This document shows positions 1 through 33,479 of a stretch of 33,479 nt of DNA, piece by piece. The position numbers and the translations under genes were made by a program. The stretch is from an uncultured Alphaproteobacteria bacterium (GTDB lineage Bacteria; Pseudomonadota; Alphaproteobacteria; Rs-D84; CACZYB01), in the NCBI GenBank assembly GCA_944390685.1, contig CALXQL010000006.1, positions 88,108 to 121,586 on the forward strand, given 5' to 3'. Every line of letters begins with the position of its first letter. Within the stretch, counting starts at the first letter, position 1. The notes below the pieces were generated by a model that did not search any database, was not told where the DNA came from, and saw only the letters and a list, made by a program, of their open reading frames with translations.

Positions 1-119
1 ATTTCAGCAATTTCTGTATCAAGTTTTAGCATCAAATCCAAATCAATATCTATATTTTTATTGATTAAGGTTGTTTTTATTAAATCAGGATTTTCCCTTA
101 TGAATTTTATATCTAACAT
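1..119 (-). CDS. serS: Seryl-tRNA synthetase, N-terminal fragment (cut by window edge)
   Basis: Only the first 39 or so codons are present; the gene runs off the left edge. The translation starts MLDIKFIRENPDLIKTTL, which is the characteristic opening of bacterial seryl-tRNA synthetase, the first strand and helix of the tRNA-binding coiled-coil arm. The enzyme charges tRNA-Ser with serine in the cytoplasm. The ATG is preceded by GAGG at a usual distance, so the start is well supported. It lies on the same strand as the helicase and rho upstream, with about 70 bases between, so it may be transcribed separately or by readthrough. The identification rests on a short stretch but a very typical one. 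Confidence 0.85.
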   Translation of the reverse strand, partial: MLDIKFIRENPDLIKTTLINKNIDIDLDLMLKLDTEIAE

Positions 120-189
120 TTTAACCTCTTTTATTATTTACCTCAGTTATTATATAAAAGAATATATTAAAAATCAATAATTCTGTTAT

Positions 190-1596
190 TTACAATAAAT
201 TTCCGTTTATTTCTTTTTGTTTGCTTGTTTCAATAGGATCTATAAGATTTCCATTTATTTCTTTTTCTTCTTCATCTATAAGATTACCATTTACTTCAAC
301 TTCGTTAGAAACAGAAATTATATTACCATTTATTTGCTTTGATTTTTGTTGAGGAGTTATCAAATTACCTCTTTTTTGCATTTCTTCCAAACGTTTTTGC
401 TGACGTTTCTTTTCTTTTTCCCTTTCATAACGTTCAATTATTTCCTTTAATCTTTTTTTATAACCATCTGCTTTTTTACCTGCCATAAATTTTTCAATAT
501 CTTCCCATTGTTCAATTGTATCAGGTGTAATAAAGGATACAGCATATCCCTTTTTTCCGGCACGTCCGGTTCTTCCTATTCTATGCACATAATTTTCTGG
601 AACCTCCGGTAAATCATAATTGATTACATTATCAATGTGAGATATATCAAGTCCACGGGCGGCGACATCCGTTGCAATCAATGCTTTAATTTTTCCCGTT
701 CTAAATTCTTCTATGGCTTTATTACGACGCTCTTGTTTATAACCACCATGTATTGAAACAACAGAAAAAAATGGAGAGATTTTGTTTTCCAATATTTCAA
801 CAGCTTTTTGAGTTCTTACAAAAATAATACAAGTACCTTCACGTTCCCTCATTATTTTCTTTAAAAATTCAAATTTATTTTTTTTGAAAATTTTAACAAT
901 TTCTTGATCAATGTCATTTGAAACTGAATTTCGTCTACCTATATTAACTTTTTCTGGCTTTTTTAAATATCTTTTTGCCATGGACATTATTTCATGTGGG
1001 AAAGTCGCAGAAAACATCAAAGTTTGTCTTTTTCTTGCAGATGTATGTCGAAAAATTGCCTTTATTTGATCTGCAAAACCCATATCCAACATTTTATCTG
1101 TTTCATCTAATACAACATATCTTACCCTATATAATTTAAGAGTTTTTCTTTTTAGATGATCGTTAATTCTTCCAGGTGTGCCAATAATAACTCTTGGTGA
1201 TTTTTTCAATCCTTCAAGTTGAGGCTCTATATCTTCCCCTCCTATCAATAATATAGTTTGTATGTTTGTATCCTTTAACATTGTTTTGAAAACTTGCTCT
1301 GTTTGTTCGGATAACTCTCTTGTAGGAGAGATTATCAATGCCTCCCTTTTTGGATATTTTAGCAATTTTTCAATTATAGGTATCGCAAAGGCTCCGGTTT
1401 TACCGCTTCCTGTTTGAGCAGAAGCCAATATATCTCTTCCCCTTAAAATTATTGGTATTGATTGTTGTTGAACAGGAGTTGGGTTTTTATACCCCATTTG
1501 TTTTACAATATCACATACACGAAATGATAAGCCTAAACTTAAAAAAGAATTAGGCTTTACTATTTTAACTATTTTATAAAAAAGTTTTCTTAACAT
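190..1596 (-). CDS. DEAD-box ATP-dependent RNA helicase (RhlE-like) with repeated NGNLI tail
   Basis: A 468-aa RNA helicase that should use ATP to unwind or remodel RNA in the cytoplasm. Visible motifs: a Q-motif region (about 18-47), motif I AQTGSGKT (60-67), PTREL (91-95), TPGR (140-143), motif II DETD instead of DEAD (164-167), SAT (196-198), ATDVAARGLDI (308-318) and HRIGRTGR (338-345). After a Lys/Arg/Glu-rich helix (about 370-408) the tail carries five short copies of G-N-(L/I)-(I/L), four as NGN(L/I)(I/L), spaced 12-16 residues apart up to the last residue. The start lies one base after the rho stop and has no clear Shine-Dalgarno site, so translation may be coupled to rho. The exact subfamily (RhlE, CsdA, DbpA) is uncertain; the tail is not basic enough to look like a plain RNA-binding tail. 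Confidence 0.93.
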   Translation of the reverse strand: MLRKLFYKIVKIVKPNSFLSLGLSFRVCDIVKQMGYKNPTPVQQQSIPIILRGRDILASAQTGSGKTGAFAIPIIEKLLKYPKREALIISPTRELSEQTEQVFKTMLKDTNIQTILLIGGEDIEPQLEGLKKSPRVIIGTPGRINDHLKRKTLKLYRVRYVVLDETDKMLDMGFADQIKAIFRHTSARKRQTLMFSATFPHEIMSMAKRYLKKPEKVNIGRRNSVSNDIDQEIVKIFKKNKFEFLKKIMREREGTCIIFVRTQKAVEILENKISPFFSVVSIHGGYKQERRNKAIEEFRTGKIKALIATDVAARGLDISHIDNVINYDLPEVPENYVHRIGRTGRAGKKGYAVSFITPDTIEQWEDIEKFMAGKKADGYKKRLKEIIERYEREKEKKRQQKRLEEMQKRGNLITPQQKSKQINGNIISVSNEVEVNGNLIDEEEKEINGNLIDPIETSKQKEINGNLL

Positions 1597-1597
1597 C

Positions 1598-2857
1598 TTA
1601 ATTATTCATTGTCATAAAAAATTCTTGATTGGTTTCGGTATGTTTTATTTTCTCAATTAAGAAATCCATAGCATCACCTGCACCCATGGATACCAAAATT
1701 CTTCTTAATACCCACATTTTTTGTAAGGTTTCAGAATCAACTAATAATTCTTCCTTTCTTGTTCCGGATTTTGTTACATCTATGGCTGGGAATGTTCGTT
1801 TATCAGATAGTTTCCTATCAAGAACAATTTCAGAATTTCCTGTTCCCTTAAATTCTTCAAATATTACTTCATCCATACGTGAACCAGTATCAACAAGTGC
1901 AGTTGCAATAATTGTTAAGCTTCCACCTTCTTCAATATTTCTTGCGGCTCCTAAAACTCTTTTTGGTCTTTGTAATGCATTGGCATCAACACCACCTGTT
2001 AAAACCTTACCACTGCTTGGGACAACTGCATTATAAGCCCTTCCTAAACGTGTAATAGAATCAAGCAAGATTACAACATCATGTTTATATTCAACAAGAC
2101 GTTTTGCCTTTTCCATCACCATTTCAACAACTTGGACATGACGAGTCGCAGGTTCATCAAAAGTAGAACTTATCACTTCTCCTTGAATTGAACGTTTCAT
2201 ATCTGTCACTTCTTCTGGTCTTTCATCTATTAATAAAACTATTAAATAAATTTCTGGGTGATTTGTTGTTATTGCATGTGCAATATTTTGTAACATAACA
2301 GTTTTACCAGTTTTTGGTGGGGCAACAATCAAACTTCTTTGACCCTTTCCTTGTGGTGAAACTAAATCAATTATACGTGTTGTAAAATCAGGTTTTTTTG
2401 GATTTTTTTGTGGAACTTCCAAATTCAATTTTTCTTGTGGATATAATGGAATCAAATCATCAAAATGAATCCTATGTTTTGATTTTTTTGGATCTTCAAA
2501 ATTTATTGTCTTTACATTATCAAGTGCAAAATATTTTTCATTGCTTTTTGGTGCACGAAGATCCCCTTCAACTGTATCCCCATTTTTTAAACTATGTTTT
2601 TTTATAAGTGCTGGTGATACATATATATCATCAGGTCCAGCCAAATAGTTTGCATCTTTAGATCTTAAAAATCCGTATCCATCTTGCATAATTTCTAAGA
2701 CGCCCTCTCCTATTAAAGTTTCCTTTAATGAGATTTTTTTCAATATATTAAAACGAAGCGTTTGTGTATCATAATTGGATGGGTTTTCAACACCTTCTTT
2801 TTCCGCTAATTCTAAAAGATAAGCGGGTGTTTTTTCTCTTAATTCTTTTATATGCAT
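1598..2857 (-). CDS. rho: Transcription termination factor Rho
   Basis: A 419-aa hexameric RNA-dependent ATPase that terminates transcription. The N-terminal RNA-binding domain has the RNP-like DGYGFLR (59-65). The ATPase domain carries a Walker A loop APPKTGKT (179-186), a Walker B region [16 protein letters not shown], the Q-loop region [11 protein letters not shown] and the R-loop region [15 protein letters not shown]. Length is normal for compact Rho proteins, with no inserted domain. The ATG has a strong AGGAAGG site eight bases upstream. It heads a two-gene unit with the DEAD-box helicase, both acting on RNA. About 220 AT-rich bases separate it from the divergent nucleotidyltransferase gene. 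Confidence 0.98.
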
Positions 2858-3018
2858 TTAAAATACCTTCCTTTTTAGGATTTTTAAGATTTATGATTAT
2901 TTTGGAAAATAAAAGATTTTTCTTTTATGTTTGTAAATATAAATTAAAAAAATATATCTGTCAATTATATTTTTATTTTCAAAAGAAACTAAACCTATAT
3001 CCTTTTTTCCTAAAAAAC

Positions 3019-3046
3019 TTGATTTTATATAAATTAATAGTATTAT
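3019..3046 (+). promoter_or_regulatory. Putative sigma70-type promoter of the nucleotidyltransferase-recR unit
   Basis: TTGATT and TATTAT separated by 16 bases, about 35 bases upstream of the first nucleotidyltransferase ATG, which has an AGAGG site. In such AT-rich DNA chance matches are frequent, so this is tentative. Confidence 0.4.
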
Positions 3047-3080
3047 CTCTTAAAGTATAATTTTTTATAGAGGCTTTGTT

Positions 3081-4040
3081 ATGACACCTGAAAATTTAGA
3101 ATTTGTTGTTTTGGCTGCGGGTAAATCAACAAGAAATTATCCTCATTCAAAAGGTATTCCACATAAATCTTTGGTTCCTTTTGGTTCCCGTAAAGTTATT
3201 GATTTCGTTATGAATCAAATAATACTTGCCGGTGGTAAACATATCACCATAGTTGTTGCCGATGAAGCTGCAATTGAAGCTTTCCGCAATTGTTTTTCTC
3301 GTGAACCTGAAATTGAAAGTAAATTTGAAGAAAAGGGGAATACAACTGCTTTGGAATTGCTTCAAAGTCTTTATATTCCTGATGATGTGGAAATTAAATA
3401 TTTCATTCAAGAAAAACCTCGTGGAACAGGTCATGCCGTAGGTCTTGTTTATAATACTATCAAAGATACTGGTAGAAATATTGTTATGATTTGGCCTGAT
3501 GATATAGTATTAGCTGATAAATTCGCCGATAGCGATGAAGCAAAACAACCTATATATAAAAGGGCTGTTGATACATATATAAAAAATGGTGGCGTAGGTA
3601 ATTTAGGTATTACAAGACCTGTTGATAACCCTTCCCGTTGGGGAATTATTCAAGATGGTTATTTTTTAGAAAAACCTAAAAATCCTGTATCGAATCAAGC
3701 TGCTTTTGGGTTGTTCATCTTTGATAAAGAAGTATCAAAAAAACTTTATGATTCTGCAATAAAAATGAATGAAGGTAAAGCTGTTGAAGGAATTGTCGGT
3801 GGAGAACTTGCTTTTGCTGATGCTCTTAATAAAACTATTGATGAGAATCCTTTGAAAATGAAAATTCAAACTATTTCTATTCTTCCTTCTGATATGTATC
3901 TTGATTGTGGCAGTATTGAAGGTTATGAAAAAGCTTTAATTTATACTTTGCTTACCGAATCAAAATTTAAGAAAAATAATTTTGCCTTTGTAGAATCTAT
4001 ACTTGATAAAATTAAAATTAATATAAATAAAGAGGGGTAA
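3081..4040 (+). CDS. Nucleotidyltransferase family protein (sugar-1-phosphate NTP transferase), paralogue 1
   Basis: A 319-aa protein of the nucleotidyltransferase fold that makes NDP-sugars from NTP and sugar-1-phosphate. The N-terminal signature LAAGKSTR (11-18) followed by a conserved HKSLVPFG matches the nucleotide-binding loop and its lysine. WPDDIV near residue 138 is the expected metal/sugar-binding aspartate region, and NPSRWGII with a following EKP matches the mid-domain motif of GalU/RfbA-like enzymes. The substrate cannot be told; UTP-glucose-1-phosphate uridylyltransferase is one option. Ten bases downstream lies a clear paralogue, so the pair is a tandem duplication. The start has an AGAGG site. 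Confidence 0.85.
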   Translation: MTPENLEFVVLAAGKSTRNYPHSKGIPHKSLVPFGSRKVIDFVMNQIILAGGKHITIVVADEAAIEAFRNCFSREPEIESKFEEKGNTTALELLQSLYIPDDVEIKYFIQEKPRGTGHAVGLVYNTIKDTGRNIVMIWPDDIVLADKFADSDEAKQPIYKRAVDTYIKNGGVGNLGITRPVDNPSRWGIIQDGYFLEKPKNPVSNQAAFGLFIFDKEVSKKLYDSAIKMNEGKAVEGIVGGELAFADALNKTIDENPLKMKIQTISILPSDMYLDCGSIEGYEKALIYTLLTESKFKKNNFAFVESILDKIKININKEG

Positions 4041-4050
4041 AAAAGGAGAA

Positions 4051-5046
4051 ATGTTAACTACTGATGATTTAGAATTTATTATTTTAGCTGCTGGAAAATC
4101 TACAAGAAATTATCCTCATTCAAAGGGAATACCTCATAAATCACTTATTCCACTTGGCTCTCGTAAAGTTATTGATCATATTATTAGAGAGCTAATAAAT
4201 GCTGGGGCTAAACATATTACTATTGTTTGTAGCGATGAAAAGGCAAAAGAATCTTTTGAACTTTGTTTTACAAAAGAAAAAAACATTGAAGATAAGTTCA
4301 AAAAAAATGGCAATATAATTGGTTTAGAATTACTTCAAAGTTTATATGTGCCTGATAATGTGGAAATTAAATATGTCATACAACATGAACCTAAAGGTTT
4401 AGGGCATGCAATAGGTCTTGCAAATAAAGTAGCTTGTGGAAGACATCTTGTAGTAAGAGTTCCAGATGATATAGTTCTTCCTAATCATTGTGCTCTTGAT
4501 AAAGAAGCAAGAAAGTCCGCTGTATGTAGATGTATTGAAAAATATGTCAGTGATGGTATTGGTGGTAATATGTTTATTACTAGACATGTTAAGGATCCTT
4601 CCCGTTGGGGCATAATTGAAGATGGTATTTTTAAGGAAAAACCTTCTTCCTCTAAATCTGATGAAGCGTTTAATACTTTGGCAATTTTTGATGCTGCAAT
4701 TGGTAAAAAATTGGAAGAAGTGGCAGATAAAATTGATACAGAAGGAACAGAGGAATATAACCTTTGGAAAAATGAGGGAAAGGAAATTCATTTTGATAAA
4801 TATCTTAATGAAGAGGTAAAAAAAGATCCTGAAAAAATGAAAATAAGAACTTGCCCTATTTTAAAAACCGACACATATCTTGATTGTGGAACTTTACAAG
4901 GTTATGAGGAGGCTTTGTTATATACTCTTCTTAAAGAATCTGTATTTAAAGAAAGGAATAAACAAACCGCTCAAATACTTCTTATTGATTGTATTTTGGA
5001 GGAAAAAGAATCAGATGAGGTAAAAAAATATAATGCAAAAATCTGA
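4051..5046 (+). CDS. Nucleotidyltransferase family protein, paralogue 2
   Basis: A 331-aa tandem paralogue of the preceding gene. It keeps LAAGKSTR, the shared NYPHSKGIPHKSL stretch, VPDDIV and DPSRWGII, so both copies look catalytically intact. Differences cluster in the middle (about 200-265), where this copy has an extra acidic segment around EGTEEYNLWKNEGKE, which suggests a different sugar or partner rather than simple redundancy. An AAGGAG site lies just before the ATG in the 10-base gap. Its 3' end overlaps the recR start by 14 bases, so the three genes are probably one operon. The substrate is not identifiable from sequence. Confidence 0.84.
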   Translation: MLTTDDLEFIILAAGKSTRNYPHSKGIPHKSLIPLGSRKVIDHIIRELINAGAKHITIVCSDEKAKESFELCFTKEKNIEDKFKKNGNIIGLELLQSLYVPDNVEIKYVIQHEPKGLGHAIGLANKVACGRHLVVRVPDDIVLPNHCALDKEARKSAVCRCIEKYVSDGIGGNMFITRHVKDPSRWGIIEDGIFKEKPSSSKSDEAFNTLAIFDAAIGKKLEEVADKIDTEGTEEYNLWKNEGKEIHFDKYLNEEVKKDPEKMKIRTCPILKTDTYLDCGTLQGYEEALLYTLLKESVFKERNKQTAQILLIDCILEEKESDEVKKYNAKI

Positions 5047-5629
5047 TGATATTCAAAATTTGATTAAAGCATTATCTAAAATCCAAGGTTTTGGAAATAG
5101 GTCTGCTATACGTGCAACTATAAACCTTATATCTAATAGAGAAGAAAAAATCGCTCCTTTGATTGAGGCTTTAAATAATGTATATAATAATATAAAAACT
5201 TGTCCTATCTGTGGTAATTTTGATACAGTGGTTCCTTGTTCAATTTGCCAAGATGAAAAAAGAAATTCTAAAATCATTTGTGTGGTTAGTGATATTTCCT
5301 CTTTATGGGCTATGGAAAGAGGTAATATTTTTGATGGAAAATATCATATAACAGGTGGAATTTTATCCGCAATTAATGGTATTGAACCTGATGATTTAAA
5401 TCTTGCTTCCCTTAAAAATAGAGTTATAAATGAAAATGTGGAAGAAGTGATTTTGGCTCTTCCTGCAACAATTGATGCAAAAATTACTTCTCATTATATT
5501 ATAAATTTATTAAAAGATACAAATGTAAAGATTACTGAACTTGCACATGGGGTTCCTCTTGGTGGGGAATTGGATTATTTAGATGAAGGAACCATTGGGG
5601 AAGCAATAAAACAAAGAAAACTTATCTAG
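5033..5629 (+). CDS. recR: Recombination mediator protein RecR
   Basis: A 198-aa protein of the RecFOR pathway that helps load RecA on gapped DNA. Visible parts: N-terminal helix-hairpin-helix with IQGFGNRSA (17-25), a four-cysteine zinc finger (C57, C60, C69, C72), a Toprim domain with VVSDISSLWAMER, and the highly typical C-terminal HGVPLGGELDYLDEGTI. Length is normal. It starts inside the end of the second nucleotidyltransferase gene, a context unlike the usual dnaX-ybaB-recR order. Its stop is only about 10 bases before the -35 box of the next promoter and no separate terminator is seen, so readthrough into the leader RNA is likely. Confidence 0.97.
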   Translation: MQKSDDIQNLIKALSKIQGFGNRSAIRATINLISNREEKIAPLIEALNNVYNNIKTCPICGNFDTVVPCSICQDEKRNSKIICVVSDISSLWAMERGNIFDGKYHITGGILSAINGIEPDDLNLASLKNRVINENVEEVILALPATIDAKITSHYIINLLKDTNVKITELAHGVPLGGELDYLDEGTIGEAIKQRKLI

Positions 5630-5638
5630 TCTTTTCTA

Positions 5639-5667
5639 TTTACAATCAAAAAAAAATTTGCTATATT
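5639..5667 (+). promoter_or_regulatory. Promoter of cassette A leader RNA
   Basis: TTTACA, a 17-base spacer and TATATT, giving a start near 5674. The same boxes, spacer length and A-rich spacer recur in the inverted copy at 17655-17683. Conservation between the copies supports a real promoter. Confidence 0.8.
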
Positions 5668-5673
5668 GGTGTT

Positions 5674-5954
5674 TAGATATAGTTGATAGACTATGTTTAG
5701 TATCAGTGATGAACGATACGGAGCCATGAACAGCTCTCAGCTAATGGTGGTATGATGAAATGATACCTTGTGGTATCTTTTTTTGTATCTATACCCCCAG
5801 CCTTTTTATGGTTGGGGAGTCTGTGCCATACAATAGGAATATGATTTATTTTTATATCTTATATTCTAAAAACACAGAGGTTTACATTAGCAAACTGTTC
5901 AACTGCCCGGCCGTTGTCCTGATATGTGGGATTATAAAAAAAGGGTGAACGAAC
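5674..5954 (+). ncRNA. Structured leader RNA, copy A (upstream of secreted Cys-rich / Gly-rich genes)
   Basis: About 280 non-coding bases lie between the promoter and the first gene. Hairpin P1 is GTATC (5700-5704) with GATAC (5715-5719). P2 follows at once with GAGC (5721-5724) and GCTC (5733-5736). Next is a terminator-like stem (5762-5784), and then P3, CCCCAGCC (5795-5802) with GGTTGGGG (5810-5817). The last 70 bases, with CAACTGCCCG and a GTCC...GGAT stem, are also shared with copy B. The order P1-P2-P3 recurs in three leaders of this window, and the paired positions change in compensating ways (P3 AGCC/GGTT, AATC/GGTT, AACC/GGTT). Likely an attenuating leader or an sRNA of about 110 nt with readthrough. 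The family is unrecognised. Confidence 0.72.
5762..5784 (+). terminator. Internal intrinsic terminator / attenuator in leader A
   Basis: GATACC, loop TTGT, GGTATC, then seven T. Copy B has GATACT...AGTATC at the same place, so a C-G pair is replaced by T-A while the stem and T run are kept. The 5' arm repeats the GATAC of P1, so GTATC at 5700 could pair with either. It may terminate recR readthrough, attenuate the downstream genes, or both. Confidence 0.75.
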
Positions 5955-6356
5955 ATGATGAAATTCAAAAGAATGTCTTTGATTTCATGTATTTTATGCA
6001 TGGGATTTGCAAATATATCTATGGGCGCAACGGAAGCTCAACTTAAATCAGCACTTCAAAAGTATGGTGTACCAAAGGCAAGTGATTGTGGAACAATCAA
6101 TGAGGCTCATTATAATGGATCAGCCCCAGAATGCCAGGAATTCGGTATGTTTTATGATAAGCCAAACAGAAGATGTGATGTATGTCCAATTGGAACTGCC
6201 ACTAATTCAAAAACTGATACTGCATGTAAAACTATTGTCTGTCCTAATGGTAATGTTGGAACAATCATAAATGATGGTAAATGTCCCGCAGGTTATATTT
6301 TGCAACAAATAACTGGGGGAAGTTGTCCAGCGGGAAGTATTTTAACAAAAATGTAA
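5955..6356 (+). CDS. Small secreted Cys-rich protein, cassette A
   Basis: A 133-aa protein of unknown function. Residues 1-24 form a signal peptide with a likely cut after SMGA. The mature part begins TEAQLKSALQKYGV, then has conserved cysteines in the patterns DCGTINEAHYNGS, ECQEFGMFYD, RRCDVCPIGTAT, CPNG and CPAGY, resembling the short CP.G..... repeats of GCC2/GCC3-like extracellular modules. It is paralogous along its length to 16976-17377. The start is chosen because AGGG lies nine bases before the first ATG, the same geometry as in the paralogue. It sits between the leader RNA and a larger secreted protein with the same kind of CPAG repeats, so the pair probably acts together at the cell surface. 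Confidence 0.85.
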   Translation: MMKFKRMSLISCILCMGFANISMGATEAQLKSALQKYGVPKASDCGTINEAHYNGSAPECQEFGMFYDKPNRRCDVCPIGTATNSKTDTACKTIVCPNGNVGTIINDGKCPAGYILQQITGGSCPAGSILTKM

Positions 6357-6363
6357 AATTTAT

Positions 6364-6401
6364 GGGGAAAGTTATGTTGTCCGATTACCTTCACTTTCCC
6401 C
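6364..6401 (+). promoter_or_regulatory. Conserved intercistronic hairpin, cassette A
   Basis: GGGGAAAGT (6364-6372) pairs with ACTTTCCCC (6393-6401) around a 20-base loop containing TTGTCC and TTA. Copy B has the same stem and a similar loop at 16929-16968. No long T run follows, so it may stabilise mRNA, partially terminate, or be bound by a regulator rather than be a plain terminator. Confidence 0.6.
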
Positions 6402-6445
6402 TCCCTATTTTAAATTAAGTGAACGAACAAAGAAAGGAGAAAAAT

Positions 6446-7573
6446 ATGAAACTAAATAAAAAACTGGTTATATTGGGAGTTGGAATTGCCACCTCAACGG
6501 GGGCATTAGCACAAACATTTTATCAGTGTATGCCATGTCCTGCAGGTAGTTTTGCAAGTGGGGGTAAGTGCCTGAAATGTCCTGCGGGTAAATATTGCCC
6601 TACTGGGACATCTAATCCAATTACTTGTCCATCTGGTAGTTATTGCCCAGCAAATTCATCAACACCATTGGCATGTATGACAAATACATACTCTTCATCT
6701 GGAGCATCTAGATGTATTTCCTTAAGAGAATTATCTCAAAGTAACTTTACACAAATTGCAAATGCTTCTGCAGGAAGTTCATCATGCCCAACCGGCATAC
6801 TTGGATCAGGATTGTATTTAGTTAGGTTAAGAGGTGGAAAAGGTGGAAATGGTGGAAATCAAGGTGGTAGGGGACAAACAGGTGCTAGTGGTGGAATATT
6901 AAATTATTTATTTTACCTTTCACCAATTGCAACATATCAACTTTGCGCTGGTGCAAATGGTCAAGATGGTGTTGGTGGTGGATATGAAACAGGTGGTGGT
7001 GGTGGTGGTTCATGGTTAAAACTTAATTTGGCTGGAGAGGATTATTATTTTGCCGCAGGTGGTGGTGGTGGTGGTGGGTCTTATCATTCAGGTGGTGGTG
7101 GCGGTGGTTGTATTGGTGGTGGTGGTAGTGGTGGTGGTTCACCAGGTGGTGATGGTATACATTCTGGTGAAGGTGGAAGAAGTGGTCCGTATGCTGGTGG
7201 TGCTTATGCTCCCGATAGGTATGCACCTGGTAAAGGTGGTAAAGGATTAAATAATGGTTCAGATGGAAAAGATATTATTTCAAACCAACCAGGTGGTGGT
7301 GGTGGTGGTGGTGGTGGTAGTGGTGGTCGTGGAGCAACTTATAATGGTAATGATATTGCAGGTGGTGCAGGATACTCAATTAGTTTAAATATAATAGATA
7401 ATATAAGCAATCTATCAGATAAAACAATTAAATGTGGTGGTTATGGTGGTGATGGATACACCAATATGCCATCTCGTCTATCGCCAACATCGGGAACCGC
7501 TTCCCACGAATCAAATGCTTCAAGCATTTCCGCCTGTGGGTCGTCGTGTGCGATATTATATAAACTTAATTAA
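6446..7573 (+). CDS. Secreted Cys-rich / glycine-rich surface protein, cassette A
   Basis: A 375-aa secreted protein. The signal peptide MKLNKKLVILGVGIATSTG ends at ALA-QTF (about residue 23). Residues 24-95 hold repeated CP.G.YCP.G cysteine modules like GCC2/GCC3 or EGF-type extracellular repeats. From about 125 a long glycine-rich domain runs to the end, with alternating conserved blocks (LRGGKGGNGG, YQLCAGANGQDG, GGGGGGSWLKLN, YYFAAGGGGGG) as in the Gly-rich domain of some extracellular proteins. The C-terminus ASHESNAS...LYKLN is shared with the paralogue at 15712-16845. An upstream in-frame ATG at 6419 is rejected because AAAGGAG directly precedes 6446. A structural or adhesive surface role is inference. 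Nearly all glycines use GGT, producing codon-level repeats. Confidence 0.87.
   Translation: MKLNKKLVILGVGIATSTGALAQTFYQCMPCPAGSFASGGKCLKCPAGKYCPTGTSNPITCPSGSYCPANSSTPLACMTNTYSSSGASRCISLRELSQSNFTQIANASAGSSSCPTGILGSGLYLVRLRGGKGGNGGNQGGRGQTGASGGILNYLFYLSPIATYQLCAGANGQDGVGGGYETGGGGGGSWLKLNLAGEDYYFAAGGGGGGGSYHSGGGGGGCIGGGGSGGGSPGGDGIHSGEGGRSGPYAGGAYAPDRYAPGKGGKGLNNGSDGKDIISNQPGGGGGGGGGSGGRGATYNGNDIAGGAGYSISLNIIDNISNLSDKTIKCGGYGGDGYTNMPSRLSPTSGTASHESNASSISACGSSCAILYKLN
7292..7318 (+). repeat. (GGT)9 trinucleotide repeat within Gly-rich coding region
   Basis: Nine uninterrupted GGT codons; shorter runs of six occur at 6992-7009 and 7058-7075. Length change by slippage would stay in frame and change only the number of glycines. 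The paralogue has runs of five or fewer. Confidence 0.9.
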
Positions 7574-7589
7574 TATAACATTAAAAAAT

Positions 7590-7615
7590 CCCCCTCAAGT
7601 GAGGGGGTGATTTTT
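7590..7615 (+). terminator. Intrinsic terminator after cassette A
   Basis: CCCCCTC, loop AAGT, GAGGGGG, then TGATTTTT. A run of A on the 5' side makes it partly bidirectional. It ends at the 3' end of the convergent tRNA-Val gene. Confidence 0.85.
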
Positions 7616-7691
7616 GGTGGGTGTAATTGGGCTCGAACCAACGACCTCTACGATGTCAACATAGCGCTCTAGCCAACTGAGCTATACACCC
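7615..7691 (-). tRNA. tRNA-Val (anticodon GAC)
   Basis: Cloverleaf read on the minus strand: acceptor GGGTGTA with TACACCC, D arm GCTCAGTTGGCTAGAGC, anticodon stem CTATG/CGTAG with loop TTGACAT (anticodon GAC, valine), T arm TTGG-TTCGAGC-CCAA, discriminator A and an encoded CCA. All stems pair. The gene has its own promoter just upstream. Confidence 0.96.
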
Positions 7692-7701
7692 ATTTTGTTT
7701 T

Positions 7702-7730
7702 TTTATACTATATATTTTTTCTTTTTTCAA
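7702..7730 (-). promoter_or_regulatory. Promoter of tRNA-Val
   Basis: On the minus strand TTGAAA, 17 bases, TATAAA; the -10 box lies 10 bases before the mature tRNA 5' end, so only a very short leader is expected. Confidence 0.65.
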
Positions 7731-7749
7731 GTGTTTGTATTTTTTCCTT

Positions 7750-7777
7750 TTGCTTTTTTTATTTTTAATTATATAAT
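7750..7777 (+). promoter_or_regulatory. Promoter of the 54-aa Cys-rich protein
   Basis: TTGCTT, 16 bases, TATAAT, with the ATG 27 bases downstream of the -10 and a good AAGGAG site between them. Confidence 0.6.
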
Positions 7778-7803
7778 TCCTTTTTTATTTAAGGAGTTTT
7801 AAA

Positions 7804-7968
7804 ATGAAAAATATTTCTGTTGAACAAGCCAAAATTGAAATTAATAATATTCACAATTCTCAATGTGATACTTGTTATAAAACCTATATGGAACAATCTT
7901 GTAAAAATTGTCCCTATTTTTATAGATTAAAACAATTATGTGATGTAATTCAACAAAAGCAAAAATAA
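7804..7968 (+). CDS. Small Cys-rich protein (54 aa), unknown function
   Basis: A short gene starting MKNISVEQAKIEINN, with AAGGAG seven bases before the ATG and a promoter upstream. Cysteines occur as CDTC (residues 21-24) and CKNC (33-36) with a further C at 47; two CxxC pairs twelve residues apart suggest a bound zinc or another metal. No signal peptide or membrane segment is seen, so it is probably cytoplasmic. The stop is one base from the stop of the convergent ybgC gene. I do not recognise the family. The clear promoter, ribosome site and paired CxxC motifs make it a real gene rather than a chance frame. Confidence 0.72.
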   Translation: MKNISVEQAKIEINNIHNSQCDTCYKTYMEQSCKNCPYFYRLKQLCDVIQQKQK

Positions 7969-7969
7969 C

Positions 7970-8467
7970 CTATTTTTCCGTTATTTTTTCCAATCTTTTT
8001 ACCCAAAATTCCGGTATGCGTTGGGGTTTGTTTTTGACTACTCCACCACCTCCCAATGGGCATCCCGCACTATGGTTTCCGCATTCAACACCAACAAATA
8101 CTATTTTCGTTTTAACTTCGGTTAGTGTTTCTTCACCCCTTTTGATTATTTGTTTTACAACAACGTATGCTTTACCTGTTTCTTCAATGGTGCTCTCTAT
8201 CACTAAATCTTCCCCAAAACGGGCGGAGTTGTAGTATTCTACCTCTGCCTTTCTTACAACAAAATCACCTATTTCTTTTATATCATTATACCCTTGTTTA
8301 TCATCACTTCCCAATACATCAAATAGGGATACTCTCGCCTCTTCCGCTATTCTTAAATAGTTTGCATAATAGACTATTCCACCTGCATCTGTGTGGTTAT
8401 AAAATATATGAACTGGGTAATAGTGTTTGCCGTTTTCTATTATTCCTTGGTTTATTTTCAATTCCAT
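7970..8467 (-). CDS. ybgC: YbgC-family acyl-CoA thioesterase
   Basis: A 165-aa hotdog-fold thioesterase of the Tol-Pal-associated YbgC type, which hydrolyses acyl-CoA or acyl-ACP in the cytoplasm. The signature HTDAGGIVYYANYLRIAEEAR (about 25-45) contains the catalytic aspartate (D27) and the conserved tyrosine/asparagine stretch. The C-terminus has an unusual Cys/Gly-rich segment, VECGNHSAGCPLGGGG (about 127-142), not typical for the family. The ATG follows the ruvB stop by one base and an AGGAG site lies within the ruvB end, so the two are coupled. A ruvB-ybgC order is usual in proteobacteria, but tolQRAB does not follow here. Confidence 0.9.
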   Translation of the reverse strand: MELKINQGIIENGKHYYPVHIFYNHTDAGGIVYYANYLRIAEEARVSLFDVLGSDDKQGYNDIKEIGDFVVRKAEVEYYNSARFGEDLVIESTIEETGKAYVVVKQIIKRGEETLTEVKTKIVFVGVECGNHSAGCPLGGGGVVKNKPQRIPEFWVKRLEKITEK

Positions 8468-8468
8468 T

Positions 8469-9485
8469 TTATTCTCCTTTGATTTGTTTATCTATGCCGA
8501 GATGTTTATAAGCCTTTTCTTGCACCATACGACCACGTGGTGTGCGTTGCAAAAATCCAATTTGTAAAAGATATGGTTCAATCACATCTTCTATGGTATC
8601 AATTTCTTCTGATAAAAGGGCAGATATGGTTTCTATACCAACTGGACCTCCACCATAATTTTCAATTAAGAGTTTCAAATATCTTCTATCCAAATTATCA
8701 AGTCCGTAATCGTCAACAGATAATTTATGTAGAGATTTTTTTGCCTCATCCTCATCAATTGTGGTTTTGTTATCCACTATTGCAAAATCCCTTACTCTTT
8801 TTAATAATCGGTTGGCTATACGAGGGGTGCCTCTTGATCTTTTTGCAATTGCCATTGCACCATCGTTTGAAAGAGAAATATTTAGAATTTTTCCCGCCCT
8901 TAAAACTATGTCCTTTAAATCCTCATCTGTATAAAATTCAAATGCAATTGGAATACCAAAACGTTCCCTTAATGGTGTAGAAAGAAGTCCGGTTCGTGTG
9001 GTTGCCCCTATCAATGTAAAGGGGGCTATATCAATTCTTATGGTTCTTGCAGAAGGACCCTCCCCTATTATTAAATCTAATTTAAAATCTTCCATGGCGG
9101 AATAAAGAACTTCTTCTATTGATGGGGAAAGTCTATGTATTTCATCAATGAAGAGGACGTCATTTGCCTGTAAATTTGTTAAAATTGCCGCTAAATCCCC
9201 GACCTTTGAAATCATTGGGGCAGATGTGGCACGAAAGCCAACTCCTAACTCAATTGCAATTATATTGGCAAGTGTAGTTTTACCCAAACCAGGTGGACCA
9301 TATAAAAGGCAATGATCCATTGCTATTTGACGATTTTTCGCAGATTGTATGAAAACTTTTAAATTTTCCTTTATGGTTTTTTGCCCTATAAAATCGTTAA
9401 GAGATAATGGTCTTACCCTTTCTATATTATTTGAAATATCGGTAATATTTTCCTTTGGATCTATTATTCTTTCATTGTTTTGCAT
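8469..9485 (-). CDS. ruvB: Holliday junction branch migration helicase RuvB
   Basis: A 338-aa AAA+ motor that, with RuvA, drives branch migration at Holliday junctions. Walker [10 protein letters not shown] (63-71), Walker B LFIDEIHR (111-118), sensor and arginine-finger region [18 protein letters not shown] (160-177) and a C-terminal winged-helix with [14 protein letters not shown] and [11 protein letters not shown] are all present. Length is normal. TAGGAG precedes the ATG and a promoter is seen upstream, so ruvB begins its own transcript; ruvA and ruvC are not adjacent, unlike the common ruvCAB arrangement. ybgC follows directly. Confidence 0.98.
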
Positions 9486-9507
9486 AATTACTCCTATTTA
9501 GATAAAT

Positions 9508-9536
9508 AGTATAAGGTAATTTATTTATTTTTACAA
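9508..9536 (-). promoter_or_regulatory. Promoter of ruvB-ybgC
   Basis: Minus strand TTGTAA, 17 bases, TATACT, placed about 22 bases before the ruvB ATG. Confidence 0.65.
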
Positions 9537-9589
9537 GAAAAACGATTTTTTAGTATAATAATTGGAATTTAGTTTAAGATTTTTATGAC

Positions 9590-9679
9590 TGGCGGAAAGA
9601 GGGGGATTCGAACCCCCGGTGAAGTTGCCCCCACGCACGCTTTCCAAGCGTGTGCATTCGACCACTCTGCCATCTTTCC
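9590..9679 (-). tRNA. tRNA-Ser (anticodon GGA)
   Basis: Class II tRNA read on the minus strand: acceptor GGAAAGA with TCTTTCC, D arm starting GGCAGAGTGG, anticodon stem CACGC/GCGTG around TTGGAAA (anticodon GGA), a long variable arm, T arm GGGGG-TTCGAAT-CCCCC, discriminator G and an encoded CCA. The long variable arm fits serine. Confidence 0.96.
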
Positions 9680-9721
9680 TAAAATTTCGTTTATGATACA
9701 AAATTAAATTTTATAAGTCAA

Positions 9722-10036
9722 TTATTTGTTTTTATCTATTATAATTGGTTCAATATTTTCCTTATTTTCATTTAATGAAGTATCATCATTGGTTTTTTGT
9801 TTTTCTTTCTTTTTCCTTTTCTTTTTAAATGGTTTTAAAAGAAAAGACAATACACTCATAGTCTTATCAACACATATAAAGACTATCCACATAACAAAAA
9901 GCAATACAGGAACAGATGTGTGGATTGAATAGCCAAGCCAAAATATATCAACCGTTCCATAGTTATTTGATATCCATACCGCTATAACAGAAAAGCCTAG
10001 CAATATAAAAAATAATTTAAGTGATTGTTTTAACAT
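9722..10036 (-). CDS. Short membrane protein with HemY N-terminal-like domain
   Basis: A 104-aa inner-membrane protein with two hydrophobic segments (about 7-23 and 43-62), separated by NNYGTVDIFWLGYSIHTSVPV, the pattern G.V.I.W.GY.I.TS found at the start of HemY. The rest is a basic KKKRKKKEKQK stretch and an acidic tail. Full-length HemY continues for several hundred residues of TPR repeats; these are absent, so this is a reduced form or a separate LapA-like protein. It follows the Mic60 gene by four bases, and in Alphaproteobacteria mic60 is commonly placed between hemD and hemY, which supports the HemY reading. A LapA-domain protein is the main alternative. Confidence 0.72.
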   Translation of the reverse strand: MLKQSLKLFFILLGFSVIAVWISNNYGTVDIFWLGYSIHTSVPVLLFVMWIVFICVDKTMSVLSFLLKPFKKKRKKKEKQKTNDDTSLNENKENIEPIIIDKNK

Positions 10037-10040
10037 TTTA

Positions 10041-11081
10041 TTATTCCTTTATATTTTTAGATTCTGTTTTAACTTCGTTTGTTTTGATTATGAATTTTGA
10101 ATCTTTTTTTAATTTGGGATTTCCTTTATATATATCATTCAATGCTCTTTCCAATGCAAATGAAGAAATAGATGTCATTTTATTATCAACATTCACTCTT
10201 GCCTTTGCCTCATCATACCATGATTTTATAAAATCAAATCCAGATGGTGCTATATCTTTCAATTTTTCAATTTCATGGACTGCTTCATCTAATTTATTAT
10301 CATTTAGGTAATATTCAACCCTTGCAACAATAGTAGATGGAGTATCCCTTTTATCTTCTAAATCAATTTTTCTTATTTTTAATAATGATTTTAATTTATG
10401 CAAAAATTTTTCTTTATAAGTCGGATTTTGTGATAATGGATTGTTTGAAATAAATACTATTTCATGAGCCTTTTCATCAAACTCTCTTTTTAATTGTGTA
10501 AAGGTTTTAACTCCACTATTTGCAAATGGTTTCAATATTTCTATACTCTCAATTACTATTGGTTGGCGACCTCCCACAACTTCCAATGTTTCAAGTTCAA
10601 TTTCAAAATTTTGTCCCCTATTTATAACATCACGAAGAAGTCCTACAGATGTAAGCAAAACTAAATTTGTTCCTCTATATGTATTATTATATTCTTCCAA
10701 CGCATCAATCCTACCATTAACATTTGATAAGTCTTCTTTGTTAAACATAGAATCTTTTACATCTTGTAATTCATCCTTTATATCACGGCCAAAGGTTTCA
10801 ACTTGATCCTTTATATCAATTTTTTGGAAATCTCTAATCTTATCAACATAATATTTGAAAATTTCATCACCATCTTTTTGAATATTATCAAATTCTGTAT
10901 GAAGTTTTTGTATTTCTTGTTTTTGACTATCAATTTCAAGACTTAAAAAACCAATAATCCAAATCATTAAAACAAATAAAAATGCAAATATTACTATTTG
11001 AAATACAGAAAATGATGCATTATTATTTTTATGTTTTTCCAATGGTTTTGTTGTTTTTGTTTTTTCGTTCTTTTTAAACAT
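10041..11081 (-). CDS. mic60: Mic60/mitofilin-like inner membrane protein (COG4223 type)
   Basis: A 346-aa bacterial relative of mitochondrial Mic60, which shapes the inner membrane and links it to the outer membrane. Layout: short basic cytoplasmic N-terminus, one membrane segment (about 26-48), a coiled coil (about 50-135) and a C-terminal mitofilin-type helical domain (about 138-312). The last includes LVLLTSVGLLRDVINRG, LKPFANSGVKTFTQL, IVARVEYYLNDNKLDEAV and WYDEAKARV, all matching the alphaproteobacterial pattern. The ATG at 11081 is chosen because GGGGGA lies just before it; an in-frame ATG at 11093 abuts the zapA stop but lacks a ribosome site. It lies between zapA and a HemY-N protein in one operon. 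Confidence 0.85.
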   Translation of the reverse strand: MFKKNEKTKTTKPLEKHKNNNASFSVFQIVIFAFLFVLMIWIIGFLSLEIDSQKQEIQKLHTEFDNIQKDGDEIFKYYVDKIRDFQKIDIKDQVETFGRDIKDELQDVKDSMFNKEDLSNVNGRIDALEEYNNTYRGTNLVLLTSVGLLRDVINRGQNFEIELETLEVVGGRQPIVIESIEILKPFANSGVKTFTQLKREFDEKAHEIVFISNNPLSQNPTYKEKFLHKLKSLLKIRKIDLEDKRDTPSTIVARVEYYLNDNKLDEAVHEIEKLKDIAPSGFDFIKSWYDEAKARVNVDNKMTSISSFALERALNDIYKGNPKLKKDSKFIIKTNEVKTESKNIKE

Positions 11082-11093
11082 TTTATCCCCCAT

Positions 11094-11444
11094 TTACATC
11101 TTTGATGATATTTCATTTTCAATAGATGAAGACAAAGTTTTTATTTTTCTTGTTAATTCTATTATAAAATTATTTATTTTTTCAATTTCAATTTTATCCT
11201 GTGATAATGTTTTTACCTCTTGTTCCAATGTTGATAATTTTGTTTTAGCCTTTTGAAAATCACCAAAAACTAAAATACATACCATAAGCAAAAGAGTTTC
11301 ACTATCAACTTCACCAAACATTTTTGCAAGAGAGGTTGCCTTTTCATCAATCATCTTAACAATGGATAGTATTTGATTTTCTTGTCCTATACCACAATCA
11401 ACAGAATAATTTTTCTCATTTATTTTAAAATTTAAAGTAGTCAT
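11094..11444 (-). CDS. zapA: Cell division protein ZapA
   Basis: A 116-aa FtsZ-associated protein that bundles FtsZ filaments at the division site. The N-terminal globular part LNFKINEKNYSVDCGIGQEN and ILSIVKMIDEKATSLAKMFG (4-44) matches the ZapA fold, followed by a hydrophobic LLLMVCILVFGDFQKAK helix and a C-terminal coiled coil (about 65-114). It is the second gene of a four-gene minus-strand operon, 12 bases after the small coiled-coil gene and directly before mic60. AGAGAG precedes the ATG. Length is typical. Confidence 0.9.
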   Translation of the reverse strand: MTTLNFKINEKNYSVDCGIGQENQILSIVKMIDEKATSLAKMFGEVDSETLLLMVCILVFGDFQKAKTKLSTLEQEVKTLSQDKIEIEKINNFIIELTRKIKTLSSSIENEISSKM

Positions 11445-11456
11445 ATAAAAACTCTC

Positions 11457-11711
11457 TTATAATTTATTTTTTAATTCCGTTATTAGATTTTTGATTTCTT
11501 CCCTTGCACGGAAATTTTTATCAATTTGAAATGAAAGATTTTGTTTTAATTCCTTTATTTCATTTTCCAATCGTAATTCATTTGCCCTTATATCATCATT
11601 TATAATATTATTTTGTTTGGCTTGAAAATCCTTATATGATAAAAAATTACGATTTAACTCATCAATCGTTTCAGATAAAATCATCAAAGAATTCATTAGA
11701 TTTTGTTTCAT
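11457..11711 (-). CDS. Small coiled-coil protein upstream of zapA (ZauP-like candidate)
   Basis: An 84-aa protein, almost wholly charged alpha-helix and predicted coiled coil (about 20-82), starting MKQNLMNSLMILSETIDEL. In Caulobacter and relatives a small coiled-coil protein, ZauP, is encoded directly upstream of zapA and works with ZapA to focus the Z-ring. Position, size and composition fit that role, but the sequence alone cannot prove it since coiled coils look alike. The start at 11711 is chosen because AAGGC precedes it; a longer frame reaching 11798 would overlap rph and its promoter. It is the first gene of the zapA-mic60 operon. Confidence 0.65.
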   Translation of the reverse strand: MKQNLMNSLMILSETIDELNRNFLSYKDFQAKQNNIINDDIRANELRLENEIKELKQNLSFQIDKNFRAREEIKNLITELKNKL

Positions 11712-11713
11712 AC

Positions 11714-11742
11714 TTGCCTTTTTAAAAAAAATTTTATATAAA
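11714..11742 (+). promoter_or_regulatory. Putative promoter of rph-yfgM-bamB
   Basis: TTGCCT, 17 bases, TATAAA, about 40 bases upstream of the rph ATG, in the 71-base divergent region shared with the zapA operon. The opposite strand holds TTGAAT and TTATAT 18 bases apart, a possible start for the zapA operon. Confidence 0.5.
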
Positions 11743-11782
11743 TATATAATACAAAAAAATAAATATAATTCAAGGATAAAAA

Positions 11783-12517
11783 ATGCGCGCTCTTTCAAGA
11801 AAAAATGATTCTCTTCGTAAAGTGGAACTTTTAACTGGTGTTAATAAATTCGCTGATGGATCTTGTCTTGTTTCATTTGGTGATACAAAAGTGCTTTGCA
11901 CTGCAACAATTGAAAATAAAGTTCCATTATTTTTAAAACATTCCGGAACAGGTTGGGTTACCGCAGAATATTCTATGCTTCCCGCTTCTTGTCAAACAAG
12001 AATTGAAAGAGAAGTTATGAAGGGGCGTCAATCTGGACGTTCTTCTGAAATACAAAGACTTATTGGTAGATCTCTTCGTTCTGTCGTTGATTTGGAAAAA
12101 ATGGGGGAACATCAAATCATTATTGATTGTGATGTCTTACAAGCAGATGGGGGAACAAGAACCGCTTCCATTACTGGGGGATATATTGCTCTATATCAAG
12201 CAATGCAAAAATTGACTTCTAAATATAGATTAAAAGAATCTCCTATTAATGATTTTGTCGCCGCTGTTTCTTGTGGTATTGTTAATGGACAACCTTTATT
12301 GGATTTAGATTTTGAAGAAGATAGTAATGCCGAAACTGATAGTAATTTCGTCATAACTGGAAGTGGTGGAATTGTGGAAATTCAAGGAACCGCTGAAAAA
12401 GTTCCTTTTACAGAAGCTGAATTCTTAAAACTTTTATCCATGGCAAGGGCTGGAATAGTTGAATTAATACAACTTCAAAAAAAAGTCATTGCCTTATTAA
12501 ATGAAAATAAAGATTAG
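11783..12517 (+). CDS. rph: Ribonuclease PH
   Basis: A 244-aa phosphorolytic 3'-to-5' exoribonuclease that trims tRNA and other RNA ends. The sequence holds the family's conserved runs: [37 protein letters not shown], the RxxxxR-type [18 protein letters not shown], and [22 protein letters not shown] with the catalytic aspartates. The C-terminal [17 protein letters not shown] is also typical, and length is normal. AAGGAT precedes the ATG. It leads a unit with two envelope genes, and its neighbours do not otherwise concern RNA. Confidence 0.97.
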
Positions 12518-12526
12518 GAGTATATC

Positions 12527-13237
12527 ATGGAAAAAAATCAAAAGTCTTTAAAAGAACAATATATTGAAATGCAACAAAATGCTTTCATGCGTGAAGTCAA
12601 TGAAGATGTTAGAAATGAAAAAATCTTTTCTATTTGGAATAAATATAAATACTATATCATAACTTTAATTATAATGGTATTGGCTATAACTATATCAAAA
12701 AATATTTATGAAGCAAATAAGGAAAAAGTTAGTATGCAACAGGCTTTACAAATAGAGAAAATCATGTCTGATACCACTTTATCAAATAAGGATAAAATTT
12801 CTTCTCTTCATACATTTGCTACAAATGCTAAGTATGGTTATAGGGATATTGCTTATTTTAATATTTATTCTATGCAACTTGCCGAAAATAATATAAATGA
12901 TGCAATTGCTACATTAAAAATTTTAATAAATTCCTCAACTGATACTTCTTTTGAAAATGTGGCTATTTTGAAATTGACATCTTTATTATCCTCACAAAAC
13001 GAATTAAATGATTCACAATTCAATGAAATTAAGGATATGTTAGAAAGTATATCTTCAAGAGAGCCTTTTTATTTTTCCGCTCAATATGTTTTAGGAACTC
13101 TTTATTTAGCAAGAAATAATACAACAGAAGCAAAAAAAATCTTTGAAGATATTTCAAATGATGAAATGGCTCCTATTGGCATAAAATCTCAAAGTATAAA
13201 TATGCTTAATTTAGTTAAAAGTAAAAGTGTAAAATAA
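12527..13237 (+). CDS. YfgM-like membrane-anchored TPR protein
   Basis: A 236-aa inner-membrane protein with a cytoplasmic N-terminus of about 40 residues, one membrane helix (about 41-60, KYYIITLIIMVLAITISKNI) and a periplasmic helical-repeat domain resembling the TPR_21 family of YfgM. In E. coli YfgM binds the SecYEG translocon and periplasmic chaperones such as PpiD. Here, as in many proteobacteria, it lies directly upstream of bamB (gap about 18 bases), which supports the call. GGAG lies eight bases before the ATG. The periplasmic part is diverged, so the assignment rests on topology and context as much as on sequence. Confidence 0.78.
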   Translation: MEKNQKSLKEQYIEMQQNAFMREVNEDVRNEKIFSIWNKYKYYIITLIIMVLAITISKNIYEANKEKVSMQQALQIEKIMSDTTLSNKDKISSLHTFATNAKYGYRDIAYFNIYSMQLAENNINDAIATLKILINSSTDTSFENVAILKLTSLLSSQNELNDSQFNEIKDMLESISSREPFYFSAQYVLGTLYLARNNTTEAKKIFEDISNDEMAPIGIKSQSINMLNLVKSKSVK

Positions 13238-13255
13238 TTTTAGGAGGGATTGAAA

Positions 13256-14539
13256 ATGAATACTTTTTTTAATAAAAAACTTTTTTATAAACTTTTTTGT
13301 TTTCTTTCCCTTTGTTTTTTATTTGCTGGTTGTGATACAAAAAAAGTCCCTTTAAAAGGTGATAGATTTTCCGTTTTTGATGATAATACTAAATCCATAA
13401 AATTTGATAAAACTCAAATCATTTTAGAAAAGCCTTATATAAATGAAATGTGGGCTTCTAATTCTGGAAATTCTAAAAATAATATGGGACATATTGCCGG
13501 TAAAAAGAATTTTTATAAAGCTTTTGTAAATGATATTGGTGTAAAAACTTCTTCATCTCAAATATTATATACTCCTGTTGCAAAAGATGATGTTGTCTTT
13601 ACAATTGATGGAAAACTTAAAATTAAGGCCACATCTTTAAAAGATGGAAAAACTTTATGGGAAAATCAAAGGCTTATAAGTAAAGATTATTTACGTTATG
13701 GGGCTCTTGCTCTTGATAATGAAAGACTCTATGCAATTACAAGCAATGGGCAATTAGTCGCCATCAATCCATCAAATGGTGAAATAATTTATAGTAAATA
13801 TTTCAATACTTCTTTGAAATCTGGGCTTCAAATTTGTGATGATAAATTATATTTCACAAATGATATGGGTGAATTTTTTGTTATAAATGCAAAAGATGGT
13901 GAAAAATTATATACTCATAAAACCATGGAAGAAATAAATTCCTTTGTAAAGGGTTCAAATCCTATGTGTATAAATAATAATTTAGTTATAGGATTTTCAA
14001 ATGGTGAAGTCCATATGTTGATGAGGGATAATAATACTCCTATATGGCTTGAATCTTTAGGAAAGTTTGATTCAAAAAATTTAAATAATATGACTGATAT
14101 TGTCGCAAATCCTATAAGTGATGGTAAAGTTGTAATACTTAAATCTTATAATAATGTAATGAAGGCTTTTGATTTAGTAAATGGAACTATGTTATGGGAA
14201 TTGCCAATTGGTGGTATTACTACTCCAATCATTTCCAATAATGTATTATTTGATATTGATAATAACAATATTGTAAATGCAATAAATATTGAAAATGGAA
14301 ATCTTTTATGGACAAGAAAAATAGATATAAATGAAAAAAATGTAATTTCCTTTGATCCAATTCTTATCAATAATCAATTAATCATAACATTATCAAATGG
14401 TGAAATTATTAAAATTAATCCTTATACAGGTAAGATAATCAAAAGGGAAAAATTAACTTCGGTTATTGATACATCTCCTATTGTAATAAAGGATATGTTC
14501 ATAATTTTAAGCAATGCTGATTTAATTATTTATAAATAG
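13256..14539 (+). CDS. bamB: Outer membrane assembly lipoprotein BamB (PQQ-like beta-propeller)
   Basis: A 427-aa lipoprotein subunit of the BAM complex, which folds beta-barrel proteins into the outer membrane. Signal peptide with lipobox FAGC, so Cys26 is the lipidated residue. The mature protein contains repeated PQQ-type blades, for example LKDGKTLWENQ, INPSNGEIIYSK, DLVNGTMLWELP, NIENGNLLWTRK and INPYTGKIIKRE. A perfect AGGAGGG site sits eight bases before the ATG at 13256; an in-frame TTG six bases earlier is too close to that site. It follows the YfgM-like gene, the usual neighbour, but der does not come next. Confidence 0.92.
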   Translation: MNTFFNKKLFYKLFCFLSLCFLFAGCDTKKVPLKGDRFSVFDDNTKSIKFDKTQIILEKPYINEMWASNSGNSKNNMGHIAGKKNFYKAFVNDIGVKTSSSQILYTPVAKDDVVFTIDGKLKIKATSLKDGKTLWENQRLISKDYLRYGALALDNERLYAITSNGQLVAINPSNGEIIYSKYFNTSLKSGLQICDDKLYFTNDMGEFFVINAKDGEKLYTHKTMEEINSFVKGSNPMCINNNLVIGFSNGEVHMLMRDNNTPIWLESLGKFDSKNLNNMTDIVANPISDGKVVILKSYNNVMKAFDLVNGTMLWELPIGGITTPIISNNVLFDIDNNNIVNAINIENGNLLWTRKIDINEKNVISFDPILINNQLIITLSNGEIIKINPYTGKIIKREKLTSVIDTSPIVIKDMFIILSNADLIIYK

Positions 14540-14571
14540 TCAAAAAAATTAAATATTTTGATATTTTTTCC

Positions 14572-14600
14572 TTGTAGTTTTTTTATGAGTATTTTATTAT
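14572..14600 (+). promoter_or_regulatory. Promoter of mreB
   Basis: TTGTAG, 17 bases, TATTAT, about 40 bases before the mreB ATG, so mreB can be transcribed separately from bamB. Confidence 0.6.
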
Positions 14601-14623
14601 ATAAAAAAATCAAAATAACTTAA

Positions 14624-15682
<1,059 letters not shown>

Positions 15683-15713
15683 AAAATTCCCCCGAAACCG
15701 GGGGATTTTTTTT
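15683..15713. terminator. Bidirectional intrinsic terminator between mreB and cassette B
   Basis: CCCCCG, loop AAAC, CGGGGG, with six A before and eight T after, so it can end transcripts from both sides. The stop of the convergent Gly-rich gene lies in the T run. Confidence 0.88.
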
Positions 15714-16845
15714 AAATGTTAAGTTTATATAACTTTGCTGTACTACCATACGGTCTAGAGATATTAGGTGCATTATCTTCATGTGATGCAGAAGCTGAAT
15801 TTCCATCACCTCCACCAAACCTTTTAGTAATTCTTGAGGTAGTTTTATAACCATTTATTATATTTATTGTAACAGCATCAGAAGCCCTACCTCCAGCAAT
15901 AGTTAATCCAAAAAAATAACTACTTGTTGTAGTTCCAGAATAGCTACCACCACCACCAGAACCACCGCCCCCTGCATGATAACTCTTATTTGAAGAGCCA
16001 TTATGTCCATTAGTTAATCCTTGTCCTCCTCTTCCTCCGAAAGTTTCGCCGTTACTAATAGTACCACCAGTTCCACCTGCATAAGGACCACTGCTTCCAC
16101 CTTTAGAACCATTATATTTTAAAGTGGCTGCACCTCCACCACCTCCTCCTATACCACCACCTGAACCAGCTCCTCCTTTTATTTCATCTGGATTATCATT
16201 TCCAGTACCATTTTCACCTATATCAAAACCTCTTGCCCCACCCGCAACAAAATAATAATCTTTTCCACCAAAATTAAGTTTTAACCATGATCCACCACCA
16301 CCACCACTAGCTCCATGACACTTAGGGGTCCAACACCCATTGTCAGCCTCACCAACACAATAATCTCCATCACTACCAGCACAAATTTGATATGAGGCAG
16401 TTGATGGGACAAAAAATACATATCTTAGCTCTGCTCCACTTTTAGATGCCGCCCAGCATGCTCCCCTACTACGACCTCCTTCTAATTTAACTAAATACCA
16501 CCCTGGTTGAAGCGTTCCAATACGACATCCATTAGAAGCTTGACCATTTATTTCTGTAAAATTTTCATCTTTTAAATCACTCATTCTAAAACATTTTGTA
16601 TTACCTCCGTAATATCCGCTTGGACAGCATACAGAAGAGCCGGGGTATGAGTAAGTGCCACTTGGGCAAGCGATAGGTTTTGAACCGCTTGGGCAATAGT
16701 AATCTCTTTCGCATTGTTTACATTGCCCATCTTTTGAATAAGTTCCGGCTGGGCATGGCAAGCATTGATAAAATGTTTGTGCCAATGCTCCCGTTGAGGC
16801 GGTTAATCCCACCCCCAAGATTGCCAGTTTTTTATTTAGTTTCAT
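15712..16845 (-). CDS. Secreted Cys-rich / glycine-rich surface protein, cassette B
   Basis: A 377-aa paralogue of 6446-7573. The signal peptide MKLNKKLAILGVGLTASTG ends at ALA-QTFYQC. Cys modules (CPAGTYSKDGQC, CERDYYCPSG, CPSGTYSYPG) span about 27-80, and a Gly-rich domain runs from about 120 with extra cysteines around 158-176 that copy A lacks. The C-terminus ASHEDNAP...LYKLNI matches copy A. AAAGGAG precedes the ATG. Compared with copy A the glycine runs are shorter and less pure at DNA level, so the copies have diverged for some time or in different ways. Function unknown; an extracellular structural or adhesive role is inferred from composition and secretion. Confidence 0.87.
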   Translation of the reverse strand: MKLNKKLAILGVGLTASTGALAQTFYQCLPCPAGTYSKDGQCKQCERDYYCPSGSKPIACPSGTYSYPGSSVCCPSGYYGGNTKCFRMSDLKDENFTEINGQASNGCRIGTLQPGWYLVKLEGGRSRGACWAASKSGAELRYVFFVPSTASYQICAGSDGDYCVGEADNGCWTPKCHGASGGGGGSWLKLNFGGKDYYFVAGGARGFDIGENGTGNDNPDEIKGGAGSGGGIGGGGGGAATLKYNGSKGGSSGPYAGGTGGTISNGETFGGRGGQGLTNGHNGSSNKSYHAGGGGSGGGGSYSGTTTSSYFFGLTIAGGRASDAVTINIINGYKTTSRITKRFGGGDGNSASASHEDNAPNISRPYGSTAKLYKLNI

Positions 16846-16882
16846 TGTCTTCTCCTTTCTTTATTAGTTAATATTATTGGGA

Positions 16883-16918
16883 GAGGAAAAGTTTTGGTGA
16901 ACGAACGGACTTTTCCTC
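16883..16918 (-). promoter_or_regulatory. Second inverted repeat in the cassette B intercistronic gap
   Basis: GAGGAAAAGT (16883-16892) and ACTTTTCCTC (16909-16918) form a perfect 10-base stem around a 16-base loop holding GTGAACGAAC on the plus strand. Copy A has GTGAACGAAC at the matching gap on its coding strand but no such stem. Confidence 0.5.
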
Positions 16919-16928
16919 ATAACTGGGA

Positions 16929-16968
16929 GGGGAAAGCGAAGATAATGGACAACAAAGCAACTTTCCCC
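16929..16968 (-). promoter_or_regulatory. Conserved intercistronic hairpin, cassette B
   Basis: GGGGAAAG and CTTTCCCC close a 24-base loop that includes TTGTCC and TTA on the coding strand, as in copy A at 6364-6401. It lies directly after the small Cys-rich gene. Confidence 0.6.
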
Positions 16969-16975
16969 ATAAATT

Positions 16976-17377
16976 TTATAATTTGATTAACCTTGTCCCA
17001 TCTGGGCAATTGCCACCGGTAATTTGAAATAATCCATATCCATCTGGGCATAGTCCATCTCTTATAATTGTTCCACCATAGCCATCAGGACAGATTATAG
17101 GTTTACAAGAGGTATCGGTTTTAGAATCCGTTGCAGTACCAAGGGGACATTCCTCACATCTACGATTTTCTTTATCGTAATACATGCCTAAATATTGGCA
17201 TTCTGGTTTGGAGCCATTGAAATGCGCTTCATTTAATGTGCCACAATCCTTTGTGTAAGGGACACCATATTTTTGAAGTACTGATTGAAGTTGAGCTGTG
17301 GTTGCTGAATAACCTATATTTGAAAATCCCGTGCACAATATACACGAAACCATAATTGATTTTATGTTTCTTTTCAT
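16976..17377 (-). CDS. Small secreted Cys-rich protein, cassette B
   Basis: A 133-aa paralogue of 5955-6356 with equal length. Signal peptide of about 24 residues (MKRNIKSIMVSCILCTGFSN), then TTAQLQSVLQKYGV and the same cysteine spacing: DCGTLNEAHFNGS, ECQYLGMYYD, RRCEECPLGTATDSKT, CPDGYGGTII and CPDGT. Acidic and glycine changes (CPDGY for CPNGN) distinguish it from copy A. AGGG lies nine bases before the ATG, as in copy A. It is the first gene after leader RNA copy B and presumably cotranscribed with the Gly-rich gene that follows. Function unknown. Confidence 0.85.
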   Translation of the reverse strand: MKRNIKSIMVSCILCTGFSNIGYSATTAQLQSVLQKYGVPYTKDCGTLNEAHFNGSKPECQYLGMYYDKENRRCEECPLGTATDSKTDTSCKPIICPDGYGGTIIRDGLCPDGYGLFQITGGNCPDGTRLIKL

Positions 17378-17648
17378 GTTCGTTTACCCTCTTTTAATAA
17401 TCCCATATATCAGGATAGCGGTCGGGCAGTTCAACAATCAAATAAACGTATGATCTCATAGCTTTTAGAATATATGACTATATTCCTTTTGTATGACTAT
17501 GACTCCCCAACCACAAAAGATTGGGGGGCTTTGGATATAAAAAAAGATACTACAAGAGTATCATTTGAAAATATACCCCGTTTATTGAGCTGTTGAAGGC
17601 TCCGTATCGTTTATCACTGATACTAAATACAACTATTTGTTGTATCTG
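17378..17648 (-). ncRNA. Structured leader RNA, copy B
   Basis: Minus-strand leader of about 270 bases. P1 is at 17604-17623 (GTATC/GATAC), P2 at 17587-17602 (GAGC/GCTC) and the internal terminator at 17539-17562. P3 at 17505-17526 pairs CCCCAATC with GGTTGGGG. Relative to copy A the P1 and P2 stems are identical, the terminator changes one pair, and P3 changes GC to AT within its 5' arm while keeping pairing. The 3' part with AACTGCCCG and ATCC...GGAT is also kept. There is no open frame shared with copy A in this region, so it is non-coding. Confidence 0.72.
17539..17562 (-). terminator. Internal intrinsic terminator / attenuator in leader B
   Basis: On the minus strand GATACT, loop CTTGT, AGTATC, then seven T. 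Same position as in leader A, with one compensating base-pair change. Confidence 0.75.
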
Positions 17649-17654
17649 TTTTCC

Positions 17655-17683
17655 AATATAGCAAATTTTTTTTTGATTGTAAA
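17655..17683 (-). promoter_or_regulatory. Promoter of cassette B leader RNA
   Basis: Minus strand TTTACA, 17 bases, TATATT, same boxes and spacing as at 5639-5667. It is divergent from the secD promoter, 33 bases away. Confidence 0.8.
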
Positions 17684-17716
17684 TTGATTTTTATTTTTTA
17701 TTAGTTGATTAAATCC

Positions 17717-17745
17717 TTGCAAATTTCTTTTAGTTTTTGTAAAAT
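17717..17745 (+). promoter_or_regulatory. Promoter of secD
   Basis: TTGCAA, 17 bases, TAAAAT, about 33 bases upstream of the secD ATG; an AGGAG site lies before the ATG. Confidence 0.62.
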
Positions 17746-17778
17746 TCCCCTGTTATTATTTAATTTTAGGAGTATGTT

Positions 17779-19326
17779 ATGAAAATTTCTAAATCCAAAT
17801 TTTTTATCATTTCTTTCGTATTGATAATTTCTATTTTGTTGACTATACCTTCTTTCGTTAGTCAAGATGTGAAAAATAAATTACCTAAATCTTTATTGGG
17901 AAATGAAATATCTCTTGGACTTGATTTAAAAGGTGGCGCTTATATACTTTTGGAAGCAGATACAGATGCCGTAATTAAGGAAAGGTATAATATTCTTAAA
18001 GATACTATTCGTAAAGAACTTCGTGCCGATAAATCTCAAAATAGAAAGTTAATCCCTTATTCCAATCTAAATGGAACTTCTAATTTAGTTAGTGTCGTAA
18101 TTAAAAATCATGATGATTTAGAAGATGCTAGAAAACGTATCAGAAGTGCAACCATGGGTGAAGTGAATATTGAAACTTTAGGAAATAAACTCAATATGGT
18201 ATATACTTCTGCTGCAATAGCTAAAATTAAAAGTGATGTATTAACCAACTCTATTGAAATTGTTCGTAGACGTGTTGATAGCCTTGGAAATAAAGAACCT
18301 TCTATACAAAAACAAGGGGAAAACAGAATTATGGTTCAACTTCCTGGTGCGGATAATCCTGAAAGAGTAAAAGAATTAATTGGTAAAACCGCTAAAATGA
18401 CTTTCCATGAAGTTGATGAGGAGGCTATGGTTTCCGGTAATGTGCCTCTTGATTCTCAAATAATTGATGGAATAGTTGTTAAAAAACGTGTCGCTGTCAG
18501 TGGTGATACTTTAACAGATTCAAAAGTCGCTTATGATCAAAATGGAAGACCTGCTGTAACTACTTCATTTAATACTTTGGGAGCAAGAGATTTCGCAAAA
18601 CTTACAGAAGATAATGTAGGTAAAAGATTCGCAATTGTTTTAGATGGAAGAATTTTATCTGCTCCTGTTATTCAAGAACCTATAAAAGGTGGCTATGGTC
18701 AAATAACCGGCAATTTTTCCGTTCAAGAAGCAAATGATTTATCAACTATGTTAAGATCTGGAGCTTTACCTTGTGAATTAACTGTAGTTGAAGAAAGAAC
18801 TGTTGGAGCTGGGCTTGGTGCTGATTCCATTGCTAAAGGTAGTTTTGCAAGTATACTTGGACTCATCATAGTTCTTGTTTTCATGGTAATCACTTATGGT
18901 TTATTAGGTGTGTTTTCCGATATAGTTTTAGTATTTAATATTATACTTATATTTGCTGGATTAGCTTTAACTGGGGCTACATTAACACTTCCTGGAATTG
19001 CTGGTATTGCTCTTAATATAGGTATGGCTGTTGATGCAAATATTCTTATATTTGAAAGAATGCGTGAGGAAACAAGAAATGGAATGTCCGCCATTAAAAG
19101 TATAGAATCCGGATTTGATAGTGCATTTTCCGCAATTATGGATTCTAATATAACTACTCTTGCATCTGGTATAATCATGTTTCAATTTGGAACCGGACCT
19201 ATTAAGGGATTTGCTGTAACTCTTATTATGGGTATTCTTGCTTCCCTATTTACCAATATAACTTGCCTTAAATTCATCATGGAAACTTGGGCTAAAAATG
19301 GTAAACCTAAAAAAATTGATTTGTAA
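17779..19326 (+). CDS. secD: Protein translocase subunit SecD
   Basis: A 515-aa inner-membrane protein that, with SecF, uses the proton gradient to help Sec-exported proteins leave the translocon. It has an N-terminal membrane helix (about 6-27), LGLDLKGGAYILLEAD (47-62), a large periplasmic region with RRRVDSLGNKEPSIQKQG and LPGADNPERVKELIGKTA, and a C-terminal block of about five membrane helices with GIALNIGMAVDANILIFERMREE. Length is typical. SecF and YajC, its usual neighbours, are not adjacent; gatA follows after about 18 bases. It starts a unit secD-gatA-gatB-miaB. Confidence 0.97.
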   Translation: MKISKSKFFIISFVLIISILLTIPSFVSQDVKNKLPKSLLGNEISLGLDLKGGAYILLEADTDAVIKERYNILKDTIRKELRADKSQNRKLIPYSNLNGTSNLVSVVIKNHDDLEDARKRIRSATMGEVNIETLGNKLNMVYTSAAIAKIKSDVLTNSIEIVRRRVDSLGNKEPSIQKQGENRIMVQLPGADNPERVKELIGKTAKMTFHEVDEEAMVSGNVPLDSQIIDGIVVKKRVAVSGDTLTDSKVAYDQNGRPAVTTSFNTLGARDFAKLTEDNVGKRFAIVLDGRILSAPVIQEPIKGGYGQITGNFSVQEANDLSTMLRSGALPCELTVVEERTVGAGLGADSIAKGSFASILGLIIVLVFMVITYGLLGVFSDIVLVFNIILIFAGLALTGATLTLPGIAGIALNIGMAVDANILIFERMREETRNGMSAIKSIESGFDSAFSAIMDSNITTLASGIIMFQFGTGPIKGFAVTLIMGILASLFTNITCLKFIMETWAKNGKPKKIDL

Positions 19327-19344
19327 TATTATGAGGATTGAAAA

Positions 19345-20817
19345 ATGAAATTAACTGATTTAACTATTTCACAAGCAAAAAATTTATTGGATAAAAAGGA
19401 AATTTCAGCCGTTGAATTAACAAAAGAATATATTGATAATATGGAAAAATTCCGTTTCCTTAATACTTATGTTACTGAAACTCCTGAAATAGCAATTGAA
19501 CAAGCTAAAATTGCAGATGATAATATTGCAAAGGATAAAGCAAGGGCTTTGGAAGGTATTCCTATGGCTATCAAAGATTTATTCTGTACAAAAGGTGTAA
19601 GAACAACTGCTTCATCCAAAATGCTTGAAAATTTTGTTCCTCAATACGAATCTACCGTTTCACAAAAATTACTTGATGCTGGTATTACCATGTTAGGTAA
19701 AACATCTATGGATGAGTTTGCTATGGGTTCAACAAATTTAACCTCTTATTTTGGTGAAGTTAAAAATCCATATAAAAGAAATGGTGAAGATTTAGTCCCT
19801 GGTGGTTCATCTGGTGGTTCTGCAAGTGCCGTTGCAAGCGGTATGGCTATGGCTGCAACTGGATCTGATACAGGTGGATCTATTAGGCAACCTGCATCTT
19901 TTTGTGGTGTAGTTGGTATAAAACCTACTTATGGACGCGCTTCTCGTTATGGTATTGTTGCATTTGCTTCATCCCTTGATGTGCCTGGAGTTATTGCCAG
20001 ATCTGTTAGAGATAATGCTTTACTTTTAAATGTCATTTCTGGAAAAGATGAAATGGATCCTACTACTGCTCCTCGTGAAGTACCTGACTTTACAAAGGTG
20101 CTTGGCGAATCTATTAAGGGTTTAAAGGTTGGTATTCCTCTTGAATACAAAAGTGATAAGCTTAATCCAGAAGTTCAAAAATTATGGGAACAAAGAAGTG
20201 AAGATTTACAAAGTTTAGGCGCTGAAATAGTTGATATATCTTTACCTCTTACTAAATTTTCCTTACCTGTATATTATATAATTGCTCCTGCAGAAGCTTC
20301 TTCAAATCTTGCAAGATATGATGGGGTAAAATATGGATATAGAACTGATAAACCTTTTTCTTCACTTGATGAAATGTATGAACTTACAAGAACAGAAGGA
20401 TTTGGTGCAGAAGTTAAAAAACGTCTTATCATAGGTTCAACTATTTTAACTGAAGAATTTTATGAAAAATCTTATTTAAAAGCTCTTAAAACTCGTAGAC
20501 TTATTTGTAATGATTTTGATGAAGCTTTCAAAAAAGTTGATGTGATTTTAACTCCTTCTACAACTGGACCTGCTTTTTCAAAAAATGATAAATTATCACC
20601 TATGGATATATATCTTAATGATATTTATACAGTGGGGGCAAGTTTAGCTGGGCTTCCTGCTATGAGCATTCCGGTTGGTTATGATAAAAATAATTTACCT
20701 CTTGGGCTTCAATTAATTGGTAAAAGATTTGATGAAGAAATGGTGTTCCGTTTTGCTCATCATATAGAAGATATTTCTAAATTTGATAATACACCTTCAA
20801 AGGTTATGGGAGAATAA
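19345..20817 (+). CDS. gatA: Asp-tRNA(Asn)/Glu-tRNA(Gln) amidotransferase subunit A
   Basis: A 490-aa amidase that releases ammonia from glutamine for GatB, so that misacylated Glu-tRNA(Gln) or Asp-tRNA(Asn) is converted to the correct form. Catalytic Ser-cisSer-Lys triad is visible: K77 in PMAIKDLF, S155 in PGGSSGGSASAV and S179 in GSDTGGSIRQP. Length matches the family. The stop is two bases from the gatB ATG, so the two subunits are coupled. The small subunit gatC, usually just upstream, is not next to it; secD is there instead. Confidence 0.97.
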   Translation: MKLTDLTISQAKNLLDKKEISAVELTKEYIDNMEKFRFLNTYVTETPEIAIEQAKIADDNIAKDKARALEGIPMAIKDLFCTKGVRTTASSKMLENFVPQYESTVSQKLLDAGITMLGKTSMDEFAMGSTNLTSYFGEVKNPYKRNGEDLVPGGSSGGSASAVASGMAMAATGSDTGGSIRQPASFCGVVGIKPTYGRASRYGIVAFASSLDVPGVIARSVRDNALLLNVISGKDEMDPTTAPREVPDFTKVLGESIKGLKVGIPLEYKSDKLNPEVQKLWEQRSEDLQSLGAEIVDISLPLTKFSLPVYYIIAPAEASSNLARYDGVKYGYRTDKPFSSLDEMYELTRTEGFGAEVKKRLIIGSTILTEEFYEKSYLKALKTRRLICNDFDEAFKKVDVILTPSTTGPAFSKNDKLSPMDIYLNDIYTVGASLAGLPAMSIPVGYDKNNLPLGLQLIGKRFDEEMVFRFAHHIEDISKFDNTPSKVMGE

Positions 20818-20819
20818 AA

Positions 20820-22286
20820 ATGACTTATATTTTAAAAGGTAAAAATAAAGAGTATGAATTAAATATTGGTTTGGAAATTCATTGTCAAATTATAAGTGAT
20901 TCTAAATTATTTTCTCAATCATCCACTAAATTTGGTGGTCTTCCAAATACACATGTTTCTTTCTTGGATTCCGGTTTTCCTGGACAACTTCCTAGAATAA
21001 ATAAGTTTTGTATTGAACAAGCTATCAAAACTGGTTTGGGACTTAATGCAACAATAAATAAGAAATCTGTATTTGATAGAAAACATTATTTTTATGCCGA
21101 TCTTCCAACTGGATATCAAATAACTCAACAATTTCATCCTATTGTCAGTGATGGATATTTGGAAATTTTAACCGATGATGGAGAACTTAAAAAAATACGT
21201 ATAGAAAAACTTCATGTGGAACAAGATGCTGGTAAACTTACACATGATTTATCTCCAAATAAATCCATGGTTGATTTCAATCGTGCCGGTGTGGCTTTGA
21301 TGGAAATTGTTTCAAAACCGGATATTGCTTCTCCTTTTGAAGCAGGTGAATATATCAAAAAAATGCGTGCATTAGTTAGATATCTTGGAACATGTGATGG
21401 TAATATGGATGAAGGTAGTATGCGTTGTGATATCAATATATCTCTTCGTGAAAAAGGTTCAACCACATTTGGAACAAGAACTGAAACAAAAAATGTAAAT
21501 TCAGTAAAATTCGCCATACAAGCAATTGAATATGAAGCAAATAGACAATTGGAAATTCTTGATGAAGGTGGTGTGATTAAACAAGAAACTAGACTCTTTG
21601 ATGCAAATACTGGAACTACTAGATCTATGCGTAGTAAAGAAAATGCCATTGATTATAGATATTTCCCAGATCCAGATATTATGCCTCTTATTTTAGAAGA
21701 AGGTTTGGTTGAAAGAATTAAAGCTTCTATGCCTGAACTTCCAGATCAAAAAAGAAAACGTTTCATAGAAGAATATCAACTTTCAAATTATGATGCTGAT
21801 ATTTTAACAAGTGAAAGAGAAATTGCTGAATATTTTGAAAATGCTTTATCTTTTCAAAAACAAAAAGATGGAAAAATGCTTTCTAATTGGATGCAAACTG
21901 AACTTTTCGCTCTTCTTAATAAAGAAAATAAAGATATTAAGGAAAGCCCTATTGCTCCTCAATATCTTGCAGAATTAACTGATTTAATAAAAGATGGAAC
22001 CATCAGTGGTAAAATCGCTAAAGAAGTTTTCAAATTTATGTATGAAGGTGAAGAAAAATCTCCTAGCAAAATTGTTGAAGAAAAAGGTTTGAAACAAGTA
22101 TCTGATACAGGTGCAATTGAAAAAGTCATTGATGAAATTATCGCTTCATCACCAGAAAATGTATCCGCTTATAAAGCTGGTAAAACCGCTATATTTGGAT
22201 GGTTCGTGGGTCAGACTTTAAAAGCAATGAAGGGGCAAGCTAACCCTCAAATAGTAAATGAATTATTAAAGAAAAAGTTGGGGTAA
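20820..22286 (+). CDS. gatB: Asp-tRNA(Asn)/Glu-tRNA(Gln) amidotransferase subunit B
   Basis: A 488-aa subunit that binds the misacylated tRNA, phosphorylates its side-chain carboxylate and transfers ammonia. Conserved features: NIGLEIHCQI at the N-terminus, FDRKHYFYADLPTGYQITQ, KLHVEQDAGKLTHD, DFNRAGVALMEIVSKPD, DGNMDEGSMRCDINISLR, KNVNSVKFAIQAIEYE and MRSKENAIDYRYFPDPD. The C-terminal YqeY-like helical domain ends in GQANPQIVNELLKKKL. Length is normal. It lies between gatA (2-base gap) and miaB (2-base gap) in a tightly packed unit. Confidence 0.97.
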   Translation: MTYILKGKNKEYELNIGLEIHCQIISDSKLFSQSSTKFGGLPNTHVSFLDSGFPGQLPRINKFCIEQAIKTGLGLNATINKKSVFDRKHYFYADLPTGYQITQQFHPIVSDGYLEILTDDGELKKIRIEKLHVEQDAGKLTHDLSPNKSMVDFNRAGVALMEIVSKPDIASPFEAGEYIKKMRALVRYLGTCDGNMDEGSMRCDINISLREKGSTTFGTRTETKNVNSVKFAIQAIEYEANRQLEILDEGGVIKQETRLFDANTGTTRSMRSKENAIDYRYFPDPDIMPLILEEGLVERIKASMPELPDQKRKRFIEEYQLSNYDADILTSEREIAEYFENALSFQKQKDGKMLSNWMQTELFALLNKENKDIKESPIAPQYLAELTDLIKDGTISGKIAKEVFKFMYEGEEKSPSKIVEEKGLKQVSDTGAIEKVIDEIIASSPENVSAYKAGKTAIFGWFVGQTLKAMKGQANPQIVNELLKKKLG

Positions 22287-22288
22287 GT

Positions 22289-23653
22289 ATGAATAATCTT
22301 TCTTTTGTTTTAAAATCTTTTGGTTGTCAAATGAATACTTATGATGCTGTTCGTATATCAAATCTTTTATCAAAAGAAGGTTATAGACCCGTAGTTGATG
22401 AGGAAAATACCGATATAATAATTCTTAATACTTGTTATATAAGGGAAAAAGCTTCATCAAAAATTTTTTCAGAATTAGGTAGAATTAAAAAAATCTATAA
22501 AGATAAAGGTAAAAATCTTCCTATATTTGTTATACTTGGATGTGTCGCAAAAGCAGAAGGTGATAATGTATTTAAACGCGCTCCTTTTGTATCAATTGTT
22601 CTTTCATCTCAAAAATATCATTTACTTCCTCAATTATTACAACAAGTAATTGATGATAGAAACAATACTTCATCTTTAAATAAAAGAAAAAAGAAACTTC
22701 ATCTAATCAATACAGAATTATCTGGACTTGAAAAATTTGATTGTTTGCCTCCGGTAAAAAACTCTGATAAAGTTGCATTCATTCAAGTTCAAGAAGGATG
22801 TGATAATTTTTGTACTTACTGTGTTGTCCCTAATACAAGAGGAAGGGAAGTTTCTCGTCCTATTAAAGATATTATTGATGAAGCAACTCATTTAAATAAT
22901 CTTGGGGTAGTGGAAATAAATCTTTTGGGACAAAATGTTGATAGTTTCAATGGTATTGATGAAAATGGTAATAAATCTAATTTAGCAAATCTTATTAAAA
23001 AAGTTGCATTGCTTCCTAATATCAAACGTATAAGATATACTACATCTTATCCTTCAAAAATTACTGATGACATGGTGGAACTTCATAAGCTAGAAAAAAA
23101 ACTTATGCCTTTGGTATATTTGCCTATACAATCTGGTAGTGATGAAATTCTTCATAAAATGAATAGGAAATATAATACTCAAAAGTATTTAGAAATTGTT
23201 CAAAAACTTAAATCTGCAAATCCAGATATTCAAATTTCTTCCGATTTCATTGTTGGATTTCCAGGGGAGACAGAAGAAGATTTTCAAAAAACTTTGGATA
23301 TTGTTAAAAAAGTTCGCTTTATTCAATGTTATGCATTTAAATATTCTCCTCGCCCTAATACTCCAGCTCAAAAAATGGATAATCAAATTGATAATCAAAT
23401 AAAAAGTAAAAGACTACATATACTTCAAACAGAACTTCGTAAAATTCAAGATGATTTTAATAAATCTTGTATAGGTAAGGTTATGTCTGTTTTATTTACC
23501 GATATTTCAAAAGTTGATTCTTCTTTTATTATAGGTAAAAATGAATATCTTCAACCCGTAATTGTAAAAGCAGATAAATCAATACTTGGTTCAATTCAAA
23601 ATGTTAAGATTACTGATGCAAGTTATGCAAATTTAAAAGGTGAAATTATCTAA
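22289..23653 (+). CDS. miaB: tRNA-2-methylthio-N6-dimethylallyladenosine synthase MiaB
   Basis: A 454-aa radical-SAM methylthiotransferase that adds a methylthio group to i6A37 of tRNAs reading UNN codons. It carries both iron-sulfur clusters: the auxiliary-cluster cysteines C13 (SFGCQMNTYD), C49 (LNTCYIREKA) and C85 (ILGCVAKAEG), and the radical-SAM CxxxCxxC C171, C175, C178 in EGCDNFCTYCVVP. The domain TSYPSK...PIQSGSDEILHKMNRKY and the C-terminal TRAM domain are present. It is coupled to gatB. The 3' end overlaps the convergent small Cys protein gene by eight bases. Confidence 0.95.
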   Translation: MNNLSFVLKSFGCQMNTYDAVRISNLLSKEGYRPVVDEENTDIIILNTCYIREKASSKIFSELGRIKKIYKDKGKNLPIFVILGCVAKAEGDNVFKRAPFVSIVLSSQKYHLLPQLLQQVIDDRNNTSSLNKRKKKLHLINTELSGLEKFDCLPPVKNSDKVAFIQVQEGCDNFCTYCVVPNTRGREVSRPIKDIIDEATHLNNLGVVEINLLGQNVDSFNGIDENGNKSNLANLIKKVALLPNIKRIRYTTSYPSKITDDMVELHKLEKKLMPLVYLPIQSGSDEILHKMNRKYNTQKYLEIVQKLKSANPDIQISSDFIVGFPGETEEDFQKTLDIVKKVRFIQCYAFKYSPRPNTPAQKMDNQIDNQIKSKRLHILQTELRKIQDDFNKSCIGKVMSVLFTDISKVDSSFIIGKNEYLQPVIVKADKSILGSIQNVKITDASYANLKGEII

Positions 23654-23939
23654 ATTTTTCATAACTTGATTCAATAAAGTGAGTATATCTTTTTTGTTCA
23701 TTTTCCATTAACATTTTTTCAATATCTTTTACAATTTCATTTACTGGTCGTTCGTTTACAACCCCATTTTCAATTATTTGTTTTGCATATTGTCTTAATC
23801 TGATATTATTAAAGTGAAAATTTATTGTATCATCTTTTTGACATTTACAAATTGATGGTTTCATAAATGAACATTTAGAATCACATATATCTATTGTACG
23901 ATTATCTATCTTATTTGTTGTTTGTGGTTTTTTAAACAT
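23646..23939 (-). CDS. Small Cys-containing protein (97 aa), unknown function
   Basis: Starts MFKKPQTTNKIDNRTIDICD with GGAG seven bases before the ATG. Four cysteines occur as C-DSK-C (20, 24) and C-K-C (33, 35) in ICDSKCSFMKPSICKCQK, a possible metal site, followed by an amphipathic helical region rich in Glu/Lys/Asn. No signal peptide is seen. A longer frame reaching 24065 adds a hydrophobic stretch but lacks a ribosome site and extends into the upstream intergenic region, so the shorter form is preferred. The 3' end overlaps miaB, which is convergent. I do not recognise the family. Confidence 0.6.
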   Translation of the reverse strand: MFKKPQTTNKIDNRTIDICDSKCSFMKPSICKCQKDDTINFHFNNIRLRQYAKQIIENGVVNERPVNEIVKDIEKMLMENEQKRYTHFIESSYEKFR

Positions 23940-24110
23940 TTTAAACTCCATTTTTAACGAAAGTATAAAAAATATCAATTTTATATATAATTGATTTTTC
24001 TTATAAAAATCAATTATAAAACCAAATTCTTCAAAATTTTCTTTTTTCTTATTATTTTTCTTCATAATAATAATTTATTAGCATAATTTTATTATTTTGT
24101 CAATATTTTA

Positions 24111-24138
24111 TTGACATTTATCTTTTTATATGTATATT
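24111..24138 (+). promoter_or_regulatory. Promoter of the VanX-like gene
   Basis: A consensus TTGACA, 16 bases, TATATT; the ATG with an AGAGG site lies 23 bases after the -10. Confidence 0.7.
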
Positions 24139-24161
24139 TATTAGTAAATAGAGGGTTAATT

Positions 24162-25094
24162 ATGAATAAAGGTAGAAAATTATATAATAGTTTAATTGAA
24201 AAAGGAATAAATCCATTTTCACAATTTACAGGTGATGAATATAATATTCTTATACCTCTTAATGATTTAGAAAGGTTTTCCTATACCCCTTCTTATGAAA
24301 ATGAATATAAAAAACTTGGCATTATGGATATGACTTACGCTGTAAATCCTAATATGTATGTTTGTTTATATATTTTAAATAAACTTGCCAAAATATTAGA
24401 TGTAAGATTCCGTGTTATGGAGGCTTGGCGTCCATTTGAAATTCAATTACAAAAATATAATGAAGAACAAATCAAAAATCCTGGATCCACTTTATTTATT
24501 AAACCCGAAAAAAATAAAGGATTACCTCATGTATGTGGTGGGGCTGTGGATTTATTGATTACAAATGGATATGGAGAACCTTTAACTCAACCTAAATGGT
24601 TATTGCGTAAAGATCCAGAATTATTAAAACAAATCAAACACTTAAATCATGATTTTGATAATGTTAATAATCCTTTTTTTACAAATCATATACAACCTTT
24701 GGATAATGCAGATAAAAATTTGAAACTATCTTCAATCAATGTTGATTATATGAGAAATATTGTCTCATCTATATTAAACCTTCGTCATATAAATGATGAA
24801 AATTGGCATTTTCAACTTTCTGATAAAGATACAGAGTATTTACCATCTTATAAAAATATTTCTATCAGTGATGTTAAAAATACTTCCATTGGTCATGTTG
24901 ATAGAATAAAAAAGGAAATGAGCGATTTTGCCGAATCGGTATTTGGTGTATTTTATAATAGACCTTTTCAAAAAGGGGTAAAACATAATTTCACTATTTA
25001 TGAATTTGATGAAAAAGATATCATTTCTTTTGAGGATTTAAAACAGAAACTTAATAACTATATTATTGCACAACAAAAAATTATTTCTAAATAA
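24162..25094 (+). CDS. D-alanyl-D-alanine dipeptidase-like metallopeptidase (M15D, VanX/DdpX-like)
   Basis: A 310-aa protein with the M15D zinc-peptidase core. Arg90 in EAWRP, the zinc ligands His123 and Asp130 in LPHVCGGAVDL, and Glu213 and His216 in DENWHFQ match the R...H......D...ExxH set of VanX, which hydrolyses D-Ala-D-Ala. It is longer than VanX (about 200 aa) because of an insert (about 135-195) and a C-terminal extension (about 225-310). No signal peptide is visible, so it is probably cytoplasmic and may recycle wall dipeptides rather than confer glycopeptide resistance, since no vanHA-type partner is nearby. The start at 24162 is chosen for its AGAGG site; a longer frame runs through the promoter. 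Confidence 0.78.
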   Translation: MNKGRKLYNSLIEKGINPFSQFTGDEYNILIPLNDLERFSYTPSYENEYKKLGIMDMTYAVNPNMYVCLYILNKLAKILDVRFRVMEAWRPFEIQLQKYNEEQIKNPGSTLFIKPEKNKGLPHVCGGAVDLLITNGYGEPLTQPKWLLRKDPELLKQIKHLNHDFDNVNNPFFTNHIQPLDNADKNLKLSSINVDYMRNIVSSILNLRHINDENWHFQLSDKDTEYLPSYKNISISDVKNTSIGHVDRIKKEMSDFAESVFGVFYNRPFQKGVKHNFTIYEFDEKDIISFEDLKQKLNNYIIAQQKIISK

Positions 25095-25109
25095 ATTTTA
25101 GGTTTTTCT

Positions 25110-25138
25110 TCTCATTGCTTTTTTTATATGTTATGATA
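25110..25138 (+). promoter_or_regulatory. Putative promoter of sodB
   Basis: TTCTCA, 17 bases, TATGAT, about 28 bases before the sodB ATG. The -35 is weak. Confidence 0.4.
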
Positions 25139-25166
25139 TTTTTATATTCACTAAAAGGAGAAAGTT

Positions 25167-25748
25167 ATGTTTGATTTAAAAAATTTCCCACTAAATTATG
25201 ATAAAGATGCTTTGGAACCTTATATTTCTAAAAATACTTTGGATTTTCATTATGATAAGCATTTAGCAACCTATATTACGAATCTTAATAATTTAATTAA
25301 AGATTCTAAATTTAGCGAGTTTAGTCTTAAAAAGATTATTATAGAATCTTCTCAAAAAAATGAAAATGCTTCTATTTTTAATAATGCTTCCCAAGTATTC
25401 AATCATGATTTCTTTTTTAAATCTTTATCTTTGAATTCTTCTGTTGATTTTCCAAATCAATTACTTGTTTCTTTTAATAGTAAACAACATTTTATTGATG
25501 AATTTAAAAAGGTTGCAAACTCTCTTTTTGGTAGTGGTTGGGTTTGGTTAGTAAAAGAAGCTGGCGATTATAAAATTGTTAAAACTTCAAATGCTGATAA
25601 CCCTATTGCTCATAATCAAACTCCTTTATTAACTCTTGATTTATGGGAGCATAGTTATTATTTAGATTATCAAAATAGACGTGCTGATTATATTGATGCT
25701 TTCCTTAATCACTTAATAAATTGGGAGTTTGTTCAATCTAATTTATAA
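25167..25748 (+). CDS. sodB: Superoxide dismutase (Fe type)
   Basis: A 193-aa enzyme turning superoxide into oxygen and peroxide. Metal ligands are visible: H28 (FHYDKH), H80 (NHDFFF), D158 and H162 (DLWEHSYY). The gateway tyrosine is Y36. Q76 in NNASQVFNH lies where Fe-type enzymes have their second-shell glutamine (E. coli SodB Q69), while Mn-type enzymes place it later, so iron is more likely. Two usually conserved residues near the site differ: FNH for WNH and FFKS for YWxS, and the second His of the KHH motif is Leu33. AAAGGAG precedes the ATG. Probably cytoplasmic, with no signal peptide. Confidence 0.93.
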   Translation: MFDLKNFPLNYDKDALEPYISKNTLDFHYDKHLATYITNLNNLIKDSKFSEFSLKKIIIESSQKNENASIFNNASQVFNHDFFFKSLSLNSSVDFPNQLLVSFNSKQHFIDEFKKVANSLFGSGWVWLVKEAGDYKIVKTSNADNPIAHNQTPLLTLDLWEHSYYLDYQNRRADYIDAFLNHLINWEFVQSNL

Positions 25749-25769
25749 TTTCTTCGTTTGTTTGTTATT

Positions 25770-25793
25770 AAGGGGATTTACTCCCCTTTTTTT
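25770..25793 (+). terminator. Intrinsic terminator after sodB
   Basis: AAGGGGA, short loop, TCCCCTT followed by more T. The convergent olsB-like gene ends inside it. Confidence 0.8.
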
Positions 25794-26578
25794 ATTTCAT
25801 TTTCATAATGTTTTAAGTATTTTTCTTGTAGGTTTTTCATCTCAAATATTATACAGACATCAAAACAATTAAAATCCCAATCTATCCAAACAGAATTACC
25901 TATTTTCGCTCCTGCCCTTAAATATCCCTTTATCATTGTTGGAATTTCCAAAAATGCCTTTCTTTCATCTACTTCTTCTTTTGGTAATAATTGCATACTT
26001 CTTTTATTTTCACCCTTTGCTGTTATATCCAATTTACCAGTAGATATACAATTATAATGTAGGTAAGAGAGAGCTTGTTTATAATGATTTAAATCAGTGC
26101 CATGAAAACTTCCACAACCAAACATTAATTTTATATCATAATCAAACATATAAGCAGCAAGTCCATTCCATAACATTTGCATCACTAATTTTGTTCTATG
26201 ATGTGGTGCAACACATGAACGACCAAGTTCTAAAACTTCACCTTCATAATCATTGAATTTTTCAACATCAAATTCTGTTTGTGAATACCATTTTCCACAT
26301 CTTTTGGCACCATCCTTTCTCATCAATCGGTAGGTCCCTATTATATAATCATCAGGATTATTTCCTGCATGTTTATCAATTGCTATTAAATGATCACAAT
26401 AAGGATCAAATTCATCAAAATCCCTTTTTTGAGCTTCCACCTCAGGAGAAGCCTTTGCACCACATTCCTCAAAAAAAACTCTATATCTTAATCTTTGTGC
26501 AGCATATAATTCTTCATCATTTTTTACAAAACGAATTTCTATCTTATCATTTGATACTTTATCTAGGTATTTAGCCAT
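25778..26578 (-). CDS. olsB: L-ornithine N-alpha-acyltransferase (OlsB-like, GNAT/hemolysin-like)
   Basis: A 266-aa acyltransferase of the autoinducer-synthase/hemolysin-like GNAT group that transfers 3-hydroxyacyl groups from acyl-ACP to ornithine, the first step of ornithine lipid synthesis. Supporting runs: RFVKNDEELYAAQRLRYRVF (16-35), FDEFDPYCDHLIAID, IIGTYRLMR, LELGRSCVAPHHR (118-130) and LMFGCGSFHGTD (151-162), then IKGYLRAGAKIG, all in the OlsB order. Ornithine lipids are common in Alphaproteobacteria. The partner O-acyltransferase olsA is not adjacent. The ATG has AGGAA upstream. A generic GNAT protein is the alternative. Confidence 0.8.
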   Translation of the reverse strand: MAKYLDKVSNDKIEIRFVKNDEELYAAQRLRYRVFFEECGAKASPEVEAQKRDFDEFDPYCDHLIAIDKHAGNNPDDYIIGTYRLMRKDGAKRCGKWYSQTEFDVEKFNDYEGEVLELGRSCVAPHHRTKLVMQMLWNGLAAYMFDYDIKLMFGCGSFHGTDLNHYKQALSYLHYNCISTGKLDITAKGENKRSMQLLPKEEVDERKAFLEIPTMIKGYLRAGAKIGNSVWIDWDFNCFDVCIIFEMKNLQEKYLKHYENEIKKGE

Positions 26579-26663
26579 TTATATTTTCCTTATTTGTTCC
26601 TTATGTTTTATATATTATATTGAATTATATTTTAAAGTAAAGAGCCAATTTGCTTAATTTATT

Positions 26664-26692
26664 TTGACTATTGTTGATATTTTTTATATACT
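26664..26692 (+). promoter_or_regulatory. Promoter of the oligoendopeptidase gene
   Basis: TTGACT, 17 bases, TATACT, near consensus; the ATG with AGGAG lies 21 bases after the -10. Confidence 0.7.
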
Positions 26693-26712
26693 ATATCAAA
26701 AGGAGATTTATT

Positions 26713-28509
26713 ATGCAAAAATTAGAAAATGTTAAATGGGATTTAAGTCCTTTGTATTCTTCAATACATGATATTAAAATTCAAAATGATATTTTAAAGG
26801 TTAAAAAATTAACTCAAAAAATTACTTTGGAATATAAGGGAAAACTTAAATCTCATTTAGAAGATTGTTTAAAAAATATTATTCAAATTGAAGAAATTTC
26901 ATCTAAAATTTTTGCTTTTTTTTATTTGATGAGTAGTAGAGATGCTGATAATCAAGAAATTAAAAAATCTATGTCAAAAGCTCAGGAGGATATTTCAACT
27001 CTTTTAGCAGATTTATCCTTTTTTGATATTGAACTTTCAAAATTATCTATAAATGATTATAATAAACAAATAAAGGCTTCTAAATTACTTTTAAAAAATA
27101 AACCTTATCTTGATAATATTAGAAAAAATTCTAAATTCCTTTTAGATGAAAAAGTTGAAAATATCATTTATAAAATGTCTCCTTTCGGGGTTAGTGAATG
27201 GGACGATATGATTGATGAGGAAGAAACAAAACTTTCATTCAAATTAAAAAGAAAATATTATAATATATCCGAAATTTTACATATATCTTCTAATTCTCAT
27301 AAATCTAAATTAAGAAATATGGCTTTAACCGAACTTAATAATACTCTTGAAACTTCCGGATATTTAAATCTTCGTAGTAGGGCTTTGAACCTTGTTATGG
27401 GTGAAAAAAATCTTTTTGATAAAGAACGTGGCTTTAAACATATAATGCAAGCTAGAAATATTGATAATAATCTTGATGATAAGTCTGTTGAGGCTTTACA
27501 TAATGCTGTGCTTCATTATGGTTCAATTCAAGGTAAACGTTATTACAATATACTTAAAAAATTACTTAAAAAGAAAGTACTTTTATGGTCGGATAGAAAT
27601 GCTCCTATTCCTTTTGAATCTAAATCATATATTGATTGGGATAAATCAGTTGATATTGTTTTAAACGCTTATAATAATTTCTCCCCTACCCTTGCAAATT
27701 TGATTAAAGATTCTTTTAAGAATAATAGAATTGATGCTCCGGTTTATAAAGGAAAAACCAGCGGTGCTTATAATTATACCATAGTTTGCAATTCATCAAA
27801 AGTTTATACTTGGACTTTTTTAAATTATATGGGATCTATTAGAGATGTAATGACTTTGGCTCATGAGTTAGGGCATTCTGTACATGGTCAACTTGCCGGA
27901 AAAGAGCAAGGGGTATTACAAGTGCAAGCACCTATGGCATATGCTGAAACTGCTAGTATATTTGGAGAAATGTTAACCTTTGAATATTTAATTTCAAAAA
28001 TTAAGGATAAACGTGAAAAGCTTGCACTATTACTTTCAAAAGCTAATGATTGGATAAATAGTGTAAATAGGCAAATCAGTTTTTCTTTCTTTGAACAAAA
28101 AGCTCATGAAAAAAGAAAGGCTGGAAAATTATCCATTGATGATTTTAATTCTATTTGGTTAGAGGTATCCAAACAAATGTATGGTGAAGATGGAGAAATA
28201 TTTAAATATGAAAATATGCAAAATCTTTGGTGTTATGTTGGACATTTCATGAGACCTTTTTATGTTTATGCTTATGCCTTTGGTGAATTATTTACACAAA
28301 GTTTATTTGCAATTAAAAATAAAAATAAAAATTTTGAAAAATTGTATATTGATATGCTTAAATCAGGTTCAACAAAAAATGCCACAGATTTAATGAAACC
28401 TTTTGGTTTGGATCCAAGAAATGAAAATTTCTGGATAAATGGTATTGATATATCAATTAAAAAATGGCTTGATGAAGCCGAGATACTCATAAAGGAACTT
28501 AAAATTTAA
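26713..28509 (+). CDS. pepF: M3 family oligoendopeptidase (PepF type)
   Basis: A 598-aa cytoplasmic zinc metallopeptidase that cleaves short peptides. The zinc site is complete: HELGH at 384-388 (AHELGHSVHG) and the third ligand E412 in YAETASIFGEM, 24 residues on as usual for family M3. The N-terminal helical region begins NVKWDLSPLYSS, the usual PepF opening, and the C-terminal part contains VGHFMRPFYVYAYAFGELF. The ATG at 26713 has AGGAG seven bases upstream; a longer in-frame start at 26671 falls inside the promoter. Monocistronic: own promoter and terminator. Confidence 0.93.
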   Translation: MQKLENVKWDLSPLYSSIHDIKIQNDILKVKKLTQKITLEYKGKLKSHLEDCLKNIIQIEEISSKIFAFFYLMSSRDADNQEIKKSMSKAQEDISTLLADLSFFDIELSKLSINDYNKQIKASKLLLKNKPYLDNIRKNSKFLLDEKVENIIYKMSPFGVSEWDDMIDEEETKLSFKLKRKYYNISEILHISSNSHKSKLRNMALTELNNTLETSGYLNLRSRALNLVMGEKNLFDKERGFKHIMQARNIDNNLDDKSVEALHNAVLHYGSIQGKRYYNILKKLLKKKVLLWSDRNAPIPFESKSYIDWDKSVDIVLNAYNNFSPTLANLIKDSFKNNRIDAPVYKGKTSGAYNYTIVCNSSKVYTWTFLNYMGSIRDVMTLAHELGHSVHGQLAGKEQGVLQVQAPMAYAETASIFGEMLTFEYLISKIKDKREKLALLLSKANDWINSVNRQISFSFFEQKAHEKRKAGKLSIDDFNSIWLEVSKQMYGEDGEIFKYENMQNLWCYVGHFMRPFYVYAYAFGELFTQSLFAIKNKNKNFEKLYIDMLKSGSTKNATDLMKPFGLDPRNENFWINGIDISIKKWLDEAEILIKELKI

Positions 28510-28534
28510 TCCCTCATAAAGAGGGATTTTTTTT
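28510..28534 (+). terminator. Intrinsic terminator after pepF
   Basis: TCCCTC, loop ATAAA, GAGGGA, then eight T. The stop codon of the convergent phosphomannomutase gene is at its edge. Confidence 0.85.
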
Positions 28535-29279
28535 ATTTATCTTGTTCAATTAAGTATTGCATTATTTTCATTGTTTCTTCTGGACCCTTTACAGAATATA
28601 TGGTGCCACCTAAATCAACTATTTCATGTGCAATCGCATTATCGTTTCCAGTTCTATATATTCTATCCCCAAAATATGAAATATGATAATCTTTATAATG
28701 TTTTGCAACTTGTGCTTTATCACAACCTTTTTTTACTATATCAACGGATATTTGTCCGCCAAATGTCATATTATATTCTGGATATCTTTGTTCAAGGTAT
28801 TCAATTATCCATTTTCTTTGACCATTTTGTAAATCCCATTCAACATATTCAGCCCTATCCTCATGTGGTGGTTCACCAACTTCTGGACGGCCAAGCATTG
28901 TGAAGTTAATTGCACAATTATTGTTTATTTCGTGATGTCTTGGGTATGATTTATGAAATTTATGTGGGCAATTTTCTAAAATATCGTCCAAAACATCTTT
29001 GAATTCATTAAAATCTATTGTATTATTGGAATTATAGACTTCTTTTCCTTGTTTATATAGGGCATTTCCCATACAACACCAAAAATCAACATTTTCACTT
29101 TGTAATAATTCCTCTGGCATTTGTTCCAACATATCCTTATATGGAGATCCTGTTACAACAGCAAAATGGAAATGTTTTGTAAATTCAATTAAGGTTTCAG
29201 CCATTTCTCCTACAATTTTTTTTCTTGCAACTGTTAAAGTTCCATCATTATCAGATAAAAATACTTTCTTCTTTGTCAT
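28533..29279 (-). CDS. Phosphomannomutase of eukaryotic (PMM/HAD) type
   Basis: A 248-aa HAD-fold enzyme resembling eukaryotic alpha-phosphomannomutase (PMM1/2), which interconverts mannose-6-phosphate and mannose-1-phosphate. Visible features: the nucleophile motif DNDGTLT (D10, D12), VVTGSPY with the motif-II serine/threonine, the cap region with GRPEVGEP, and the distal YNMTFGGQISVDIVKKGCDK followed by YFGDRIYRTGNDNAIA with the metal-binding aspartates. The order GGQIS.D...G.DK then FGD....GND is that of the human enzyme, about the same length. Most bacteria use the unrelated ManB/AlgC type. The two nucleotidyltransferases at 3081-5046 could in principle use its product, though the genes are distant. 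A sucrose-phosphatase-like HAD is the alternative. Confidence 0.8.
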   Translation of the reverse strand: MTKKKVFLSDNDGTLTVARKKIVGEMAETLIEFTKHFHFAVVTGSPYKDMLEQMPEELLQSENVDFWCCMGNALYKQGKEVYNSNNTIDFNEFKDVLDDILENCPHKFHKSYPRHHEINNNCAINFTMLGRPEVGEPPHEDRAEYVEWDLQNGQRKWIIEYLEQRYPEYNMTFGGQISVDIVKKGCDKAQVAKHYKDYHISYFGDRIYRTGNDNAIAHEIVDLGGTIYSVKGPEETMKIMQYLIEQDK

Positions 29280-29349
29280 TTAATTAAAACTCCTTTGTTA
29301 TAATTTGCTTTATTATATTCCTATATTTTGAAAAATCTACTAATTTTTA

Positions 29350-29988
29350 TTAAAGTCTATTTTTTAAATTATCATAGCGTTTATGTATACATTGAAGAGC
29401 GGTTTTATGAACTCCCTTTGTTATTTCATAATAGATAAATCTTCCTTCTTTATGAAATTTCACAAATTCATCATCATAAAGTCTTTTTAAATAAAGAGAT
29501 ACTTTTGCCTGTTTGATATTAGTCGCTTGTATTATTTTTGATACATTTGTTTTTCCATTCATTAAAAGGTAGTCTAAAATCCTCATCTTATCATAATTGG
29601 CAAAAAGTTTTATGCGTCCTGCAACCATAGTAGTAAAATCAACTGGTAAAATTTCTTTATAATCATCATCTAAAAATTTTTCTTGATTTGTAATGCTTGC
29701 AAAAAGTTTTCTTATACAAACAAATATACTTGTTGGATACTCCTTATATATATCATAAAAAACAAATACACCTTTTTTATTAGTTTTTACTAAATCTGCA
29801 TCCCTCAATTTTTTTAAATTTTGAGATATAGTTATTTGATTTTCTCCTATAAACTCTGTAATACTTCCAACAGAAGAAGAGCCATAAACATCTAAATATT
29901 CCAAAATCCTCAATCGTAAAGGATGGGAAATGTATGATATTCCTTTGACTGCTTTTTTCATTATTTCGTTTGGTAAAGTATTTTCCAT
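29350..29988 (-). CDS. Tandem winged-helix (ArsR-like) transcriptional regulator
   Basis: A 212-aa protein made of two ArsR-type winged helix-turn-helix domains: residues about 8-85 (SHPLRLRILEYL, GENQITISQNLKKLRDADLV, GVFVFYDI) and about 118-200 (NYDKMRILDYLLMNGKTNVS, IKQAKVSLYLKRLYDDEFV, GRFIYYEI). ArsR proteins normally act as dimers of single domains, so this looks like a fused dimer. No ArsR-type metal-binding CxC motif is seen, so the signal is unknown. It is divergent from the CxxC lipoprotein gene, whose promoter lies in the 114-base gap, making self-regulation and control of that gene plausible. AGAGG precedes the ATG. Confidence 0.8.
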   Translation of the reverse strand: MENTLPNEIMKKAVKGISYISHPLRLRILEYLDVYGSSSVGSITEFIGENQITISQNLKKLRDADLVKTNKKGVFVFYDIYKEYPTSIFVCIRKLFASITNQEKFLDDDYKEILPVDFTTMVAGRIKLFANYDKMRILDYLLMNGKTNVSKIIQATNIKQAKVSLYLKRLYDDEFVKFHKEGRFIYYEITKGVHKTALQCIHKRYDNLKNRL

Positions 29989-30044
29989 AATATATCCTCT
30001 TTCACATATTATATATGCTTTAATTTCTTTTGCAAATTAAAAAC

Positions 30045-30073
30045 TTGACTATTTAATATAACAATTATAATAT
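30045..30073 (+). promoter_or_regulatory. Promoter of the CxxC lipoprotein
   Basis: TTGACT, 17 bases, TAATAT in the gap between two divergent genes; the ATG lies 30 bases after the -10. Confidence 0.68.
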
Positions 30074-30102
30074 ATATTTATATTGTAATATATGGAAGTA
30101 AT

Positions 30103-30480
30103 ATGAAAAAAATTTTATTTGTTTTAATAGGTATTTTATTCATCTATGCTTGTGATAATACAAAATCAGCTAATACAAAATTATCAAATGATTATATTTA
30201 CTTTTTTTATCATACTAATTGTATATATTGTCATAAAGCAATAAATTATATAAATAAAAAATATCCTTCATTGAATATGAAAATTCATAATATAGAAAAT
30301 CAAAATAGTTATAAGTTATTTATAGAATGTGCAACAAAATTCAATTTAGGTAATAATGTTGGAACTCCTTTATTATGTATGGGGGATAAATATATCATGG
30401 GATGGGGAGATGAATATGAAAAAAATTTTGATGATTATGTAAAACCTTTCCTTTATATATCATCAAAAAACCACCCTTAA
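30103..30480 (+). CDS. Thioredoxin/glutaredoxin-fold lipoprotein with CxxC
   Basis: A 125-aa lipoprotein: a short hydrophobic signal with lipobox IYAC (Cys17), then a thioredoxin-like fold with YFFYHTNCIYCHKAI, giving the redox pair C40-IY-C43, and the cis-proline region VGTPLLCMGD near 88. The final strand YIMGWGDEYEK resembles the last strand and helix of glutaredoxin-like proteins. It should act on thiols or disulfides on the outer face of the inner membrane or in the periplasm. GGAAG precedes the ATG. It sits opposite the tandem ArsR-like regulator. The substrate is unknown. Confidence 0.75.
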   Translation: MKKILFVLIGILFIYACDNTKSANTKLSNDYIYFFYHTNCIYCHKAINYINKKYPSLNMKIHNIENQNSYKLFIECATKFNLGNNVGTPLLCMGDKYIMGWGDEYEKNFDDYVKPFLYISSKNHP

Positions 30481-30487
30481 TGGGTGG
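30465..30487 (-). terminator. Intrinsic terminator for the minus-strand zinc-ribbon gene
   Basis: On the minus strand CCACCC, loop ATTAA, GGGTGG, then six T. It overlaps the last codons of the plus-strand lipoprotein gene; the plus direction has no T run. Confidence 0.78.
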
Positions 30488-30513
30488 ATTAAATTATAAT
30501 TATTAAGATTTTT

Positions 30514-30750
30514 TTATTTTTTATATTTCCAACCACATTCTGCACAAGTAAACCCACTTGATTTTGTTGGGAAAAAAGCCGATATAAATAATGCTAACCC
30601 TATGATTGTACCAAAAACAGGTATAAAACTAAAAAATATTATACATATTGCTTTTAGTAAAATACTTATGAAACTATATGTATAATAATTTTCAAATTTT
30701 TTCATTGATTTACATTGTTCACAATATAATGATTTTATCTTCATCTTCAT
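30514..30750 (-). CDS. Small zinc-ribbon membrane protein downstream of leader RNA copy C
   Basis: A 78-aa protein with CEQC (9-12) near the N-terminus, two hydrophobic stretches (about 28-42 and 44-60, FISILLKAICIIFFSFIP and FGTIIGLALFISAFF), and CAEC (69-72) at the C-terminus. The two CxxC halves flank a membrane hairpin and could bind one zinc. AAAGGAG lies directly before ATG 30750; a longer in-frame start at 30804 lies inside the attenuator hairpin and has no ribosome site. It is preceded by the third copy of the leader RNA, which ends in a terminator-like stem about 35 bases before the ATG. Function unknown. Confidence 0.72.
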   Translation of the reverse strand: MKMKIKSLYCEQCKSMKKFENYYTYSFISILLKAICIIFFSFIPVFGTIIGLALFISAFFPTKSSGFTCAECGWKYKK

Positions 30751-30971
30751 TTTTACTCCTTTTAAATTGTTATCCAATCCAAAAGGAAAAACCATTTTTT
30801 TCAAATGGTTGGGGTCTAGGAAATGTCATTAAACACTATAAAGAAAATGACCGCCATATTATAATATAATGATGGCACCCCAACCAGAGGGTTGGGTTTA
30901 TAGCGTTTATTTATAGGAGTTTCCTAGGCTCCCGTATCCCTTTGGATACTAAATTTGCTATTTGCAAATCT
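30751..30971 (-). ncRNA. Structured leader RNA, copy C
   Basis: Minus-strand leader of about 220 bases. P1 is GTATCC/GGATAC (30934-30949, loop AAAG), longer by one pair than in copies A and B and with a different loop. P2 is GGAG/CTCC (30916-30932). P3 is CCCAACC/GGTTGGGG (30877-30897), followed by TGCCAT, which resembles GTGCCATAC after P3 in copy A. A further stem GCCAT...ATGGC lies at 30853-30876. The motif TTTAGTATC, then GATACGG and AGCC, is shared by all three copies, though this copy lacks the terminator between P2 and P3 and instead has one just before the gene. Expression of the zinc-ribbon gene must pass this hairpin. Confidence 0.68.
30784..30809 (-). terminator. Attenuator-type hairpin at the end of leader C
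   Basis: Minus strand AACCATTT, loop GAAAA, AAATGGTT, then TTT and a pyrimidine-rich tail. The 5' arm overlaps CCCCAACC (30806-30813), which is perfectly complementary to the 3' arm of P3 (30878-30885). Pairing with P3 would break this stem. Confidence 0.6.
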
Positions 30972-30977
30972 ATTTAA

Positions 30978-31006
30978 ATATTATCATAGGAATTATTGTA
31001 AAACAA
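30978..31006 (-). promoter_or_regulatory. Promoter of leader RNA copy C
   Basis: Minus strand TTGTTT, 17 bases, TAATAT. The predicted start near 30971 lies 22 bases before P1, comparable to 26 bases in copy A. Confidence 0.6.
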
Positions 31007-31091
31007 GAAGTATTTTTACTTATTGATAGTTAGAAATATTACTTGTATTATCTTTTATTTTATTTTATACTTTTGTTCATTAAAATTATGT

Positions 31092-31097
31092 TATAAT
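31092..31097 (+). promoter_or_regulatory. -10 box of the MORN-repeat gene
   Basis: A perfect TATAAT only 11 bases before the ATG; no good -35 at the usual distance. Transcription from here would leave about five untranslated bases, so translation may be nearly leaderless. Confidence 0.45.
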
Positions 31098-31108
31098 TTG
31101 GATAGTAA

Positions 31109-31954
31109 ATGAAAAATCATATTATTTTTTTATGTTTTTTAACAGCTTGCACATATAATACAAAATATGTTGAAAATCAAAATGCCTTTTGTGAGAAAAA
31201 AGATAACTTAAATTTTTGTTATGATAAAAATAATCTACCTATAACTGGTATCATTAATTTCAATAATGGTAAAATCATAGAATATGAAAATGGTTTACAA
31301 AATGGATTTTCAAAAGAATTTTATAAAGATGGAACATTAAAATCTCAAAAAGTTTTTAAAGATGGTAAATCTACTGGTATTGCAAAACAATATTATCAAA
31401 ATGGAAATTTATCAATGGAAACTTCATTACTTGATGATAATAACATTCTAATCAAAAAATATTATGAAAATGGCAATCTAAATTTTGATGGAACTATTAT
31501 TAATGGACAATTAAATGGGATATCAAAGCAATATGATCAAAATGGAAATCTAAACCTCATATTCACTTTTGAAAATGGAATATTAAATGGTCCTGTAAAA
31601 GAATTCTACTCTAATGGTAATCTTAAATCAATTGGAACTTTCAAAAATGGTAAAAAAGATAATATCCTTAAAGAATTTTATGAAAATGGGAATATCAAGT
31701 TTGAAGGATGCTTTAAAAATGATGATTTAAATGGTATTATGTATGAGTATTATCCCAATAATAAAATAAAACGAACTATTACTTATTTAAATGGTAAACC
31801 TAATGGAATTTCAAAAGAATTTTATGAAAACGGCAATATCAAGTTTGAAGCTATATTTAAAAATAGTATATTAGATGGTATTGCAAAAGAATTTTATAAA
31901 GATGGATCTTTAAAATCCCAAAAAAATTTTAAAGATGGTAAAGAAGTAAAATAA
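31109..31954 (+). CDS. MORN-repeat (YwqK-type) lipoprotein
   Basis: A 281-aa protein with a short lipoprotein signal (FLTAC, Cys14) and then about ten repeats of roughly 22-24 residues of the form NG.l.G..KEFY.nGnLK....FknGk, the MORN_2 / YwqK pattern. The first and last full units (EFYKDGTLKSQKVFKDGK and EFYKDGSLKSQKNFKDGK) are almost identical, pointing to recent repeat duplication. The YwqK name links the family to toxin-antitoxin annotations, but no toxin is seen here and a structural surface role is just as likely. It is convergent with the transporter gene, five bases away. Confidence 0.82.
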   Translation: MKNHIIFLCFLTACTYNTKYVENQNAFCEKKDNLNFCYDKNNLPITGIINFNNGKIIEYENGLQNGFSKEFYKDGTLKSQKVFKDGKSTGIAKQYYQNGNLSMETSLLDDNNILIKKYYENGNLNFDGTIINGQLNGISKQYDQNGNLNLIFTFENGILNGPVKEFYSNGNLKSIGTFKNGKKDNILKEFYENGNIKFEGCFKNDDLNGIMYEYYPNNKIKRTITYLNGKPNGISKEFYENGNIKFEAIFKNSILDGIAKEFYKDGSLKSQKNFKDGKEVK

Positions 31955-31959
31955 ATTTA

Positions 31960-33183
31960 TTAAACTAATATTTTATCTTCTTTCTTATCCACTGATAATT
32001 TACCTTTTTTATCTAATATATATAAAAATGTTCTATAAACTAGACTTCTTATATAATAATCTACAAAATTTACTAGACCGAATACAATCAAGGCAAGATC
32101 TGTATTTAAAAATAATAAGCATATTAAGAGTCTTAATACTACCCCTATCATAGAACCTATTAACAATATGTATGATTTACCTTGTGAAATGCATAACACA
32201 GAATAAGTTTCAAGTGGATATAATCCAAATATACTAATTGAATAAAATATTATATATGGTAGACATTTTGATAGTGGCAAACTTCCATGTGATATAAACA
32301 AATATATAAATGCAAATACAAAGTTTAATGTAATTATTAATGGTAAAATTTCTTTCTTTGTTTCCATACATTTAATATATTTTTGTTCATAGGTCTTTAC
32401 CTCTGGAACTTTTATCATTAATGTTGCTTGATAGGCATCTGTAATAAATTCTAAATTTGAACATACTGCATAACATATAGTATATATACTATAATTTTCG
32501 GTTCCCATACGGCTTGCAAGAACACCATACAATAATAAAAATATTCTGGAAAATAATCTTTCTAATGCATACACAATACCATATTTTTTTACATTTTGAA
32601 AAGACTTTTTATCTGGAAATGTAAATTCTAATTTAAATTTATATAACATATATATTATTGATATTATATTCGCTATTATAGTGGCAACAAAAAGTAATAT
32701 TAAATTTTTTGTTAAAAAATATACCAATGCATCTAAGCTTATTAACGAAACATAGTAAACTATCAAACTTTGATTATATAATTTAATTGCTTTTTTCAAT
32801 CTTAAGATTTCAAGAAAACCTTCCGAAAATCTACCAATCACGACAAAAATCACATATAGATTTAGTAATTGATTTAACATATTTTTTTGTATATCAGTTA
32901 ATTCAAATATATCTATTAAAAAACTTTTACTGAAAAAAACTATAAGACCTGTAAATAATCCAAATATTATATTAATCCATAGATATTTCCATTCATCCTT
33001 TCTTATTACACGATATGTGTATAGACCTATACCGCTTATAGATTTGAAAATTAAATCTATGAAAAAGAAACTACCTGTTGCAACTATGGCATCAATACTT
33101 ATTAAATTATTAAATGCCGAATCAATTCTAGCGGCTATATTCATAAATATGAAACTTATCAGTATTGATATAAATTCTTTCAT
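31960..33183 (-). CDS. MATE-like multi-pass membrane transporter
   Basis: A 407-aa, highly hydrophobic protein with about 11-12 membrane segments and the general layout of the MATE/polysaccharide-flippase superfamily. It opens with the N-terminal run of residues MNIAARIDSAF and the motif GSFFFIDLIFKSISGIG, and repeats the two-bundle pattern in the second half (about 205-390). Polar residues inside helices are few and no diagnostic signature fixes the substrate; drug/cation efflux or flipping of a lipid-linked or peptide product are possible. AGGAG lies seven bases before the ATG. The C-terminus is a charged tail, KKGKLSVDKKEDK. It is convergent with the MORN lipoprotein gene. Confidence 0.7.
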   Translation of the reverse strand: MKEFISILISFIFMNIAARIDSAFNNLISIDAIVATGSFFFIDLIFKSISGIGLYTYRVIRKDEWKYLWINIIFGLFTGLIVFFSKSFLIDIFELTDIQKNMLNQLLNLYVIFVVIGRFSEGFLEILRLKKAIKLYNQSLIVYYVSLISLDALVYFLTKNLILLFVATIIANIISIIYMLYKFKLEFTFPDKKSFQNVKKYGIVYALERLFSRIFLLLYGVLASRMGTENYSIYTICYAVCSNLEFITDAYQATLMIKVPEVKTYEQKYIKCMETKKEILPLIITLNFVFAFIYLFISHGSLPLSKCLPYIIFYSISIFGLYPLETYSVLCISQGKSYILLIGSMIGVVLRLLICLLFLNTDLALIVFGLVNFVDYYIRSLVYRTFLYILDKKGKLSVDKKEDKILV

Positions 33184-33279
33184 TTTTACTCCTAAAAATA
33201 GGAATAGTATATCATAAATATAGTATAAATTCTATATTAAATTAAGAGTAATATGTGCGTTTTAAATCTATAATATATA

Positions 33280-33310
33280 TTGACAAATAATTTTTTCTTG
33301 TACATATTAT
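33280..33310 (+). promoter_or_regulatory. Possible promoter before the right-edge gene
   Basis: A consensus TTGACA; the best -10 (TATTAT) is 19 bases away, longer than ideal. The rest of 33184-33365 is AT-rich with no other structure that I see. Confidence 0.35.
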
Positions 33311-33365
33311 AGACAAACGATTCTAAAAACATATTATAACAAAAGCTAAAAGACTTAAAACATTA

Positions 33366-33479
33366 ATGTGTTATAATTGCGATTTAAGATTTATTGAAAT
33401 ACTTTCAAAGGAATTAGATGAACTATATTGCTCTAATAACCCAAATCTAAATACTCCACCTAAATTATTAGTAAACCCT
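33366..33479 (+). CDS. Leucine-rich-repeat-like protein fragment (runs off window)
   Basis: An open frame from the ATG at 33366 to the edge, 38 codons, reading MCYNCDLRFIEILSKELDELYCSNNPNLN. The run ELDELYCSNNPNL followed by TPPKLL resembles bacterial leucine-rich repeats of the form L..LYCSNN.L..LP.L. The frame is open upstream to a stop at 33324, and the residues before the ATG (AKRLKTL) also fit a repeat, but no ribosome site is seen. It may therefore be the 5' end of a gene or a decayed fragment of a larger LRR gene. Confidence 0.4.
   Translation, partial: MCYNCDLRFIEILSKELDELYCSNNPNLNTPPKLLVNP

What the first reader, a model, noticed from the sequence alone, without database searches (positions are those of the whole stretch)
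30784..30897. Copy C contains a perfect alternative pairing that would switch its terminator
The P3 3' arm GGTTGGGG (minus strand, 30885-30878) can pair with CCCAACC just before it or with CCCCAACC at 30813-30806, eight perfect pairs. The second partner shares AACC with the 5' arm of the hairpin (30809-30789) that ends in a T-rich tract just before the zinc-ribbon gene. P3 closed permits termination; P3 opened and paired downstream blocks it. Such mutually exclusive stems are the hallmark of attenuation (established); that it operates here is inference.
Basis: partly seen in the sequence, partly recalled or inferred. Interest (0 to 1): 0.68.

Follow-up and report, generated by a model that had tools for sequence, protein, structure and literature searches.

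The report
Three-strand RNA switch, C4-like leader family

Summary
On the minus strand O5 = GGTTGGGG (30885-30878) can pair upstream with CCCAACC (P3) or downstream with O3 = CCCCAACC (30814-30807; reader one base off). The last four bases of O3 are the foot of the T-tailed hairpin (30810-30790) before the zinc-ribbon ORF.

It is not chance. A model from the window's longer copies hits 125 of 142 genomes of the same alphaproteobacterial order, up to 27 copies each. Over 70 distinct triplets both partners of O5 change with it (G-C/C, A-T/T, T-G/A). In 62 of 99 copies a terminator uses exactly the last four bases of O3 (0.5% of shuffles).

Two further strands (a', b') pair with upstream a1, b1, as in phage C4 antisense RNA. 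Xcc1- and C4-type loci repeat a1 (and, in C4, b1) at the ribosome-binding site; this order lacks that and has P3 plus an overlapping terminator.

Best reading: a C4-type module rewired into a transcription attenuator. Terminated is the predicted ground state. Termination itself and the trigger are inferred. A metal signal is not supported.

The parts
30951..30970 (-). 5' hairpin GATTTGCAAATAGCAAATTT of the leader
   Evidence: fold, coordinates; equivalent hairpin in G003
30934..30949 (-). hairpin P0 GTATCCAAAGGGATAC
   Evidence: matched in copies A and B
30916..30932 (-). hairpin P1 GGAG-CCTAGGAAA-CTCC whose loop carries a1
   Evidence: same hairpin-with-a1 layout in the Xcc1-type loci
30920..30927 (-). 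a1 CTAGGAAA, complementary to a'
   Evidence: family test of a1:a'
30897..30907 (-). b1 AACGCTATAAA, complementary to b' (11 pairs, one G-T)
   Evidence: family test
30890..30896 (-). U3 CCCAACC, upstream partner of the shared strand (P3 5' arm)
   Evidence: covariation
30878..30885 (-). O5 GGTTGGGG, shared strand: P3 3' arm and outer-helix 5' strand
30853..30876 (-). P4 hairpin; lacks the A-rich internal loop conserved in the long copies
30825..30851 (-). P5 hairpin GTCATT..AATGAC with b' in its loop
   Evidence: P5 pairs
30832..30842 (-). b' TTTATAGTGTT
30816..30823 (-). a' TTTCCTAG
30807..30814 (-). O3 CCCCAACC, downstream partner (outer-helix 3' strand)
30781..30810 (-). terminator-like hairpin and T-rich tail; first 4 bases shared with O3
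30514..30750 (-). downstream ORF, 78-aa membrane protein with two CxxC motifs, SD at 30763-30756; no Pfam match
5725..5912 (+). long copy A: a1 5725-5733, first terminator-like hairpin with T7 5762-5784, U3 5794-5802, O5 5810-5817, a' 5895-5901, O3 5905-5912; before the 5955-6356 and gly-rich 6419-7573 genes
17420..17598 (-). long copy B: a1 17598-17590, first terminator-like hairpin 17562-17539, U3 17528-17519, O5 from 17512, O3 17427-17420; before 17377-16976 and gly-rich 16845-15712

Best explanation
Copy C is the leader RNA of the zinc-ribbon gene and a short member of a C4-type RNA family (nearest named family sRNA-Xcc1, RF02221). One strand, O5, has two mutually exclusive partners. OFF (predicted ground state): a1b1 pairs with a'b', O5 is held in hairpin P3, O3 is free, and the terminator whose foot is the last four bases of O3 forms. 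ON: O5 pairs with O3 (the outer helix of the Xcc1 core, with P5 formed and a' and b' exposed), which removes the foot of the terminator so that polymerase reads into the gene. Shown: the sequence elements, the three-strand covariation, the overlap with the terminator, the a1:a' and b1:b' complementarity, the relationship to sRNA-Xcc1, and the position directly before genes. Inferred: that RNA polymerase stops there, that the fold is switched in the cell, and the direction of control. The trigger is open; the likeliest are a processed C4-type RNA of the same locus that captures nascent a1b1, or a protein that binds the core.
For: (1) R1, built from 17 long copies, hits 125/142 order genomes but only 16/289 across the class, three of them order members. 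(2) R2, built from alphaproteobacterial copies, has copy C at the right place and all 20 sRNA-Xcc1 loci as its 20 best hits in 89.5 kb; Rfam's own sRNA-Xcc1 model exceeds its cut-off at L113 and hits the order below its cut-off. (3) Three-strand covariation over 70 distinct triplets: O5:O3 488 Watson-Crick pairs vs 449.9 permuted, O5:U3 338 vs 289.7, 0 of 5000 permutations each; core pairs 98.3% formed, 26 of 28 with two-sided change, 0/500 shuffles. (4) Strict terminators after O3 in 79/99 copies (12% shuffled), overlapping O3 by exactly 4 nt in 62/99 (0.5%), against 0/20 Xcc1-type loci; the P3 partner is likewise above chance only in the alphaproteobacterial form. (5) a' pairs with its own upstream a1 in 85% (other copies' upstream 20%); b1:b' with at least 9 pairs in 56% vs 3%. 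(6) Terminator state favoured by 15 kcal/mol in copy C and about 10 in the median of 90 copies; forcing O5:O3 in copy C removes it. (7) An SD-led ORF follows in 85/93 copies, median 46 nt from O3, which leaves little room for a separate promoter after the terminator.
Against: No expression data. Copy C's terminator is weak (two G-C pairs). Copies A and B and several other copies of this genus have no T-run after O3. The overlap is only 4 bases. Copy C and G003 lack the conserved P4 internal loop, so they may have lost contact with any core-binding factor. Energies ignore pseudoknots, proteins and folding during transcription. Copy C alone does not reach any Rfam cut-off. No promoter-like site was found by the consensus scan on the minus strand before copy C. 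No a2/b2 target site is seen in the order, so a trans role is not evident.
Confidence: 0.68

Rival explanations
1. A stand-alone C4/Xcc1-type small RNA: the hairpin is simply its 3' end, O5:O3 is its mature fold, P3 is a processing or folding intermediate, and the gene behind it is expressed by constant leaky readthrough or not from this transcript.
For: sRNA-Xcc1 was isolated as an 88-nt RNA in Xanthomonas (PMC2996969), and C4 RNA is processed by RNase P at the 5' side of its stem (PMC5320573). The two short copies precede unrelated genes (zinc ribbon; bPH_2).
Against: An SD-led ORF follows within 160 nt in 85/93 copies with a median of 46 nt; P3 and the 4-nt overlap are kept together and are absent where the output is at the SD.
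Confidence: 0.17
2. Trans-acting antisense immunity as in phage P1: a processed core RNA binds other copies' transcripts through a' and b'.
For: Layout of a1b1 and a'b'; a' and b' differ from copy to copy.
Against: No second target at the SD in the order (35% vs 32% by chance); no other place in the own genome carries copy C's a1b1 pair.
Confidence: 0.08
3. A small-molecule or metal riboswitch.
For: Conserved unpaired bases in the P4 internal loop of the long copies; terminator output.
Against: No Rfam riboswitch match; downstream genes share no obvious metabolite or metal; copy C lacks the conserved loop.
Confidence: 0.05
4. Chance complementarity of G/C-rich blocks in an AT-rich leader.
For: Only eight bases; similar words recur in the leader.
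Against: Joint change of three strands and conservation over many genomes.
Confidence: 0.02

Closest known systems
sRNA-Xcc1 (Rfam RF02221; integron-cassette RNA of Xanthomonas, found widely in Proteobacteria)
   Same: In Xanthomonas it also lies upstream of a gene, symE (PMC12444791).
   Different: Xcc1-type loci lack the upstream P3 partner and the overlapping terminator; most repeat a1 next to the SD of the gene. Copy C itself scores below the Rfam cut-off.
C4 antisense RNA of phages P1/P7 (Rfam RF01695)
   Same: Order a1, b1, core with b' in a hairpin loop and a' before the 3' strand of the outer helix; RF01695 loci have a' complementary both upstream and at the SD in 10/10.
   Different: Sequence models do not connect them (one hit of E 0.4). 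C4 acts at a ribosome-binding site (PMC5320573); here there is a terminator instead.
C4-like Group 1 sRNAs of Acinetobacter baumannii (PMC5320573)
   Same: Many chromosomal copies of a C4-type RNA in one genome, variable a'.
   Different: Described as sRNAs with unknown targets; no P3/terminator switch in the passages read.
Transcription attenuators and riboswitch expression platforms (general)
   Same: Shared strand, two exclusive helices, terminator foot occluded.
   Different: No leader peptide or known ligand; the alternative helix is part of a C4-type core.

Membership tests
sRNA-Xcc1 (RF02221) | Score above Rfam gathering cut-off (53 bits) | tested here: not met
   Copy C: no RF02221 match even at E 10. 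Relatives in the order reach 50.7 bits. Class relative L113 exceeds the cut-off (56.2 bits).
sRNA-Xcc1 (RF02221) | Outer helix enclosing P4 and P5 | tested here: met
   Copy C matches R2 over its whole length; R2 finds all 20 RF02221 loci; pairs.
sRNA-Xcc1 (RF02221) | Mature RNA of about 88 nt | not testable with these tools
   Mapped in Xanthomonas (PMC2996969); no RNA data here.
C4 antisense RNA (RF01695) | Match to the C4 covariance model | tested here: not met
   No hit in the window or in the own genome.
C4 antisense RNA (RF01695) | a' and b' complementary to upstream a1 and b1 | tested here: met
   Copy C; family; C4 loci.
C4 antisense RNA (RF01695) | Second target a2b2 at the ribosome-binding site | tested here: not met
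   a' vs downstream 35%, shuffled 32%.
C4 antisense RNA (RF01695) | RNase P cleavage at the core's 5' end and trans action | not testable with these tools
   Needs RNA experiments.
Transcription attenuator | Mutually exclusive helices, one overlapping an intrinsic terminator | tested here: met
Transcription attenuator | Condition-dependent termination | not testable with these tools
   No transcription data for this organism.
Metal or metabolite riboswitch (known Rfam classes) | Match to a known class | tested here: not met

The most novel reading that the evidence does not exclude
A phage-type C4 antisense module was domesticated in an order of gut Alphaproteobacteria and multiplied to a dozen or more leaders per genome, each with its own a'/b' address. 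By adding a third strand (P3) and an overlapping terminator its output moved from blocking ribosome binding to switching transcription of secreted and surface proteins, with processed leader RNAs acting as copy-specific signals so that surface genes are switched individually.
Probability: 0.25. Interest if true: 0.82.

Novelty: new variant of a known kind. Interest (0 to 1): 0.63.

Why it matters
It turns a single eight-base pairing into a large regulatory RNA family that Rfam 15 does not list for these genomes. It shows that sRNA-Xcc1, treated in the literature as a trans-acting small RNA, sits inside a longer leader with the a1b1/a'b' layout of phage C4 RNA. It suggests one RNA module carrying two different outputs, ribosome-binding-site control in one group and a transcription terminator in another. 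The prediction can be tested in a test tube.

Tried and rejected
Metal or other known riboswitch: no Rfam match and no shared gene function. RalA, RT-4 and manA-II hits at copy C are far below their cut-offs and rejected as chance. Zinc-ribbon gene as the constant partner: its homologues are rare and none lies in another genome of the same genus. 6S, SRP, tmRNA, T-box, group I/II intron and IS110-type bridge RNA were considered from memory and dropped: no model match where one exists, and different layout. Trans target in the own genome for copy C's a'b': none found. Sequence homology with C4 by covariance model: not shown; kept as 'works like'. The first covariation script had an indexing error (first part) and was redone; only the b1:b' figures are used.

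Full report
1. Observation. On the minus strand the leader of the small zinc-ribbon ORF (30750-30514) reads, 5' to 3': hairpin 30970-30951, hairpin P0 30949-30934, hairpin P1 30932-30916, strand b1 30907-30897, CCCAACC (U3, 30896-30890), CTCT, GGTTGGGG (O5, 30885-30878), P4, P5, strand a' 30823-30816, CCCCAACC (O3, 30814-30807), hairpin AACCATTT-GAAAA-AAATGGTT (30810-30790) with a T-rich tail, SD, ATG. The leader folds with z = -6.9 against shuffles.

2. Copy C is one of many. DNA searches in the same genus found a relative in G003 and, with copy A, numerous longer copies. The G003 copy keeps O5 and O3, and its terminator and a1:a' helices carry compensating changes, but it precedes a bacterial PH-domain protein, not a zinc ribbon. 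A model (R1) built from 17 long copies found matches in 125 of 142 genomes of the order, up to 27 per genome, where 27 is also the number of candidates scored, and in only 16 of 289 genomes drawn from the class. Named records with the core motif are alphaproteobacterial MAGs, largely from gut samples, many of them ruminant (titles). RNAalifold on the MAFFT alignment of the 17 copies already chose O5:O3 as the outer helix.

3. Kinship. The R1 hit in L113 is sRNA-Xcc1 (RF02221) above Rfam's cut-off, and the RF02221 model hits 25 of 41 order genomes below its cut-off at the same kind of place. RF02221 loci over the phylum have the same upstream parts: a hairpin whose loop (a1) is complementary to the strand before O3 (a'), and a strand b1 complementary to the P5 loop (b'). 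A second model (R2) made from alphaproteobacterial copies, including the window's copies A and B but not copy C, ranks all 20 RF02221 loci first in 89.5 kb and finds copy C in register (23 bits, E 0.0021 for the window). R2's alignment includes L113, the one class member that is itself sRNA-Xcc1, so the cross-detection is not fully independent.

4. Layout of C4. RF01695 (C4) loci fetched for comparison show a1 b1 - core with b' and a' - a2 b2 at the SD; a' is complementary to both sides in 10 of 10 (shuffles 12-15%). The literature describes C4 as processed by RNase P and blocking a ribosome-binding site with b' while a' gives specificity (PMC5320573). Xcc1-type loci have a1 in 20/20 and a2 in 75% (16% shuffled); the order has a1 in 85% and no a2 above chance. 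Sequence models do not link the order to C4 beyond one hit of E 0.4, so 'works like C4' is supported and 'is C4' is not.

5. The switch. Over 70 distinct triplets O5:O3 and O5:U3 Watson-Crick pairs exceed every one of 5000 permutations; at O5 position 8, G goes mostly with C and C, A with T and T, T with G or A on both sides. P3 stems average 7.95 pairs in the order against 5.76 shuffled, and are at chance (5.5 vs 5.53) in Xcc1-type loci. Strict terminators follow O3 in 79 of 99 copies (12% shuffled), share exactly four bases with O3 in 62 of 99 (0.5%), and occur in 0 of 20 Xcc1-type loci. P3 and the overlapping terminator therefore come together, in place of a2 at the SD. Nested folding puts the terminator state (P3 closed, a1b1 paired with a'b') 15 kcal/mol below the O5:O3 state in copy C, 11 in G003 and about 10 in the median of 90 copies. 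Permutations do not remove relatedness of copies, but the three-way changes at several positions are hard to explain otherwise.

6. What it controls. 85 of 93 copies have an SD-led ORF within 160 nt, median 46 nt. 66 of 85 have a hydrophobic N-terminus by a simple hydropathy test, against 5 of 24 other genes of the window and 1 of 19 genes behind Xcc1-type loci, several of which look like phage antirepressors (reading of the translations; not run against a family library). This is a rough measure, not a signal-peptide prediction.

7. Limits. No RNA was seen. Copy C's terminator is weak and some copies of the genus, including A and B, lack a T-run. The P4 internal loop kept in the long copies is missing in copy C and G003. 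The direction of the switch follows from energies and overlap only. Permutation and shuffle controls treat copies as independent. Absence of earlier descriptions was checked only in the held paper library and Rfam 15.

8. Verdict. A real three-strand switch element, ordinary in parts (C4/Xcc1 core, terminator) and new in combination and spread: a new variant of a known kind.

Noticed in passing
window 5762-5784 (+) and 17562-17539 (-): Long copies A and B carry a further terminator-like hairpin with a T7 run between b1 and the core; C4 and Xcc1 loci have a similar hairpin with T-run at the same place. An early stop would release an a1b1 RNA.
   Followed up: partly
window 30490-30400 (-): R2 gives 26 bits (E 0.0004) over the end of the + strand ORF 30103-30480 and its hairpin CCACCC..GGGTGG; probably a terminator read on the other strand, but it scores above copy C.
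   Followed up: partly
window 5600-7600 and 15700-17720: Two inverted copies of a cassette: leader RNA, 133-aa secreted-looking protein, glycine-rich protein.
   Followed up: partly
L127-L146: sRNA-Xcc1, annotated as a trans-acting sRNA, appears throughout Proteobacteria as the 3' part of a leader with a1b1 upstream and often a2 at the SD of the next gene.
   Followed up: partly
L143 (downstream of 1590): The a2 copy sits in a hairpin CCGGC-CCTAGAAA-GCCGG with the same loop as the upstream P1 hairpin.
   Followed up: no
L085: The core pattern occurs in a contig binned as Gastranaerophilales; likely misbinned or transferred.
   Followed up: no
window 29988-29350 (-): Protein with an ArsR-type and a second MarR/TrmB-type winged helix.
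   Followed up: no
window 31109-31954 (+): Lipoprotein-like ORF whose DNA holds tandem repeats at 72-nt spacing, i.e. a 24-residue protein repeat.
   Followed up: no
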